Positions 1 through 64,000 of a DNA stretch of 64,000 bases are shown here, one piece after another. The stretch is taken from the NCBI RefSeq assembly GCF_001717585.1, contig NZ_CP017042.1, positions 719,501 through 783,500 on the forward strand. The letters are read 5' to 3'. The translations under genes and the position numbers were made by a program. How positions within the stretch are numbered: position 1 is the stretch's first letter; each line of letters begins with the position of its first letter. This DNA is from Selenomonas sp. oral taxon 920 (GTDB taxonomy: Bacteria > Bacillota > Negativicutes > Selenomonadales > Selenomonadaceae). A model generated the notes under the pieces. It ran no database searches. It worked only from the letters and a program-made list of their open reading frames with translations, and was not told where the DNA came from.

Positions 1-3
1 TGA

Positions 4-32
4 TTGACAAGAGATCTTGTAAACCATATAAT
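4..32 (+). promoter_or_regulatory. consensus sigma-70 promoter upstream of the M20 amidohydrolase
   Basis: A perfect TTGACA (4-9) and a perfect TATAAT (27-32) are separated by 17 bases. The spacer holds a small dyad, ACAAG-AGAT-CTTGT (7-20), overlapping the -35 box and possibly an operator half-site pair. Transcription would start near 39 and run into the amidohydrolase at 79. Confidence 0.7.
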
Positions 33-78
33 GCAGATATTGCATAGCAGATATATATGAAATTGAAAGCGTGGAACT

Positions 79-1221
79 ATGGAAAGTGTCGAACAGATCA
101 AAGAGTACATTGCAGCAGAATTTCAATGGTTTCATCGTCATCCGGAACTTTCCTATGAAGAAGTGGAGACGACGAAGCGCATTCGGACATCTTTGGAGCG
201 CGCGGGGATTCGTATTCTGGATCTTTCTCTGAAGACGGGGCTTGTCGCGGAGGTGGGCGCGGGGGAGACAGTTGTTGCGCTGCGCAGTGATATTGACGCG
301 CTGCCCATCGAGGAACAGACCAATCTGCCGTATCGTTCGGAGAACGCGGGTCGGATGCACGCCTGCGGTCACGACTTTCACATCTCCTCGGTGCTCGGAG
401 CGGCACTTTTGCTTAAACAGCGTGAGGCGGAGCTCACAGGGCGTGTGCGGCTCTTCTTTCAGCCGGCAGAGGAGGCACCGGGCGGCGCGAAGGTACTCAT
501 TGAAGCGGGAGCATTGCAGGATGTCGCGGCAATCTTTGGGCTGCACGCATCTCCTCTCCTTGAGGTCGGTACGGTCGGGATTTCAGAGGGGGCAGTCATG
601 GCGGCAGTGGATCGCTTCGTGTTCCGCTTCCGCGGCAGGGGGGCACATGCCGCTCATCCCGAGGCAGGTGTGGATCCGATCCCGCTCACGGCGGCGTTTG
701 TGCAATCGGTACAGACGGTCATTGCACGCAACCTCAGTCCGTTTTCGGCAGGGCTTGTGAGCGTCACACACATCACGGCGGGGAATACATGGAATGTCAT
801 TCCTGCTGAGGCACTTGTCGAGGGCACAACGCGCAGCATGGATGTACAGGATCGTGCGCTGATCCGTACGCGTGTCTGTGCATTGGCGGAGCAGTTGGCA
901 GCAGCATACGGTGCTGCCGTGGAGACGGAATGGTATGAAGGGCCTCCGGCAACGGTCAACGATGGCTTTTGGGCATCCTTTGCCGAGGAGACGGCAAAGG
1001 GGTGTGCACTGCACGTTGTTCCCGCGCCCAAGTCTTTGACCGGTGAGGACTTCGCCTTCTATCAGGAGAGAGTACCGGGGGTGTTCGTTCTCGTCGGTAC
1101 AGGGCTTGCACCTGCTCTCCACAATCCGGGCTTTCGCGTCGACCCGCGTGCACTTGCGCCGACAGCGGACTATCTGGCGCAGCTTGTGTGCACGGCGCTC
1201 AGCAAGGTGAAGGGGTGCTGA
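79..1221 (+). CDS. M20 family metallopeptidase (amidohydrolase)
   Basis: The 380-residue protein resembles the M20D amidohydrolases (hippurate hydrolase, N-acyl-amino-acid or IAA-amide hydrolase type), which cleave N-acyl amino acids with a two-metal centre in the cytoplasm. The metal-binding CGHD motif is at residues 96-99 and the PAEE segment with the catalytic and metal-binding glutamates is near residue 130. A lid/dimerisation domain follows, and a late GEDF segment supplies further active-site residues. Length is normal for the family. It is a single-gene unit behind a strong consensus promoter, with a palindromic terminator after it. Substrate cannot be read from the sequence. Confidence 0.9.
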   Translation: MESVEQIKEYIAAEFQWFHRHPELSYEEVETTKRIRTSLERAGIRILDLSLKTGLVAEVGAGETVVALRSDIDALPIEEQTNLPYRSENAGRMHACGHDFHISSVLGAALLLKQREAELTGRVRLFFQPAEEAPGGAKVLIEAGALQDVAAIFGLHASPLLEVGTVGISEGAVMAAVDRFVFRFRGRGAHAAHPEAGVDPIPLTAAFVQSVQTVIARNLSPFSAGLVSVTHITAGNTWNVIPAEALVEGTTRSMDVQDRALIRTRVCALAEQLAAAYGAAVETEWYEGPPATVNDGFWASFAEETAKGCALHVVPAPKSLTGEDFAFYQERVPGVFVLVGTGLAPALHNPGFRVDPRALAPTADYLAQLVCTALSKVKGC

Positions 1222-1273
1222 CCGAATTTATGGATGGGATGACGCAGTGTCAGAAATGTGACTATCGATAAAT

Positions 1274-1301
1274 AAAAACCGCGGCAGCTGCCGCGGTTTT
1301 T
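1274..1301. terminator. bidirectional rho-independent terminator
   Basis: A 28-base perfect palindrome, A5-CCGCGGCAGCTGCCGCGG-T5, between the convergent amidohydrolase (plus) and aldolase (minus). Symmetry and flanking A/T runs suit termination from both sides. Confidence 0.85.
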
Positions 1302-1316
1302 CATATGTTTGAGATG

Positions 1317-2168
1317 TTATGCTTTTCCCGTACTGCCGAGGACATCCATTTTCTGCATGACGTACGCCTGAACCTCTTTCATGCCTTGTGCAGCATATTT
1401 CTTTGGGTCAAAGGCGTCCGGATGTTCCTGCATATATGCCTTGATGCCACGCGTGAAGGCGATGCGCAGGTCCGTTGCGTAGTTGACCTTGCAGATGCCG
1501 CGGCTAATGCAGTCACGAACCTGCTCATCGGGAACGCCGGAAGTTCCGTGCATGACGAGAGGGATATCAACAACGGAACGAATGGCGCTCAGGCAATCCA
1601 CATTGACGCAGGGCGTTCCCTTGTAGACGCCGTGTGAGGTGCCGATACCGACGGCAAGAAAATCTACGTTTGTGCGTTTGACGAACTCTGCGGCTTCGTC
1701 AGGATCTGTGTATGGACTGCCGTCCTCATTTTCGAGATCGTCCTCTTTTCCGCCAACCTTTCCAAGTTCTCCCTCTACGGGAATATTTCCGGGGTGGCAG
1801 GCATCCGTTACAGTTTTTGTAAGTGCAATATTGTCAGCAAAGGGGAGCTTTGAGCCGTCGATCATGATGGAGGTGTAGCCGGCGCGATAGGCCTGCATTG
1901 CCATATTGAGGCTGTCGCCATGATCTAAATGCATCACGACAGGAATTTTTGTCCGTTCGGCAGCTGCACGTACATTTGCAAGATAGTAATCCAGCCCCGC
2001 AAAACGGATGGTACCTGGTGTCGTCTGCATAATGACAGGGGAGGATGTCTCCTCTGCGGCGGCGAGTACCGCCATGACCATTTCCATATTCTCCACGTTG
2101 AATGCACCGACCGCGTAGCCGCCTTTCTGCGCATCGAGCAGAAGCTCCTTACTTGTTACGAGTGGCAT
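1317..2168 (-). CDS. fba: class II ketose-bisphosphate aldolase
   Basis: This 283-residue protein is a zinc-dependent class II aldolase of the FbaA/GatY/KbaY group, splitting fructose-1,6- or tagatose-1,6-bisphosphate into DHAP and glyceraldehyde-3-phosphate. The N-terminal AFNVENMEM segment, the zinc-site HLDHGD (80-85), the GTSHG.YKG phosphate/zinc loop near 175 and MHGTSG near 205 are all present. It is the last gene of the rpiR-fruBC-fruK-fba set; its ATG directly follows the kinase stop. The preceding 1-phosphofructokinase makes fructose-1,6-bisphosphate, so fructose bisphosphate is the likeliest substrate, but GatY-like tagatose use cannot be excluded. Confidence 0.9.
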   Translation of the reverse strand: MPLVTSKELLLDAQKGGYAVGAFNVENMEMVMAVLAAAEETSSPVIMQTTPGTIRFAGLDYYLANVRAAAERTKIPVVMHLDHGDSLNMAMQAYRAGYTSIMIDGSKLPFADNIALTKTVTDACHPGNIPVEGELGKVGGKEDDLENEDGSPYTDPDEAAEFVKRTNVDFLAVGIGTSHGVYKGTPCVNVDCLSAIRSVVDIPLVMHGTSGVPDEQVRDCISRGICKVNYATDLRIAFTRGIKAYMQEHPDAFDPKKYAAQGMKEVQAYVMQKMDVLGSTGKA

Positions 2169-3089
2169 TTATTTTACCCTCCTTACCTGAATATCTTTTT
2201 TGTATTCGTCCACCCTTGACAGGGTTCCGAGAGCATTGCTCTCGGCGACGTTTGCACCGACAGCCGCCATGTTTTTCAACGCATCTGCTACGTTCTCCGG
2301 ATGCTCCAGCCATATGCTCAGGAATGCGGCGAGTGCCGCATCTCCTGCACAGGCAGAACTGAGCAGCTGAATGGGGCGTGCCGAGGCGAAATAGACTGCA
2401 TTGCCGTTAGAGAAATATGCACCGTGCTCACCAAGTGTGAGCAGTACGTTTTGTGCTCCTTCGGCATGAAGAAAGGAAAGCGCCTCTGTTATGTCTTGTT
2501 CTGTCTTGACTCGGATGCCGAAGATTTTTTCCAACTCTTCGTCATTTGGCTTGATCAGAAGCGGATTCCAGTGCAGGAGATCGCGCAGCTTTGCGGAGCT
2601 GATATCCAGTATGATGCGGATACCCCGTTCGCGGCAGATGTCAAAAATTTCATCGTAGTAGGATGGCTCGATTCCCTGTGGAAGACTTCCGCTGATTGAG
2701 AGGTGTGTCATATCCGTCGCGGCTCGAATACACTCCAACATTTCCTGCTGTTTTTCCCGCGGTACGAGGGCACCGTCGTTTACGAGCTTATACTCCGTTG
2801 TGCCGTCGTTCAGAAAAATATTGATGCGTGTAATGTCGTCGACTATGACGGGAATTACCTCAAACCCTCGTCTGCGGGACTCCTCTACAATATAGCTGCC
2901 GGAGAATCCACCGAAGAATCCCATGATCTTTGACGCTATGCCGAAATGATGCAGAACGAAGCTGACATTGAGCCCCTTTCCATTCGGAGTGTAGACTGCA
3001 TCGAAGGTGCGGTTCACCTTGCGCGGCTCCAAGCCGTTTGTGCAAATATTCATGTCAATGGCAGGGTTCGTTGTCAATGTATAGATCAT
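2169..3089 (-). CDS. fruK: 1-phosphofructokinase (PfkB family)
   Basis: A 306-residue ribokinase/PfkB-fold sugar kinase. The start MIYTLTTNPAIDMNI and the GKGLNVSF segment are typical of 1-phosphofructokinase, which converts fructose-1-phosphate delivered by the PTS to fructose-1,6-bisphosphate. The catalytic PfkB signature lies in the C-terminal third as SSACAGDAALAAF, where the usual GAGD appears as CAGD. Gene order (PTS permease, this kinase, aldolase) matches a fructose operon. A tagatose-6-phosphate kinase (LacC) is the alternative within the same family. Confidence 0.88.
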   Translation of the reverse strand: MIYTLTTNPAIDMNICTNGLEPRKVNRTFDAVYTPNGKGLNVSFVLHHFGIASKIMGFFGGFSGSYIVEESRRRGFEVIPVIVDDITRINIFLNDGTTEYKLVNDGALVPREKQQEMLECIRAATDMTHLSISGSLPQGIEPSYYDEIFDICRERGIRIILDISSAKLRDLLHWNPLLIKPNDEELEKIFGIRVKTEQDITEALSFLHAEGAQNVLLTLGEHGAYFSNGNAVYFASARPIQLLSSACAGDAALAAFLSIWLEHPENVADALKNMAAVGANVAESNALGTLSRVDEYKKDIQVRRVK

Positions 3090-3132
3090 GAGCGCGCTCC
3101 TTCCATCTCTCGAATGTTAGCGCAAATCATGC

Positions 3133-4521
3133 TTACTCCTGTTCCGGTTTTTTCCTTGTGAGACCATAAATCACAGCTCCGACCAAAGAGCCGATAAAAA
3201 TGCAGAGCACCCATGCGATTGGCTGATCTACGAGTGCGAGAATCAGGAAACCGCCGTGCGGGGCAGGAACCTGGATCTTCATCATATAGGTCAGAACCGC
3301 CGAGATGGACGAGCCCAGCATGAGAATCGGGAGAACTGTCAGCGGCGACTTTGCCGCAAATGGAATTGCTCCCTCCGTGATATGCGTACAGCCTAGAATA
3401 TAGTTGACAAGACCCGCGGCGCGTTCGTTCTTCGTGAACTTATTGCGGAAAATCGTTGTAGCCAGCGCGATGAGGATAGGGGGCGTGATGCAGGCCGCCG
3501 AAACACCGGCCATAAAGTAGTAGTTGCCCTGTCCGAGAAGCAGCGTTCCTGTTACATAGGCCGCCTTGTTGACGGGGCCCCCCATATCGAACGCTGACAT
3601 ACAGCCGATGACGATACCGAGGATGATGGGATTGGAATTCTGCAGATTGGAGAGGAAGTCCATCATTGACGCATTGATTGCCGCAATAGGATCGGCAGTG
3701 AGACACATGATCGCACCAATCACTGCGACACTGACGAGCGGGACGAGGAAGATGGATTTCAGACCTTCAAATTCTTTGGGCAGACCCGACAGGGAACGCA
3801 CGAGGTATTTGCAGAGGTAGCCGGCAAGGAAGCCCCCGAGAATACCTCCAATGAATCCGGAGCCTGTCCCCGCCGCAATGACGCCTGCAACAAAACCGGC
3901 AACAAGACCCGGGCGATTGGCGATGGATTCGGCGATATAGGCCGCGAGGACGGGAACCATGAGCCCCATCGCGTAGCCGCCAATCTGTTTTAAAAGTGCT
4001 GCAGTGGGGTTGTACTGATCCGAGTTCGGATCAAAGGAAAAGATGCCCCAGAGGAATGAGACCGCAATCAGTACGCCGCCCGCGACAACAAACGGGATCA
4101 TGTGCGAGACGCCGTTCATGAGATGCTTGTATATCTCATGTGCAGCTCCCGATTTTCCTTCGAGACGGAACATTTCATCGGTTGCATCTGCCGGCGCTGT
4201 TCCTCCGTATACGGGGACTTTTCCGGACAGGGCATTCTCTACGAGTTCCGCAGCATGCTGAATGCCGTGTCCGACAGAAACCTCCAGTACGGGTTTTCCG
4301 CGGAAACGATCCATTTCCACCTTTTTGTCACAGGCTACAATAATGCAGTCTGCTTCGGCGATCTCTTCCGCTGTCAGTGCATTCTCAACGCCGATGGCAC
4401 CGTTTGTCTCCACCTTTATTTCTGCGCCCGCCGCTTCTGCTGCGCGACGCAGGGCTTCCGCAGCCATAAAGGTATGTGCGATGCCTGTCGGACAACCTGT
4501 GACGCCTAATAGCTTTTTCAT
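3133..4521 (-). CDS. fruA: PTS fructose permease, IIB and IIC domains
   Basis: A 462-residue IIBC permease importing a fructose-type sugar with phosphorylation. Residues 1-100 form a fructose-family IIB domain, with the phosphorylated Cys10 in VTGCPTGIAHTF. After a short linker, about residues 130-455 form the multi-spanning IIC channel. No IIA domain is fused and none is encoded between the regulator and the aldolase, so phosphate must come from a IIA encoded elsewhere. It lies downstream of the RpiR gene, separated by 112 bases holding a strong hairpin. Confidence 0.92.
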   Translation of the reverse strand: MKKLLGVTGCPTGIAHTFMAAEALRRAAEAAGAEIKVETNGAIGVENALTAEEIAEADCIIVACDKKVEMDRFRGKPVLEVSVGHGIQHAAELVENALSGKVPVYGGTAPADATDEMFRLEGKSGAAHEIYKHLMNGVSHMIPFVVAGGVLIAVSFLWGIFSFDPNSDQYNPTAALLKQIGGYAMGLMVPVLAAYIAESIANRPGLVAGFVAGVIAAGTGSGFIGGILGGFLAGYLCKYLVRSLSGLPKEFEGLKSIFLVPLVSVAVIGAIMCLTADPIAAINASMMDFLSNLQNSNPIILGIVIGCMSAFDMGGPVNKAAYVTGTLLLGQGNYYFMAGVSAACITPPILIALATTIFRNKFTKNERAAGLVNYILGCTHITEGAIPFAAKSPLTVLPILMLGSSISAVLTYMMKIQVPAPHGGFLILALVDQPIAWVLCIFIGSLVGAVIYGLTRKKPEQE

Positions 4522-4583
4522 CTGTCTCCTCCACCTTTCTATATATTCCGCTGATTCGGGATATACATCATGGTAAAAGAAAA

Positions 4584-4628
4584 TCTGATGAAAATCTTTT
4601 CGATTTTGGAAAATAGATTTTCATCAGA
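4584..4628 (-). terminator. hairpin between the RpiR gene and fruA
   Basis: A perfect 14-bp stem (4584-4597 with 4615-4628) encloses a 17-base loop. On the minus strand the second arm is followed by TTTTCTTTT, so it looks like a rho-independent terminator or attenuator just after the regulator stop. The stem is AT-rich, and the TCTGATGAAAATCT half-sites could alternatively be an operator for the regulator. Confidence 0.6.
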
Positions 4629-4633
4629 AGATG

Positions 4634-5404
4634 TCAATAATCGTATGAGATTTTGTTTTCGTTCTGCTGTACGAGGTAATCGAGAATCATGCGAGCCATA
4701 ATACTGAGAGCAACGCGGCTGGTGACTTCATACTCCCGAATGGATACATGCTTGTGCTTGAATCCAATCAGAGACTTTGCAGAGTACGGCAGAAGCGGAC
4801 TGTCCTCTGCACAGCAGCAAGTGATGACATCCGCACCCAGAGAGTATGCATTGCGTGCGGATTCGACGAGCTCCTCTGTTTGTCCATTGAGGGAGAAGAT
4901 AATGACAAGCGCAGTGGAGGACAGGTGGTTCGTGATGCTCTTCATGATGTTCGGATCATCCGTCTCCATCACATCGTAGTCGAGCAGCTGTAGTTTCAGA
5001 CTGAATTCCTTTGCGACGTATGAAGTCAGCCCTCTTGCCAAAACGTACACACGAGAGCCCTTTGCCTGTTCGATACGTCGGACAATCTCAAGCAGATTTT
5101 GCAGGGAGATGCGCTCAAGCAGGACCTCCGCTTCGATCAGGGACTTGTTCATGATCTCGTTGATGCTGACGATTGCCCGATCTGTGTTCGGACGCATCAG
5201 TTTGTAGCGCAGCTCGTTGAATCCGTTGATTCCACATTTGCGGATCGCACGGGAAACGGTGGAGGGTGAACTAAAGGTTTCAAAGGCAATGTCAACGATC
5301 GACATACGGGAGAGCTTTGTCTCATTTTGGTTGATATATTTGACAATGGCTTTTTCTGTTTGCGTCAGATTTCCCGCGATTGATTCCGTTATCTCGATGA
5401 TCAT
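4634..5404 (-). CDS. MurR/RpiR family transcriptional regulator
   Basis: The 256-residue protein has an N-terminal RpiR-type helix-turn-helix (about 1-75, with SRMSIVDIAFETFSSPSTVS) and a C-terminal SIS sugar-phosphate-binding domain (about 115-245, with VYVLARGLTSYVAKEF and IIFSLNGQTEELV). Such regulators sense phosphosugars. I place the start at 5404 (MIIEITESIAGN), where AAGGAT lies about 12 bases upstream; the frame stays open further but that part overlaps lgt and looks unrelated. It precedes fruA-fruK-fba on the same strand and probably controls them in response to a fructose phosphate. Confidence 0.88.
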   Translation of the reverse strand: MIIEITESIAGNLTQTEKAIVKYINQNETKLSRMSIVDIAFETFSSPSTVSRAIRKCGINGFNELRYKLMRPNTDRAIVSINEIMNKSLIEAEVLLERISLQNLLEIVRRIEQAKGSRVYVLARGLTSYVAKEFSLKLQLLDYDVMETDDPNIMKSITNHLSSTALVIIFSLNGQTEELVESARNAYSLGADVITCCCAEDSPLLPYSAKSLIGFKHKHVSIREYEVTSRVALSIMARMILDYLVQQNENKISYDY

Positions 5405-5444
5405 TTGTACTGTATCCTTAGGAAACTTCCAATGGTTTGAGCTG

Positions 5445-6284
5445 TTATTTTCCCCGTCTTCCCTTTTTGTGCCGATTGTGTTCCTGTGAGGAGATGTTTT
5501 CCTTCTCTGCCGCAGGCTCTTTCCGCAGTCCCAGCCAGAGAAAAACCGCAAGCGCAACGAATCCGAAGCCGAGGCTGGTCATCTGTGCGCTGGTGAAGAG
5601 CCCGAGGTACTTCTCCGTGTAGTCGCCGCGCAGATATTCGAGTGCGAAGCGCACGAGACTGTAGAGCATGACGTAGAGGGCGAAGCACTGTCCGCGTGCG
5701 TGCCCTCGTGCACGGAAGATGAGCAGCAGGGCAAAGATGACGATGTCGAGCTGTCCCTCCCAGACTTCCGCCGGCCAAAGCGGCTGCGCGCCGTAGGTAT
5801 GGTGGGCGAGGGTGGTCTCGGGGTAGAGAATGCCGAAGCTGCTGCCTGTCGGTGCACCGAAGGCATCTCCGTTGAGGAGGTTCGCACAGCGGCCGAGTGC
5901 CTGCCCAAGGACAATCGCGGGCGCGGCAACGTCCATAAAGTGAATGGTGTCGAGCCCGTGCTTCCGGCTGTAGAGGATGCCGACGAGCACGCCGAGGAAG
6001 ACTCCGCCCTGGATCGCCATGCCGCCCTGCCAGACGTTCAGGATCTCGGTCAGGTGGTGTTGGTAGTAGTCCCAGTCAAAGAAGAAGACATCCCAGAGCC
6101 GCGCACCGAGGAGCCCCGCAATGCCGCAGTAGATGCCGAGATCGGGGATGTGCTTTTCGCAGCCGCGTCCGTCCGCCTTTGCAAGGAAGTAGCCGACGCC
6201 TGTTGCGAGAAGAATTGAGAGGGAGATGACAACACCGTAGGAGCGGATGGGGAAGTCGCCGATGTAAAAGAGATACTGATGCAA
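5445..6284 (-). CDS. lgt: prolipoprotein diacylglyceryl transferase
   Basis: Lgt transfers a diacylglyceryl group from phosphatidylglycerol to the lipobox cysteine of prolipoproteins. The 279-residue polytopic membrane protein shows the family signature GRCANLLNGDAFG near residue 131, where the arginine and asparagine are catalytic, and the early FPIRSYGVVISLSI segment. The C-terminus is a charged tail (about 255-279). It lies 14 bases after the phosphoribosyltransferase gene. Several lipoproteins encoded in this window would be its substrates. Confidence 0.95.
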   Translation of the reverse strand: MHQYLFYIGDFPIRSYGVVISLSILLATGVGYFLAKADGRGCEKHIPDLGIYCGIAGLLGARLWDVFFFDWDYYQHHLTEILNVWQGGMAIQGGVFLGVLVGILYSRKHGLDTIHFMDVAAPAIVLGQALGRCANLLNGDAFGAPTGSSFGILYPETTLAHHTYGAQPLWPAEVWEGQLDIVIFALLLIFRARGHARGQCFALYVMLYSLVRFALEYLRGDYTEKYLGLFTSAQMTSLGFGFVALAVFLWLGLRKEPAAEKENISSQEHNRHKKGRRGK

Positions 6285-6298
6285 GGCGTCCTTCCAAT

Positions 6299-6850
6299 CT
6301 ATTCTGCTTCAAAGAGCGGCAGAGCCTCGAGGAAGATGATGTCTGTCCGCTTTGCAGCGTCACCCTCGGCAAGCACGGCGGCCTGTCCAATGACATGCGC
6401 ACCCGCCTTCTTCGCGAGATTTCCGAGTGCCGTCATGGAGCCTCCTGTGCTGATGACATCGTCGAGGAGGAGCACCTTGCGCCCCTCGATGCGCTCAATG
6501 TCCGTATTCATCAGGTAGAGACGCTGCTTTCCCAGTGTCGTGATGGACTCGTCCTCAACCCAGATGGGATCCTCCATGTATGCCTTGACGGATTTGCGCG
6601 CCGTGATGTAGTAGGGCATTCCGAGCTGGCGTGCAAGCTCCGCCGCGAGGGGGATGCCCTTCGTCTCGGCAGTCATGATGATCTCGGTCTCGGCAGGAAT
6701 TTTTTTGGCGAGTTCGCGCGCGCAGTTTTCGCAGAGTTCGACATCGCCGAGCATGATAAAGCCCGCAATCGCGAGGTTCTCGTTGAGGTTGAGAATGGAG
6801 AGCCTGCGTTTGCAGCCTGCGACGGTGAGATCGTAGAAGCGTTTTGCCAT
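6299..6850 (-). CDS. adenine phosphoribosyltransferase-like protein
   Basis: A 183-residue type I phosphoribosyltransferase. The PRPP-binding motif VLLLDDVISTGGSM is at about 125-138, and the hydrophobic MTAETKGIPLAAELA segment resembles Apt and the related purine salvage or regulatory PRTases. Family members move a base onto PRPP in the cytoplasm. An N-terminal extension with two cysteines (ELCENCA) precedes the core, unlike minimal Apt. It is 2 bases from the aminotransferase gene and 14 from lgt, so part of the same unit. The base substrate is uncertain. Confidence 0.8.
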   Translation of the reverse strand: MAKRFYDLTVAGCKRRLSILNLNENLAIAGFIMLGDVELCENCARELAKKIPAETEIIMTAETKGIPLAAELARQLGMPYYITARKSVKAYMEDPIWVEDESITTLGKQRLYLMNTDIERIEGRKVLLLDDVISTGGSMTALGNLAKKAGAHVIGQAAVLAEGDAAKRTDIIFLEALPLFEAE

Positions 6851-6852
6851 AT

Positions 6853-8166
6853 TCAGAATCCTTTCTCGGTCAGTACGAGTTCCACAGCATTGAGTGCGTC
6901 GTTCACGTTCTCCTCAGTGATGATGAGCGGTGGCTGGAACGCCATGACATTGCGTCCGATGCCGTTCTTGCCGACGATAAAGCCCCTGTTCTTGAGCTCT
7001 TCGAGCACGAGATCCAGTTCGGCGGCGGCAGGGGATTTGTCTGCATGGACGAACTCGGCGCCGACCATCAGCCCCAGTCCGCGCACATCGCCGATGATGG
7101 GATGCCACTTCTGGATCTCACGCAGCCCCGCACGAAGCTGCTTTCCGCGTCGCTCGGCATTCCCCATGAGATCGTGCTCCTCGATATAGCGGATGACCTG
7201 CAGTCCTGCTGTTGTGGAGACGGGGTTGCCGCCGAGGGTCGATGCACCGGGCTTCGTGTAGGTATCTGCGACCTCAGGCGTGGCGATGAATGCGCTGATG
7301 GGTGCACCGTTGCCGAGTGCCTTCGCCATGGTCATAATGTCGGGCGTGACACCGAAATGCTCGATGGCGAACATCCTGCCCGTGCGTGCAAAGCCCGTCT
7401 GCACCTCGTCCGCGATGAAGAGCACGCCGTAGTGGTCGAGAATCTCCTTGACGCGCTTAAAGTAGTTCTTCGGCGGCACGATGATGCCCGCATTGCCCTG
7501 AATCGTCTCGGCGATGAAGGCTGCGGGGCGCCCCGAGGTGACGCTCTTGATCGTCTCCTCGAGCTCGTACGTGCAGTCGATCCCGCACTCCTCGGGAGAG
7601 TGCCTGTGCGGGCAGCGGTAGCAGTAGGGATTTTTGACAAAGTGGATGCCGCCGACGGGATTTGGGTCGGTGCGCCACATGGAGATGCCCGTGAGGCTCA
7701 TCGTGAGCTTCGTGCGTCCGTGGAGCCCCCCGCGCAGGGCAATGAACTCACTGCTGCCCGTGGCGATCTCGGCGAGCAGTGCCGCGCCCTCGTTTGCCTC
7801 CGTGCCCGTGGAGCAGAAAAAGCTCTTTTGGAGTTTTCCCGGCGTAATGCGTGCCAGCTGCTCGGCGAGATTGACGAAGTTCTCCGTGAGGTAGATGTTG
7901 CAGACATGTTGGAGCGTGTTCAGCTGCTCTGTGACTGCATTGTTGATCGCGGGGTTGCAGTGCCCGCAGTTGATGACGGAGACCCCTGCGAAGCAGTCGA
8001 GATACTTCCTGCCCGCACTGTCATAGAGGTACTGCATCTCGCCGCGCACGATCTGGCGCGGTTCACTGTAGAAATGCCCGAGACAGGGCATAATGTATTT
8101 CTGCTTCTTTTCAAGGATGGCGGCAGCGCCGATGTAGCTGTTCTCGTTTGGGGAAACTGTATCCAT
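6853..8166 (-). CDS. class III aminotransferase (aspartate aminotransferase family)
   Basis: This 437-residue PLP enzyme belongs to the class III omega-aminotransferases (GABA, ornithine and alanine-glyoxylate types). The DEVQTGFARTG segment supplies the cofactor aspartate, MAKALGNG the Schiff-base lysine, and GASTLGGNP the phosphate-contacting loop. A cysteine-rich insert (YCYRCPHRH...ECGIDC) around residues 180-200 is typical of the AGXT2-like branch. It starts 16 bases after the U32 gene ends. The amino donor and acceptor cannot be decided from sequence. Confidence 0.88.
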   Translation of the reverse strand: MDTVSPNENSYIGAAAILEKKQKYIMPCLGHFYSEPRQIVRGEMQYLYDSAGRKYLDCFAGVSVINCGHCNPAINNAVTEQLNTLQHVCNIYLTENFVNLAEQLARITPGKLQKSFFCSTGTEANEGAALLAEIATGSSEFIALRGGLHGRTKLTMSLTGISMWRTDPNPVGGIHFVKNPYCYRCPHRHSPEECGIDCTYELEETIKSVTSGRPAAFIAETIQGNAGIIVPPKNYFKRVKEILDHYGVLFIADEVQTGFARTGRMFAIEHFGVTPDIMTMAKALGNGAPISAFIATPEVADTYTKPGASTLGGNPVSTTAGLQVIRYIEEHDLMGNAERRGKQLRAGLREIQKWHPIIGDVRGLGLMVGAEFVHADKSPAAAELDLVLEELKNRGFIVGKNGIGRNVMAFQPPLIITEENVNDALNAVELVLTEKGF

Positions 8167-8182
8167 GCGTATGCTTTCTAGT

Positions 8183-10129
8183 TCAGATGGAATTGCGGCT
8201 CTGACGGAAACGGTAGGTGCCGATGCCGAGGGGGCGCGGCGTGATCTCTGTCAGATGGTCGAAATCCGCCGCCCGATAGCCGTCGCTGCCCGCAGCGAGA
8301 CGGTCGAGTGCAGCGCGGTAGATGCGGACGATCCCTTCGGTTGCCTCCGCCGTGTAGTCCTGCGCCTCAATGCGGTAGGAACCGAGTCCGTTGAATTTAT
8401 CGAGGTAGGGATAGAGGCAGAGATCCTTTGCAAAGTAGATGTGATTGCGCCCGTACTGGTCAACGCGGATGGAGTGTACGCCGCCCGCCTCGTCGCGGAA
8501 CGCATAGTGTGTGTCCATCAGTTCCGGTGCGGAAAGATCACTGTAGTCCCTGAGCGACATCGCGGGGAAGTTGTAGTCACAGATCATGGACTCGTAGGCT
8601 CCGTGGACGACCGCCTCGATCGGCAGTACAGCATTCTCAACGATTTCACGCAGCTGCTGAAAGGACAGCTCATAGGAGGCTGCCGCCATCGTGAGACCGT
8701 TCTCTGCGAGGAAGGTGACGGCGAGATGGTTGAATAGGTTGAACGAGTGATCTGCCTGTACGGGCAGCTTCGTGAGCGTGCGCGCAAGCTTCAGTGTGCC
8801 GAGGTTGCCGACCATGATGCCGTCAACAGCGATGTCGTTCAGTGAAGTGAAGAACTGTTCGAGTTCGCCGCATTCGCGCCGCATGGTCGTGCGCGGCGTG
8901 TTTACGACGACGCGCGCACGGCCTGCTGCATAACGGACGAGATCCTCATAGTCCGCGAGTTTCCACGGGCGGTGGGGGCGGAACGTCTCACCGCCGACGT
9001 AGACCGTATCTGCGCCCGCGTCAATTGCTGCCCGCGCAGCATCGACGGTGCCGACGCGTACGCTCAGATGACGGCTCGGTGCATTTTCCTTTTCGATCGG
9101 GCGCTCAGCGCGCAGCACCTCGTCCGCAAAGCCCGCCTCCTCAACCGCCTGGCTGAAGAAGCGCGGCTCTCGCTCGCCTGTCATGCCAATGTCGACGGCA
9201 GTCGGCTGCCCGAATGCGAACGTCGTCGTGTAGTCGCGCACGCGGTTGTCGTAGAGCGTGCGCCAACCCTCCTCATCCGTCGTGTAGCCGTTCGGATCGG
9301 CGATATACGCGTCAATCGCCCTGCGGTACGTGGAGACAAGACGTGCGATGAACTCGGGCGAGCGCATGCGGCCTTCGATCTTGAACGAGTAGACCCCCGC
9401 CTGGATCAGCGCGGGGATGGAGCGATACATGCACATGTCCTTCAGTGCAAGCTTGTACGGACCGGGGCTGTCCGCATCGAGCACTGCGCCCGTCTCCTCG
9501 TTGATGAGGGCAAACGGCCAGCGGCAGATCTTCATGCAGCGGCCGCGGTTGCCGCTCTGTCCGAAGAGCACGCCCGAGTGGATGCACTGCCCGCTCTCGG
9601 AGATGCACATATCACCGTGCATGAAGTATTCGACCTCGATGCCTGTGCGTGCGCGGAAGAGCGCGAGCTCGGAGAGCGTCATCTCACGTCCGACCACAAT
9701 ACGCGTAATGCCGTACTCCTTGAGCTTCTCGATCGCGTGCTCGTTGTGCGTATTCATCATGACGGAGGTATGCAGGGGAACGGAAATGCCCATCTCGTGT
9801 ACGAGCTCGAGCACAGCAAAGTCCTGCACAAGGATCGCGTCCGGACGGATCTCATTGAGATAGGAAAGATAGTCGCGCAGAGCTGGCAGTTCCTCGTTGC
9901 TGATGAGGTTGTTGAGCGTGACATAGAGCTCGACGTTGTGCGCGTGCGCGTAGTCGACAGCCGCCTTCAGGCGCTCGTCGTCAAAGTTGAAGTTGCCTTC
10001 GTGCAGCCGCATATTAAAATGTTTGCCGCCGAGATAGACAGCATCCGCACCTGCTGCAATCGCTGCGGTCATGGCATCCCACGTCCCCGCAGGGGCAAGC
10101 AGTTCGACGGATTTTCGGTGTAACAGCAT
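8183..10129 (-). CDS. U32 family peptidase (large form)
   Basis: A 648-residue U32 protein. The N-terminal TIM-barrel half starts with ELLAPAGTWDAMTAAIAAGA and contains the family signature with conserved cysteines (HGDMCISESGQCIHSG and GRCMKICRWPF, about 173-207). The C-terminal part is a second U32-like unit (about 345-645). Members include collagenase-type peptidases and the RlhA/TrhP tRNA- and rRNA-hydroxylation factors, so an RNA-modification role is as likely as proteolysis. It is the first gene of the minus-strand unit running to lgt, behind a TTGAAA/TATAAT promoter. Confidence 0.88.
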   Translation of the reverse strand: MLLHRKSVELLAPAGTWDAMTAAIAAGADAVYLGGKHFNMRLHEGNFNFDDERLKAAVDYAHAHNVELYVTLNNLISNEELPALRDYLSYLNEIRPDAILVQDFAVLELVHEMGISVPLHTSVMMNTHNEHAIEKLKEYGITRIVVGREMTLSELALFRARTGIEVEYFMHGDMCISESGQCIHSGVLFGQSGNRGRCMKICRWPFALINEETGAVLDADSPGPYKLALKDMCMYRSIPALIQAGVYSFKIEGRMRSPEFIARLVSTYRRAIDAYIADPNGYTTDEEGWRTLYDNRVRDYTTTFAFGQPTAVDIGMTGEREPRFFSQAVEEAGFADEVLRAERPIEKENAPSRHLSVRVGTVDAARAAIDAGADTVYVGGETFRPHRPWKLADYEDLVRYAAGRARVVVNTPRTTMRRECGELEQFFTSLNDIAVDGIMVGNLGTLKLARTLTKLPVQADHSFNLFNHLAVTFLAENGLTMAAASYELSFQQLREIVENAVLPIEAVVHGAYESMICDYNFPAMSLRDYSDLSAPELMDTHYAFRDEAGGVHSIRVDQYGRNHIYFAKDLCLYPYLDKFNGLGSYRIEAQDYTAEATEGIVRIYRAALDRLAAGSDGYRAADFDHLTEITPRPLGIGTYRFRQSRNSI

Positions 10130-10201
10130 TGTGAAAATAACTCCTTCTGGCCGGAGAAATTGTTGCTTCAGTCAACGAAGCATTCTCCTGTATCGTCTAT
10201 G

Positions 10202-10230
10202 ATTATAACAGGAAAAAACATTTCTTTCAA
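10202..10230 (-). promoter_or_regulatory. sigma-70 promoter of the U32 to lgt operon
   Basis: On the minus strand TTGAAA (10230-10225), a 17-base spacer, then TATAAT (10207-10202). It lies about 70 bases before the U32 start codon. Confidence 0.6.
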
Positions 10231-10288
10231 ATGATGTCAAAATAGCAAAAAAGAATGAATATAAAAGGAAGTTTTTTCTCCGCTCTCC

Positions 10289-10317
10289 TTGTAAAAGAAG
10301 TACTTTTCGGTTATATT
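10289..10317 (+). promoter_or_regulatory. possible nuo operon promoter
   Basis: TTGTAA (10289-10294), a 17-base spacer and TATATT (10312-10317). It would give a leader of about 140 bases before nuoA. Other AT-rich -10-like boxes are nearby, including one at 10447 that is too close to the start codon to serve. Confidence 0.35.
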
Positions 10318-10466
10318 ATACATAGAGTTTATTATACACAATAGAAGACATAAATTTCATATAGGATGCGCTGAAATCGCCATAATTTTTTTAGCAGTCA
10401 ATTATTGTTTTTGATTATTTATTTTTCCTATGTATTTATTCAATCATATAATAAGGAGGCCTGTGT

Positions 10467-10810
10467 ATGGGAGAGTTTGGAAGTCTGGGAATCTTTTTGC
10501 TGGTGGCACTGCTGTTCCCCGTCATGGCGCTCGGACCTGCGTTCCTCTTGCAGCCGAAGCAGCCGTCGCCGCAGAAGTACATTCCCTACGAGTGCGGTGT
10601 CGATCCGATCGGTTCGCCGTATGTGCAGTTCCGAGCGGGATATTTCCTCTACGCGCTGCTGTTCATCGTCTTTGACATCGAGACGGTGTTTCTCTATCCG
10701 TGGGCGGTGGAGTTCCAGATGCTCGGGCTGTTCGCACTGCTCGAGATGTTTGTCTTTGTCGGCATCCTTGCACTGGGGCTCGGCTATGCGTGGCGAAAGG
10801 GGGATCTGAC

Positions 10811-10820
<10 letters not shown>
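10467..10820 (+). CDS. nuoA: NADH-quinone oxidoreductase subunit A
   Basis: The 117-residue protein has three membrane helices and the family's conserved YECGVDPIG and [12 protein letters not shown] segments. It belongs to the membrane arm near the quinone site and begins the eleven-gene complex I operon. A strong AAGGAGG ribosome site precedes ATG 10467. Its last 10 bases overlap nuoB. Confidence 0.95.
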
Positions 10821-11346
<526 letters not shown>

Positions 11347-11350
<4 letters not shown>

Positions 11351-11835
11351 GGAAAAACTATGTATCTCCGGATGCGCTCGCCGGCATCAAACTCGCCTTT
11401 CCAAATGCAGAGTACGACGCGGAGACCGAGCGTCCTGCCGTCTTTATCGCTGCGGATGAGCTGATCGCACTGCTGACGTTTCTGCGTGACGACAGCAACC
11501 TGCAGCTGACGCGCGCGGAGAATGTGACGGCAGTCGACTGGAAGGATCACTTCGAGATGGTCTACCACCTCTTCGCCCCCGTTCCCCTGCATTGGCTGAC
11601 GGTGAAGGTGGCACTGGATCACGATGCTCCCGTCATTCCGTCGGCGACGGCGGTGTTCCCGGGCGTGGAATTCGAGGAGCGCGAGGTCTATGACCTTATG
11701 GGGATTGTCTTTACGGGGCATCCCGATCTCCGGCGCGTGTTCCACGTGGACAGCTTTGTCGGGCACCCGCTGCGCAAGGACTTTGTTCCCCCGCCGCCCC
11801 CGAACATCCCGCGCATACGGAAGGAGGGCTTCTGA
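11347..11835 (+). CDS. nuoC: NADH-quinone oxidoreductase subunit C
   Basis: A 162-residue peripheral-arm subunit of the 30-kDa family, without cofactor. The signature region [27 protein letters not shown] and the C-terminal HPLRKDF are diagnostic. It is a separate protein from NuoD, unlike the NuoCD fusion of enterobacteria. Its start overlaps the nuoB stop (ATGA) and its stop overlaps the nuoD start by one base (TGATG). Confidence 0.95.
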
Positions 11836-12935
11836 TGCCGAGAACCGAGACCTATACCCTCAACATGGGGCCGCAGCACCCGTCGACGCACGGCGTGCTG
11901 CAGGTACAGCTCGAGCTCGACGGCGAGCGCATCGTCAAGGCGACGCCGATCATGGGCTACCTTCATCGCGGTATTGAAAAGCTGCTTGAGGATCGGACGT
12001 ATCCGCAGGGGCTGCCCTATACGGATCGTCTCGACTATATCTCCTCGATGAACAACAACTTCGGCTATGCGCTTGCCGTGGAGGAGCTTGCGGGCATTGA
12101 GACAACGCCGCGTGCGGAGTACATCCGCGTTATTATGGCGGAGCTGAACCGCATCAACAGTCATTTGATCTTTATCGGGACACTTGCGAACGACCTCGGC
12201 GCGTCGACGGGGATGCTCTACTGCTTCCGCGACCGCGAGAAGATTCTCGACATCTTCAATCTCGTCTGCGGTGCGCGCCAGACCTTCCACTACATCCGCA
12301 TCGGCGGGGTAAAGGAAGACCTCACCTCCGAGGCAGAGGCTCTGATCCGTGCATTCCTCGACGAGGTGCCGATCTTCCTCGAGGAGTACAATAAACTCCT
12401 GACGGGCAACGAGATCTTCATCCGCCGTATTGTGGGCGTCTCGCCGATGACGACGGAGGAGGCCCTGTCCTACAATATGACGGGACCGAACCTGCGTGCG
12501 ACAGGGCTTGCCTTTGACCTGCGCAAGGTGGACGGCTACAGCGCCTACGATGATTTCGACTTCGACATCCCCGTCGGCAAGAATGGCGACAACTGGGATC
12601 GCTATATGGTAAAGCTGAACGAGATTGCCGAGAGCGCGAAGATCATCCGTCAGGCGATCGACGGACTGCCTGAGGGCGACTACATGGGCAAGAAGGTGCC
12701 GAAGGTTATCAAGCCGCCGAAGGGTGAGGTGTTCAGCCGCACGGAGGGCACGCGCGGCGAGCTCGGCTTCTACATCGTCAGCGATGGTACGACAAAGCCG
12801 TACCGCATTCACATCCGCCGCCCATCGTTCGTCAATATGCAGGGACTGAACGCGATGTGCCGCGGAATGTTCATCGGCGACTCGGTCGCCGCATATTCGT
12901 CCATCGACCCGATCATGGGCGAAGTGGACTGCTGA
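11835..12935 (+). CDS. nuoD: NADH-quinone oxidoreductase subunit D
   Basis: The 366-residue 49-kDa homologue, which shapes the quinone pocket with NuoB. The N-terminal NMGPQHPSTHGV holds the conserved quinone-site histidine region, MGYLHRGIEKL follows, and the protein ends in the typical GEVD motif. It descends from NiFe-hydrogenase large subunits but lacks the NiFe cysteines. Length is slightly short of the usual 390-400 residues. Confidence 0.95.
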   Translation: MPRTETYTLNMGPQHPSTHGVLQVQLELDGERIVKATPIMGYLHRGIEKLLEDRTYPQGLPYTDRLDYISSMNNNFGYALAVEELAGIETTPRAEYIRVIMAELNRINSHLIFIGTLANDLGASTGMLYCFRDREKILDIFNLVCGARQTFHYIRIGGVKEDLTSEAEALIRAFLDEVPIFLEEYNKLLTGNEIFIRRIVGVSPMTTEEALSYNMTGPNLRATGLAFDLRKVDGYSAYDDFDFDIPVGKNGDNWDRYMVKLNEIAESAKIIRQAIDGLPEGDYMGKKVPKVIKPPKGEVFSRTEGTRGELGFYIVSDGTTKPYRIHIRRPSFVNMQGLNAMCRGMFIGDSVAAYSSIDPIMGEVDC

Positions 12936-12948
12936 GGGGAGGAGGAAA

Positions 12949-13995
12949 ATGATGGAACTTTCTCTCTTGGCAAAGCTCGCGCTTGAACTGCGCGCACTCG
13001 TCTACGGTCTTGTGCCGATTCCGTTCGTCGTGGATCTCGTGCTGACGATGGTCGGCATCGCGATCCTGCTCGGGATCATCTCGATGGCGGCGATTGTCTT
13101 TACGTATGCGGAGCGCAAGATCTGCGCGTTCATTCAGGTGCGCATCGGCCCGAACCGCGTCGGCGGACGCTTTGGACTTCTCCAGCCGATTGCGGATATG
13201 CTGAAACTCATGAGCAAGGAGGACATCATGCCCCAAGGGGCGGACAAGGTGGTCTGGGCACTCTCGCCCGCGCTGCTCTTTGTTCCTGCGGCGCTTGTCT
13301 ATGCGTTCTTTCCGTTTGACGCAGGTGCGGTGCTCGCGGATGTGAATGTGGGCGTATTCCTGCTGTTCGCCGTCTCGGGGCAGGCAGTGCTGCCGTTCCT
13401 GATGGGAGGCTACGCGTCGAATAACAAGTATTCCTTTATCGGCGGCATGCGTATCGTCGGACAGATGCTCAGCTACGAGGCACCGCTGCTCTTTTCGCTG
13501 CTCGGCGTCGTCATGCTGACAGGCTCACTGCGGCTTGATGATATCGTGCAGATGCAGGCGCAGACAAGCTGGTTCATCTTCATGCAGCCGCTCGCGTTCA
13601 TCATTTTTCTGATCGCGGCGGTCGCGGAGACGAACCGCACCCCGTTCGATCTCGTCGAGGGTGAGTCCGAGATCATCGCGGGCCCCTTTACGGAGTACTC
13701 GGGGATGCGCTGGGCGCTGTTCTTCCTTGCGGAGTACGCGAACCTCTTGACGGCGGCGATTCTCGCGACGACGTTCTTCCTCGGCGGTTACAGCGGCCCC
13801 GAGTTCCTGCCGGGCTTCGTCTGGTTCGGACTGAAGGCGGTGCTCATGGTGCTGCTCATCATGTGGTTCCGTTGGACGTTCCCGCGCACGCGCGTCGATC
13901 AGATCCTCACCTTTGGCTGGAAGGTGCTCGTGCCGCTCTCGATTCTCAACGTCTTTTTGACGGGCATCGGGATGTATCTCGTCGGCATTGTCTAA
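12949..13995 (+). CDS. nuoH: NADH-quinone oxidoreductase subunit H
   Basis: A 348-residue membrane subunit with about eight helices, joining the peripheral and membrane arms. TYAERKICAFIQVRIGPNRVG and the AETNRTPFDLVEGESE motif with its conserved acidic residues are the family hallmarks. It directly follows nuoD; nuoE, nuoF and nuoG, which sit here in many operons, are absent. Confidence 0.95.
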   Translation: MMELSLLAKLALELRALVYGLVPIPFVVDLVLTMVGIAILLGIISMAAIVFTYAERKICAFIQVRIGPNRVGGRFGLLQPIADMLKLMSKEDIMPQGADKVVWALSPALLFVPAALVYAFFPFDAGAVLADVNVGVFLLFAVSGQAVLPFLMGGYASNNKYSFIGGMRIVGQMLSYEAPLLFSLLGVVMLTGSLRLDDIVQMQAQTSWFIFMQPLAFIIFLIAAVAETNRTPFDLVEGESEIIAGPFTEYSGMRWALFFLAEYANLLTAAILATTFFLGGYSGPEFLPGFVWFGLKAVLMVLLIMWFRWTFPRTRVDQILTFGWKVLVPLSILNVFLTGIGMYLVGIV

Positions 13996-14007
13996 GGGGG
14001 TGCCTAC

Positions 14008-14691
14008 ATGTTTGGAAAAGGTTTGCTCACAGGCATGAGCGTCACATGGAAGCACTTCTGGGGCAAGAAGGAGACCTTCTGCTATCCTGAAGAGAAACTT
14101 CCGATGACGGACAATTTCCGCGGGGGGAACCTCGCGATGGACTGGCGTGTCTGCATCGGCTGCTCGATGTGTGCGAATGCGTGCCCGAACAAGGCACTCG
14201 ATCTGACGATCGTGCAGGACGCGAAGAAGAAGCGCCACATGAAGTCCTATGTGCACAAGTCGGGACGCTGTCTCTACTGCAATCTCTGCGTGGAGGTCTG
14301 CCCCGTCAAGACCCTCGTCTGGGACAAGGACTATGCGATTTCGACGTGGAGCAAGGAGACGATGACACACGATGCGATGACCGACCAGGATCGCACGGAT
14401 CTCGAGGAATTCCTTGCACAGGTCGAGGTGGAAGCGGCGGAGGAAAAGGCACAGAAGGAAGCCGCCGCCAAGGCAAAGGCAGAGGCCGCCGCGAAGGCGA
14501 AAGCCGAGGCGGAGAAAGCTGCGTCGGAGAATCCCGAGGCAGAAAAGCCGACGGCAGCAGAAAAACCCGCTGCGACTGCCGATGCGGCAGAAAAAGTGGC
14601 AGCAGCGAAAGACGCCGCAGCAAAGTCTCCGGCGGCAGAGGAGAAACCTGTCGAAACGAAGGACGCAGAGCAGGAAGGAGGGTCGGCATGA
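14008..14691 (+). CDS. nuoI: NADH-quinone oxidoreductase subunit I with a long low-complexity tail
   Basis: The first 110 or so residues are a normal NuoI ferredoxin-like core with two 4Fe-4S clusters: C49, C52, C55, C59 and C88, C91, C94, C98, each followed by proline. From about residue 138 to 227 the protein becomes an Ala/Lys/Glu-rich, mostly helical or disordered tail built from imperfect AAAKAKAEA-type units, with no counterpart in the usual 160-180-residue NuoI. In a complex without NuoEFG, NuoI would be the exposed electron entry point, so the tail may contact the donor. That last point is inference. Confidence 0.92.
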   Translation: MFGKGLLTGMSVTWKHFWGKKETFCYPEEKLPMTDNFRGGNLAMDWRVCIGCSMCANACPNKALDLTIVQDAKKKRHMKSYVHKSGRCLYCNLCVEVCPVKTLVWDKDYAISTWSKETMTHDAMTDQDRTDLEEFLAQVEVEAAEEKAQKEAAAKAKAEAAAKAKAEAEKAASENPEAEKPTAAEKPAATADAAEKVAAAKDAAAKSPAAEEKPVETKDAEQEGGSA

Positions 14692-15182
14692 GCATTGTAT
14701 TCTATTTTCTGGCGGCGGTGACGATCATCGGCGCACTCGGTGTCGTGCTGTCCCCGAATGTCGTGCACAGCGCACTCTTTCTCGTCCTCTCCTTTATCGG
14801 AGTGGCGGCGATCTACTTCTATATCGGCGCGGAGTTCCTTGGTGCGGTGCAGCTCATGGTCTACAGCGGAGCGGTCGCCGTCCTTGTCGTCATGGCGATC
14901 ATGCTGACGCGGCGGGACTCGATGGCGCAGTCGAATCCCTCGCAGAAGCTCTTTCGCCGCGTGGTGACGGGGCTGCTTGCAGGCGGATTCTTCTTCCTCA
15001 TCGGGCTCGGCATTGTGCTTTCGCCGCTGCCGGATGGGGAGCTCGGCACATCTGCGGGTGCACAGGAGATTGCGCAGCTGATGCTCGGCACCTACGTTCT
15101 GCCGTTTGAAATCGTGGCGGTGCTCCTGCTTGTTGCCATGGTCGGGGCGCTTGTCCTTGCGAGGGGAGGGGACACGGCATGA
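14688..15182 (+). CDS. nuoJ: NADH-quinone oxidoreductase subunit J
   Basis: A 164-residue membrane subunit with five predicted helices. VVHSALFLVLSFIGVAAIYFYIGAEFLGAVQLMVYSGAVAVL (helices 2-3, quoted in part) is characteristic of the NuoJ family. The start at ATG 14688 overlaps the nuoI stop by 4 bases and has GGAGG upstream; the open frame further upstream is a shadow of the nuoI tail. It is followed by nuoK with a 4-base overlap. Confidence 0.92.
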   Translation: MSIVFYFLAAVTIIGALGVVLSPNVVHSALFLVLSFIGVAAIYFYIGAEFLGAVQLMVYSGAVAVLVVMAIMLTRRDSMAQSNPSQKLFRRVVTGLLAGGFFFLIGLGIVLSPLPDGELGTSAGAQEIAQLMLGTYVLPFEIVAVLLLVAMVGALVLARGGDTA

Positions 15183-15484
15183 TCGGACTTCCTGATCTCC
15201 TCTTTGTCGCCGCCGTACTGTTCTGCATCGGTCTTTACGGACTCCTCACGCGGCGCGGCATTATCCCGATCCTCATGTGCGTGGAGCTGATGCTGAACGC
15301 GGTGAACATCAACCTCATCGCGTTTGACCGTTTCTATGCGCACAACATGGAGGGACAGCTCATGGCGCTCTTCTCGATCGCAGTTGCCGCATCCGAGATC
15401 GCCGTCGGGCTTGCCCTCGCATTCCGTCTGTATCAGATCCGCTTCACGACGAATGTCGATGAACTGGACACGCTCAGAGATTAG
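15179..15484 (+). CDS. nuoK: NADH-quinone oxidoreductase subunit K
   Basis: The 101-residue, three-helix antiporter-like small subunit. ILMCVELMLNAVNINLIAF carries the conserved membrane glutamate of the proton channel, and a second conserved glutamate occurs in AASEIAVGLAL. It lies between nuoJ (4-base overlap) and nuoL (14-base gap). Confidence 0.95.
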   Translation: MIGLPDLLFVAAVLFCIGLYGLLTRRGIIPILMCVELMLNAVNINLIAFDRFYAHNMEGQLMALFSIAVAASEIAVGLALAFRLYQIRFTTNVDELDTLRD

Positions 15485-15498
15485 GGGAGGAGAGCGAT

Positions 15499-17400
15499 AT
15501 GTTTACATTTGCACTCACGCATGCCTATCTGATCCCCCTCTTCCCCGCAATTGCGTTCCTCATCATCGGACCGTTCACGCGGCAGGAGAAGAATCTCTCC
15601 GCAGCGATCGCGATTACGATGATGTCGCTCGCGTTTGCGTTCTCCATCTTTGTTGCGCTCGCCACCGTGAACTATCAGATCACGATGAATGACCCCTATG
15701 TGATGAAGGCGCTCTGGGCGCAGATCGGCGATGTGAAACTGACGATGGGCGTGCTCATCGACCCTCTGACGGCGATGATGCTCGTCATTGTGACGCTCGT
15801 TTCACTGCTCGTCTATATCTACTCCGTCAGCTACATGGAGCACGACGAGGGGATGGGGCGCTTCTTTGCGTTCATCTCTCTGTTCTCGGCGTCGATGCTC
15901 GGACTCGTCGTCTCGGTCAACTTCCTCCAGCTCTACGTGTTCTGGGAAGGGGTCGGCCTCTGTTCTTACCTGCTGATCGGCTTCTACTACCACAAGGTAT
16001 CGGCGCGTGAGGCGGCAAAGAAGGCGTTTATCACAACGCGCATCGGTGATTTTGGGATGCTTGTCGGCATCCTGCTCGTGCAGATGGTATTCGGGACGAT
16101 GGACTTCATCGAGCTGCGCATGCTCGTTCCGCCGTACGTTGTTGTTGCGGGCACGGGCTTTTTGACCATCATTGGTCTCCTGCTCTTTATGGGACCGATC
16201 GGCAAATCGGGGCAGTTCCCGCTCCATGTCTGGCTGCTCGACGCAATGGAAGGGCCGACGCCCACGTCGGCGCTCATCCATGCGGCGACGATGGTCGCTG
16301 CGGGTGTCTATCTCGTCGCGCGCGCATTCTTTATCTTCAGCGAATCGCCGTTTGTCATGGACTTTATTGCGGGCTTGGGAGCCTTTACGGCGCTTTTTGC
16401 GGCGATTATCGCCGTGACGCAGCGGAAGTTCAAGTCGGTGCTTGCGTACTCGACGATCAGTCAGCTCGGCTACATGATGCTTGCGGTCGGCGTGGGTGCG
16501 TTCTCTGCCTCGATGTTCCACCTCATGACGCATGCCTTCTTCAAGGCAATGCTCTTCCTCTGTGCGGGCGCTGTCATGCACGCGCTGCACGATGAGACGG
16601 ACATTACGAAAATGGGGGGGCTCTGGCGGAAGATGCCGCTGACGTTCGCCGCGATGCTTGTCGGCGTGCTTGCCATTTCGGGCATTCCGCCATTCTCGGG
16701 CTTCTTCTCAAAGGATGAGATCCTCGCGGCAGTCATGCATGCAAGCACGCCGCTCTACGTGATAGCGACGTTTACGTCCTTTCTCACGGCATTCTACATG
16801 GCGCGGCTCCTCATCGTGGCATTCCTCGGTGAGAGCCGCAGCCCGCACGAGGCACACGAGGCAGACGCATTCATGCGCTGGCCGATGATCATGCTCATGC
16901 TGCTCACGATTGTGAGCGGTGCGTGGGGCTACTTCGGCGGTTTCTCCGTCTGGATCAATGCAGGTGTTCCGCACCACGAGACGATTGACTGGACGGTTGC
17001 AGGGACAAGCACGGCACTCGCTCTCGTCGCATTCGCTGCGGCGTACCAGATCTACGGGCGTCACAGCCTGCGCTCGGCAATGCGTGCGCGCAGCTTCGGC
17101 TTCCTGTACCGCGTCATCTACCACAAGTTCTACATCGACGAACTCTACGGCTACTTCCGTGAGCGGCTCGTTTACGGCACGGCGCTGATCCTGAAATGGG
17201 TCGATGAAAAGATCTTTGACAACATTATGATTGGCCTGGGTGCGTACGCGCTCGCGACGAGCGATCTCCTCACGGAGTCTGCAAACGGACAGGCGCAGCG
17301 CTACGTCGTTGTATTCTACACGGGCGTACTCATTCTCCTGTGCTATGCCCTCTACTGGGCAGTGCAGATCATCGCTTACTGGGGAGGTGGCCTGCGATGA
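15499..17400 (+). CDS. nuoL: NADH-quinone oxidoreductase subunit L
   Basis: A 633-residue Mrp-antiporter-type proton-pumping subunit. FWEGVGLCSYLLIGFYY, GPIGKSGQFPLHVWLLDAM and STISQLGYMMLA are the classic proton-channel segments, with the lysine and glutamate residues retained. The C-terminal region includes the lateral amphipathic helix that braces NuoM and NuoN. The stop overlaps the nuoM start (ATGA). Confidence 0.95.
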   Translation: MFTFALTHAYLIPLFPAIAFLIIGPFTRQEKNLSAAIAITMMSLAFAFSIFVALATVNYQITMNDPYVMKALWAQIGDVKLTMGVLIDPLTAMMLVIVTLVSLLVYIYSVSYMEHDEGMGRFFAFISLFSASMLGLVVSVNFLQLYVFWEGVGLCSYLLIGFYYHKVSAREAAKKAFITTRIGDFGMLVGILLVQMVFGTMDFIELRMLVPPYVVVAGTGFLTIIGLLLFMGPIGKSGQFPLHVWLLDAMEGPTPTSALIHAATMVAAGVYLVARAFFIFSESPFVMDFIAGLGAFTALFAAIIAVTQRKFKSVLAYSTISQLGYMMLAVGVGAFSASMFHLMTHAFFKAMLFLCAGAVMHALHDETDITKMGGLWRKMPLTFAAMLVGVLAISGIPPFSGFFSKDEILAAVMHASTPLYVIATFTSFLTAFYMARLLIVAFLGESRSPHEAHEADAFMRWPMIMLMLLTIVSGAWGYFGGFSVWINAGVPHHETIDWTVAGTSTALALVAFAAAYQIYGRHSLRSAMRARSFGFLYRVIYHKFYIDELYGYFRERLVYGTALILKWVDEKIFDNIMIGLGAYALATSDLLTESANGQAQRYVVVFYTGVLILLCYALYWAVQIIAYWGGGLR

Positions 17401-18929
17401 TGACATTTCCAATTCTCTCGGTCATCCTCCTGACCCCCCTCGTGGCGGCACTCATCATCGCGCTGCTGCCGGGGCGGCTGCACGATACAATCCGTCAGCT
17501 CTCGGCGTTTGCGATGATGGTGGCGACCATTCTCACGCTCTTTGTCTACGCAGACTACGACATGGCGCGCGGCGGGATGCAGTACACGGAGTACATCCCG
17601 TGGATCACGGATCTCGGCGTTGCATATTCGCTCGGTGTTGACGGGATCTCGCTGCCCATGCTGCTCCTCTCAAGCGTTGTGGGGCTTGCCGCCGTGTTCA
17701 GCTCGTGGAACATCGAGAAGCGGGTCAAGGAGTATTTCGTACTGCTCCTCATCGTGATCGCGGGTGTGTCGGGTGCATTTCTTGCGCGCGACCTCTTCTT
17801 CTTCCTCGTGCTCTGTGAGATGGTCGTCATTCCGGCGTATCTTATGGTGCTCATCTGGGGCTCGTCGGAGCGTGTCACGAAGGAACATGCAGCGATGAAG
17901 ATGACCATTTTCCTGCTCGTCGGCTCTGCATTTATGCTGCTCGGCGTGCTCCTCCTGTATGTGAGCGCGTACGAGTCGGGGATGCGTACGTTTGATTTTG
18001 AGGCGCTTGCCGCCGCTGCTCTTATGGGCAATATCTCATGGGAGATTCAGGTGACGGCATTCTTCCTCCTGCTCGTCGGTTTTGGATCGCATCTGTCGAT
18101 GTTCCCGTTCCATATCTGGTCGCCCGACGGCTATGCGGGTGCACCGACGGCAATCTCCATGATTAACGCGGGTGTGCTGAAAAAGATCGGCGGCTACGCG
18201 CTCATCCGCATCGGCTTCTTCATCCTGCCGCTCGGTGCAAAGTTCTGGGCTCCCGTAATCGCCGTGCTCGCGATGATCAACGTCATCTACGCGTCCTACA
18301 TTGCACTCGCACAGCGCGATATCAAGTACATGATCGCGTATTCCTCGGTTTCCCACATGGGCTACGTCCTGCTCGGCTTTGCGGCACTGAACGTCGTGAG
18401 TGTGAGCGGTGCGGTCGCCTACATGGTGGCGCACGGCATCATGCTTGCGCTCTTCTTCTCGCAGGTCGGCTATGTCTACGAGAAAACGGAGCTGCGCAGC
18501 GTCGGCGATCTCTGGGGTCTCGCACATCACATGCCGCACATCACGGTCGGCTTTATGCTCGCGGGGCTCTGCTCACTCGGGCTGCCGGGACTGATCGGCT
18601 TTATCCCGGAGTTTACGATCTTCGTCGGCATCATCGAGGTCTATCCCGCGATTGCCGTCATTGCCGTCTCGGGCATCATCTTCACGGCGTTCTACGTCCT
18701 GCGCATGCTCGCGCGCGTTCTCTTCGGACCGCGTGTGGAGCGATTTGCGAAATTCCCCGATGAGCGCAGGATCGACATTGTGCCGCTCGTCGTACTCGGC
18801 GTGTTCCTCGTCGGCTTCGGCGTATTCCCGGGGCTCCTCATGGATGTGGTGGATACGGGCGTTGCCCCGCTTGCGCCGCTCTTTGAGTTGATTCAGGATG
18901 CACCGACGATTCTGGGAGGTGGTCGCTGA
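17397..18929 (+). CDS. nuoM: NADH-quinone oxidoreductase subunit M
   Basis: A 510-residue antiporter-like subunit. LCEMVVIPAYLMVLIWG contains the conserved channel glutamate, and HLSMFPFHIWSPDGYAGAP and YSSVSHMGYVLLG are NuoM hallmarks. Two ATGs occur in tandem (17397 and 17400); I use the first, which overlaps the nuoL stop and follows GGGGAGGTGG. The stop overlaps nuoN by one base. Confidence 0.95.
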   Translation: MMTFPILSVILLTPLVAALIIALLPGRLHDTIRQLSAFAMMVATILTLFVYADYDMARGGMQYTEYIPWITDLGVAYSLGVDGISLPMLLLSSVVGLAAVFSSWNIEKRVKEYFVLLLIVIAGVSGAFLARDLFFFLVLCEMVVIPAYLMVLIWGSSERVTKEHAAMKMTIFLLVGSAFMLLGVLLLYVSAYESGMRTFDFEALAAAALMGNISWEIQVTAFFLLLVGFGSHLSMFPFHIWSPDGYAGAPTAISMINAGVLKKIGGYALIRIGFFILPLGAKFWAPVIAVLAMINVIYASYIALAQRDIKYMIAYSSVSHMGYVLLGFAALNVVSVSGAVAYMVAHGIMLALFFSQVGYVYEKTELRSVGDLWGLAHHMPHITVGFMLAGLCSLGLPGLIGFIPEFTIFVGIIEVYPAIAVIAVSGIIFTAFYVLRMLARVLFGPRVERFAKFPDERRIDIVPLVVLGVFLVGFGVFPGLLMDVVDTGVAPLAPLFELIQDAPTILGGGR

Positions 18930-20383
18930 TGCTGAACGCTATGAATTTTTCTGCCATCTCCGTTGAGATTGCGATTGCCGTCTTGATGGCGGTGGTGCTC
19001 GTCCTCGACCTTGTGCTCAAAAAGGACGCGCCGCGCTGCCCCGTGGTCTGGCTGACCGCTGCAGGGCTTCTCGGTGTGCTCGCGCTTGCCGTGGGCATGT
19101 ACCCGCCCGATGGCGGTGCGACCGCATTCTACGCAGGACTTTACATTGTTGACGGCTACTCCGTGTTCTTCAAGATCCTCTTCATCATCGGGATTCTCTC
19201 GACCGTGATCTTTGCGGCGGACTACGTGGAGCAGACGCTGCGGCACAAGGGAGAGTTCTATCTGCTCCTGCTCTCGGCGCTGCTCGGCATGTGTGTCCTT
19301 GCCTCGGCGAACGACCTCATGACGGCATTTGTCGGGCTTGAGCTGATGACGATCTCGTTCTACGCGCTCGTCGCGCTCCGTACGGATGCGCCGCTCTCTG
19401 CGGAGGCTGGCATCAAGTACCTTGTCTTCGGCTCCGGCTCGACAGCAGTGCTGCTCTACGGCATGAGCCTCGTCTACGGCATGACGGGGACGATGGTGTT
19501 CCAGAATATTGCACAGGGACTCGGGCTCGTGTTCTCGCTCGGGCTGATCGGCGTGGTATTCATCCTCGCGGGCTTCTTCTTCAAGCTCTCGATCATTCCG
19601 TTCCATCTCTGGGCGCCGGATGTGTACGAGGGGGCACCCGCACCCGTGACGGCACTGCTCGCCATGTGCTCGAAGGCGGCGGGCATTGCGATTCTCCTGC
19701 GTGTCCTCTTCGTTGCATTCCCGTTCCTCGCGGCATACTGGGCACATCTGCTCGCCGTGCTTGCGGGCATCTCGATGGTGGGCGGGAACCTCATGGCGTT
19801 CCGTCAGACGAACATCAAGCGCATGCTTGCATACTCGTCGATTGCGCAGGCGGGCTACATGATGACCGCGATGGTCGCAACGAATGCGGCGGGCATCAAG
19901 GCAGTCCTCTTCTATGCGATGATCTACGTCTTTGCAAATGTCGGTGCGTTTGTCACCGTTTCCTATCTTGAGATGAAGCGCGGCGGTGCGGACTTTGAGA
20001 GTGTGCGCGGACTTGCGAAGGACTCGCTCCTTCCGGCGGGCATCCTGATGGTCGCGCTGCTCACGATGGCGGGCATCCCCCCAACGGCGGGCTTCGTCGG
20101 GAAGATCTACATCTTCTCCGCCGCGATTGACGCAGGCTATCTCTGGCTCGCGGGCGTCGGCTTCGTCATGTCGATGATGTCCGTCTACTACTACCTGCTC
20201 GTCATCAAGGAGATGTTCCGCGATGTCGAGGAGGGGGAGAAGTGGACGGAGGAGCATCTTCATCTGCCGCTTCCCGCAAGCGCGATGGGGGTCATCGCAG
20301 TCGCATTTACCCTCATCATCGGCGTCTGGGCAGAGCCGCTTTCGATCTTCACGAATATTGCAGTCTACACCTTTATGAGATAA
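18929..20383 (+). CDS. nuoN: NADH-quinone oxidoreductase subunit N
   Basis: The 484-residue antiporter-like subunit that closes the operon. The conserved channel residues lie in VGLELMTISFYALVAL, FFKLSIIPFHLWAPDVYEGAP and YSSIAQAGYMM. A GC-rich terminator hairpin follows directly, so the operon contains exactly eleven nuo genes. Confidence 0.95.
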   Translation: MLNAMNFSAISVEIAIAVLMAVVLVLDLVLKKDAPRCPVVWLTAAGLLGVLALAVGMYPPDGGATAFYAGLYIVDGYSVFFKILFIIGILSTVIFAADYVEQTLRHKGEFYLLLLSALLGMCVLASANDLMTAFVGLELMTISFYALVALRTDAPLSAEAGIKYLVFGSGSTAVLLYGMSLVYGMTGTMVFQNIAQGLGLVFSLGLIGVVFILAGFFFKLSIIPFHLWAPDVYEGAPAPVTALLAMCSKAAGIAILLRVLFVAFPFLAAYWAHLLAVLAGISMVGGNLMAFRQTNIKRMLAYSSIAQAGYMMTAMVATNAAGIKAVLFYAMIYVFANVGAFVTVSYLEMKRGGADFESVRGLAKDSLLPAGILMVALLTMAGIPPTAGFVGKIYIFSAAIDAGYLWLAGVGFVMSMMSVYYYLLVIKEMFRDVEEGEKWTEEHLHLPLPASAMGVIAVAFTLIIGVWAEPLSIFTNIAVYTFMR

Positions 20384-20387
20384 AATG

Positions 20388-20425
20388 AAGCCGCCGTATG
20401 CATCGAATGTGTGCGGCGGCTTTTT
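20388..20425 (+). terminator. terminator of the nuo operon
   Basis: The arms AAGCCGCCG and CGGCGGCTT, with further pairing inside (ATGCA with TGTGT), enclose a short loop and are followed by five T. Confidence 0.85.
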
Positions 20426-20488
20426 GAACGCGGTTTTAATATAAACTGCATATGATGAATGAAACTCGCTAAAATGAAAGGATGAGGT

Positions 20489-21853
20489 ATGATGAAGGGA
20501 AAGAAAATCGCGGGGCTTTTGCTGTGCGGACTGCTCTTTATGGGCGCGAACGCAGAGGCGTCGGGAGAGTTTCCGTATAAGAATGCGGTGCTCGCACATC
20601 GTGCGCCCGATGGGAGTATCGGCTTTGTTGCGGGACCGGATCTGCCCGTACTGAAGGTGTTCCGTACGGAGGGAGCAGCACCAGACTACTACATCCGCTT
20701 CGAGGCGAAGAAGGGGGCGTTCCAGAAGGAGACGGCAATTCACGCGCGTGTGCTTGCCGACGGAAAAGAGATTGCACTCGAGCCGGTCGGGGATGAAGTG
20801 CGTATGCACTCTTCCAAATGGTTTGCAGGGTGGTATTGCCTGTCTGCGGATGATGTTTCCGCCATGGGCAGCGCGGCGGAGTTCTCCTTTCAGCTCGTAG
20901 GCGCAGGAGATAAGGTGCTCTGGACGCAAAAGGGCAAGCTCAAGACGGCGGAGGCAATGCAGAAAATTGCAAAGGCAGAGCCAAAGGACTATCTGCGCGA
21001 GGGGAAGATACGGGCAGAGGCTGCGGCAGAGTCTGTGCGTGCGGATTCCAGACCGCGCGTATTCCTGCCCAATGTCTCACCGGAGACTGTTCAAGTGCGG
21101 ATCTATGACTATCTGGAGGAACTGAAGAAGGATAAGGAGACCAAGGCTGACTGGCAGGGGTTCACGCCCTACGTTCATACGAATGAGTGTATTCTGGCTG
21201 TGTTGGGGGAATCAATCGGGGACAGCATCCCGCTTGTCACGTTCGAGACGATTCCCTATCAGGGCGGGACACTGCTCGCGATGATGAAGGATCAGGAGTA
21301 TTATGACAAATATGCCAAGCAGTTCTTCACGATCGGCATGATGACCGCCGACGGGTTTGTTATCGATCTGACGTCGGTCTGGCGCGGCACTGCCGATCGG
21401 TGGGATGGATTCCTCAACAACCTGTATCGAGAGATGAGCCCGCACGCAGAATTCCCCTTTGAGATCAGCCACAAGAATGAAAAGGGCGAGGGGAATCGCT
21501 TCTTTGTCACGGAGCCGCGCACCGCGCGCCTTGCCGCAGGCGATGAGATTATCGCCGTTGATGGTGCCTCTGCTGCGTGGTACAAGCCGAACGAGCTGCG
21601 ACTTGTACTCCTGCAAAAGCAGGGGACCGTCGTTTTCCGCGTCAGGCATACGGATGGGACAGAGGAGGAGATTGCGCTTGCACCGGAGATGTGTCCGCCG
21701 ACAAGAATGCCGGCAGAGAATCTGGATCGCGCGAAGAAGCTGGCGTACTTTGCGGAGAAGAAAGCCGCCGCGTCCGAGTCCTACGTTCATACGCAGGGAA
21801 ATTACCCAAAACTTTTCTCGTTGATGGATGAGAGCTATCGCGCAGCACCGTGA
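20489..21853 (+). CDS. exported protein with a C-terminal PDZ-like domain
   Basis: I do not recognise a named family for this 454-residue protein. It has a clear Sec signal peptide (KKIAGLLLCGLLFMGANAEA, cleavage near residue 25). The central part has beta-rich stretches and an Ala/Glu/Lys helix near 150-180. Residues about 340-410 resemble a PDZ domain: LAAGDEIIAVDGASAAWYK, then LRLVLLQKQGTVVFRVRHTDG. No catalytic Ser/Lys or HD motif is obvious, so a binding or scaffold role in the periplasm is more likely than proteolysis. It stands alone between the nuo terminator and a hairpin. Start ATG 20489 is followed by a second in-frame ATG. Confidence 0.75.
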   Translation: MMKGKKIAGLLLCGLLFMGANAEASGEFPYKNAVLAHRAPDGSIGFVAGPDLPVLKVFRTEGAAPDYYIRFEAKKGAFQKETAIHARVLADGKEIALEPVGDEVRMHSSKWFAGWYCLSADDVSAMGSAAEFSFQLVGAGDKVLWTQKGKLKTAEAMQKIAKAEPKDYLREGKIRAEAAAESVRADSRPRVFLPNVSPETVQVRIYDYLEELKKDKETKADWQGFTPYVHTNECILAVLGESIGDSIPLVTFETIPYQGGTLLAMMKDQEYYDKYAKQFFTIGMMTADGFVIDLTSVWRGTADRWDGFLNNLYREMSPHAEFPFEISHKNEKGEGNRFFVTEPRTARLAAGDEIIAVDGASAAWYKPNELRLVLLQKQGTVVFRVRHTDGTEEEIALAPEMCPPTRMPAENLDRAKKLAYFAEKKAAASESYVHTQGNYPKLFSLMDESYRAAP

Positions 21854-21929
21854 CAGAGACATAGGCATTGCTGAATGAAGTCTGTCCGTGCTGTGCCGTG
21901 CAGCCGCTGTTCATGCTTCTGATACATAG

Positions 21930-21977
21930 AAACGGGTTCGCCAATGAGTGGCTGAGCACTCATTGGCGAACCCGTTT
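21930..21977. terminator. long perfect hairpin after the PDZ-like gene
   Basis: A 20-bp perfect stem (21930-21949 with 21958-21977) with an 8-base loop and a short T run on the plus side. Probably a terminator for the PDZ-like gene; stem length is unusual. Confidence 0.6.
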
Positions 21978-21988
21978 TGTATAAGATA

Positions 21989-22034
21989 GGGAATCGCTGA
22001 TCAAATGAAACCCATTGGATTTATCAGTGATCCC
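21989..22034. repeat. short inverted-repeat element, copy A
   Basis: The left arm GGGAATCGCTGATCAAAT (21989-22006) and right arm ATTTATCAGTGATCCC (22019-22034) are imperfect inverted repeats around 12 bases. ATA flanks both ends, a possible target duplication. The left arm matches that of the longer element at 27056 at about 15 of 18 positions. There is no T run, so a terminator is less likely than a solo remnant of a small mobile element. Confidence 0.45.
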
Positions 22035-22043
22035 ATATGTGGG

Positions 22044-22694
22044 TTATTTCATCTCATTCATAATGGAGTCGTCGCCGCCCTTGAAGAGCATGTAGCGTGC
22101 GAGGTCTTCCTGGAACTTGCCGACATCGGCGGGCATCCATTTGCCCGTGTCCTTATCCTTCTTGACCTCGACCTCGAAGGACTGCTGTCCTGCGGCTTTT
22201 GCATTCTTCATATCGTCGGAGAACAGCTTCAGGTATATATCACCGAGCTTGTCAAACACGGACATATCATCTGGATCCATCTTCTCGATCTCTTTGTCCA
22301 TCTTTTGCATTGAACCCATCATGACGGCAGTGAACTCAATGTAGTCGGTCGTGATTTTGACCTTAGCGGAATTATCGCTCTTGGATACGGTCTCTGTCTT
22401 GATCTTCAGTTCTTTGAGCTTGTCACCCATGATCTTCTGGGCGCTGTCCATTCCTTCCTGCGTTGCGCTGAGACTCTTCCCGAGCTCTTTGATGAAGACC
22501 TCACTGATGGGCTTGGCACCGTCTCCCGTCAGCTTGAAGTCCTTCATCGCAGCGGTATCACCGTGACCGATTCCCTCCGCGAGTGCCTGGACATCGACAT
22601 TCGGCTCATTGCCGCCGCAGCCCGCGAGGGCGACGCTCATAAAGAGTGCGAAGCAGAGGGCGAACAGGATTTTGCTGAGTGCATGGATTCGCAT
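22044..22694 (-). CDS. lipoprotein, DUF5105-like
   Basis: The 216-residue protein has a lipoprotein signal peptide ending in the lipobox LAGC (Cys25), then a soluble domain of helices (about 30-110) and beta strands (FEVEVKKDKDTGKWMPAD near 170). This layout resembles the DUF5105/NTF2-like lipoproteins of Firmicutes, whose function is unknown. A strong AGGAGG ribosome site precedes it. Its C-terminal strand and TGKWMPAD segment resemble the end of the anchored protein at 35516, suggesting distant paralogues. Confidence 0.8.
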   Translation of the reverse strand: MRIHALSKILFALCFALFMSVALAGCGGNEPNVDVQALAEGIGHGDTAAMKDFKLTGDGAKPISEVFIKELGKSLSATQEGMDSAQKIMGDKLKELKIKTETVSKSDNSAKVKITTDYIEFTAVMMGSMQKMDKEIEKMDPDDMSVFDKLGDIYLKLFSDDMKNAKAAGQQSFEVEVKKDKDTGKWMPADVGKFQEDLARYMLFKGGDDSIMNEMK

Positions 22695-22877
22695 AACGTT
22701 TCCTCCTTATAGTATGAAATACACGAAATCTGAGGGGATGTCCTCCTTTCCTCCGTAAAACTCATCTATATTCTAACATAGTAAGAAGAAAAGCGTACTG
22801 TCATAAATAACAGGTTTTATGAAAAATTGAAAAAATTTTAAGGCGCAGATTGTAAAACTAAGCTGTACATATATATG

Positions 22878-23148
22878 TATCTTGAACGGGAAACGGCGGA
22901 TAAGTTGCTGCAGAAAGCACATAGACGAGTAGGTGGATTGTTCCTTGAATGCAGCGATCAAGCGAAAACGCGTACATTCGTCAATTGCCGTATACTGGTA
23001 CATCTTCTCTCCCTGTTCCTTTGCTTGTCCAACAATACAGACAGAGGGAACGACTTTGACATTTAATGGCTGCCTTTGTGAGGCCGTGCTGATCGGCATA
23101 GGAAAGAATCGCTTGATAATACTTGATGTCCTGTGTTATGCTTTTCAT
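22878..23148 (-). pseudogene. decayed IS3/IS481-type transposase
   Basis: The minus strand begins with an intact transposase N-terminus (MKSITQDIKYYQAILSYADQ, then HGLTKAAIK). Within a few codons the reading jumps to another frame that carries an integrase-core piece: VPSVCIVGQAKEQGEKMYQY, TAIDECTRFRLIAAFKEQST, and ends at FPFKI near 22878. About 100 residues between the two parts and all of the C-terminus are missing, so it is a non-functional relic with an internal deletion near 23070. A probable outer end of the element (TGTAGGATTACAATAG read on the minus strand) is near 23252. Family assignment rests on recall of the motif pattern. Confidence 0.75.
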
Positions 23149-23341
23149 GAGAAAGCCTCCTTTGTGTGTGGTTTGTTTGGGTAGATAGAGCATAACACAA
23201 TTTGGCTTTCTCTTTTTATTTACTTGTGTAACATATCTATTGTAATCCTACAGTGTTCCTCTGCGGAGCAGGCCGGCATTCTTTCTTTTTTTTGCGATTT
23301 ATGTTATGATAAAGTAGTTTTTTAGATAGGGAGGAAGAACG

Positions 23342-24040
23342 ATGGCAGAGTATACATATACGGTTGAGAAGCCGTGTCCGGTCTGTGGGGAAAAGACGCA
23401 TGCGACGAAGCTGAAGGCGCGGCTCATCACGCTTGGGACGGATGAGGATTTCTGCGTGCACTACGAGGGGGTGAATCCCTATCGCTACCGCGTTTGGCTG
23501 TGTGAGCACTGCGGCTTTGCCGCCGACGAGAAGCAGTTCACGGAGGAACCGCTGAGTCCGCGCGACAAGGAAAAGATCAAGGAACTCCTCGAAGGGCACA
23601 AGATCAATCTGCCGTACACGGAGGAACGGACGGTTGAGGACGCGATCCGCGCCTACAAGCTTGGCATTTACTTTGCCGAGCGTCTTGGATGGCCGCTCCA
23701 GAAGCAGGCGGGCTACTGCATGGGCATGGCGTGGGTCTACCGCGATACGGAGGAACATGAGAAAGAGGAGGATATGCTGCGCCGCGCCGCCGAGCTCTAT
23801 GAGAAATCGGTGATGACGGAGCACTATCCGATCAACGGGATGAGCGACAGTATGGCGCTCTACATTGCAGGTGCGGCGTACTACCGACTAGGCGACTACG
23901 AGAAGGCAACACAGATGCTCTCGCAGATCATGAGCGATCAGGAGGTGCGCAAGAACGACGTAAAACTCTTCGAGCGCACGCAGAATCTCTGGCTCGATCT
24001 GCGTGAGAAGAAGGCGGAAGCAGAGAAGGCGAACAGCTAA
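23342..24040 (+). CDS. DUF2225 family protein
   Basis: A 232-residue cytoplasmic protein. The N-terminal zinc-ribbon-like part has two CxxC pairs (CPVCGEKT near 12-15 and CEHCGFAA near 52-55), and the rest is helical with a TPR-like stretch (ADEK... to YYRLGDYEKATQML, about 100-210). This matches DUF2225, whose function is unknown. It is the first gene of a tight four-gene set; its stop shares a base with the next start. GGGAGGAAG precedes ATG 23342. Confidence 0.85.
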   Translation: MAEYTYTVEKPCPVCGEKTHATKLKARLITLGTDEDFCVHYEGVNPYRYRVWLCEHCGFAADEKQFTEEPLSPRDKEKIKELLEGHKINLPYTEERTVEDAIRAYKLGIYFAERLGWPLQKQAGYCMGMAWVYRDTEEHEKEEDMLRRAAELYEKSVMTEHYPINGMSDSMALYIAGAAYYRLGDYEKATQMLSQIMSDQEVRKNDVKLFERTQNLWLDLREKKAEAEKANS

Positions 24041-24771
24041 TGGTTATTGAGATTCCGGCGCAGGTCATCGAGCAGGTGCAGAATATCGACTGGGGCAGTG
24101 TGCGTGAGGCGGTCAAAGATTATCAGCCCGCGCTCACAGTTCTGCGCGATACATGGGACCGCGAGACGCTGGCACAGATTGCTGAGGGGCATCTCTTCGT
24201 GCGCGATTCCGTGCTGAACGAGGCGATTGCAAAGAATATCGGGACGGACGGAACGATCCGCAAGATTGTACTCCGTTCGCATGGAAACGGGCGTCTGGAT
24301 CTCACCTGTACCACGTCGAAAAAGTACAAGACGATCGAACTCTCGGGTACGATCGAGGAGTTCGTTCATGTCGGGGATAAGTCCTACGCCGTCTATCGCG
24401 TGCGGGAAAAGAATATCCCCAATCACGGGCTCGTCTCGTGGATATTCTCGCGCATCTCGCTCTCGATGGTGGAACGCATGATGGGGCATCTCGATGTGTC
24501 CGACCGTCTGCCCGTGGATATCCGTGGGAACAAGGTCTATGTGGACTTCCACGAGGTGCTCGCCGCCTCAAAGCTCGGACAGACGCAGTTCCGCGGACAC
24601 AAGCTGATGGATATGATTGAGATTGAGGGCGCCGAGGTGCGTGAGGGCGGTATTCAGTTCGATATGAACCTGAATGTACCTGATGATGTGAAGGAGACGC
24701 TCCGGGAAGTCCTGCGTGAACATCGCCCGTCTGCCGCTGAGGAGAGTTCTGAAGAAGGAGAGAAAACGTGA
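24040..24771 (+). CDS. conserved hypothetical cytoplasmic protein
   Basis: I do not recognise this 243-residue protein. It has no signal peptide or membrane segment. The first 90 residues look helical, the middle is beta-rich (IRKIVLRSHGNGRLDLTCTT, YKTIELSGTIEEFVHVGDKS), and a hydrophobic stretch near 125-145 (LVSWIFSRISLSMVERMMG) is followed by an acidic C-terminus. It is translationally coupled to the DUF2225 gene upstream (TAATG) and overlaps the DUF4127 gene by 4 bases. Its job is probably linked to one of those neighbours. Confidence 0.7.
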   Translation: MVIEIPAQVIEQVQNIDWGSVREAVKDYQPALTVLRDTWDRETLAQIAEGHLFVRDSVLNEAIAKNIGTDGTIRKIVLRSHGNGRLDLTCTTSKKYKTIELSGTIEEFVHVGDKSYAVYRVREKNIPNHGLVSWIFSRISLSMVERMMGHLDVSDRLPVDIRGNKVYVDFHEVLAASKLGQTQFRGHKLMDMIEIEGAEVREGGIQFDMNLNVPDDVKETLREVLREHRPSAAEESSEEGEKT

Positions 24772-26411
24772 CCGGATTCCGTTTGATTCGTATACTTTGT
24801 ATTGCGGTGCTCGCAATTTCACTCCTGCCGCAGGCGGCAGATGCGGGGAAGCGGGAGCCGATTACGGAGAAGATTGTCTTTATCCCGCACGACAGCCGAC
24901 CGATCTCGAACAAGCAGACGGCGGATGTGGTGCAGCGCGTCGGCTATGAGGTCGTCGCTCCTCCGATGGAGCTGCTCGGCAATCGTGAGGACTGGGGGCA
25001 TCCGGACGAGCTCTGGACGTGGCTGGAGGAGAGTCTCGCACGGCCGGGGGTCAAGGCGGCAGTCATCTCCTCGGATGCGGTGATCTACGGCAGCCTTGTC
25101 GGCTCACGCAAGCATTCCTTTACGCGTGCACAGGTGCTTGAACGTGCAGCACGCTTCGATGCACTGCAGAAGTCCTATCCGAAGATGCCGCTCTACGTGT
25201 TCGGCTCCATCATGCGAACCCCGCGCTCGGGCGAAGCCTCGGGGCATGAGGAGCCCGAGTACTACCGCCGCTACGGTGCGGACATCTTCCGCTACACGCT
25301 GCTGCGGGACAAGGAGGAGGTCGAGGGGCTGACACGCCGCGAGCGCAAGGAGTACGATTTCCTCGGGCGGCTGATTCCGAAGGAAGCTCTTGCTGACTGG
25401 ATGGGACGGCGTGAGAAGAACTATGCGGTCAACGAGTACCTGATCGATCTGATGCGGCGGCGCGGCACGTTCCGCTACCTCACGCTCGGGCGCGATGACA
25501 ACGCGCCGTTCTCGCAGACGCATATGGAGAGCCGCCACCTCACGGAAGCGGGCGCAGATCTCGGCAAGACGCGCTTCCAGACGATGGCGGGCATCGACGA
25601 GATTGCCCTGCTCATGCTGACGCGTGCGGTGAATGAACAGCGGCACGAGATTCCGTTTGTCTATCCGCGCTATAACTGGGGACGCGGTGCGGAGACCGTA
25701 CCGGCGTATTCGGATGAAAAGATCAGCACCTCGATCTCGGATGCAGTTCTCGCGGCGGGCGGCATGGTGGTCCGCGCACCGGAGAAGGCGGATGTCGTGC
25801 TCACGGTGAATACGAATCCGGATGGGCGCACCTACGAGGCAAATGCGGTGCTGAACGACGGCACGCCGCGCGAGGGAACGATGTATTTTGCGGATCTTGT
25901 CGCGGATTATGTGGCAAAGGGCTATCCGGTCGCCATTGCCGATATTGCGTTTGCAAACGGCGCAGACAATGCGCTGATGGCGGAGCTGCAGCGCCGCGGG
26001 CTCCTCTATAAGATTCAGGCGTATGCAGGGTGGAATACGCCGACGAACAGCTCCGGCTTTGCGCTCGGCGAGGGCATGCTCGTCCGCCATATGGACGGGG
26101 ACTCGGTGGATCATCTGCTGACCACGCGTTATCTCGACGACTGGGCATATCAGGCGAACGTCCGCAATACGATTGCGCGCCAGCTGACATGGCTGCGCGG
26201 CGATGGGTTCTACGGGAGTCTCGGGACGAAGATGGATGCGGTCTCCATGCGCTCGTCACGCATGATGAACCGCTTCATTGAGGAGAATCTGCCGCCGATT
26301 GCGGAGGTCAATACCGTTACGGTCACGTTCCCGTGGAATCGGATGTTTGAGTCGGATATTCTCTCGGAGGATACGGGGTTCGCCAATGAGTATCTCGCGA
26401 GGAGGAGATAA
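24768..26411 (+). CDS. DUF4127 family protein, exported
   Basis: The 547-residue protein starts with a signal peptide (LIRILCIAVLAISLLPQAADA) and continues with KIVFIPHDSRPISNKQTADV, the hallmark of DUF4127. DDN in LGRDDNAPFSQTH and GADEIALLMLTRA-like segments recur in the family, which has no assigned activity. GTG 24768 is the start, overlapping the previous stop (GTGA). The mature protein should be periplasmic. A flavodoxin gene follows 3 bases later. Confidence 0.85.
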   Translation: MTGFRLIRILCIAVLAISLLPQAADAGKREPITEKIVFIPHDSRPISNKQTADVVQRVGYEVVAPPMELLGNREDWGHPDELWTWLEESLARPGVKAAVISSDAVIYGSLVGSRKHSFTRAQVLERAARFDALQKSYPKMPLYVFGSIMRTPRSGEASGHEEPEYYRRYGADIFRYTLLRDKEEVEGLTRRERKEYDFLGRLIPKEALADWMGRREKNYAVNEYLIDLMRRRGTFRYLTLGRDDNAPFSQTHMESRHLTEAGADLGKTRFQTMAGIDEIALLMLTRAVNEQRHEIPFVYPRYNWGRGAETVPAYSDEKISTSISDAVLAAGGMVVRAPEKADVVLTVNTNPDGRTYEANAVLNDGTPREGTMYFADLVADYVAKGYPVAIADIAFANGADNALMAELQRRGLLYKIQAYAGWNTPTNSSGFALGEGMLVRHMDGDSVDHLLTTRYLDDWAYQANVRNTIARQLTWLRGDGFYGSLGTKMDAVSMRSSRMMNRFIEENLPPIAEVNTVTVTFPWNRMFESDILSEDTGFANEYLARRR

Positions 26412-26414
26412 TAT

Positions 26415-26903
26415 ATGCACGGGAAATCGCTGATTGCCTACTTCTCTGCATCCCCTTCACGGCGGACAGCGACGGTGGCGCATAAGATTGCCGATGTGAT
26501 CGGTGCCGATCTCTATGAGATCGTGCCTGATGTGCCCTATACGCAGGATGATCTCAACTGGAATGACAGTGCAAGCCGTTCGAGTGTGGAGATGCGCGAT
26601 CCGAACAGTCGTCCCGCCATCGCGGGAGAACCTCTGGATGTTGCGGCGTATGATATCATCTTTGTCGGCTTCCCCATCTGGTGGTATGTTGCGCCGCATA
26701 TCATCAATACCTTTCTTGAGAGCTATGACTGGACGGGCAAGACGATTGTTCCGTTTGCGACCTCGGGCGGCAGTTCGATGGGGCAGACGACGGTGTATCT
26801 GCGCCCCTCGGCAGAGGGGGCTCTGGTGAAGGAAGGCCGCCGCTTCGAGATGGGTGAGACACCGATGGCGATCAACTCATGGATCGCAGCGCTCGGCATC
26901 TGA
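26415..26903 (+). CDS. flavodoxin family protein
   Basis: A 162-residue flavodoxin-fold protein of the Flavodoxin_4 type, binding FMN. The phosphate-binding loop is LIAYFSASPSRRTATVA at residues 6-20, GFPIWWYVAPHIINTFLE stacks on the isoalloxazine ring, and PFATSGGSSMG forms the second FMN loop. It probably acts as a small electron carrier or quinone/flavin reductase in the cytoplasm. It is the last gene of the DUF2225-unknown-DUF4127 set, followed by a terminator. Confidence 0.88.
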   Translation: MHGKSLIAYFSASPSRRTATVAHKIADVIGADLYEIVPDVPYTQDDLNWNDSASRSSVEMRDPNSRPAIAGEPLDVAAYDIIFVGFPIWWYVAPHIINTFLESYDWTGKTIVPFATSGGSSMGQTTVYLRPSAEGALVKEGRRFEMGETPMAINSWIAALGI

Positions 26904-26920
26904 GAAACATCAATAAAAAT

Positions 26921-26956
26921 GACCGTATTGCGGAAGTTTCTGCGATACGGTCTTTT
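26921..26956 (+). terminator. terminator after the flavodoxin gene
   Basis: GACCGTATTGC pairs with GCGATACGGTC (one wobble) and is followed by TTTT. Confidence 0.75.
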
Positions 26957-27055
26957 CTGTTGTCATGCACAATATAAGTGAATTCTATATTTAATAGTCA
27001 GATAATCAATTTTCTATTTCCTAGGAACTGCTATATAATTAGAGAAAATCATAGA

Positions 27056-27213
27056 GGGAATCACTGACAAAATAGACCTTCCGATTGGCGTAGATTTTTT
27101 CGTCCGATTGAAGAGGTAAACCGGACGCAGAGTGGTGCTCTGTGGAGGATCGAGGGCGAAAAGCGGGAAAAAAGATCGCCAAGATGATGGTGCTGAATCT
27201 ATCAGTGCTTCCC
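27056..27213. mobile_element. MITE-like element, copy B
   Basis: A 158-bp stretch bounded by imperfect inverted repeats: GGGAATCACTGACAAAATAG on the left, and on the right a sequence whose complement reads GGGAAGCACTGATAGATTCA. The interior has no gene but includes a small hairpin (CGTCCG near 27101 with CGGACG near 27123). Size, termini and lack of coding fit a non-autonomous miniature element. The arms match those of the 46-bp element at 21989. No clean target duplication was found. Confidence 0.5.
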
Positions 27214-27246
27214 TAGTTATTTGACGCGGGAAAAGGAGATGCTGAC

Positions 27247-28512
27247 ATGGAAACAAAGTTTGGACAGCTGTTTACAGAGGCAGAGCTTGCAGAAATTCGG
27301 AAGCAATTTGCGTATGTGGATCGCGATCGGAACGAGGATGCACGCCTGTTCTTCGATAATGCCGGAGGTTCTCTGCGGCTTACGGCGGCGGAGAAAGCCT
27401 TCTATGACGCGGATCTGATGCCGGATGCCTCGGAGCATTCCAACCGTCTCGCGCTTGAACTTGCGGAGCTCGAGAACCGGGCGCGTGCGGATATCCGCAT
27501 GATCTTCAACTGCCGTGATGGAGAGGTTGCAACGGGATATACAGCATCTCAGCTCATGATGTATATTGTACGCCTCTTGAGCGAGCATGCTGAGGGAACG
27601 AACTGTGTGACCACAATCCTAGAGCATCCATCGTCCTTTGACGCCATGACCATGTACGCCGAAAAGTACGGACGAGAGCTGCGCGTTGCGCGAGCAAATC
27701 CGGCGACGGGCGGTGCCGATGTGGAAAAAATTCTCGCGCTCGTGGATAAGAACACGGCGATCCTGAGCGTCATGGCTGCATCGAATATCTCTGGACATAT
27801 CATGGATATCGCAACCATTGCGAAGGAGGCACGGCACATCAATCCGGATATGTATATCATCAGCGATGCGGTGTAGCACGCTCCGCACGGCGTCCTCAAT
27901 CCGGAGGAGATCGGCGTCGACGCGATGAATATTGCGCCGTATAAATTCTTCGGGTGCCGTGGATTCGTCCTCATGTATCTCTCTGCGCGCATCAAGGAGT
28001 ACCCGCATCATAAACTCATCGGAAGGGCTGCGGATGACTGGGAGATCGGCAGCCCCGCAACGGGACAGTTTGCCTCCGTGTCCGCTGTCGTCGACTATGT
28101 ATGCGGTCTTGGCGGCGCATCCACGGATCGCCGCTCCTCCTTTGTCGCGGGCATGGAGCGCATTGCGGCGCATGAGCGTGCTCTGCTCGAGCTGATGCTC
28201 GAGGGGACGGGCGAGGCTCCCGGACTTCGGCACATCAAGGGCATTACGGTCAAGATGGACGATCCGGATCTCGTACAGCGCGACCTCATCGTCGGTGCGG
28301 AGTTTGACCGAATGGATGTCAAGACCGCTGCAAAAGAGCTCGAGAAACGCGGCATTGTTGCCTTTGAACGCTCGGCAGAGAGCAGCTACTCCAACCGCAT
28401 GGTGCGCGAGTTCGATTCGGAGGGCGTTGTGCGTCTCTCACCGCTGCATGTCAACACACCTGCAGAGATCACACAGTTCCTTCGTGTCGCTGCAGAGGTC
28501 GCAGCACTCTAA
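27247..28512 (+). pseudogene. class V aminotransferase (cysteine desulfurase-like) with an in-frame amber codon
   Basis: The frame encodes about 421 residues of a PLP-dependent class V aminotransferase. RLFFDNAGGSLRLT near 33-46 is the N-terminal substrate loop, ISDAV-x-HAPHG near 206-215 the cofactor-binding region and APYKFFG the Schiff-base lysine (codon 233). Codon 210 (27874-27876) is TAG where relatives of this type carry Gln in DAVQHAPHG, so one CAG-to-TAG change explains the break. The frame is otherwise open to 28512 with no further damage, indicating a recent mutation, a sequencing error or suppression. Translation should stop after 209 residues. The gene stands alone. Confidence 0.8.
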
Positions 28513-28529
28513 ACGATGCTATGTTTGCA

Positions 28530-28555
28530 AAGCCTGTCTTCGGACAGGCTTTTTG
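28530..28555 (+). terminator. terminator with UUCG tetraloop
   Basis: AAGCCTGTC and GACAGGCTT enclose the stable loop TTCG, followed by TTT. Ends the aminotransferase transcript. Confidence 0.85.
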
Positions 28556-28642
28556 CATGAAGTTCACTCAATACTTGAATGCAAAGGAATTTATGATACA
28601 ATGATACTCCAATAGCAATGCTGATTTTATGGTGGGGACTTT

Positions 28643-29773
28643 ATGAAACGACGGAATTTCATTTTTGGCGCGCTGGCGGGGCTTGGAGCGCTCGTGGGCG
28701 GCGCGGGACTCTTTGTGCGGCAGGAGAAATTCGGGCGCGCACCATCGGGGGAACGCCTGAAACGCATTCAGGCATCGCCGCACTACGTAAACGGCCAGTT
28801 CGTCTGCCTCGAGTCGGTCGAGGTGATGATGGATGATCTGCCCGATGAGGAGAAGCCGAACCGCATCGAAACCCTTTATCGCGTGCTCTTCGGCGGCGAT
28901 GACGGACGCGTGCCGAAGGCGCTTATTCCGAGTCACAAGACCGATCTTCATGTGATACCGCGCGAGCAGGATGTCGCGATCTGGATGGGGCACTCGACCT
29001 TCTACTTGCAGGTTGGCGGGCGGCGCATGCTCGTCGATCCCGTATTCTCCGACTACGGTTCGCCGATCTTCTTCATCAACCGCGCATTTCGCGGGAGCAA
29101 CGTCTATACCGCGGAGGACATTCCGGAGCTGGATGTGCTTCTGATGACGCACGATCACTGGGATCATCTCGACTATGCGACCGTGATGGCACTGAAACCA
29201 AAGGTGAAGGATGTCGTCTGTCCGCTCGGCGTGGGTGAGTTCTTTGAGCAGTGGGGATTTGATCTTGCACATCTGCATGAGGAGGACTGGGATACGGACA
29301 TCGCACTCGCCGACGATTTCCACATTCATGTTCTGCCGTCGCAGCATTTCTCGGGGCGCTTCCTCACGCGCAACAATACCCAGTGGTGCGGCTTTGCCGT
29401 CATAACGCCGCATCGCCGCGTCTATATCAGCGGGGACGGCGGCTATGGGAAGCACTTCAAGGACATCGGACGCCGCTTTGACGGCTTTGACCTCGCGATG
29501 ATGGAAAACGGGCAGTACAATATGCAGTGGCATGCGATCCATATGCTGCCGAACGAAACGGCACAGGCGGCGGAAGATGTCGGCGCACGCATCCTGCTCC
29601 CCGCGCACGGCGGAAAATTCGCACTCGCTCTGCACACATGGCAGGCGCCCTACGAGGGCCTTCTCAAGGAGAGCGCACGACGTCCTTATCGTATGGTGAC
29701 GCCGCTAATCGGTGAGGTGGTGGACATCGAGCATCCCGCCGACTTTCCGCACTGGTGGGAAGGGCGAGTATAA
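28643..29773 (+). CDS. MBL-fold metallohydrolase, NAPE-PLD/UlaG-like, possibly Tat-exported
   Basis: The 376-residue protein starts with a twin-arginine-like signal (MKRRNFIFGALAGLGALVGG). The metallo-beta-lactamase core follows: WMGHSTFYLQ and MLVDPVFSD, then the metal motif MTHDHWDHLD (HxHxDH-like) near 165-175, LPSQHFSGR near 240, ISGDGGYG near 260 and a late PAHGGKF. This pattern matches the NAPE-PLD and UlaG-type hydrolases acting on phosphodiesters or lactones. The Tat-like signal suggests a folded metalloenzyme exported to the periplasm. It is a lone gene with a terminator after it. Confidence 0.87.
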   Translation: MKRRNFIFGALAGLGALVGGAGLFVRQEKFGRAPSGERLKRIQASPHYVNGQFVCLESVEVMMDDLPDEEKPNRIETLYRVLFGGDDGRVPKALIPSHKTDLHVIPREQDVAIWMGHSTFYLQVGGRRMLVDPVFSDYGSPIFFINRAFRGSNVYTAEDIPELDVLLMTHDHWDHLDYATVMALKPKVKDVVCPLGVGEFFEQWGFDLAHLHEEDWDTDIALADDFHIHVLPSQHFSGRFLTRNNTQWCGFAVITPHRRVYISGDGGYGKHFKDIGRRFDGFDLAMMENGQYNMQWHAIHMLPNETAQAAEDVGARILLPAHGGKFALALHTWQAPYEGLLKESARRPYRMVTPLIGEVVDIEHPADFPHWWEGRV

Positions 29774-29787
29774 CAATTGCATCTTGA

Positions 29788-29834
29788 AAAAAGTGGAGTT
29801 GCTACATGGAAAACGTGCAGCAACTCCACTTTTT
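29788..29834. terminator. bidirectional terminator between convergent genes
   Basis: A5-GTGGAGTTGC (29788-29802) pairs perfectly with GCAACTCCAC-T5 (29820-29834), serving the MBL gene and the dehydrogenase facing it. Confidence 0.85.
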
Positions 29835-29846
29835 GAATTTATGATG

Positions 29847-30614
29847 TTATCGAACGAGATATGCTCCGTCTACAGGAATGACCGCACCGTTGATATAGTC
29901 GGAAGCGGAGCCGGCAAGGAAGACGGCAACCCCCTTCATATCCTCCGGTGTCCCCCAACGCTTTGCGGGAATGCGCGCGATGATTTCGGTGCTGCGCGTT
30001 TCATCATTGATCAGATTCGTATTCATTTCTGTTTCCATATAACCGGGAGCGATCGCGTTGACATTGATCCCTTTGCCTGCCCACTCATTCGCGAGTGCTT
30101 TGGTCAGCTGAGCGACGCCGCCTTTGCTGGCAGCATATGCCGGTACGGTGTAACCGCCGAAGAAGCTCAGCATCGATGCCATATTGATGATCTTTCCGTA
30201 GCCAATTTCAATCATATCGCGCCCCGCAAGCTGACACAGCTGAAAAACGGTATTGAGGTTGAGATTGAGCACGTCCGTCCAGTCGGATAATGGAAACTCC
30301 TCGCACGGATGACGTCGCTGCATACCTGCGTTGTTGACGAGGATATCGACACGACCGTTGAGCATATCGCGTGCGCGCGTGTAGATGGAGGGCACCGCAT
30401 TCTGATCGAGAAGATTGCCGCGCAGCGCATGTACCGAAAGACCCTTTGCCTTGAAATCCTCGGCAGCTTTTTCCACACTCGTTCCTGAGCCGATCATCAG
30501 TACGTTTGCTCCTGCTTCGGCAAGCCCTTCGGATATGCCGAGCCCCAGTCCTCTGCCACCGCCGGTAACGATTGCATTCTTTCCCTTTAATTGAAATTGA
30601 TCTAAGATCGCCAT
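29847..30614 (-). CDS. kduD: KduD-like short-chain dehydrogenase
   Basis: A 255-residue NAD(P)-dependent SDR enzyme close to 2-deoxy-D-gluconate 3-dehydrogenase / 2-keto-3-deoxygluconate oxidoreductase. TGGGRGLGLGI binds the dinucleotide, LVNNAGMQRR is the NNAG motif, and the catalytic Ser, Tyr and Lys occur in NMASMLSF and YAASKGG. Start is ATG 30614, seven bases after AAGGGG. It is divergent from a TRAP transporter and an IolB/KduI-like gene, which supports a role in breaking down unsaturated or deoxy-uronates. Gluconate 5-dehydrogenase is the alternative. Confidence 0.85.
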   Translation of the reverse strand: MAILDQFQLKGKNAIVTGGGRGLGLGISEGLAEAGANVLMIGSGTSVEKAAEDFKAKGLSVHALRGNLLDQNAVPSIYTRARDMLNGRVDILVNNAGMQRRHPCEEFPLSDWTDVLNLNLNTVFQLCQLAGRDMIEIGYGKIINMASMLSFFGGYTVPAYAASKGGVAQLTKALANEWAGKGINVNAIAPGYMETEMNTNLINDETRSTEIIARIPAKRWGTPEDMKGVAVFLAGSASDYINGAVIPVDGAYLVR

Positions 30615-30637
30615 AGATATTACCCCTTTCAAGACTC

Positions 30638-30652
30638 AAAACATATGATGTA
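30638..30652. promoter_or_regulatory. operator-like repeat, kduD side
   Basis: AAAACATATGATGTA here is repeated exactly at 30777-30791. It lies between the kduD -10 box and its ribosome site. Related ATATGATAT cores occur on the minus strand near 30735-30745. Confidence 0.5.
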
Positions 30653-30671
30653 AAAATATTTGATTTATGAT

Positions 30672-30700
30672 ATTATAATGGATAAAAGTTGCAAAATCAA
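30672..30700 (-). promoter_or_regulatory. kduD promoter
   Basis: On the minus strand TTGATT (30700-30695), a 17-base spacer and TATAAT (30677-30672). Confidence 0.6.
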
Positions 30701-30766
30701 TGATATACCGTGCGATTTTGCTTATAAATTGAAATATCATATAAAAACAAGAAATATAATTGATCG

Positions 30767-30795
30767 TTGACAGGAAAAAACATATGATGTATTAT
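30767..30795 (+). promoter_or_regulatory. TRAP operon promoter
   Basis: TTGACA (30767-30772), a 17-base spacer and TATTAT (30790-30795). The spacer contains the second operator-like repeat. Confidence 0.65.
30777..30791. promoter_or_regulatory. operator-like repeat, TRAP side
   Basis: A second exact copy of the 15-base repeat at 30638-30652, placed inside the -35/-10 spacer where a bound repressor would block RNA polymerase. The FadR-type regulator at 34566-35276 is the natural candidate. Confidence 0.5.
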
Positions 30796-30847
30796 AATGA
30801 CACAAGAATAAATTTCTGTTATGAGATAATAAAAGGAGGAGGTTCAT

Positions 30848-31866
30848 GTGAAACGTATTTTCTTTGTCGTCTTGTTGCTGGTGTCGTTGTTTGCAATGGG
30901 CGGATGCGGAGAGAAGCAGGGGGAACGAACCTATACAAAGGAGCATCCTCTTGTCTTTCGTATGGCGCTGTCAGACGGAGAAGCAACCGTTTACTACAAA
31001 GGAGCCAAAGAGATCTCGGATCGTGTTTATGAAAAAACAGATGGACGTATCCATATCTTGGTTGTGCCGGGAGGCGCGCTCGGGGCGAGCGTGCGACCGT
31101 GGAGCTGGCGATGGATGACAACTTGGACATTGCCACATCAGCCAACTCGGTGATGACAAACTGGATTCCGCAGATGGCAATACTCGATCAGGCATACCTC
31201 TGGAAGAATGCAAATGAAGCGCATGCCGCCGTCGATGGCCGCCTCGGAAAACTCATTGAGGCGGAGGCACAGCGGAAGATGGGCGTCCATGTCATCGGCT
31301 ACATGGAGTCGGGGTTCCGGGATGTATTCTCCGTCAAGCCGATTGAGAAGCCTGAGGATTTTGACGGGGTCAAGATACGAACCATGCAGAATCGCTATCA
31401 CATGGCTGCATTTAAGGGATTTGGTGCGATGCCGGTTGCCATGCCCTTTGGTGAGCAGTTCACTGCACTTCAGCAGGGGGCGATTGATGCTTGCGAAAAT
31501 GGTGTGAGTGGATGCTATACCAACGGCTTTTACGAGGTCACAAAAAACATCACCAACAGCAAGCACGCATTTGTCTATATTTTGTTGCTCATGTCGGATA
31601 AATCCTACAATATGATACCAGATGATTTAAAGAGACCATTTCTCGAGGGCGTGCGAGAGGGATGCAATGAGCAGCGAAAATATCTCGTTGAGGCAAATGA
31701 GGATGCTACAGAGAAGTTGAAGGCGCTTGGTGTGCAGTTTCATGATATTGACATAACAGAACTTCAGACTAGATATCGAAAAGAGGCAGAAGCTGAAGGG
31801 TTCCAATTTGATCCGGAATGGCAGAAAGCTGTGGATGAGGCAGTTAAGGAAGCCGAAACGATGTAG
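30848..31866 (+). pseudogene. dctP: TRAP transporter substrate-binding protein, frameshifted
   Basis: The intact protein would have about 339 residues, the usual DctP length. It starts at GTG 30848 after AGGAGGAGG, with a lipoprotein signal ending in the lipobox AMGGC. It reads normally to GRIHILVVPGGALG, then leaves frame in a four-G run at 31082-31085. The +1-offset frame resumes at once with GERATVELAMDD and continues intact to 31866, including FDGVKIRTMQNRYHM and the QQGAIDACENG region. One missing G explains everything. Either the gene is newly dead or the G run was miscalled. Anchored in the outer face of the inner membrane, DctP would hand the substrate to DctQM encoded next. Confidence 0.85.
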
Positions 31867-31878
31867 GAGGGTTGAGCG

Positions 31879-32376
31879 ATGAAGTCGGTATTGAAGAAAC
31901 TTCAGTTTGTGGAGAATTTGATCATTGTTGTCTCGTTTGCCCTGATGGTCATATGTGTCTTTGGCTCTGTTGTCAACAGAAACTTTATCAAGCTCAGCAT
32001 TCCGTGGTTTGATGAACTCGCGACGTTCTGCATGGTATATATGGCTCTTCTGGGAACCGAGGCGGGGCTTCGTGACGGCTCTCAGATCGCTGTTACGGCG
32101 GTTGTCAACAAATTTCGCGGAAAGGGAAAACGCTACATTCAGATCTTGTCGAAGCTCATTGTTACAGTGTTTTCGGCCGTTGTGCTGTACTACAGCATTC
32201 ACATGGTTAATGTGCAGGCGGCGACAGGGCAGGTCACGCCCGCACTGCATATTCCTATGGCGGTTCCGTACATGGCACTCTGCATCAGTTTCTTTATCAT
32301 AACCTGTGTGCAGGGAGCTGCGATCGTATATATGATTATGCATTTGAATGATGCTGCGCAGGAAGGAGGGGAATGA
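31879..32376 (+). CDS. dctQ: TRAP transporter small permease
   Basis: The 165-residue small membrane subunit with four predicted helices. The NFIKLSIPWFDELATFCMVY segment with its conserved tryptophan-aspartate-glutamate patch and EAGLRDGSQIAV are typical DctQ features. It pairs with DctM to import a carboxylate or sugar acid with sodium. It lies 12 bases after the broken dctP and ends one base before the dctM start. Confidence 0.9.
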   Translation: MKSVLKKLQFVENLIIVVSFALMVICVFGSVVNRNFIKLSIPWFDELATFCMVYMALLGTEAGLRDGSQIAVTAVVNKFRGKGKRYIQILSKLIVTVFSAVVLYYSIHMVNVQAATGQVTPALHIPMAVPYMALCISFFIITCVQGAAIVYMIMHLNDAAQEGGE

Positions 32377-32377
32377 G

Positions 32378-33652
32378 ATGGTTGTACTGCTTTTGTTTGG
32401 CACAATGGCGTTATTCCTCATGATGGGGGTGCCAATCTCGTTTACACTTGGCGCCGCGGTCATGGCAACAATCTTTTTTGCCCCGGACTTTACGGTTGGG
32501 GCAGGGATCATTCCCCTGCGCATATTTGGAGGACTCGAATCCAGCTCCATTATGGCGATTGCGTTCTTCGTCCTTGCCGGTAATATCATGACGAATGGCG
32601 GAATATCACGCTGCATTGTCGAGTTTACGAACTCGTTCATCGGAAATATCCGCGGCGGAATGTCGATTGCGCTGGTTCTTGCCTGCGGATTCTTTGCAGC
32701 GCTTTCCGGTTCTGCACCGGCAACGGTCGTTGCGATCGGCGTTATGCTCTATGCAGATATGGTGCGTCTCGGATATCCCAAGGAACGTGTTGCGGGGCTG
32801 CTTGTCGTATCGGGCGGACTCGGTCCGATCATTCCCCCGAGCATCATCATGATTGTTTACGGCACAATTACGGGGGCGTCTATCAGCAAGATGTTCCAAG
32901 CGGGTCTTGGTATTGGCATGATGATTGTCTTTATCCTCATTGCGGTCTGTTTTCTGTATGCACGCAAGGAAAACTGGCCAAAGAATGAGAAGGGCATTGA
33001 TGTGAAAGCAATTTTTTCCTCATTCGTCCACGCCATCCCTGCGCTCCTCCTGCCGGTCATCATCCTCGGCGGCATTTACTCCGGCATTATGACGCCGACG
33101 GAGTCGGCTGCTGTCGCGGTTGTCTGGTCGCTGGTCGCCAGCCTCTTCATTTACAAGGAGATGAAGGTCAAGGATCTTTGGAAGATTTTTCTTGATTCGG
33201 CAAAGGGCTCCGCGATGATCCTGTTCATTATCGCAACGTCGACAGCCTTTTCGTGGATTTTTGCATACTCCGGCATCTCCGGCGATCTGGTTCACTTCAT
33301 TCGTGGACTCGATCTTAATCCGACACTGTTCTGCCTGCTCATTGCACTCTTACTTCTTGCATTTGGAACCTTTTTGGAGGGGATCGCAACCTGCGTTCTG
33401 CTTGTGCCCATTCTCTGGCCGCTTGCTCATGAACTTGGCATCAATGTGATTCATTTCGGGATGATCGTATGTATTGCCAATGTTGTCGGGACGATGACGC
33501 CGCCCGTTGCGGTCAACATTTTCTCTGCGGCATCTGTCACAAAGCTTGATATGGGCAATATTGTGCGGGGGGAAATTCCGTTTTTCATCGGTTACGTAGC
33601 CGTGTATTTGGCCGTTGTCCTGATTCCAAAACTCACGCTTGCATTCCTCTGA
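32378..33652 (+). CDS. dctM: TRAP transporter large permease
   Basis: The 424-residue channel subunit with about twelve membrane segments. GVPISFTLG near the start, LAGNIMTNGGI, SGSAPATVVAIG and PTESAAVAVVWSL are DctM hallmarks. I choose ATG 32378, eight bases after AGGAGGGG, over the open frame ten codons upstream that overlaps dctQ. With the KduD and IolB/KduI-like genes around it, the likely cargo is a uronate or its breakdown product. Confidence 0.92.
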   Translation: MVVLLLFGTMALFLMMGVPISFTLGAAVMATIFFAPDFTVGAGIIPLRIFGGLESSSIMAIAFFVLAGNIMTNGGISRCIVEFTNSFIGNIRGGMSIALVLACGFFAALSGSAPATVVAIGVMLYADMVRLGYPKERVAGLLVVSGGLGPIIPPSIIMIVYGTITGASISKMFQAGLGIGMMIVFILIAVCFLYARKENWPKNEKGIDVKAIFSSFVHAIPALLLPVIILGGIYSGIMTPTESAAVAVVWSLVASLFIYKEMKVKDLWKIFLDSAKGSAMILFIIATSTAFSWIFAYSGISGDLVHFIRGLDLNPTLFCLLIALLLLAFGTFLEGIATCVLLVPILWPLAHELGINVIHFGMIVCIANVVGTMTPPVAVNIFSAASVTKLDMGNIVRGEIPFFIGYVAVYLAVVLIPKLTLAFL

Positions 33653-33679
33653 TGGGGCATTGTTGAAAGGCGGGGCATT

Positions 33680-34462
33680 ATGTGCGATGAAGCAATGAAA
33701 AAATGGCGCGTGCAGTCGCCTGAGGCCATGGGCTTTTATCCGGTAGTGACGCCGGATAAATGTGCCTGTCAGGTGGCGCAGATGTATCGACTGAATCTGC
33801 CCGAGGGGGCGCAGTATGAGCTGTTCTCTGAGACACTGGAAATGCATCCCGTTCTGATCAGCGGTAAAGCATCTTTGGAGCAACGCATACTCGGCAGGCA
33901 AGGGATGGAGAGGTTCGATGCGTTCTATATTCCTGCGCATGAAAAGGCTGTTATCAAGGCGGAGGAAGAATGTGTTTTCTACATCGGTGCCGCCTCGTTC
34001 GAGGGAATCGGTGAACCTCATTTCCGCAAATTCGAAAAGGATCTGCCGATCGGTGACATACACCAGATTCATGGAGAAGGAAGGGGACGCCGCGAAGTCA
34101 TGTTCACACTTGCGCCGCAGGACAGCGCCTCCCGCCTTATTTGCGGACTAACTTGGGGAGAGGAAGGCGGCTGGACGAGTTGGCCTCCGCATCAACACGA
34201 GAAATATCTCGAGGAAATCTATTGTTACTTCGATATGCCGAAGCCAAGCTTTGGATTTCATATCAGTTATGCGGAAAATGGCGATGTTGACAATATGGTA
34301 ATTCATCCGGTGTACTCGGGAACTGTAGTGCAGGCACCGTATGGATATCATCCGACGGCAGGCAGTCCCGGCAGTCAAAACAAATATCTCTGGGTGCTTG
34401 CGGCATTCCATCCGAATGTGCGGCGCTATGATCTGGCTGTCTCTGACCCGGTGCGTGCATGA
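33680..34462 (+). CDS. IolB/KduI superfamily isomerase (5-deoxy-glucuronate isomerase-like)
   Basis: A 260-residue bicupin protein. WTSWPPHQHEKYLEEIYCYF (about 175-194) holds the metal-binding histidines and glutamate shared by IolB (5-deoxy-glucuronate isomerase) and KduI (5-keto-4-deoxyuronate isomerase); the SWPPHxH wording is closer to IolB. HPVYSGTVVQAPYGYHPT supplies a further histidine. No other inositol gene is present here, while a KduD-like gene is, so the true substrate may be a keto-deoxyuronate. It is the last gene of the TRAP operon, before a bidirectional terminator. Confidence 0.8.
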   Translation: MCDEAMKKWRVQSPEAMGFYPVVTPDKCACQVAQMYRLNLPEGAQYELFSETLEMHPVLISGKASLEQRILGRQGMERFDAFYIPAHEKAVIKAEEECVFYIGAASFEGIGEPHFRKFEKDLPIGDIHQIHGEGRGRREVMFTLAPQDSASRLICGLTWGEEGGWTSWPPHQHEKYLEEIYCYFDMPKPSFGFHISYAENGDVDNMVIHPVYSGTVVQAPYGYHPTAGSPGSQNKYLWVLAAFHPNVRRYDLAVSDPVRA

Positions 34463-34522
34463 TGGGGTGAATGTGCGGTAAGGAAAATTGTAAATACGTC
34501 ATTGTAATGTTGGTATAGCAGG

Positions 34523-34560
34523 ACGACCCACCGAAAGGTTTGCCTTTTGGTGGGTCGTTT
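34523..34560. terminator. bidirectional terminator
   Basis: ACGACCCACCGAAAGG pairs with CCTTTTGGTGGGTCGT (one mismatch) around a 4-base loop, with T on the plus side, between the isomerase and the convergent regulator. Confidence 0.8.
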
Positions 34561-34565
34561 CGACA

Positions 34566-35276
34566 TTATGGCAGAACTGCATCCTCCGAGAGCTTGGCAG
34601 CGATGAAGTTGCGGAGCATGGAGATATGGCATGACATAGAACTGTATGCCCTCTGAGGATCATGCTGTGAAATGGCATCGACGATGTGGCGGTGATAGAC
34701 GAGTGTATTGTTAAGACGCAGCGAATCGTCCGTTGAGATGATGTTTTTCTCTACAGAGGTTTGCAGTATATACGAGAGGTTGTGGAGAACCCGGTTTCCG
34801 GAGGCCTCTGCGATCATTTCATGGAGCTTGATATCCTCATGGCTGTACGGCTCATCTTTTTTGATGAGCTCTTCGACCAGCCGGCATTGTATCCGCAGAC
34901 TTTTGCATTGATGCTCGGTCGCATAAACGGCGGCAAGCAGTGCGGCCTGCGGCTCGATCATCATTCGGATATCAAGTAAATTGAGAGCAAGCCGATCATC
35001 GTCATAGATGAAAGTGAGTCCGAGCGGATCGTCCGGAACACCGCAGCGTTTGGAGATATACGTGCCGGAGCCTTGACGAATCTCAAGGATGTTTCGCGCA
35101 CTGAGCGTTTTTACCGCCTCACGCAGGGTCGTTCGGCTGACAGAAAGCTGCTCAAGCAGTTCGGGTTCTGTCGGCATTCGGTCTCCCGGCTGCATGCGGT
35201 TGGAGATAATATATTCGATGATATGGTTGGCGGCTTCCTCTGTTCTGGAAACGGGGGAAGTGTCGTTGTATGTCAT
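34566..35276 (-). CDS. FadR-type GntR family transcriptional regulator
   Basis: The 236-residue protein has an N-terminal winged helix (about 10-75; PTEPELLEQLSVSRTTLREA and IRQGSGTYIS) and a C-terminal all-helical FCD domain (about 90-225) with metal-binding-type residues, e.g. KLHEMI and YHRHIVDAI. FCD regulators typically sense sugar acids and derepress uptake and catabolism genes. Its place at the end of the TRAP/kduD island and the twin 15-base repeats between the divergent promoters make it the probable local regulator. ATG follows GAGAGGGG. Confidence 0.9.
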   Translation of the reverse strand: MTYNDTSPVSRTEEAANHIIEYIISNRMQPGDRMPTEPELLEQLSVSRTTLREAVKTLSARNILEIRQGSGTYISKRCGVPDDPLGLTFIYDDDRLALNLLDIRMMIEPQAALLAAVYATEHQCKSLRIQCRLVEELIKKDEPYSHEDIKLHEMIAEASGNRVLHNLSYILQTSVEKNIISTDDSLRLNNTLVYHRHIVDAISQHDPQRAYSSMSCHISMLRNFIAAKLSEDAVLP

Positions 35277-35460
35277 AGAAACCCCTCTCCGTGTCTAAGC
35301 ATGGCTCGTATCAGATTCATTTGCTCTATAGTATAACATACTTGGACACATTCTTTTAGGGGAATTCATATATTCTTTCGAAAGTGCAGCCTGCACTAAT
35401 TTTGTATACATATTTATGCGATAAAATATAGTGGAAACTGAAATGGGCAGGAGGGGGCTC

Positions 35461-35508
35461 ATGAAGCGTTACGAACAGTTGGTACACAGAGAAATAAAGG
35501 AGATATGA
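35461..35508 (+). CDS. possible 15-codon leader peptide
   Basis: ATG 35461 follows a strong AGGAGGGGG and opens a short frame (MKRYEQLVHREIKEI) ending at TGA 35508, eight bases before the GTG of the next gene. The next gene's own AAGGAGAT site lies inside it, so translation of the small frame could affect that gene. No attenuator hairpin or codon bias was seen. Confidence 0.3.
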   Translation: MKRYEQLVHREIKEI

Positions 35509-35515
35509 TACAACA

Positions 35516-36148
35516 GTGATTTCATCAAAGATTCGATTCCCCGTGATTTTCATCGGGATTTTTGTCATCGCAAGCTTGGTGGCGCTCTATGCCGGGACGA
35601 TCGGGCGTATGGAACGTGCCGATGCGGCAGAGAGTATCAAGCTTTACTGCGATGCGTTCGTGCGGCAGGATGAGGAGGCACAGAAGCAGCTGGAATCCTA
35701 TGGTGCACCAACCGACTCGTTCAATATGCGGGCGGCGTTCTCGAATGCGATTCAGACTGCCGGCGCGATGCTCACGCCCGAGGAAGCGGCAGAGATCGGT
35801 GACGCATATCTTGAGTCCCTGCGTACGGCGACGGTGGAGACGGCCGTCTCGGAGCAGGGCAATGGACTGGCTACCGTTGAGGTCACGGTGACGCGGTTCA
35901 ATATGCCGGCGGCACGCGAGAAGGCATCCTCCCTCCTGCGTCAGCGGATGAACTTGGGCGGCAGCCCCGAGGAGTTGCGGCGTACGGCGGTGGAGGCGAC
36001 GGCGGAGGCATATCGCGAATTGGAGCCTGTGGGGACAGTGACGTTCTACGTGCCTGTGCGTTACAATGAGGAGACGCGCATATGGGATCCTGCCGATCCG
36101 ATGCAGTTCGGTTTTGACCTGTCAAAGCAGACGATGGGGGTGGAGTAA
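35516..36148 (+). CDS. membrane-anchored hypothetical protein, DUF5105-like
   Basis: I do not recognise a named function. The 210-residue protein has an uncleaved-looking N-terminal helix (VIFIGIFVIASLVALYAG) and an extracytoplasmic domain of helices followed by strands. The segments TATVETAVSEQGNGLATVEV and RYNEETRIWDPADPMQFGFD resemble the corresponding parts of the lipoprotein encoded at 22044-22694 (TETVSKSDNSAKVKIT; KDTGKWMPAD), so the two are probably distant paralogues with different anchors. The start is GTG 35516 after AAGGAGAT. The methyltransferase gene begins at the base after its stop. Confidence 0.72.
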   Translation: MISSKIRFPVIFIGIFVIASLVALYAGTIGRMERADAAESIKLYCDAFVRQDEEAQKQLESYGAPTDSFNMRAAFSNAIQTAGAMLTPEEAAEIGDAYLESLRTATVETAVSEQGNGLATVEVTVTRFNMPAAREKASSLLRQRMNLGGSPEELRRTAVEATAEAYRELEPVGTVTFYVPVRYNEETRIWDPADPMQFGFDLSKQTMGVE

Positions 36149-36799
36149 ATGGCAGAGGCAGACTGGCAGAAGCTCGATCGGGAGACGGTGGAGGGGAATC
36201 CGCGCCGTCCCGAGGGAGAGGCAGGGCGTGCGATGCTCGCGCGTATGAACGAGAGTCATGCGCAGCTCGTGGAGTGGGGACTCGCGCAGATCGACCTGCG
36301 TGCAGGGGATACTGTGCTCGATATCGGCTGCGGCGGCGGCAATACGCTCGCGCGCATGGCACAGCGTGTGACCGAGGGACATCTCGTCGGCATTGACTAC
36401 GCCGAGACCTCGGTGGAGGCATCGCGCGCGTTCAACGCAGGGCTCATCGAGGCGGGCCGCATGGAGATCCTGTACGGCTCGGTGGAGCATCTCCCGTTTG
36501 CGGATGGACAGTTTGATGCGGTGGTGACGGTGGAGAGCTTCTATTTCTGGCCATCGCCGGAGGAAAGTCTAAAGGAAGCCGCACGCGTCATACGGCGGGG
36601 CGGCACGTTCCTTCTGCTCGCCGAAATCTATGGACGAGACGATTTGCCCGAGGGCATCCGCGCGAAGATCGCAGGCTATGATCTGACGAATCCGACCCCG
36701 GAGGAGTTCGAGCGCCTCTTCCGCGCAGCGGGCTTCTCCGATGTCACGATGGACTTTAAGGCTGGAGAGTACTGGATCGCCGTGCGCGGCGTGCGCTGA
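36149..36799 (+). CDS. class I SAM-dependent methyltransferase
   Basis: A 216-residue Rossmann-fold methyltransferase of the UbiE/Methyltransf_11 type. TVLDIGCGGGNTLARMA near 50-66 binds SAM, VGIDYAETSVEAS is motif post-I, and FDAVVTVESFYFWPSPEE is motif II/III. Family members methylate small molecules in the cytoplasm; the substrate is unknown. It follows the anchored protein directly, so the two are cotranscribed. Confidence 0.87.
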   Translation: MAEADWQKLDRETVEGNPRRPEGEAGRAMLARMNESHAQLVEWGLAQIDLRAGDTVLDIGCGGGNTLARMAQRVTEGHLVGIDYAETSVEASRAFNAGLIEAGRMEILYGSVEHLPFADGQFDAVVTVESFYFWPSPEESLKEAARVIRRGGTFLLLAEIYGRDDLPEGIRAKIAGYDLTNPTPEEFERLFRAAGFSDVTMDFKAGEYWIAVRGVR

Positions 36800-36802
36800 C
36801 AA

Positions 36803-36848
36803 AAAAAGTTGTTGTACGAGGCCGTTTGATCTCATACAACAACTTTTT
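36803..36848. terminator. bidirectional terminator
   Basis: An 18-bp stem (36803-36820 with 36831-36848, one mismatch), A-rich on one side and T-rich on the other, between the methyltransferase and the convergent ATP-grasp gene. Confidence 0.85.
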
Positions 36849-36856
36849 TAGTGCCG

Positions 36857-38050
36857 TTATCCCTGCTGTTCCTGTACGAAGCGGATGAACTCGTCGGTCT
36901 CCGCCTGTCCGTCCAGCTTTGCTGTATACATATGGTTGCCCATCTGCGGCCACATCATCTCGGGCATGCGCTCGCACATGACGATTTTGCCGGCATATCG
37001 GGCGAGAATGTCTTCGTGTGTGTGGACGTAGCGGTGGAAGTCGCGGCGGCTTGCGTATGCACAGTAACAGTGTTCGCTGCGGTCGGGGAGGAGGCGGCGG
37101 TTCGCCGTGATCATGTCCGCCCAGATCTCATAGACATCAGTGGAGTGTGCGAAGTTCATCATGTCGGTTGTGTAGCCGCCGGCAGGCCGCATGTTGACCT
37201 CGAGTCCGATGAAGTCACCTACGTTTCCGAGCCCCGGCTTTGCCTTTGTGAGGCGGAAGAACTCGAGGTGGACGAAGCGGCTGCGCACATGGAACGCCCG
37301 CAGTGTGGCACGTCCCGCCTTTTTCAGCGCGTCGGGCACGATGTCCGTTGTGTAGTAGGAGAGGTCGAGCTGATAGAGGACGATGTCCATGACGGACGGC
37401 GGCCAGACGGTCATGGATTCGAAGATGGGGTTGGAGTCTGCATCCACGATGGCATCGTAGGAGCAGATGTCGCCCGTTACGAACTCCTCCATGACGTACG
37501 GAACGGTTGGTTTTGAGGCGTAGAAATGCCGCAGCTCGTCGTATGTGTCAATGCGGTAGGTATCTGTCGCGCCGACACCGGTGTCTGGCTTTACGATGAC
37601 GGGGTAGCCAACCTCGGCGAGGAACTCCTCGCCGGCGGCGAGTGTCGTGACCTTCGTCAGGCGTGCGGTGGGAATGCCCGCCTTCTTGTAAAAGGGTTTC
37701 ATAGCGGACTTGTTCTTGATGTGATCCATGTCGCCGCTCTGCCAGCCTGTGCGGATGTTGAAGTCCGTGCGAAGACGTGCGTCGCTCGCGAGCCAGTACT
37801 CGTTGTTGGATTCAATCCAGTCGATGCGTCCGTATTTGAAGGTAAAAAATGCGACGGCGCGCAGCATCTGATCGTAGTCGGCAAGTGAGGGGACGAAGTA
37901 GTATTCGGTCAGCGACTCACGCACCTCATGTGCGAGTTGGTCGTACGGGGTGTCGCCGATGCCGAGGACGTTGACGCCCTTTTTCTTGAGGCGGTCGCAG
38001 AAGTTCCAGTAGACACGCGGGAACTGCGGGGATACAAAGATAAAGTTCAT
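36857..38050 (-). CDS. ATP-grasp domain protein (carbamoyl-phosphate synthase-like)
   Basis: The 397-residue protein begins with a Rossmann-like pre-ATP-grasp domain (MNFIFVSPQFPRVYWNFC) and then a full ATP-grasp fold (about 110-310). VGYPVIVKPDTGVGAT is the nucleotide-binding strand-loop, YVMEEFVTGDICSYDAIVD follows, and IGLEVNMRPAGGYTTDMMN carries the metal-binding E and N. Such enzymes join a carboxylate to an amine or thiol through an acyl-phosphate. The substrate is unknown. The gene starts 13 bases after a serine esterase gene, and the pair seems to be one unit. Confidence 0.85.
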   Translation of the reverse strand: MNFIFVSPQFPRVYWNFCDRLKKKGVNVLGIGDTPYDQLAHEVRESLTEYYFVPSLADYDQMLRAVAFFTFKYGRIDWIESNNEYWLASDARLRTDFNIRTGWQSGDMDHIKNKSAMKPFYKKAGIPTARLTKVTTLAAGEEFLAEVGYPVIVKPDTGVGATDTYRIDTYDELRHFYASKPTVPYVMEEFVTGDICSYDAIVDADSNPIFESMTVWPPSVMDIVLYQLDLSYYTTDIVPDALKKAGRATLRAFHVRSRFVHLEFFRLTKAKPGLGNVGDFIGLEVNMRPAGGYTTDMMNFAHSTDVYEIWADMITANRRLLPDRSEHCYCAYASRRDFHRYVHTHEDILARYAGKIVMCERMPEMMWPQMGNHMYTAKLDGQAETDEFIRFVQEQQG

Positions 38051-38063
38051 ACGATCACCTCAT

Positions 38064-38819
38064 TTATGCTTGTTCACGCAGGATAAAAGGGAGGAAATAG
38101 ACGAACTGTTTCTTCCACCAGTCCCAGTCATGATCGACGTCGTAGCCCCAGAAATCGACCCATGCGCGGATGTCCTTGCTGTAGAGGAGGTCGCCCATGA
38201 GCGCCGTTGTACGGCGGCCCTCTTCCTCCCAGCGTCCCTGCCCGACGCACAGGACAATGCGCCGCTGATTGTACAGGTCGATATAGGGATGATCCGTTGG
38301 CATATGCGCGAGAAAGTCGAGCGGCGAGTTGTCGTAGAGCGTCTCGTTCATCCAGCCGTCGGTGAAGAATTTTGCATCGTAGACGCCGGAGAGGGAGAGT
38401 ACACCGTCAAAGAGGTCGGGACGGCGGAAGAAGACAATCGCGGCATGCAGCCCGCCGAGGCTGCACCCTGCGGCGATCGGCAGACGACCGCTCCGATTCT
38501 CCTTGTGCAGGAAGGGGAGCACCTCGTCGATAATGTAGCCGTAGTATGCCTCCTGCCGCCGCGCGCGCCATTCCTTATCTCCCCAGATGTTCGACCACGT
38601 CTCCGTGTCAACGGTGTCCACGCAGAAGAGCTGGATACGGCCGCGTGCAAGATCATCAGCGACGGCGTCAATCATGCCGAAGTTCTCGAAGTTGTCGCTC
38701 ATCGCGTCCTGTGTCGGGAAGACGAGGATGGGAACGCCCGCCGATTTTCCATAGATGCGTATATTCATGACGCGGTCGAGACGTGTGCTGTGCCAGTTGA
38801 TCTCTTTGCAGTTTGTCAT
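38064..38819 (-). CDS. alpha/beta-hydrolase, esterase family
   Basis: A 251-residue cytoplasmic hydrolase of the putative-esterase (esterase D/Fes-like) group. The nucleophile is the serine of AAGCSLGGLHA near 118, and VDFWGYDVDHDWDWW near 230 likely carries the acid and histidine. No signal peptide is present, so the substrate is intracellular. Its partner ATP-grasp gene follows on the same strand, suggesting that one forms and the other cleaves an ester or amide of the same compound, or that they work in sequence; this is inference. Confidence 0.82.
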   Translation of the reverse strand: MTNCKEINWHSTRLDRVMNIRIYGKSAGVPILVFPTQDAMSDNFENFGMIDAVADDLARGRIQLFCVDTVDTETWSNIWGDKEWRARRQEAYYGYIIDEVLPFLHKENRSGRLPIAAGCSLGGLHAAIVFFRRPDLFDGVLSLSGVYDAKFFTDGWMNETLYDNSPLDFLAHMPTDHPYIDLYNQRRIVLCVGQGRWEEEGRRTTALMGDLLYSKDIRAWVDFWGYDVDHDWDWWKKQFVYFLPFILREQA

Positions 38820-38896
38820 AAAAACCTCCCTAGTCTCTGTATGGTTACACTCTAACGAATCCGAGGTGCTTTGTCAAACGGAATGACGATGGGGCG

Positions 38897-39277
38897 TTAT
38901 GCTCCCTTTTGGATGGTGGGAACGCGAACAAAGAGGAAGATGAGGTGGATTGTCCATACGGCGGCGAGGAGGATGCGTGCCGGAAGGAAATCGGTAAAGA
39001 AGAAGGACAGCCCCATGATCGCTGTTACGGGCAGCAGGATGCGTATTTTTTTCGCAAGTGTCATTCCGTGCCTGCTGTTTTCCATGAGGCGCACGGTCTC
39101 ACGGTAGAGCCGCGTCGTCCGCAGCCAGCGATCGAGGCGGTGCGAGCTGCGCGTGAAGCAGAACGCGGCGAGCAGGACGAACGGGACGGTCGGCAGCACG
39201 GGGAGAAATATGCCGAGAATGCCGAGCCCGAGACTGACGAGTCCCAGCGTCACAAAGAAAATTTTTTTAAGGAGCAT
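38897..39277 (-). CDS. DUF454 (YbaN) family inner-membrane protein
   Basis: The 126-residue protein has about three to four membrane helices. The opening [20 protein letters not shown] and [19 protein letters not shown], then [19 protein letters not shown], are the YbaN/DUF454 hallmarks. Function is unknown. I start at ATG 39277, seven bases after GAGGAAAC, instead of the nine-codon longer frame. It is a lone gene. Confidence 0.85.
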
Positions 39278-39353
39278 CGCTGTTTCCTCTAAAATAAGAA
39301 TCATTTACCGAAAAGAGAATACCATGCGATGCAGAAAATGGCAACGTAACATT

Positions 39354-39381
39354 TTGTAGTTTTTTTGATTTGTGCTATAAT
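39354..39381 (+). promoter_or_regulatory. ftsE operon promoter, extended -10
   Basis: TTGTAG (39354-39359), a 16-base spacer and TATAAT (39376-39381) preceded by TGC, an extended -10 element. Confidence 0.5.
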
Positions 39382-39449
39382 AGGAAGCGTTTTTTAGGGA
39401 CGTCTGCTTCATGCAGGCGGTTCAGCTTGGAGAGGAATGAGACGAAAAT

Positions 39450-40125
<676 letters not shown>

Positions 40126-40136
<11 letters not shown>

Positions 40137-41013
40137 AACCGCCGAATACTATGTGCAGGAGGTCTTTCGCTCCTTGCGCCGCAACAACTGGATGACGTTT
40201 GCGGCGGTTGGTACGGTTGCGGTTTCGCTCTTTATCCTCGGCGTATTCCTCATCCTCGCACTGAATATGAACCGCGCGGCATCGCTTCTCGAGTCGCAGG
40301 TACAGATCAGTGTCTACCTGCAGGACAACCTCGAGGAGGATGCGGAGGAGGAAATCGGGGCAAAGATCCGCGGCCTGCAGGGCATTGAGTCGGTCAAATA
40401 CGTCGGACGTGAGGAGGCGCGCAAACGCCTGTCGGAGCGCCTGGGCGAGCAGAAATATCTGCTCGATGCGCTCGGTGACAAGAACCCGCTGCCGAACGCT
40501 TATGAGGTGACGGTGCGTCAGCCGGACATGGTGGAGACGGCGGCGAAGCAGATCGAGCGCATGGACGGTGTGGAGTCGGCGAAATACGGGCAGGATGTCG
40601 TGGAACATCTCTTTGACATCACGCGGCTCATACGCATCTTTGGCGTGCTGCTCATCCTCCTGCTCGGAGGTGCAACGGTTTTCATCATCGCGAATACGAT
40701 TCGTCTGACGGTGTTCGCGCGGCGGCGTGAGATTGCGATCATGAAATACGTTGGTGCGACAGATGAGTTCATTCGCTGGCCGTTTGTGCTCGAGGGCATT
40801 GTGCTCGGCTGCATCGGCGGTATGATCTCCGCGTTTGTTCTGCGCAGCTTCTATGCGGGCGTGGTGAACAAGGTGTACGATACCCTTGCCTTTTTCCCGC
40901 TGATCCCGCAGTCTCCGTTCATGACCTATGTGGGCATTGTCATCGTCCTGCTCGGCATGGCGATCGGTGCCGCAGGTGCATGGATATCGCTGAAGCGCTT
41001 CCTGAAGGTGTAA
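40126..41013 (+). CDS. ftsX: cell division protein FtsX
   Basis: The 295-residue permease-like partner of FtsE. It has a first membrane helix near 23-45, an extracytoplasmic loop (about 46-165) that activates the hydrolase, and three more helices in the MacB/FtsX-type C-terminus (FGVLLILLLGGATVFIIANT, WPFVLEGIVLGCIGG, YVGIVIVLLGMAIGAAGAW). ATG 40126 (MKIRTAEYY) is preferred, inside the end of ftsE. Confidence 0.93.
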
Positions 41014-41020
41014 CAGTCCT

Positions 41021-42136
41021 ATGAAACAAGTGATGAAAAAGACGCTCGCGGCGGCGCTTGCTGCTGCCTTCCTTACAACAGGGCAGGGCATGGCGGCGAC
41101 CCTCGAAGAGGAGCGCGACAGCTACGACGCACAGGTCGAGGAACTCGGGCGGCAGAGTGATGAGCTCGCGGGCAAGATCGACTCGCTCTCCGAGCAGAAA
41201 CGCATCCTCGACGAGGCTGCGGATGAGGCGATTGCCGAGCATAAAGCACGGCGTGCCGAACTCAACGCGACACTAGAACGTCTGGAGGAGAACGAGGAGA
41301 AGCTCGAGGTCGCCGAGCGCGACTACGATCGCAAGAGCGATGCCCTCGGGAAGCGTGTGCGTGATATCTACATCAACGGGCAGATCTCCTATGTGGATGT
41401 GCTCTTTGGTGCGAAGGATTTCTCGGATTTCCTGACGCGTATGGATCTCCTCAAACGCGTCATCAAGCAGGACTATGATCTCGTCCATGCAGTGCTGACC
41501 CAGCGCAATGCGATGCTCGCGCTGAAGGAAGAGCTTGAGAAGGACAGGGCGGCGCAGGAACCTCTCGAAAAGAAGGCGCGTGAGGCACGTCTCGCGATGG
41601 AGGAGAAGGTTGAGGCGCAGCAGGCACTCATCGAGCAGATGAAGTACGACAAGGCGACGATCGACCGCAAGCAGGATGAGTCTCGCGCGGCATCGGAGCG
41701 CATTACGAGGATGCTGCAGCGCAGCAGCATGCGCAACCTGCCCGTGCAGGGATCGGGAGCAATGATCTGGCCGCTTGCAGGCTCGATCACCTCGGATTTC
41801 GGCTGGCGCACACACCCCATCACGGGGGCCCAGCGCTTCCACAGCGGCATTGACATCGGCGGCGACTACGGTGATCCGATCTACGCCGCACAGGCGGGAA
41901 CGGTCGAATACGCGGGGTGGATTTCGGGCTATGGCAACGCCGTTATCATCAACCACGGCGGCGGCATCTCGACTCTGTACGGACACTGTCAGTCGCTCGA
42001 TGTGAGCACGGGGCAGAGTGTTGCGCAGGGCGAGCTGATCGCCGAGTGCGGTTCCACGGGCAACTCCACAGGTCCGCACTGCCATTTTGAGGTGCGCGTC
42101 AACGGCGAGCCGGTCAACCCGCTTGCCTATCTATAA
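41021..42136 (+). CDS. EnvC-like murein hydrolase activator, M23 domain
   Basis: The 371-residue exported protein has a signal peptide (cleavage after GMAA, about 26), a long coiled coil (about 28-225, Glu/Arg/Lys/Leu-rich) and a C-terminal LytM/M23 domain. The zinc motif is readable: HSGIDIGGDYG, then HGGGISTLYGH and GPHCHFEV, so all HxxxD and HxH residues are kept and it may be an active endopeptidase, unlike E. coli EnvC. Placement right after ftsEX indicates that FtsX regulates it through the coiled coil. Confidence 0.9.
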   Translation: MKQVMKKTLAAALAAAFLTTGQGMAATLEEERDSYDAQVEELGRQSDELAGKIDSLSEQKRILDEAADEAIAEHKARRAELNATLERLEENEEKLEVAERDYDRKSDALGKRVRDIYINGQISYVDVLFGAKDFSDFLTRMDLLKRVIKQDYDLVHAVLTQRNAMLALKEELEKDRAAQEPLEKKAREARLAMEEKVEAQQALIEQMKYDKATIDRKQDESRAASERITRMLQRSSMRNLPVQGSGAMIWPLAGSITSDFGWRTHPITGAQRFHSGIDIGGDYGDPIYAAQAGTVEYAGWISGYGNAVIINHGGGISTLYGHCQSLDVSTGQSVAQGELIAECGSTGNSTGPHCHFEVRVNGEPVNPLAYL

Positions 42137-42152
42137 TTAAGCGAAAGAGGAT

Positions 42153-43298
42153 ATGAACAGAAAAAAACTCATTTCCATTGTCATTCTGTCCGCGCTGCTG
42201 GGGAGCATGATGACCGTCTTTGCAGCGGGGGCACTCCTGCGTTCGGCGGGACTGTATGCAGATGATGTCCTGCGCTTCTTCGGCGTGATGAAATTCATTC
42301 AGGCGCGCTATGTGAACGCGCCGAATACGACGGCACTCATTGACGGTGCGATTGACGGCATGGTCTCCGCACTCGATGATCCGCACTCCGTCTATATGCC
42401 GCCGTCGATGTTCAAGGAACTGCGCCAGCACACAGAGGGCTCGTTCGGCGGAATCGGTGTGACGATGGGGTTTAAGGACAATATCGTCAAGATCATCTCC
42501 GTCCTCGAGGGTACACCCGGCGAGGCGGCAGGGCTGCGTGCGGGCGATGAGATCCTCGCCGTGGACGGTACGCCGACGAGCGAGCTGCAGAATGAGGAGG
42601 TTGCTCTGCGGATTCGCGGCGAGGCGGGTACGCAGGTCGTTCTGCGCATCCTGCGGGGCGGTGAGGAGAAGGAGTACACGATCACGCGCGACATCATACA
42701 GGTTGCGTCCGTGCGCGGTGTGCTCGTCGAGGGTACGACCATCGGCTACATCCGCATTGGCTCGTTTGCTGAGCATACGGGCGAGGAGTTCTCTGCGGAG
42801 ATGAACCGCCTTGCGGACGAGGGGATGACCTCCCTCATCATCGACCTGCGTGAGAATCCGGGGGGGCTCATCACAAGCTGCGTCGCCGTTGCCGAGCAGG
42901 TTGTTCCCGCCGGCGTGATTGTCTCTGTGATCGACCGCGATGGCAGCGAGGAGGTCTATCGCTCCTCCCTCGACGAGCGGAAATACCCGATCGCTGTGCT
43001 CATCGACGAGAACAGCGCGAGCGCCTCGGAGATTCTCGCGGGGGCACTGCAGGATACGGGTGCGGGAACGGTCATCGGCACAACCTCGTACGGCAAAGGA
43101 TCGGTTCAGGCGGTTCTGCCGCTCTTTCACGAGGACGGGCTGAAGCTCACGATTGCAAAGTACGTGACACCGAGCGGACGCTCCATCGACGGTACGGGCA
43201 TCACGCCTGATATCATCGTTGAGCGCAGCCCGCAGGACACAAGCGATGTGCAGTTCGAGGCGGCGAAGCAGTATCTCATAGAGCATCCGAGCCTCTAA
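42153..43298 (+). CDS. ctpA: S41 family carboxy-terminal processing protease
   Basis: The 381-residue protease has an N-terminal membrane signal, a PDZ domain (about 85-170; GIGVTMGFKDN and GLRAGDEILAVDG) and the S41 catalytic domain. The nucleophile serine is in DENSASASEILAGAL, with the lysine in TTSYGKGSVQ about 25 residues later. Family members trim exported proteins, including cell-wall hydrolases. It follows the M23 gene by 16 bases, so its substrate may be that protein or its regulators. Confidence 0.92.
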   Translation: MNRKKLISIVILSALLGSMMTVFAAGALLRSAGLYADDVLRFFGVMKFIQARYVNAPNTTALIDGAIDGMVSALDDPHSVYMPPSMFKELRQHTEGSFGGIGVTMGFKDNIVKIISVLEGTPGEAAGLRAGDEILAVDGTPTSELQNEEVALRIRGEAGTQVVLRILRGGEEKEYTITRDIIQVASVRGVLVEGTTIGYIRIGSFAEHTGEEFSAEMNRLADEGMTSLIIDLRENPGGLITSCVAVAEQVVPAGVIVSVIDRDGSEEVYRSSLDERKYPIAVLIDENSASASEILAGALQDTGAGTVIGTTSYGKGSVQAVLPLFHEDGLKLTIAKYVTPSGRSIDGTGITPDIIVERSPQDTSDVQFEAAKQYLIEHPSL

Positions 43299-43325
43299 TT
43301 GAAAAATAACAGCACTCTAATAAGG

Positions 43326-43359
43326 ACATAGCGCCCCTGCGTTAGCATGGGCGCTATGT
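43326..43359 (+). terminator. hairpin between ctpA and the tolC-like gene
   Basis: ACATAGCGCCC (43326-43336) pairs with GGGCGCTATGT (43349-43359). No T run follows, so it is a weak terminator or an RNA-stabilising hairpin. Confidence 0.5.
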
Positions 43360-43384
43360 TATATGGACTAATTTCCTAATCGAG

Positions 43385-44785
43385 GTGGACTTTATGTATC
43401 ATAAGGGACGCAAGCGGCGTGCGTTTGCGGCACTCGCTCTGAGTACGGCTCTTTTCCTTCCGCTGCAAGCGGATGCGATGAGCCTTACGCTTGCGGAGGC
43501 AATCCAGACGGCACTTGCCGCGAATACGGGGCTGCGCGTCACGCGGGCGGGCGAGCAGTCTGCCGATGCCGCACTGAAACAGGCACGCGGCAGGAACAGC
43601 ATCGCAGCGGAGGCGTCTGACACACTGCGTACGAGCAAGACGCGGGACGAGGATGCACAGGCGAGCAATACGCTCGCGCTTTCGGCGCGTCTGCCGCTCT
43701 ACAGCGGAGGTGCGAACGAGGCAAATATCGCAGCGAGCGAACTCGGTGCACGTGCGGCACGTCTCACGACCGAGCGTGCGCGTGAAGATCTGAAGTACGA
43801 GGTGACTGCCGCCTACTGGGATGCCGTGGAGGCAGGCAAAAAGATCGAGGTGCAGCGGGACACTGTGAACAAATACGACGCGCACCTAAAGAATGTCACT
43901 GCTCTCTACGAGGCGGGGGCACAGGCAAAGATCGATGTGCTGCGCTCCTCCGTGGAGTTGTCGAATGCGCGGCAGGAACTCACCCGTGCGGAGAACACCT
44001 ACGCGGTGAGCCTTGCAGCGCTGCGAAATCTGCTGAATATCAGCCGTACGGAGCCGCTGACACTCACGAGCGAGGTTGCGTATCAGCCATTTGAAACATC
44101 GGTGGAGAACTGTATTTCATACGCGAACCGCAGCCGCATCGATCTTGCAGAGGAGCGGATGAAGGTGCAGCAGAAGGAGCTTGCTGTCGAAAGTGCACGG
44201 GCAGGGAAGAAGCCCACCGTCAGTCTCACCCTCGGCACAGGCCTTACGAGCCAGTTTCGGCCGCGTCATGATACGAACGCGGACGTATCTGCCTCCGTCG
44301 GCGTCAGCTGGAACATCTTTGACAGCGGCGTTACGCGCGCGGCGATTGAGGCGGCAGAGGCAGAGCGTGACATTGCCCTGCTGACGCTGAAAAAGACGGA
44401 GGAGACCATTGACCTGAACCTCCGCAAGGCATATCTCAACATGCGCGAGGCGGAGCAGCGGTTTACCTCGACGGGAGATGCGGTGCGTCAGGCACGCGAG
44501 GACTATCACATTGCGAATGAACGCTATCGCGCGGGCGAGGGCATCCTGCTCGACATCATCGACGCGCAGACGGCGCTCAGTGCGGCGGAGACGAACGCGA
44601 TCAGTGCACGCTATGACTATGCACGCTGCCGCGCACAGGTTGAGAATATCATGGGGACAGAGCTGACGGACAGTGAACGCGCGGCGGCGGAGGGGCTTCC
44701 CGCCGTGACCGCTGAGGAGCGCGCGTCAGCAAAGGCGGCATACACTGAGGGCGGTACGGATGCTGCAGCGAAGAAGGTGAAGTAA
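43385..44785 (+). CDS. TolC family outer membrane efflux protein
   Basis: A 466-residue protein with a signal peptide (ALSTALFLPLQADA, cleavage near 30) and two OEP repeats of long helices and short strands. LTLAEAIQTALAANTGLRV opens the first repeat and VGVSWNIFDSGVTRAAIEAA the second. It forms the trimeric outer-membrane duct of a tripartite pump. The next three genes encode the adaptor, ATPase and permease, without gaps larger than 15 bases, so the pump is complete. Its presence is direct evidence for an outer membrane. Confidence 0.92.
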   Translation: MDFMYHKGRKRRAFAALALSTALFLPLQADAMSLTLAEAIQTALAANTGLRVTRAGEQSADAALKQARGRNSIAAEASDTLRTSKTRDEDAQASNTLALSARLPLYSGGANEANIAASELGARAARLTTERAREDLKYEVTAAYWDAVEAGKKIEVQRDTVNKYDAHLKNVTALYEAGAQAKIDVLRSSVELSNARQELTRAENTYAVSLAALRNLLNISRTEPLTLTSEVAYQPFETSVENCISYANRSRIDLAEERMKVQQKELAVESARAGKKPTVSLTLGTGLTSQFRPRHDTNADVSASVGVSWNIFDSGVTRAAIEAAEAERDIALLTLKKTEETIDLNLRKAYLNMREAEQRFTSTGDAVRQAREDYHIANERYRAGEGILLDIIDAQTALSAAETNAISARYDYARCRAQVENIMGTELTDSERAAAEGLPAVTAEERASAKAAYTEGGTDAAAKKVK

Positions 44786-45892
44786 ATGAAACGTGGCAAA
44801 ATTATCGGCATCGGTGCACTGGCGGCGGTGCTGGTCGCGGGCGGCGTGTATTGGTATATGGAGTCGAGTGCGGCGGAAAAGACGGCACAGGCCGTCGAGA
44901 CGGTTGCCGTGCAGCGCATGGACATCAAGTCGACCGTCGAGGCGACAGGGACGATCCGCCCTGTGGACTCCGTGGAGGTCAGCTCCAAGATCACAGCACG
45001 CATCAATTCCGTCCTCGTCAAGGAGAATGATGTCGTTACGGCAGGGCAGGTGGTTGCGACGCTCGACGGCAAGGACTACGAGGCGAAACGTGACCAGGCG
45101 CAGTACCGCGTGACGAATACGCGTGCGAAGTACAACCGCATGAGCTATCTCGAAAGCATTGGCGCGAAGTCCAAATCCGACCTCGAAGATGCAGAGTACA
45201 ACTACGATACGGCGCAGTCGACGCTCGAGGAAGCAAACTCAGATGCGAACGAGACAATCATCACCGCACCGATCTCGGGCGTTGTTGTGGGCGAACCGAA
45301 GACGGCAGGGACGATGGCGGTCCAGGGCTCAGACAATCCAACCGTCATCATGCGCATCGCCGACCTATCGAAGAAGCAGATCAAGGCGAAGGTGGATGAG
45401 ACGGACATCGGCAACATCCGCATCGGGCAGGAGGCGACGTTTACCGTCGATGCCTTTACGGACAAGAAATTTACGGCACGCGTCTCTAAGATCTCGCAGA
45501 CCGACGTGACAAACAGCTGGGATACCAGTTCGTCCGCCTCGTCCTCCTCATCGGGGACGAGCGTCATCTACTACTATGTGACCCTCGATGTGGACGATCC
45601 CGAGAATCTGCTCCTGCCGGCGATGACGGCACGCGTCGTCATCAACACGGCAGATCGAAACGATGCGCTCGTCGTACCGCTCTCCACGCTCAAGACGGAC
45701 GCAGCAGGATCGTATGTTCTCGTCCTGCAGGAGGATGGCACGCAGGAGACGCGCTATGTTGAGACGGGCATCTACAGTGACGAGTATGTCGAGATCCTCA
45801 GCGGTCTTTCTGAGGGTGAGCGCGTCGTCAGCACCTATACGGCAAAGATCGTCCCGATGAGTATGCAGGCGGGCGGCCCGCCGCCGTTCTGA
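44786..45892 (+). CDS. MacA-like periplasmic adaptor (HlyD/RND family)
   Basis: The 368-residue membrane fusion protein has an N-terminal membrane anchor (IGALAAVLVAGGVYWYM), a lipoyl-type domain (IKSTVEATGTIRPVDSVEVS), a helical hairpin (about 95-150) and beta-barrel domains. A Ser-rich linker (DTSSSASSSSSGTS) near 245-258 interrupts the barrel. It links the inner-membrane MacB-like permease to the TolC-like channel. The start is the base after the tolC-like stop. RND-pump adaptors are the alternative, but the ABC genes downstream decide for MacA type. Confidence 0.9.
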   Translation: MKRGKIIGIGALAAVLVAGGVYWYMESSAAEKTAQAVETVAVQRMDIKSTVEATGTIRPVDSVEVSSKITARINSVLVKENDVVTAGQVVATLDGKDYEAKRDQAQYRVTNTRAKYNRMSYLESIGAKSKSDLEDAEYNYDTAQSTLEEANSDANETIITAPISGVVVGEPKTAGTMAVQGSDNPTVIMRIADLSKKQIKAKVDETDIGNIRIGQEATFTVDAFTDKKFTARVSKISQTDVTNSWDTSSSASSSSSGTSVIYYYVTLDVDDPENLLLPAMTARVVINTADRNDALVVPLSTLKTDAAGSYVLVLQEDGTQETRYVETGIYSDEYVEILSGLSEGERVVSTYTAKIVPMSMQAGGPPPF

Positions 45893-45907
45893 TACGGGGG
45901 GATTTCG

Positions 45908-46627
45908 ATGGAACAAAAAGAAGTGCCCTCGACCATCCGTCTGCACGGTATCCGCAAGCTCTACCGCATCGGCGGAGAGACCCTTGCCGCACTCGACGGC
46001 ATCGACCTCGAGATTCGGCGCGGTGAGTTTGCCGCTCTCATGGGGCCGTCAGGTTCCGGCAAATCGACGCTTATGAACATCCTCGGCTGTCTCGACCGTC
46101 CGAGCGCGGGCTCGTATCTGCTCGACGGCGCGGAGGTCGCGGGACTCAGTGATGATGCTCTTGCCGCGACGCGCAACAAGAAGATCGGATTTGTCTTTCA
46201 GAACTTCAATCTGCTTCCGCGCATCTCAGCGCTCGACAACGTCGCTCTGCCGCTCGTCTATGCGGGCGTTGGGCGGCACGAACGTACGGAGCGGGCGCAG
46301 GAAATGCTCGCTGCTGTGGGGCTCTCTGACCGTGGGGCGCATCTGCCGAACGAGCTTTCGGGCGGACAGCGGCAGCGCGTCGCGATTGCCCGCGCCCTTG
46401 TGAACGATCCGCACATCATCATGGCGGACGAGCCGACGGGCAATCTTGACACGAAGTCCACGAAGGAGATCATGGAGATCTTTGAGCGGATGCATGAGAA
46501 GGGGCACACGATCATCCTTGTCACGCATGAGCCGGAGATTGCCGTGCGTGCGAGCCGTCAGCTCCTCGTGCGCGACGGCAGGATCACGCGTGATGAGGGG
46601 AAGGGAGTGGCGATGGATGTTGTTTAA
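45908..46627 (+). CDS. MacB-type ABC transporter ATP-binding protein
   Basis: A 239-residue ATPase of the MacB/LolD/YtrE group. Walker [10 protein letters not shown], signature [15 protein letters not shown] and Walker [15 protein letters not shown] are intact. The N-terminal [20 protein letters not shown] is typical. In E. coli MacB this domain is fused to the permease; here it is separate. It overlaps the permease gene by 11 bases. Confidence 0.92.
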
Positions 46628-47831
46628 GGAATGCTTCGGCATGGCGGTGAACGCCCTGCTCGCGAACAAGCTCCGCTCCCTACTCACTATGCTCGGCATC
46701 ATCATTGGCGTGGGCGCAGTCATTGCCATGGTCTCCATCGGAATGGGCGTGCGTACGAGCGTCGCCGACTCCTTTGCGAGCCTCGGCTCGAATATGCTCA
46801 TCGTCATGCCCGGCTCTGCGAACACGGGCGGTGTACGAGGCAAGGCGGGCTCACGCAAGTCTCTGAAATACGATGATGCCAAGGCGATTGAGAGCAAGAT
46901 CAAAGGGATTGACTACGTATCCCCTTCGGTCTCCGGCGCCTATCAGGTCGTGAACGGGAATCTCAACTGGAATACGACGGTGGAGGGCGTTACGCCGGAG
47001 CTGATGCAGATCCGCTCACTCAAGGTCGAAAACGGGTCGTTTATCACTGCAAACGATATGGCAAAGCGCAGCCGTGTCGCCGTGATCGGTCCGACTGTCG
47101 CCTCGAATCTCTTTGGTACGGAGAACCCCATCGGCAAGAACATCCGCATCCACAATCAGCCGTTTAAGGTCATCGGACTGACGGCGGAGAAGGGGCAGTC
47201 CATCGGGCAGGATCAGGACGACGTGATCTACATCCCAATCACGACAGCACAGGAGCGTATGCTTGCCATTACATACGTCCAAGCCATCAACATACAGGTA
47301 TCGAGTCCCGATCGGATGAATCAGGTGCAGGCAGACGTTGAGAATCTGCTGCGTCAGCGGCACCACATTCGTCACGGGGCAGAGGACGATTTCACCGTTC
47401 GCAACATGACCAGTCTCATGGAGAGCTTTACGGAGAACACGAATATGATTACGCTGCTTCTCGGATCGATCGCGGGCATCTCGCTGCTCGTCGGCGGCAT
47501 CGGCATCATGAACATCATGATGGTCTCCGTCACCGAGCGCACGCGCGAGATCGGCATCCGAAAGGCGCTCGGCGCGACCTCCTCCAACGTGCTCATGCAG
47601 TTCATGATCGAGTCCATGGTTATCGGCATCGTCGGCGGCGTGATCGGCATCACGCTCGGCGTTTCCCTCTCCAAAGCAATCGGTTCGTTTGGCGGGCTTA
47701 CCACCACCATCGAGCTCCTGCCGGTCCTTGTCTCGTTTTCCTTTGCCGTCGGGATCGGTCTTTTCTTCGGCATCTACCCCGCACGCAAGGCTGCGCGGCT
47801 GGATCCCATCGACGCGCTCAGGTATGAGTGA
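46617..47831 (+). CDS. MacB-type ABC transporter permease
   Basis: The 404-residue permease has an N-terminal helix ([20 protein letters not shown]), a large periplasmic MacB_PCD domain (about 45-270) and three C-terminal helices with the FtsX motif ([33 protein letters not shown]). It works as a mechanotransmitter driving efflux of peptides, macrolide-like drugs or toxins from the periplasm. I start at ATG 46617 inside the end of the ATPase gene, after GGGAGTGG. Confidence 0.92.
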
Positions 47832-47850
47832 GAATCCTCAACGAACGCAA

Positions 47851-47885
47851 AAAGCCCGCAGCGGAGAATTTCCGTTGCGGGCTTT
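47851..47885. terminator. bidirectional terminator
   Basis: AAAGCCCGCAGCGGA pairs with TCCGTTGCGGGCTTT (one mismatch), between the efflux operon and the convergent cupin gene. Confidence 0.85.
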
Positions 47886-47894
47886 CTCTTGTAT

Positions 47895-48239
47895 TTATTT
47901 ATTGATAATCAGCGCCATAAAGACGAGATCCTCGGTCTCGGAGGCGTTGGCAATGGCGTGTACCTCGCCGTCGCCGCAGAACGTCGTCGTGCCGGGGCCG
48001 ATCTCGATCTCCGAGCCGTTGTCGTTATAGTGCGCACGGCCTGAGAGAATGTGATAGGTCTCCGTATTGCCCTCGTGCTTGTGCACGCCCATCGATGCGT
48101 GGGGCGGGATCGTCACGCGCGCGTACATCGCACATTTGCCGTCGAGCTCGGTCGGACTGAGCAGCTTCTGAATGTGGATCGTACCGTTTCCGCCAAAACG
48201 CTTCTCGGCATCAATGTGCTCGGATTCGATGATTGCCAT
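47895..48239 (-). CDS. small cupin domain protein
   Basis: A 114-residue single-domain cupin. Motif 1 is PHASMGVHKHEGNTETYHIL (two histidines, Glu and a third histidine for metal) and motif 2 is GDGEVHAIANA. Such proteins are isomerases, dioxygenases or sensors; nothing narrows it further. ATG 48239 follows AAGGAGAG; the longer frame upstream has no ribosome site. It is a lone gene. Confidence 0.85.
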   Translation of the reverse strand: MAIIESEHIDAEKRFGGNGTIHIQKLLSPTELDGKCAMYARVTIPPHASMGVHKHEGNTETYHILSGRAHYNDNGSEIEIGPGTTTFCGDGEVHAIANASETEDLVFMALIINK

Positions 48240-48361
48240 GAAATGATCTCTCCTTTGTAATTCGACACAGATTCTGATAGAATGGAGAAGCGAAGAACAC
48301 GGCAAGACGTGTCTCGCTATATATTCTAAATATTCGCGGTGGAGGCGTATTTTCCTTTTTT

Positions 48362-49120
48362 ATGATCTATATTTTGAAATTCGGTGCGGCGTGGATTCTG
48401 CCGCCGGGGATCTTTATTCTCGCGATGATCGGGATTGCTGTCTATCTTTGGAAAAAACGACACCAACATCGTGCGGCGGGGCTGCTCGCCGTACTTTCGC
48501 TTGCGCTCTATCTGCTCTCCATCGGTGCCGTCTCCGATCGGCTGATGGGAAGCCTTGAGCAGACGTATGAAGTGCCGGCGCATCCCGAGGGGGATGTGAT
48601 CGTCATGCTTGGCGGTGGGGCGATCGCGGATGTGCAGGATGTGGACGGCGTGGGGATGCTCGCGCAGAGCCCATCCTCGCGGCTTCTCACAACGCTGCGG
48701 CTTCACCGGCTCTACAACCTGCCGATCCTCCTCTCGGGCGGGCAGGTGTTCAGCGATACGGGCTCGGAGGCGGAGATCGCGCGGCGCGTACTACTCTCTC
48801 TTGGTGTACCGAGCGAAATGATCTATGTGGAGGGGCGCAGTCTAACGACGGGGCAAAATGCGCGCTACTCGGCGGAAATTCTGCGCCGTGAGAGGTTCAC
48901 GCATCCGATTCTCGTGACCTCGGCGTTCCATCTGCCGCGTGCTGTGCTCAACTTCGAGAAGGCGGGCTGCGAAGTTACGCCATATCCCGCAGATTTTTGG
49001 GTGAGCGGTGATCCCCAACTCTACCTCGTCAAATTTGCGCCGAATGCAAGTGCACTTCTCACAAATACGGTTTATCTTCAAGAAAAACTGCGCATTTTCG
49101 TGACGAGGTATCTGGAATGA
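48362..49120 (+). CDS. YdcF/ElyC family protein (DUF218)
   Basis: The 252-residue protein has two N-terminal membrane helices (about 4-27 and 38-58) and a DUF218 Rossmann-like domain. DVIVMLGGGAI, PILLSGGQVFSDTGSEAEIA and VEGRSLTTGQNARYSAEIL, then TSAFHLPRA, are its motifs. ElyC and SanA affect envelope and peptidoglycan precursor metabolism in enterobacteria. It overlaps the MATE gene by 4 bases. Confidence 0.88.
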   Translation: MIYILKFGAAWILPPGIFILAMIGIAVYLWKKRHQHRAAGLLAVLSLALYLLSIGAVSDRLMGSLEQTYEVPAHPEGDVIVMLGGGAIADVQDVDGVGMLAQSPSSRLLTTLRLHRLYNLPILLSGGQVFSDTGSEAEIARRVLLSLGVPSEMIYVEGRSLTTGQNARYSAEILRRERFTHPILVTSAFHLPRAVLNFEKAGCEVTPYPADFWVSGDPQLYLVKFAPNASALLTNTVYLQEKLRIFVTRYLE

Positions 49121-50463
49121 CAAAGAATATGACGGAGGGTGAGCCCGCACGGCTCATCTTCTTTTTCGCATTGCCGCTTGTTGCGGGCAATATGATGCAG
49201 CAGCTCTATGCCTTTATTGATACGCTCATTGTCGGACGTTTCCTTGGGGTCAATGCGCTCGCGGCGGTCGGCTGCACAGGCAGCCTCATGTTTTTGACGC
49301 TGGGCTTCATCATGGGGTTCTGTACGGGGGTCACGATCTACACGGGGCAGCGCTTCGGCGCGGGTGACCATGCGGGGGTGCGCCAGAGTGCAGCGACGTG
49401 TATCCTGCTCGGCGTGGCGGTGGCACTCACACTGACGGCGATTGTCCTGCCGCTGACACGGACGCTGCTCGTCTTGATGGAGACACCGCTCGAGATTTTG
49501 GACGGAGCGTATGACTTCATTTCGATTGTCTTTGCAGGGCTTGTGATCTTCCTCCTGCTCTATCTGCAAAACTGCCTGATTCGCGCGCTCGGTGACAGCA
49601 AGACGCCAACCGTCCTTCTTGCCGTTACGCTTGCGATCAATGTCGTACTCGAGCCGGTTGCGATCCTCGTGTTCGGCTGGGGCATCCCGGGCGCGGCACT
49701 TGCGACAGTTTTCTCGCAGGGGATCGGCGCGTTTCTCTTCTGGATCTATATACGGCGGCGTGTACCTGTTCTGCATACGCGCTGGTCGGACTGGCAGCCG
49801 AATACCTCCGTTCTTATGGCGCATCTGCGCATGGGGCTGCCGATGGCATTTCAGTCTTCCGTCATCGCCATTGGTGCGATCATCGTGCAAGTCGCGCTGA
49901 ACAACCTCGGTGCACTGCCCGTTGCGGCATATGCAGCGACGCAGAAGATCGACGCCGTCGCGGTCATGCCAATGCTCTCGTTCGGCTATGCAATGGCGGC
50001 GTACACGGCGCAGAACTACGGCGCACAGAAGTATGAGCGCATCCGCATGGGGGTGCATGCGTGCCTCAAAATGTCGATGGCGTTCGCCGTCGGCATCGGC
50101 GTCCTCCTGATCGCGTTCGGCACATTCTTCCTGGAGCTCTTCGTCGGTGCCGATGCAGCGGGTGCGGAGGAGGTCATCGCCTATGGGCACACCTATCTCG
50201 TTGTCACTGGCTCGACCTATACCATCCTCGCGCTCCTGCTTGTCTACCGCAACGTATTGCAGGGGCTTGGACAGAGTGTCATTCCAACCATTGCGGGCGT
50301 GATGGAGCTCATCATGCGTGCGGTTGCAGCCATCTTTCTCTGCAGTTCACTCGGTTTTCTCGGCGCGTGCATGGCATATCCCCTCGCATGGATCGGTGCA
50401 GCAATTCCCGTCGTACTTGCCTATTTTTGGACGGAGAAGACGCTGCGGCGTGCGGCACAATGA
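49117..50463 (+). CDS. MATE family efflux transporter
   Basis: A 448-residue, twelve-helix MOP-superfamily exporter. The opening MTEGEPARLIFFFALPLVAGNMMQQ (quoted from residue 4) and DTLIVGRFLGVNALAAVG are typical of the DinF/NorM-related MATE branch common in Firmicutes. It exports drugs or metabolites using sodium or proton gradients; substrate unknown. It is translationally coupled to the DUF218 gene (ATGA), so the two may share a role in envelope lipid or glycan handling. Confidence 0.92.
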   Translation: MTKNMTEGEPARLIFFFALPLVAGNMMQQLYAFIDTLIVGRFLGVNALAAVGCTGSLMFLTLGFIMGFCTGVTIYTGQRFGAGDHAGVRQSAATCILLGVAVALTLTAIVLPLTRTLLVLMETPLEILDGAYDFISIVFAGLVIFLLLYLQNCLIRALGDSKTPTVLLAVTLAINVVLEPVAILVFGWGIPGAALATVFSQGIGAFLFWIYIRRRVPVLHTRWSDWQPNTSVLMAHLRMGLPMAFQSSVIAIGAIIVQVALNNLGALPVAAYAATQKIDAVAVMPMLSFGYAMAAYTAQNYGAQKYERIRMGVHACLKMSMAFAVGIGVLLIAFGTFFLELFVGADAAGAEEVIAYGHTYLVVTGSTYTILALLLVYRNVLQGLGQSVIPTIAGVMELIMRAVAAIFLCSSLGFLGACMAYPLAWIGAAIPVVLAYFWTEKTLRRAAQ

Positions 50464-50481
50464 AGTAAGTCACAAATCGAA

Positions 50482-50511
50482 AAAGCACAGAAAATTACTT
50501 TCCTGTGCTTT
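50482..50511. terminator. bidirectional terminator-like hairpin
   Basis: AAAGCACAG (50482-50490) pairs with CTGTGCTTT (50503-50511), between the convergent MATE and glutamine-type ATPase genes. Confidence 0.65.
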
Positions 50512-50570
50512 CAGGTCCAACTTTTTGGGGACACTACATTTCCATAGATGCTCTTTTCTTGCGAAAAATC

Positions 50571-51353
50571 TCAAAGCATGTTCCTGAGGAACTCCCGTGT
50601 CCGTTCTTCTTTCGGTGCACTAAAAAATGTCTGCGGCTCTCCCTGCTCGACGATTACGCCGTTCTCCATAAAGATGACATTGGTTGCCGCTTCGCGGGCA
50701 AATGCCATTTCGTGTGTGACGACGATCATGGTCATGCGCTCGGCGGCAAGCGCCCGCATGGTGCGGAGCACCTCGCCCGTGAGCTCGGGGTCGAGCGCGG
50801 AGGTCGGCTCATCAAACAGCATGATGTCGGGCTTCATAGCAAGTGCCCGCGCGATGGCGACGCGCTGCTGCTGCCCGCCGGAGAGCTGGCTCGGGTAGTA
50901 GTTCTCACGGTCGGAGAGTCCAACCTTGGCGAGGAGTTCGCGCGCGTAGGGCAGAATCTCGTCCTTCTTCATACCCTTGACATGACAGGGCGCTTCGATG
51001 AGGTTTTCAATGACAGTCATGTGGGGGAAGAGGTTGAACTGTTGAAAAACCATGCCCGTGGACATGAGGATGCGCCGCACGTCGGCAGTGCTTGCGTAGG
51101 TCGCTGTGGTTTCGCCGTCCTTCGTCCAGCAGAGTTTTTCTCCATGAATTGTGATGTCCCCGCGGTCAATCGTCTCAAGCTTGTTGATGCAGCGCAGGAG
51201 GGTGGATTTGCCCGAGCCGGACGAGCCGATGATGGCGAGCACATTGCCGCGCGCAAGGCTGAGGTCGATGCCGCGCAGGACACCGAGCGTACCAAAGGCT
51301 TTATGAATGCCGCGCATGGAGAGCATGATTTCGTTAGCTGTCGTATCTGCCAT
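50571..51353 (-). CDS. polar amino acid ABC transporter ATP-binding protein
   Basis: A 260-residue GlnQ/HisP-type ATPase. Walker [10 protein letters not shown], signature [15 protein letters not shown], Walker [15 protein letters not shown] and the H-loop TLIVVTHEM-like stretch ([11 protein letters not shown]) are present. It powers the importer encoded upstream, overlapping the permease gene by 20 bases. The exact amino acid is not readable. Confidence 0.92.
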
Positions 51354-51978
51354 AGTGTGCCTCCAATTTCTTGAATCCCCATGTGAGCACAGCGGTCATT
51401 GCGAGGTAGAAAATCCCTGCGATGAGGAAGGGGGTCATGTCGAACTCGCGCTGAACGATGGTGCGTGCAACGCGCAGGAGGTCGTTCATGGCGAGGATGT
51501 AGACGAGCGAGGTGTCCTTGACGAGGTTGATGGTTTCATTGCTGACGGGGGGCAGGGTGATGCGCAGCACCTGCGGCAGGACGATGCGCCGCATGGTGAG
51601 CGGCGCACTCATGCCGAGTACACGTGCCGCCTCGAATTGTCCGCGCGGCACAGCTTGTATGCCGGAGCGGAAGATCTCCGCGAAGTAGGCGGCATAGTTG
51701 AGGACGAAGGCGAGCAGTGCCGCCGCAATGTCGGGCAGCATGATACCGACCATGGGCAGGGCAAAATAAACGAAGAGCAGCTGCAGCATCAGCGGTGTGC
51801 CGCGCATGATCCAGATATAGATTTCGAGCAGTCGGCTGAGCAGACGAAACCGCGAGAGCCGTCCGAGTGCAGCAAAGAGACCGAGCGGGAGGGAGAGTGC
51901 GAGCGTGACACAGAAAATCTCGAGGGTGACGGTCGAGCCCTCGAGCATGAGCAGTATCGTATCCAGTGTTTTATCCAT
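51334..51978 (-). CDS. polar amino acid ABC transporter permease
   Basis: The 214-residue permease of the His/Glu/Gln family has about five helices. The EAA loop reads [21 protein letters not shown], the coupling helix that contacts the ATPase. [17 protein letters not shown] is characteristic of the family. It lies between the binding-protein gene and the ATPase gene, behind a small attenuator-like hairpin. Confidence 0.92.
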
Positions 51979-52005
51979 TCAATTCATCCTAGCAGGCAAA
52001 AAGAA

Positions 52006-52026
52006 GCTGCCGCACTCCGCAGCAGC
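52006..52026 (-). terminator. attenuator between binding-protein and permease genes
   Basis: On the minus strand GCTGCTGC and GCGGCAGC (one mismatch) enclose five bases and are followed by TTCTTTTT. Such a partial terminator would keep binding-protein expression above that of the permease. Confidence 0.55.
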
Positions 52027-52042
52027 CTCCTCTGTCATATCT

Positions 52043-52858
52043 TTATTTCGTGATATCTTTTGTAAACCACTCGGTTGAGATCTTCGCCATCGTACCGTCC
52101 TTCTTCATCTCGTCGAGCACCTTCTGCACCTCATCGCGCAGTGCCGTGTTGTCTTTGGCGAATGCAATGCCGAATTCGCTCGTGGGACCGACCACCACGT
52201 CGAGCGCTGCGAGCTCCTCGGGGTGCTTGCTCATGTAGTAGCGGCCGACGATTTCATCGCCGATGACCGCATCGAGACGACCGTTCTCGAGATCCATGAA
52301 CGCCGCAACATAGTCGGGGTACTTCTTGACCTCCTTGACATCGTTTTTGTAGAATGGGGTCGCGTCGATGTACTCCTCCGCCGTACCTGCACTCTGCGTG
52401 CCGACGGTCTTGCCCGCAAGACTCTTTTCATCCGTGATGGAGGCATTGCCCTTCTTCACAAAGATGATCTGGCGATTGTCCATATAGGGATTGGAGAAGA
52501 GCATATTCTCTTTGCGCTTGTCGGTGATGTCGAGCCCGTTCCAGAGGATCTGGACACGGCCGCTTTTAAGCTCCGCCTCTTTGCTCGACCAGTCGATCGC
52601 CTTGAACTCCACCTCGCGTCCGAGGCGCTTTGCCGCCTCCTTCGCGAGATCCACGTCAAAGCCGACAATCTCGTTTTTCTCGTTCTTGAAGCCCATCGGC
52701 GGGAAGTTGTCGTCAAGACCGACGATGATTTTTCCCATCTCTGCCGCATTGTCCGTCGAGGCGACCTTCTTCTCACCGCCGCCGCAGCCCGTGAGCAGTG
52801 CTGCCGACAACGCAAATGCCGCTGCGCCCTTAAGGATATTTTTCCAGTTCATCTTCAC
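52043..52858 (-). CDS. amino acid ABC transporter substrate-binding lipoprotein
   Basis: The 271-residue family 3 solute-binding protein has a lipoprotein signal (lipobox LLTGC, Cys25). Mature features are IIVGLDDNFPPMGFKNEKNE and VGFDVDLAKEAAKRLG, the classic ligand-cleft opening, then WNGLDITDKRKENMLFS. It captures a polar amino acid outside the inner membrane for the permease and ATPase encoded next. A TTGACT/TATAAT promoter drives it. Confidence 0.92.
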   Translation of the reverse strand: MKMNWKNILKGAAAFALSAALLTGCGGGEKKVASTDNAAEMGKIIVGLDDNFPPMGFKNEKNEIVGFDVDLAKEAAKRLGREVEFKAIDWSSKEAELKSGRVQILWNGLDITDKRKENMLFSNPYMDNRQIIFVKKGNASITDEKSLAGKTVGTQSAGTAEEYIDATPFYKNDVKEVKKYPDYVAAFMDLENGRLDAVIGDEIVGRYYMSKHPEELAALDVVVGPTSEFGIAFAKDNTALRDEVQKVLDEMKKDGTMAKISTEWFTKDITK

Positions 52859-52905
52859 AACTCTCCTTGCTGTCGCTTTAATAAGATAAAGTACTAACGT
52901 AAGTT

Positions 52906-52935
52906 ATTATACGGTATAGATTAAAATAAAGTCAA
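52906..52935 (-). promoter_or_regulatory. promoter of the amino acid ABC operon
   Basis: On the minus strand TTGACT (52935-52930), an 18-base spacer and TATAAT (52911-52906), about 45 bases before the binding-protein start. Confidence 0.6.
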
Positions 52936-53037
52936 GTTTTATTTTATGGAAGCAGGGTTTTTTTCATAAAGGTCGAATTATCTATAGGTACAATAGTTTC
53001 GTGCATTATATAGAACATAATCGAGGGAGGGCTTATC

Positions 53038-54093
53038 TTGCGTGCAATATCCGTGGATGATCTTGAAAATGGAATGATACTTGCGCGAACGATCGTCAAT
53101 GCCAAGCGTGTGGTTGTTGTGTCGGAGAATACGGAGCTGACGGCAGCACATATCACGCGCCTCAAGTTTCTGAAGGTTCCCGTTGTCTATATCAAGGACG
53201 AGACGGAGCTGAAGGAGGAACGATCTCCGATTTTCTCGCGCAGCAATCTCTTTATCAAGCAGTATGAGAATGTGGTTGGTACTGCGAAATCCATCTTCGA
53301 GGAGACGAAGAAAACGGGGGCTGTGCCCGTTGCCGAGACGAACGAGATGGTGCAGGCGGATCTGCTGCCGCTCTCGCGCCGCAGCGGAACGATCGACTAT
53401 CTGAATGAGATCAATCATCTGGCGAGTGACATCTACAATCACTCGCTGCGCGTTTCGATTCTCGCAGGGGTCTTTGCCAAGTGGATGCAGCTGGATCGTG
53501 AGATCGCGAAGGATGTTGTGCTCGCGGGGTTTCTGCACGATATCGGCAAGTCGAAATTCGATCAGCGTCTGCTCGAAAAGAATGTCGAGACGCTGAAGGG
53601 TGAGGACTATGAGCAGTATATTCAGCATACGGTGGACGGCGCACAGATTCTCAACAACATTGCAGGTCTGACGGAGGGCGTACGCCTTGCTGCACTCCAG
53701 CATCACGAGCGGATGGATGGGAGCGGCTTTCCGTTTAATATCAAAGGGGACGATATTCATCTCTATGCGCGCATCGTTGCTGTCGCTGATCTCTATGATA
53801 ATATCACGGTCGAGCGTGAGGGCTATCCGCGCCGTACGCCGTTCGACGCGGTGGCAGAGATCGCACGCCAGATGTATACGGCGCTTGACCCAGAGGTCTG
53901 TATTCCCGTGCTGACGAACATCAAGAATGCATTCCTCGGCTCGCGTGTGCTCCTCAGCAACCACCGCGAGGGTACGATCTCGGCGTATCCGCACGGCGTT
54001 GTGCCGCTTCCGATTGTTTCGCTCGGTGACGACGAGGTGATCGATCTCAACGAGAACAAGAAGGTCTCGATCGTGGAGTACAACCCGAAATAA
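53038..54093 (+). CDS. HD-GYP domain protein (cyclic di-GMP phosphodiesterase)
   Basis: The 351-residue protein starts with a DUF3391-like N-terminal region (about 1-120) and then an HD-GYP domain. The HD pair is in FLHDIGKSKFDQRLL, preceded by the metal-ligand histidine in YNHSLRVSI. The GYP region reads HHERMDGSGFPFNIKGDDI, with GFP in place of GYP. The following YARIVAVADLYDN supplies another metal ligand. Family members hydrolyse c-di-GMP to GMP. The start is TTG 53038, after GGGAGGG. Confidence 0.9.
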   Translation: MRAISVDDLENGMILARTIVNAKRVVVVSENTELTAAHITRLKFLKVPVVYIKDETELKEERSPIFSRSNLFIKQYENVVGTAKSIFEETKKTGAVPVAETNEMVQADLLPLSRRSGTIDYLNEINHLASDIYNHSLRVSILAGVFAKWMQLDREIAKDVVLAGFLHDIGKSKFDQRLLEKNVETLKGEDYEQYIQHTVDGAQILNNIAGLTEGVRLAALQHHERMDGSGFPFNIKGDDIHLYARIVAVADLYDNITVEREGYPRRTPFDAVAEIARQMYTALDPEVCIPVLTNIKNAFLGSRVLLSNHREGTISAYPHGVVPLPIVSLGDDEVIDLNENKKVSIVEYNPK

Positions 54094-54101
54094 CATGGTA
54101 T

Positions 54102-54140
54102 GCAAAAAGCCCGTCGGAATTGTTCCGACGGGCTTTTTGC
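54102..54140. terminator. bidirectional terminator
   Basis: An 18-bp perfect stem GCAAAAAGCCCGTCGGAA with its complement around a 3-base loop, between the two convergent c-di-GMP genes. Confidence 0.88.
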
Positions 54141-54144
54141 ATGG

Positions 54145-55368
54145 TCAGCTGACTCTTTGGAGCATATTGTACCATTCAAGCGCTGTATCGTAGTTGGCCT
54201 TCAGGTGATCGGGTGCAATGTTCAGGTGCTTTGCGCGGGTAAGAACCGCGTCCCAGTCGCCCTGTTCATAGGCGATGACAAGATCGAGCACACGGCGCAG
54301 TTCATTGTCATCGCCAAGGAGTGCCGCGTTGAGATCGTCTGCGAGTGCCACCTCTTTGAGAACTTCATCCATGGGCAGACTCAGGAGAACATCGAGCAAG
54401 GAGAATATTCCGACAAGGAAGCCTGTGTCCGGTGTAAGTTTCTTAGATTTGAGCTCACAGACAATGAGCTCACAGAATTTTGCACGCAGGAGTGAGAGCG
54501 TGAAGAGTTCGGACGGTTTGTCCTCGGAGATGGTCTGGAGGCTGATGAGGGTGACCCAGCGCCGCACGCCGGTTGCCCCAAGCAGGAGCGTTGCCTGTTT
54601 CAGATTGGATACGTGATTGCTGAGTCCAATGCCTGCGGAGTTGATGAAGGTGAGCAGCTTATGGACGAGGTTCGTATCCGACGAGATGACTTTGGTGACA
54701 GCGGTGAAGTCAACATCCGGTCGATTGACCTCCTTCAGGAGCCGCATGCGCGAGAGCGCGTTGCCCGAGAGTTTTCTCTGGTGCAGAACGGTTGGCTTGC
54801 AGAAGAAATAGCCCTGAAAGAAGACGTATCCAAAGTCTACTGCCTGTTGGAATTCCTCCTCGGTTTCGATCTTTTCCGCAAGCAGACGGACGTGACTCGG
54901 CAGTATCTCACGCATCTTTTTGCGCTCTTTGGGAGAGTCCGTGATGCGGAAATCCACCTTGATGATGTCAGCCATCTCGATGAGCGGCTCGTAGCCGGGG
55001 CTGAGGACGAAATCGTCGAGCGCGATCTTGTAGCCTGCCTCCTTGAGTTCCCGCACCACTTCCAAGATCTCCGGCGTTGCCTGTACGGTCTCCAGAATCT
55101 CCACAACGACACTTTCGTTCGGGAGGAGTTTCGGGGCACGGTTCAGCAGGTTTTGCTCGGTGAAGTTGATGAATGCCTTACGGTCTGAGACGAGTTTTTT
55201 CATGCCAAAGTCGAGCATGGCACCGACCATGACGCTCTGCGTCGCGACATTGCCGTCGAGGTTTGGATCAAATGCGTTCTGGAAGCCGCTGCGGAAGAGA
55301 ATTTCATATGCGTATACCTTCTTCTGCTGATCCAAGATGGCTTGTCGTCCGATGAATACTTCTTCCAT
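54145..55368 (-). CDS. EAL-HDOD domain signalling protein
   Basis: A 407-residue YuxH/CdgJ-type protein. The N-terminal EAL domain (about 1-200) is partly divergent: the EAL triad reads EIL in YEILFRSG, but NFTEQNL, the VVEILE glutamate, LDDF, IIKVDFR, AEKIE and FFQGYFFCKP are kept; the usual DDFGTG glycines are replaced by VLSPG. The C-terminal HDOD domain spans about 205-400. Such proteins may cleave or only bind c-di-GMP. It converges on the HD-GYP gene and shares a terminator with it. An extended -10 box (TGCTATAAT) lies upstream near 55463-55471. Confidence 0.88.
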   Translation of the reverse strand: MEEVFIGRQAILDQQKKVYAYEILFRSGFQNAFDPNLDGNVATQSVMVGAMLDFGMKKLVSDRKAFINFTEQNLLNRAPKLLPNESVVVEILETVQATPEILEVVRELKEAGYKIALDDFVLSPGYEPLIEMADIIKVDFRITDSPKERKKMREILPSHVRLLAEKIETEEEFQQAVDFGYVFFQGYFFCKPTVLHQRKLSGNALSRMRLLKEVNRPDVDFTAVTKVISSDTNLVHKLLTFINSAGIGLSNHVSNLKQATLLLGATGVRRWVTLISLQTISEDKPSELFTLSLLRAKFCELIVCELKSKKLTPDTGFLVGIFSLLDVLLSLPMDEVLKEVALADDLNAALLGDDNELRRVLDLVIAYEQGDWDAVLTRAKHLNIAPDHLKANYDTALEWYNMLQRVS

Positions 55369-55548
55369 AGGGGAACCTTTCTTTATCTGTCAATCTATTG
55401 TCAGGATATTCTTCGCGGTAAATTGTCTGAAGAATATAATTTTGGCATCTTATATGCGTACTATTATAGCATAAATCCTGCGAAAAAGAAATGAAAAAGA
55501 CAGTGGATGATGTTATAATAAGAGAAATAAAAATGGAAGTGATTGTTC

Positions 55549-56364
55549 TTGCTGAATGATATTCAAATCGGGCGTTATTTGCCCGGAGATTCGTTTCTGC
55601 ATCGCATGGATCCGCGCGTGAAGATGGTTCTGCTCTTTTTCTTTCTGCTTCTGATCTTCTTTGTCGAGAATGCAGCAGGTTTTGCAGTGCTCGCGGTGAG
55701 CGTCGCACTTTTGATGATCTTTTCCAACGTGCCGCTCGGGATGCAGCTGCGTTCGATCCGCCCGATCCTATGGATTGTCCTCTTTACGTTTGGCGTGCAT
55801 CTCTTTATGACACCGGGGGAGGAGGTGTTCCGTGCGGGCCCTTTTGCGGCAACATGGGAGGGGATTGCGCGCGGTGCGTACATCGGGCTGCGCCTCGTGC
55901 TGCTCATTCTCCTCAGTACGCTGCTGACGCTTACAACGAGCCCCCTGCGCCTGACGGACGGACTGGAGGCACTGCTCTCTCCGCTGCGGCGCTTCCATGT
56001 GCCGGTGCATGAACTCTCGATGATGATGACGATTGCCCTGCGCTTTGTGCCGACGCTGCTTGAGGAGCTCGACCGCATTATGAAGGCGCAGAAGGCACGC
56101 GGCGCGGACTTTGAGCGCGGGAACATCGTGCAGCGTCTGCGTGCGATTGTGCCCGTGCTTGTACCGCTCTTCCTCTCGGCATTCCGCCGTGCAGATGAGC
56201 TTGCGTTGGCGATGGAGGCACGCTGCTATCGCGGCGGCGAGGGGCGGACACAGATGAAGGAGCTGCGCACAGGGCGGCTTGACTATGCGGCGATTGCGGT
56301 CTTTCTCGTCGGCGCGGCGGGGATCTGCGCTGTGAGTTTCGGAGGGCTGAGCATTGCGCCCTGA
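55549..56364 (+). CDS. ecfT: energy-coupling factor transporter transmembrane protein EcfT
   Basis: The 271-residue ECF T-component with about five helices couples ATPases to vitamin- or metal-binding S-components. IGRYLPGDSFLHRMDPRVKM at the start is the EcfT hallmark, and the coupling helices end in the Ala-Arg-Gly motifs KAQKARGADFERG and MEARCYRGG. I choose TTG 55549 (MLNDIQIGRY), matching the usual family start; an upstream TTG at 55543 is also in frame. The ecfA1 and ecfA2 ATPase genes that normally precede it are not here. It overlaps or abuts truA. Confidence 0.88.
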   Translation: MLNDIQIGRYLPGDSFLHRMDPRVKMVLLFFFLLLIFFVENAAGFAVLAVSVALLMIFSNVPLGMQLRSIRPILWIVLFTFGVHLFMTPGEEVFRAGPFAATWEGIARGAYIGLRLVLLILLSTLLTLTTSPLRLTDGLEALLSPLRRFHVPVHELSMMMTIALRFVPTLLEELDRIMKAQKARGADFERGNIVQRLRAIVPVLVPLFLSAFRRADELALAMEARCYRGGEGRTQMKELRTGRLDYAAIAVFLVGAAGICAVSFGGLSIAP

Positions 56365-56374
56365 GAGCGTGGAG

Positions 56375-57166
56375 ATGATGAAGGCGCGTGCGCGCAATAT
56401 CGTGCTGAAAGTTTCCTACGATGGGACGCATTATCACGGCTTTCAGCGGCAGACACCGCCCGTCGCTGCCGTACAGAATGTGCTCGAGCGTGCACTCGCG
56501 AAGGTCTGCGGAGAGATGGTGGAGCTTGCTGCCGCAGGACGTACGGACGCGGGTGTGCACGCCTATGGGCAAGTAGTCAACTTCTTTACGGACGGGCGCA
56601 TTCCGACCGAACGTCTGCCGCGTGCGGTGAATGGTCTCTTGCCGTCCGATATTGTCGTTACAGAGGCGTGGGAGGCGGGACGGGACTTCAGCGCGCGTCA
56701 CGCAGCGACGGGCAAGGCGTATGTCTACCGGCTGGAGCAGTGCACAGTACCGAATCCCTTTACGCGCAATTATGTGTGGCAGATTTTTCATCTGCTCGAT
56801 CTGGGGGCAATGCGCACAGCACTTGCCATGCTTGTCGGGACGCACGACTATTCGTCCTTTCGTGCGGCGGGCGGCGCGCCGATGTCACCCGTGCGTACGC
56901 TCGATGAGATCCGATTGGATGAGGAGGGGGCGGGGCGTCTTTCGTGCTATCTGCATGGGAATGGATTTCTCTACCATATGGTGCGCAACATCATGAGTAC
57001 GGTGGTAAACGTTGGGCTTGGCCGCATCTCGGTGGAGCGCTTTGGCGCCATCTTTGCAGCGCGTGACCGGCGGCTTGCAAGTCCGACAGCTCCGGCAGGC
57101 GGACTATATCTTCTCTCTGTGGACTATGCAAAGGAGTCCGGCGACGGATCTGCAGCGCCTTCATAA
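56375..57166 (+). CDS. truA: tRNA pseudouridine synthase A
   Basis: TruA makes pseudouridine at positions 38-40 of the tRNA anticodon arm. The 263-residue protein shows VSYDGTHYHGFQRQ, the catalytic-aspartate motif AAGRTDAGVHAYGQV near 50-62, and FLYHMVRNIMSTV near the C-terminus. ATG 56375 is chosen; a TTG seven codons earlier (56354) overlaps the ecfT end and is in the same frame, so the start is uncertain. Gene order ecfT-truA is common in Firmicutes. Confidence 0.93.
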   Translation: MMKARARNIVLKVSYDGTHYHGFQRQTPPVAAVQNVLERALAKVCGEMVELAAAGRTDAGVHAYGQVVNFFTDGRIPTERLPRAVNGLLPSDIVVTEAWEAGRDFSARHAATGKAYVYRLEQCTVPNPFTRNYVWQIFHLLDLGAMRTALAMLVGTHDYSSFRAAGGAPMSPVRTLDEIRLDEEGAGRLSCYLHGNGFLYHMVRNIMSTVVNVGLGRISVERFGAIFAARDRRLASPTAPAGGLYLLSVDYAKESGDGSAAPS

Positions 57167-57202
57167 TGGCCTGTGTGCGGTATGGCGAAAGGAGCGGTTG
57201 GT

Positions 57203-58447
57203 ATGGAGCTGGAGGAGGCGCAGCGCCTGATTGCCGAGGCTGTTCGTGAGATGCGGCGAGCTGCACCGGAGGAGGGTACGCGCGGCAGCCGCGTACTGAC
57301 CCTTGTCAATGCCGTCTTGGATACGGCGCTTGCGGAGGAGGCGACGGATATCCACCTTGAGCCGATGGACGGCAGACTTCGCATTCGTCTGCGTGTGGAC
57401 GGTCTTTTACAGGAGCGTCCGATCCAGTTCCCGTCGGAACTCGCGCCCGTCATCATTGCGCGGCTGAAGGTGATGGCAGGAATCGACACGTCGAAACGCA
57501 ACCGCCCGCAGGACGGTCAGATTCGGTATGTTTACGGCGGCCGCACGATTGATATGCGCGTTGCGGTTCTGCCTGTGGTGGATGGGGAGCGCATGGTTGT
57601 GCGCATCATGGACGCGCGCGAGCGCTTCCTCAGCTGTACGGAGCTTGGCTTCACTGCGCGCAATCAGGAGCTTTTCGAGCGTCTGATTCACCGCCCGACG
57701 GGGCTGCTCCTCCTGTGCGGACCGATGAACTCGGGGAAGACGACGACGCTCTACGCCGCACTCTCGGCACTGAACGAGCCGAGCTGTCACATCATGACAC
57801 TTGAGGATCCCGTGGAACGACGCATCGAGGGGATTAGCCAGTTTCAGGTGAATCCGGAGGCGGGGCTGACCTTTGTCACGGGACTGCGCGCAGCACTGCG
57901 TCAGGATGCACAGAAGATATTGCTCGGTGAGATCCGCGATCGGGAGACCGCGGAGATGGCAGTGCGGATTGCACTCACAGGGCACGCCCTCTTTTCTACA
58001 CTCCATACGGAAGATACGGTCTCGGCGATCTTTCGCATGATCGAGATGGGGGTGCCTCCCTATCTGCTCGCGGCGACACTCTCAGGTGTGATCGCACAGC
58101 GTCTTGTGCGGCGCGTGTGCGATCACTGCTGCGAGTCGTATGCGGTTTCTGCCGACTCGCACGAGGCAATGCAGCTGGGGGCGATGTATCACGAGGAACT
58201 GCGGCTTGTGCGCGGGCGCGGCTGCCCGCACTGTCATGGAAGCGGCTATCGCGGGCGCATGGCAATCCATGAGGTACTGCCCGTAACGGAGCGGATTCGA
58301 GCGGAGATTCTCGAAACCCATGATAAGGCGGCGCTTCGATGTGCGGCAGAGGCGGATGGGGTGGAGACACTGTGGCAGGACGGTGTGGCAAAGGTGCTTG
58401 CAGGAAAGACGACACTCGCGGAGGTGGGGAGGGCATTCTATGGATGA
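57203..58447 (+). CDS. PilB/GspE-type assembly ATPase, short form
   Basis: A 414-residue type II/IV secretion ATPase. The N2 domain start EEATDIHLEPMDGRLRIRLR, Walker A GPMNSGKTT, the Asp and His boxes, and Walker B LLGEIRDRETAEMA are present. The C-terminal tetracysteine zinc knob is in RRVCDHCCES and GRGCPHCHGSG. It lacks the N-terminal MshEN domain of full-length PilB (about 550 residues), which in some homologues binds c-di-GMP. ATG 57203 follows AAAGGAG at the usual distance. It heads a three-gene PilB-PilT-PilC set. Confidence 0.9.
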   Translation: MELEEAQRLIAEAVREMRRAAPEEGTRGSRVLTLVNAVLDTALAEEATDIHLEPMDGRLRIRLRVDGLLQERPIQFPSELAPVIIARLKVMAGIDTSKRNRPQDGQIRYVYGGRTIDMRVAVLPVVDGERMVVRIMDARERFLSCTELGFTARNQELFERLIHRPTGLLLLCGPMNSGKTTTLYAALSALNEPSCHIMTLEDPVERRIEGISQFQVNPEAGLTFVTGLRAALRQDAQKILLGEIRDRETAEMAVRIALTGHALFSTLHTEDTVSAIFRMIEMGVPPYLLAATLSGVIAQRLVRRVCDHCCESYAVSADSHEAMQLGAMYHEELRLVRGRGCPHCHGSGYRGRMAIHEVLPVTERIRAEILETHDKAALRCAAEADGVETLWQDGVAKVLAGKTTLAEVGRAFYG

Positions 58448-59435
58448 GAGAGCGGCATGGGAGGATGTCCTCCGCCGTATGATTGCTGCGGAGGCATCTG
58501 ATCTGCACATCGCACCCGCTCAGCGCATCCAGATGCGTGTGGACGGTGTACTCGTACCGGAGAATTTTGTGCCGTGTGCGGCGTTTGTCGAGCACCTGTT
58601 GGAAATGATGCTGAATGCAGAACAGCCTGCGGCGCTTGCTGCGCAGGATATTGATTTCGCGTGGGGCTGTGCGGGGCGGCGTTTTCGCGGAAATGCCTAC
58701 CGCATGAAGGATGGCTTCGGCCTTGCACTGCGGCTTCTGCCTGCACGGATTCCAACGCCGGAGGAGATCGGACTGCCTGCTGGTCTGCGTGCACTCGCCG
58801 AGGTGCAGAGCGGACTCGCACTCGTCTGCGGTGCAACGGGTGCAGGAAAGACGACGACGCTTGCCGCGCTGATCGAGGTTATCAATCAAACACGAAGCGT
58901 GCATATCATTACGCTTGAGGATCCTGTCGAATATCTATTTTCACCCGCGCGTTCCTTTCTCAGTCAGCGTGAGGCGGGGCGCGATTTTTCTGCGTTTCCA
59001 GGCGCCGTGCGGAGTGCGCTGCGTGAGGATCCAGACATCCTGCTCATCGGGGAGATCCGCGACCGCGCGACGATGGAGGCGGCGCTGATGGCGGCAGCGA
59101 CGGGCATACTCGTACTCGGTACGCTCCACACGCGGAGTGCAGCAGAGACACCGCTGCGTGTGGAGGGGATGTTTTCGCCGGATGTGCGCGATGCCGTGCG
59201 TATGCAGTTCGCCGATGTCTTGACGGGAATCTTTGCCCAGCGGCTCCTGCCCAAGAAGGGCGGCGGACGCGTCGCAGCATTCGAAGTGCTTGTGACAACG
59301 CCTGCTGTGCGCAACATTCTGCGGCAGGGCAGCTACAGCCAGCTTGCCTCTGTGATGATGAGCGGGGCAGCACAGGGAATGCAGACGGCAGATATGGCAG
59401 AGACGGTGCTGCGGACGAATGGTACGATCGTATGA
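58440..59435 (+). CDS. PilT-type retraction ATPase
   Basis: A 331-residue hexameric ATPase for pilus retraction. EASDLHIAPAQRIQMRVDG opens the domain, Walker A is GATGAGKTT, the Asp box is HIITLEDPVEYLF and Walker B LLIGEIRDRATMEAA; AAFEVLVTTPAVRNILRQG is the PilT C-terminal signature area (AIREGK in classical PilT reads ILRQGS here). ATG 58440 overlaps the previous gene by 8 bases after GGGGAGGG. Confidence 0.88.
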   Translation: MDERAAWEDVLRRMIAAEASDLHIAPAQRIQMRVDGVLVPENFVPCAAFVEHLLEMMLNAEQPAALAAQDIDFAWGCAGRRFRGNAYRMKDGFGLALRLLPARIPTPEEIGLPAGLRALAEVQSGLALVCGATGAGKTTTLAALIEVINQTRSVHIITLEDPVEYLFSPARSFLSQREAGRDFSAFPGAVRSALREDPDILLIGEIRDRATMEAALMAAATGILVLGTLHTRSAAETPLRVEGMFSPDVRDAVRMQFADVLTGIFAQRLLPKKGGGRVAAFEVLVTTPAVRNILRQGSYSQLASVMMSGAAQGMQTADMAETVLRTNGTIV

Positions 59436-60643
59436 AGATGTTTTCGTATCGTGCGCGCACGACAGACGGAGCAAAGCTGTGCGGGACGATTGCCGCGGAG
59501 TCGGCACCTGTTGCTGTGCGCACACTTGCGGCGGAGGGGAAGACCGTTCTTCACATACGCGAGCAGCGAACGTTTTCCCTGGCGCTTCCACTGTGGCTGC
59601 GCGGCAGGATCGCGGCGGAGGAGCGAATTGCGTTCCTGCACGAACTCGCGGCACTCCTCGGAGCAGGACTGCCCATTCATGAGGCGCTGGCGCATCTGCG
59701 TGCGGGTACAGATGAAAGCTCCGCTTACGGGCAGCTGATCGTGGTGATTCACGCAGAGGTTCTGCGCGGTCTGCCGCTCTCACAAGCGATGGAGATGCAC
59801 GCGGAGGCATTCCCTCCGAGTCTGGTTGGGATGGTGCGGGCAGGGGAGGAGAGCGGGCGGCTCGATGTCATATTGCATGAGGCGGCTGCTGTTCTCACCG
59901 AGGCCCATGTCCTGCGTGAATCGCTGCGCGGCGCGCTCGCCTATCCGCTCTTCCTGCTTGCGGCGACGATCTTTTCGCTTCTCCTCGTGACCACATTCAT
60001 TCTGCCCGTCTTTGCTGCGCTCCTGCGCGATCTGGGGACCGAACTGCCCGTGCCGACGCAGCTGCTGCTTACGCTGTCTGATGGAGCTGCAGCGCATCCG
60101 TATCTGCTGCCTGTGACGGCGGCGGGGATTTTTCTTGCTGCGGTGCTTGCACTGCGTGTGCCGTCTCTGCGCCTCCTTGCGGATGGATGTTTTCTGCGCC
60201 TTCCCGTCCTAGGAACATTTCTGCGGTTTGCTGCGTGGCAGATGATTCTGCGTACACTTGCAATTCTGCTGCACAGCGGGATTCGTTTGGACCGTGGCGT
60301 GGATCTGGTGCGCTCCGTGACGGGGAACCGTGCGCTTGCACATCGCCTTGCACGGATGGAGCAGAGTCTTGTGGAGGGACGTACATTCGCGCAGGTGATT
60401 GCACACGAGCCCTACCTGCCCGCGCTGCTGCGCGGCATGCTTGCCGCAGGTGAGGCAGCAGGCGATCTGGAACGGCTCCTGCAGCATGCGGCAGACTACT
60501 GCAGACGCAGGGCTGATGTATATGCTGCGCGGATCGAGGCACTTGCCGAGCCGACAGCGATCGTCTTGGTCGCGTTTGTCATTTTCTTTGTCGTTCTCTC
60601 CGTGCTCCTGCCGATCTTCGATACGATGGATGCCCTTGTGTAG
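59432..60643 (+). CDS. PilC/GspF-type inner membrane platform protein
   Basis: The 403-residue protein has two T2SSF domains (about 60-185 and 265-390), each with a helix bundle and membrane segments; FLHELAALLGAGLPIHEALA and LRTLAILLHSGIRLDRGVDL are the repeat openings. It anchors the assembly ATPases and inserts pilin. The start overlaps the PilT-like stop by 4 bases. No pilin or prepilin peptidase gene follows; a terminator closes the set. Confidence 0.9.
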   Translation: MKMFSYRARTTDGAKLCGTIAAESAPVAVRTLAAEGKTVLHIREQRTFSLALPLWLRGRIAAEERIAFLHELAALLGAGLPIHEALAHLRAGTDESSAYGQLIVVIHAEVLRGLPLSQAMEMHAEAFPPSLVGMVRAGEESGRLDVILHEAAAVLTEAHVLRESLRGALAYPLFLLAATIFSLLLVTTFILPVFAALLRDLGTELPVPTQLLLTLSDGAAAHPYLLPVTAAGIFLAAVLALRVPSLRLLADGCFLRLPVLGTFLRFAAWQMILRTLAILLHSGIRLDRGVDLVRSVTGNRALAHRLARMEQSLVEGRTFAQVIAHEPYLPALLRGMLAAGEAAGDLERLLQHAADYCRRRADVYAARIEALAEPTAIVLVAFVIFFVVLSVLLPIFDTMDALV

Positions 60644-60648
60644 ACATG

Positions 60649-60674
60649 AAAAAGCCCCCGTACGGGGGCTTTTT
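60649..60674. terminator. palindromic terminator after the PilC-like gene
   Basis: A perfect 26-base palindrome A5-GCCCCCGTACGGGGGC-T5, able to act in both directions with the convergent small membrane gene. Confidence 0.88.
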
Positions 60675-60718
60675 GTGCTGTTTTGCACGGCGCAGACGCT
60701 CGAATAGAAGAGATGTGC

Positions 60719-60955
60719 TCATACAGCCGAAAAGATGAGAAGGAGGTCGCGCTGATATTCCCATGTGCCGATAAGACCGCCGAAGGACAGATGCTCGAAG
60801 AGAATTTTCTCGCAGATATGTGTTGCAACAAAGGCGTGCAGTCCCGCGATGATGAAGAGGATGCCGAGGTGCGCATGATAGTATTCAATCGTGAGCAGCC
60901 GATTCGGCAGAAAGAGAAACGATGCCCAGATGAGAATGTAGAGCAGGACGCGCAT
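60719..60955 (-). CDS. small membrane protein coupled to the flavodoxin gene
   Basis: I do not recognise this 78-residue protein. It has two hydrophobic segments (VLLYILIWASFLFLP and LGILFIIAGLHAFVATHI) with a YYHAH motif between them and further histidines, which might bind heme or metal. ATG 60955 overlaps the flavodoxin stop (TGATG), so it is translationally coupled; a TTG ten codons earlier is possible. Context suggests a membrane partner for the lipoprotein flavodoxin. Confidence 0.6.
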   Translation of the reverse strand: MRVLLYILIWASFLFLPNRLLTIEYYHAHLGILFIIAGLHAFVATHICEKILFEHLSFGGLIGTWEYQRDLLLIFSAV

Positions 60956-61635
60956 CAGTTCGTATACCCAAGTGAGACGAGCCAATCGGCAACCTCTTGT
61001 TTTGCCTGCACGGGATTGCTGTGTACGAGTTTTCCCTGAATGCCGAATCCCGTACGCATTGCTGCTCCCTTCGCAAAGAGGGGGATGTCTGCCTCCTTGC
61101 CGGTCATCGCATTGCCGGACCCTGTGCAGAATGGGATGATGGTCTTGCCCGCAAAGTCATAGCTCTCGAGGAAAGTGTAGACGGGCATGGGCAGATCTTG
61201 GTACCAGATCGGATAGCCGAGGTAGACGATGTCGTAGGAATCCATATCCTCCACGCGCGTTGCAAGTGCAGGGCGCGCATTTGCCGCCTGTTCCTCCTTC
61301 GCCAGCTTCGTCATCTCCTGATAGTCGACAGGGTAGGGGGCAACTGTTTTGATCTCGAAGATTTGATCTGCGCGCGTGAGCTCTGCGATCTGCTCCGCGA
61401 TGATATGCGTATTGCCCTTTTCAATAAAGCCCACCTCAAAGTTCTCGCCCGTGCGTGAGAAGAATGCGACGAGGATGTGCTTATCTGCGAAATCTGCAGG
61501 CGACTGAATGGAGTGTGCGAGGTCGAGTGCAGCAGAATCCGTATGTGTGCTCTCCGTCTCTTTGCTGCCCGTACTTCTGCAGCCGATGGAGAGCAGTGTG
61601 AGGAGAGCACAGAGCAGTACAAGTATCTTTTTCAT
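60955..61635 (-). CDS. lipoprotein-anchored flavodoxin
   Basis: A 226-residue exported flavodoxin-like protein. The signal ends in the lipobox LLSIGC (Cys19), followed by a Ser/Thr-rich linker and a Flavodoxin_4 fold: LVAFFSRTGENFEVGFIEKG holds the FMN phosphate loop, GYPIWYQDLPMPVYTFLE the flavin-stacking loop and PFCTGSGNAM the second loop. It would act as an extracytoplasmic flavin electron carrier or reductase at the membrane surface. ATG 61635 is the start, since the lipoprotein signal begins there. Confidence 0.85.
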   Translation of the reverse strand: MKKILVLLCALLTLLSIGCRSTGSKETESTHTDSAALDLAHSIQSPADFADKHILVAFFSRTGENFEVGFIEKGNTHIIAEQIAELTRADQIFEIKTVAPYPVDYQEMTKLAKEEQAANARPALATRVEDMDSYDIVYLGYPIWYQDLPMPVYTFLESYDFAGKTIIPFCTGSGNAMTGKEADIPLFAKGAAMRTGFGIQGKLVHSNPVQAKQEVADWLVSLGYTN

Positions 61636-61699
61636 GACGGTGCTCCTTTCGGTTTTTGCCATTATATAGGAAAAAATTCTAAAAACAAGGATACAAAAA

Positions 61700-61729
61700 A
61701 GCCAGCCGCATAACATCCTGTGGCTGGCT
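61700..61729 (-). terminator. terminator of the glucitol-type IIA gene
   Basis: On the minus strand AGCCAGCC pairs with GGCTGGCT, followed by TTTTTTG. Confidence 0.75.
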
Positions 61730-61749
61730 CAGTTTCGTGGCGGTTGTTT

Positions 61750-62112
61750 TTATTTCGCTGCAAAGGAGAATTTCAGACCCTGTGAGAGGGAAGGGGCAAT
61801 GCCGCCCTCAACCTCGATCTGCCCGGGCATAGAGCCCTTCGCGTTGAAGAGGAGGGTGCAGTGTCCGCTCTCACGAATCGTGTCGTTCGCGTTCTCGCCA
61901 ACGCGCACGACCTTGTATTTCTGCTTGCCGACCGTGAGGGTGTCACCGGCGGCAATGTCTGCTGTCAGCTCGTACGGCGTATGCTCAATAACCATCTCGG
62001 CGAGATTCGGATGTGCGCCCTCGTCGAGCAGGATGACGCTGCTGTTCGTCTCGAGGAATTTGCGCGCCAGCTTGCCGATGGCCGTGACCGTAACTTCGTA
62101 TTTTACACTCAT
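61750..62112 (-). CDS. PTS glucitol/sorbitol-type IIA component
   Basis: A 120-residue IIA of the glucitol (SrlB/GutB) family. LLDEGAHPNLAEMVIEHTPYELTADI (quoted in part, about 29-53) contains the likely phosphorylated histidine in EHT, and GHCTLLFNAKGSMPGQIEVEG is the C-terminal hallmark. No glucitol IIB or IIC gene is adjacent, so it is an orphan that may serve a permease encoded elsewhere or have a regulatory role. It is divergent from the IIABC permease. Confidence 0.82.
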   Translation of the reverse strand: MSVKYEVTVTAIGKLARKFLETNSSVILLDEGAHPNLAEMVIEHTPYELTADIAAGDTLTVGKQKYKVVRVGENANDTIRESGHCTLLFNAKGSMPGQIEVEGGIAPSLSQGLKFSFAAK

Positions 62113-62214
62113 TGTAATGCCTCCCCGGATCGCAATCCGAATTTCCCAATGATTTCTTAAAATTATTCTACCACAAGCGCCATCTATTGTAAAATCTTTT
62201 CGTATCTTCCTGCA

Positions 62215-62243
62215 TTGACAAGTGAAAAGGAAATTAGTACACT
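62215..62243 (+). promoter_or_regulatory. promoter of the PTS IIABC gene
   Basis: TTGACA (62215-62220), a 17-base spacer and TACACT (62238-62243), about 60 bases before the start codon. Confidence 0.55.
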
Positions 62244-62310
62244 TTGACGCAAGGGAATCCGTAAATATATGGGAAGACTCTAGTGTCATCATTTTATAGG
62301 GGGACTTCAT

Positions 62311-64000
62311 ATGCAGGACATTCGTTTGGACAGCCCGCTGAAGGGGCGGTTGATTCCGCTCTCGGAGGTGACAGATCCGGCGTTTGCGAGCGGTGCGATG
62401 GGGCGCGGTGCGGCGATTGCAGAGCCTGAGGGGCGTGTTGTCTCGCCGGTGGACGGTGAGGTCACGGTGCTCTTTGGCTCCAAGCACGCGATCGGCATTC
62501 ATTCGGCGGATGGGGTGGATCTCCTCATCCACGTCGGCGTGGATACGGTCAAGCTCGAGGGCAAGCATTTCACGGCACATGTCGCACAGGGCGATACAGT
62601 GAAGCGCGGACAGCTGCTGCTCGAGTTCGATCCCGAGGCGATCCGCGCGGAGGGGTATGAAACGACAACCCCCGTGCTCGTGACAAATGCGGCAGATTAC
62701 GGGAAGATCACGTTCGCACTGGGCGATGCGGAGATTTCCTCGGGCGGCGATGAGCCTGTCGAGGAAGGACCTGCAGCAGCACTTTCGGCGGAGGATGATA
62801 TCGATCCAAACCTGCCGAAGGAGGAGCGCGTCGCAAAGCTCATCTGGAAGTACGTCGGCGGCACTGGGAATGTGCGCAGTGCTGAGCACTGTGCGACGCG
62901 TCTGCGCCTCATCGTAAACGACAAGTCGATCATCGACGAGAAGGCGATCGAGAACATCGACGGGGTGAAGGGGCAGTTCTTTGCTGCCGCACAGTATCAG
63001 ATCATCCTTGGCACAGGCTTTGTTGACAAGGTGTTCGATGCCTTTGTTGCGGGTACGAACCTCGTGGGGGCTGTGAACAGCAAGCAGGAGGCGTACGATC
63101 AGATGACGCCGCTGCAGAAAGTCTCGCGCACGCTCGGCGATGTCTTTGTTCCGATTATCCCCGTGCTCGTTGCCACCGGTCTTTTCATGGGACTGCGCGG
63201 TGCGGCGCAGAGTCTCGGCGTTGAGATGAGCGACAACCTGCTCCGCATGAGTCAGATCCTCACGGATACGGCGTTTGCCTTCCTGCCCGCGCTCGTGTGC
63301 TGGTCGACGATGAACAGATTCGGCGGCACACCTGTCATCGGTATTGTTCTCGGACTCATGCTCGTTGCACCGCAGCTGCCGAATGCGTATGCGATTGCGG
63401 CGGGTGATGCCGTTCCTCTCTCCATGGATATTTTCGGCATTCCAATCCCCGTTGTCGGCTATCAGGGCTCCGTTCTGCCCGCACTTGTGCTTGGTATCTT
63501 TGCCGCGCGGCTGCAAAAGTGGTTCAAGACCTTTGTGCCTGACATTATAGACCTCATCGTGACACCGTTCCTGACGCTGTTCGTCTCGATGCTGCTCGGT
63601 CTGCTCATCATCGGACCCATCATGCACACGCTTGAGATCGGCATCTTTGGTGCGGTGCGTGCCTTCCTTGAACTCCCGTACGGCATCGGCGGCTTCATCG
63701 TTGGCGGCGTACATCAGGTCATCGTCGTGTTCGGCGTGCACCACGTATTCAACGCGCTCGAGGTACAGCTGCTCGCATCGACGGGGCTCGACCCGTTCAA
63801 CGCGATCATCACGGGCGCCATTGTCGCGCAGGGCGGCGCTGCGGTTGCTGTCGCGGCGCGTACGCACGATGCGAAGAAACGTGCCCTCTACATCTCCTCG
63901 GCGGTTCCCGCGTTCCTCGGCATAACGGAGCCGGCGATCTTCGGTATCAATCTGCGCTTTATGAAGCCGTTCATCTACGGCCTCGTCGGCGGTGCGTGTG
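62311..64000 (+). CDS. PTS permease, IIA-IIB-IIC domain order (partial, runs off the window)
   Basis: The first 563 residues of a glucose/sucrose-superfamily permease are present; the 3' end lies beyond 64000. Residues 1-145 are an EIIA-Glc domain with the paired histidines H59 and H74 (the latter phosphorylated, in LLIHVGVDTV). Residues about 165-250 are an EIIB with the active Cys194 in SAEHCATRLRL. The IIC channel follows, with GGVHQVIVVFGVHHVFN and AVPAFLGITEPAIFG typical of sucrose, trehalose or beta-glucoside permeases. The more usual fused order is IIB-IIC-IIA. ATG 62311 follows AGGGGGA. The sugar is unknown. Confidence 0.9.
   Translation, partial: MQDIRLDSPLKGRLIPLSEVTDPAFASGAMGRGAAIAEPEGRVVSPVDGEVTVLFGSKHAIGIHSADGVDLLIHVGVDTVKLEGKHFTAHVAQGDTVKRGQLLLEFDPEAIRAEGYETTTPVLVTNAADYGKITFALGDAEISSGGDEPVEEGPAAALSAEDDIDPNLPKEERVAKLIWKYVGGTGNVRSAEHCATRLRLIVNDKSIIDEKAIENIDGVKGQFFAAAQYQIILGTGFVDKVFDAFVAGTNLVGAVNSKQEAYDQMTPLQKVSRTLGDVFVPIIPVLVATGLFMGLRGAAQSLGVEMSDNLLRMSQILTDTAFAFLPALVCWSTMNRFGGTPVIGIVLGLMLVAPQLPNAYAIAAGDAVPLSMDIFGIPIPVVGYQGSVLPALVLGIFAARLQKWFKTFVPDIIDLIVTPFLTLFVSMLLGLLIIGPIMHTLEIGIFGAVRAFLELPYGIGGFIVGGVHQVIVVFGVHHVFNALEVQLLASTGLDPFNAIITGAIVAQGGAAVAVAARTHDAKKRALYISSAVPAFLGITEPAIFGINLRFMKPFIYGLVGGAC

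Follow-up and report, generated by a model that had tools for sequence, protein, structure and literature searches.

The NuoI subunit of Selenomonas sp. oral taxon 920, encoded in an eleven-gene complex I operon without nuoEFG, continues past its two-cluster core into a long C-terminal tail rich in Ala, Lys and Glu. The tail looks like a lineage-specific add-on rather than a ferredoxin-catching arm. The reading that we prefer, at a probability of roughly 0.4 and by analogy with a better described enzyme, is that this lineage-specific arm on the 11-subunit complex I may have a capping, assembly or stabilising role at the face that NuoEFG covers elsewhere, and that the electron donor would dock on a basic hairpin within the NuoI core.

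Results

An eleven-gene nuo operon without nuoEFG

Within the window, the 64,000-nucleotide stretch of DNA analysed here, open reading frames and Pfam matches for all 11 subunits define a nuoABCDHIJKLMN operon on the forward strand (10467..20383). The genes run in the order A-B-C-D-H-I-J-K-L-M-N, with nuoI between nuoH and nuoJ; in the list of reading frames nuoD (ending at 12935) and nuoH (starting at 12949) directly adjoin. nuoEFG is absent at the operon, and a genome-wide search covering NuoF (PF01512), which was positive in 9 of 14 control genomes, returned 0 matches in the source genome (2.44 Mb, completeness 99.8). The premise of the initial annotation, a NuoI operon lacking NuoEFG, is borne out by these eleven genes and by the NuoF search. 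The reading-frame list holds no additional gene within the operon, and an adaptor gene inside it was rejected on that ground. Downstream of nuoN, at window positions 20489-21853, lies a frame for a 454-aa protein whose start resembles a signal peptide and which has no match in NCBIfam.

Rnf was considered as a rival ferredoxin outlet in the genus and was rejected, since none of the 14 genus genomes has an RnfC (TIGR01945) match above the cut-off; weak matches in 12 of the 14 fall on NuoI. With no RnfC over the cut-off in these genomes and NuoF not found in the source genome, ferredoxin oxidation by the complex is plausible. Flavodoxin-type proteins are encoded in all 14 genus genomes, and because these include the two without NuoI, such proteins do not track the complex.

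The NuoI core and the sequence of its tail

nuoI (14008..14691, forward strand) encodes 227 aa. Its core, residues 1-109 (14008..14334), holds two 4Fe-4S motifs, has a net charge of +7 and matches 4Fe-4S families in Pfam, and the NuoI models were matched below their cut-offs (TIGR01971 at 91.7 bits against 113.05), so that the name NuoI rests on the motifs and on the position of the gene. An alignment of 27 sequences shows no variation at any of the eight cluster cysteines, and the nearest named NuoI records are those of S. infelix (96% over the core), S. artemidis, S. flueggei and S. felix.

Positions 14417-14691 correspond to residues 137-227 and the stop codon. Tail-less relatives in the same family end their NuoI at residues 133-139, and the excess is therefore about 90 residues. 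Every one of the 12 NuoI proteins found among 14 genus genomes, the source genome included, has the extension, which confirms the Ala/Lys/Glu-rich tail of about 90 residues reported in the initial annotation; an artefact or annotation error was rejected for the same reason. The remaining genus genomes, G004 and G008, gave only weak ferredoxin-motif matches to NuoI, which suggests that they are without the complex.

The AAAKAKAEA-type repeats previously described for the tail are present, but the array is short: in repeat and DNA pattern searches a 24-nt unit (AAAKAKAE; 14461..14510, forward strand) occurs about 2.1 times. Beyond it the tail is looser Ala/Lys/Glu sequence and then Ala/Pro/Glu/Lys sequence. 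A DNA pattern for AAKAKAEA matched the source genome twice, both times within nuoI, and the reversed-pattern control gave 0 matches. The A+K+E fraction of the tail reaches 0.84 in its best 50-residue stretch. For comparison, 400 other genes were called in the window and in 20 stretches of 20 kb, together about 0.46 Mb of the 2.44 Mb, with a reading-frame filter that excluded NuoI itself; 0 of them reached 0.70. The highest, at 0.68 in 50 residues, was an 846-aa reading frame elsewhere in the source genome (L291:16766-19306). Ala/Lys/Glu-rich, helix-prone segments also occur in TolA domain II and in the N-terminal region of IF-2; the likeness is one of composition only, and no homology is claimed.

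Predicted structure and selection along the tail

In an AlphaFold2 prediction of NuoI made with 27 sequences, residues 126-174 (14383..14529, forward strand) form a single continuous helix of 49 residues, and residues 175-227 (14530..14688), the fast-evolving Ala/Glu/Lys/Pro-rich distal tail, are predicted to be disordered. Block-mean pLDDT is 89-95 for the helix up to residue 170, 72 for residues 171-180 and 42-50 from residue 181 on; it is 54-64 for residues 1-40. The tail is probably rod-shaped first and then floppy. The flexible arm proposed earlier thus survives for the last 50 or so residues and gives way to one predicted helix at residues 126-174, which begins ahead of residue 137, where the stretch was formerly taken to start. 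AlphaFold2 may overpredict helix in Ala/Lys/Glu sequence; its separation of two neighbouring Ala-rich stretches argues against a pure composition effect. The hydrophobic moment of the predicted helix is low (0.06-0.22), and opposite charges spaced i to i+3/i+4, a pattern to be expected if the helix stands alone, were only weakly above 5000 shuffles (P 0.063 for residues 126-174 and 0.080 for residues 142-174).

Selection was computed on the 12 genus NuoI sequences (66 pairs). dN/dS is 0.036 in the core, 0.057 in residues 110-141, 0.095 in residues 142-168 and 0.41 in residues 169-227, with pS of 0.41-0.55 in every part. Because dN/dS shifts near the helix boundary while pS stays within that range throughout, the repeat is old and maintained. 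Residues 110-168 are about 91% identical across the genus at pS of 0.41-0.51 and are therefore constrained by purifying selection, and residues 169-227 contain 36% gapped cells in a protein whose length ranges from 189 to 244 aa within the genus. The first half of the tail is thus old and kept, and its distal half can vary freely.

At the extreme C-terminus the sole conserved feature is a Gly-Gly terminus, encoded where nuoJ likely has its ribosome-binding site. This site, GGAAGGAGG (14673..14681, forward strand), was recognised by inspection of 12 loci and also encodes the last conserved tail residues; the nuoJ ATG follows at 14688 and overlaps the nuoI stop (ATGA). These last residues are likely dictated by the nuoJ site, and a conserved C-terminal peptide motif was rejected because of the coincidence.

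Distribution of long tails across operon types

Tail lengths are given from a landmark 22 residues beyond the last cluster motif; on this scale the NuoI of the window measures 107. The nuoD-nuoI gap and one NuoF sequence motif sorted the loci into 123 NuoEFG-less, 56 with NuoEFG and 22 of undetermined operon type, the last being left out of the NuoEFG counts. One set (L073-L092) had been chosen for long NuoI frames and another (L260-L279) through a NuoC search; L124 is cut by a contig end, and several of the named loci (L115-L139) duplicate genomes that also appear under G handles.

The family's other genera contributed 19 operons; 18 could be assigned, and all of these are NuoEFG-less. Seven of the 18 have 13-19 residues past the landmark and six have at least 45. 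Anaerovibrio, Pectinatus and Megamonas are the named tail-less members, and Mitsuokella, at 98 residues, is the named tail-bearing genus outside Selenomonas. Operons of other families of the class never reach 45 (0 of 19, maximum 40), and when the length-picked set and the named loci are excluded, 16 of 80 NuoEFG-less loci do so. Ala/Lys/Glu/Pro-rich NuoI tails recur elsewhere in the phylum. NuoEFG-containing loci from named genomes (n=34, mostly Chloroflexota) have 26-51 residues, with a median of 38. In NuoEFG-containing actinobacterial operons, at least 60 residues were found in 12 of 19 (A+K+E 0.21-0.28), where the 20 loci taken, of 123 genomes with a match, were mostly those nearest to a Nonomuraea query.

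This distribution shows that long tails are neither required by nor confined to the loss of NuoEFG, and exclusivity to NuoEFG-less operons was rejected on the actinobacterial counts. The earlier expectations that the tail would track operons without nuoEFG, and would not be equally present beside nuoEFG, both fail: family members with the same operon stop at 19 residues or fewer, other families fall short of 45, and actinobacterial operons with NuoEFG carry long tails, albeit of another composition. Since relatives with the same operon manage without it, the arm is dispensable for the basic reaction. On a core tree of few columns and many open forks (168 of 179 rows kept, identical C-terminal parts dropped), a tail of at least 45 residues takes 14 changes, and a tail of at least 45 of which at least half is A, K, E or P takes 8; the starred branches alone force 2 changes for the long NuoEFG-less group.

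Charge of the tail and a candidate donor site

All 12 NuoI proteins of the genus combine a tail of net charge -3 to -12 with a core of +5 to +7, and half of the net charge of the window's tail lies in its fast-evolving distal part. In cyanobacterial NDH-1, ferredoxin, which is acidic, is bound by a basic patch to which the hairpin of NdhI and a fragment from the NdhH C-terminus contribute, according to the available part of that account (PMC6992706). A basic surface complementary to acidic ferredoxin is not what the tail offers, being net acidic in all 12 proteins. The suggestion in the initial annotation that a charged arm docks ferredoxin or flavodoxin is thus not supported, given the sign of the charge and the absence of the tail from relatives with the same operon.

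By analogy with NdhI, the hairpin lying between the cluster motifs (residues 60-87, 14185..14268, forward strand; net +6, with a Lys/Arg cluster at residues 73-76) is a candidate ferredoxin-docking element, and a better one than the tail; an identical stretch is present in L052. Hairpins of net charge at least +2 occur in 66 of the 123 NuoEFG-less loci versus 0 of the 56 with NuoEFG, and hairpins at or below 0 in 34 of 123 and 56 of 56, respectively, a contrast that amounts to a single phylogenetic comparison because NuoEFG status changes only once on the NuoI tree. Median hairpin length is 28 in NuoEFG-less loci versus 34 in those with NuoEFG. L279, the one NuoEFG-containing operon found in the phylum, is NuoEFG-like in this respect (-2, 34 residues). 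The basic hairpin is not universal, since a group distinguished by an arm on NuoC (described below) has hairpins of net -1 to 0. PDB alignments for the hairpin were to polyferredoxins and FwdF only.

Attachments on other subunits and in other lineages

NuoI overhangs its profile by at least 40 residues in 21 of the 123 NuoEFG-less loci, and each other subunit does so in 0-3. Without the 20 length-picked loci the NuoI count is 10 of 103, and when named repeats are also removed it is 4 of 80, with NuoJ at 3 of 80 and the rest at 0-1. In the same 80 loci an overhang of at least 30 is found for NuoI in 9, for NuoJ in 3 and for the rest in 0-1. The NuoI counts are lowered because its profile was built partly from tailed sequences. 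In operons with NuoEFG, measured against profiles from distant sequences, NuoH, NuoJ, NuoM and NuoN overhang at least as often as NuoI. The idea that the NuoI C-terminus is an outstanding extension hotspot of NuoEFG-less operons was withdrawn, its excess being modest on recount.

Elsewhere, NuoEFG-less NuoI carries a conserved, helical-looking domain of about 75 residues behind a short linker (L073-L082). The genomes that carry it are nine from another family of the phylum (G308, G378, G460, G399, G260, G284, G159, G419 and G332) and one from a further family (G197); the NuoI of L074 has two copies. The domain gave no significant match in Pfam (3 examples) or the PDB. A third group of NuoEFG-less operons (L195-L197 and L260-L262; G483, G446 and G360) has a NuoC with an N-terminal arm of the AKAKAAALAKQK type. 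These NuoC proteins measure 462, 229 and 441 aa, and NuoI in the same operons extends 19 residues past the landmark.

It could be imagined that NuoEFG-less complex I offers, at its electron-input end, an attachment site that lineages have equipped in different ways with docking or tethering modules for different donors: the Ala/Lys/Glu helix on NuoI in Selenomonas and Mitsuokella, the 75-residue NuoI domain in another family and the Ala/Lys arm on NuoC in a third group. We regard this as quite improbable, and the modest NuoI excess on recount made it less probable than before. If true, such modules could help to trace the missing donors of the 11-subunit enzyme.

Discussion

Residues 139-180 of E. 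coli NuoI contact NuoG, NuoB, NuoF, NuoD and NuoE, and the available part of that account describes such extensions as stabilising the arm (PMC8357420). The E. coli extension belongs to the same subunit and the same end as the one described here, and likewise lies past a two-cluster core. It differs in being extended with one helical turn and in being bound to its five partners, whereas the present tail is predicted as helix followed by disorder in a complex without NuoEFG. Binding to NuoG, NuoF and NuoE has no counterpart here, with nuoEFG absent from the operon and no NuoF found in the genome. Because of the E. coli contacts, the C-terminus of NuoI should point to the bare face, and the location argument of the initial annotation was a sensible one given that the E. 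coli extension touches NuoG, NuoF and NuoE.

A closely similar operon is that of Desulfitobacterium hafniense, whose 11-subunit complex has the same nuoABCDHIJKLMN without nuoEFG; ferredoxin is its proposed, unproven donor, and the available text on it mentions no NuoI tail (PMC11238625). Prevotella also has a NuoABCDHIJKLMN complex, of unsettled role in the part of the literature account at hand (PMC10542786). Cyanobacterial NDH-1 resembles the present complex in lacking the NADH module and in having a basic hairpin between the clusters, where lysines of NdhI bind ferredoxin; as far as the same partial account goes, it is unlike it in its additional NdhM, N, O, S and V and in a site formed by the hairpin and the NdhH fragment, not by an NdhI tail (PMC6992706). 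The NuoC arm (NCBIfam NF005832, PRK07735) is likewise of low complexity and sits on a NuoEFG-less operon; it differs in subunit and in end, and is presumably of independent origin. Searches of the open-access literature turned up no description of the NuoI tail or of the NuoC arm. The 11-subunit enzyme and the question of its donor were already known, to judge from the available text (PMC11238625); the present tail would add to a known theme, the elaboration of tails on complex I subunits.

In the reading we prefer, the arm would consist of a helix about 7 nm long (about 49 residues) with some 50 disordered, acidic residues behind it, and would run along or over the surface that is occupied by NuoEFG in 14-subunit enzymes. 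The conserved helix may cap, assemble or stabilise the exposed electron-input face much as the E. coli NuoI extension does, the distal end would be a loosely constrained tail, and a soluble donor (ferredoxin or flavodoxin) would dock on the basic core hairpin and not on the tail. The capping role is drawn by analogy with E. coli, where the tail binds chiefly NuoG, a subunit absent here. It is doubtful, though a serious contender, that the tail is instead mostly non-functional low-complexity growth, by slippage and drift, at a tolerated C-terminus bounded by the nuoJ ribosome-binding site. A distal dN/dS of 0.41 with 36% gapped cells, the span of 189-244 aa in one genus, the 14 changes needed for tails of at least 45 residues and the tails of similar length in NuoEFG-containing Actinomycetota are all consistent with such growth, but the near identity of residues 110-168 at high pS speaks of constraint, and the composition is extreme compared with genes sampled from the same genome.

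We consider it unlikely that the arm serves to tether or dock one particular soluble donor, or an adaptor so far unrecognised, in which case the helix would act as a spacer and the distal part as the bait. The conserved residues 110-168 would suit this, as would a C-terminus that should face the electron-input end (PMC8357420, in the part available) and an 11-subunit complex for which, in the available text, no common donor was found and several partners are held possible (PMC11238625). The complex may also be a main ferredoxin outlet, given no NuoF in the source genome and RnfC in 0 of 14, and flavodoxin-type proteins are encoded. The tail is net acidic, however, and its supposed bait is hypervariable, with no conserved motif besides the likely nuoJ site; relatives with the same operon lack the tail, the operon has no extra gene, and the flavodoxin-type proteins also occur in the two NuoI-less genomes. 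An acidic lid, in which the tail would gate electron entry by occupying the basic hairpin in competition with acidic ferredoxin, is highly unlikely: tail and core are of opposite charge in 12 of 12 proteins and the hairpin is +6, but there is no conserved acidic motif, and half of the net charge of the window's tail is in the fast-evolving part.

The electron donor of 11-subunit complex I is an open question in the bioenergetics of anaerobes, as posed in the available text on the Desulfitobacterium enzyme (PMC11238625). The present analysis offers the basic hairpin of NuoI, in place of the tail, as a testable set of residues, and it names lineages with unusual NuoI and NuoC attachments for partner searches.
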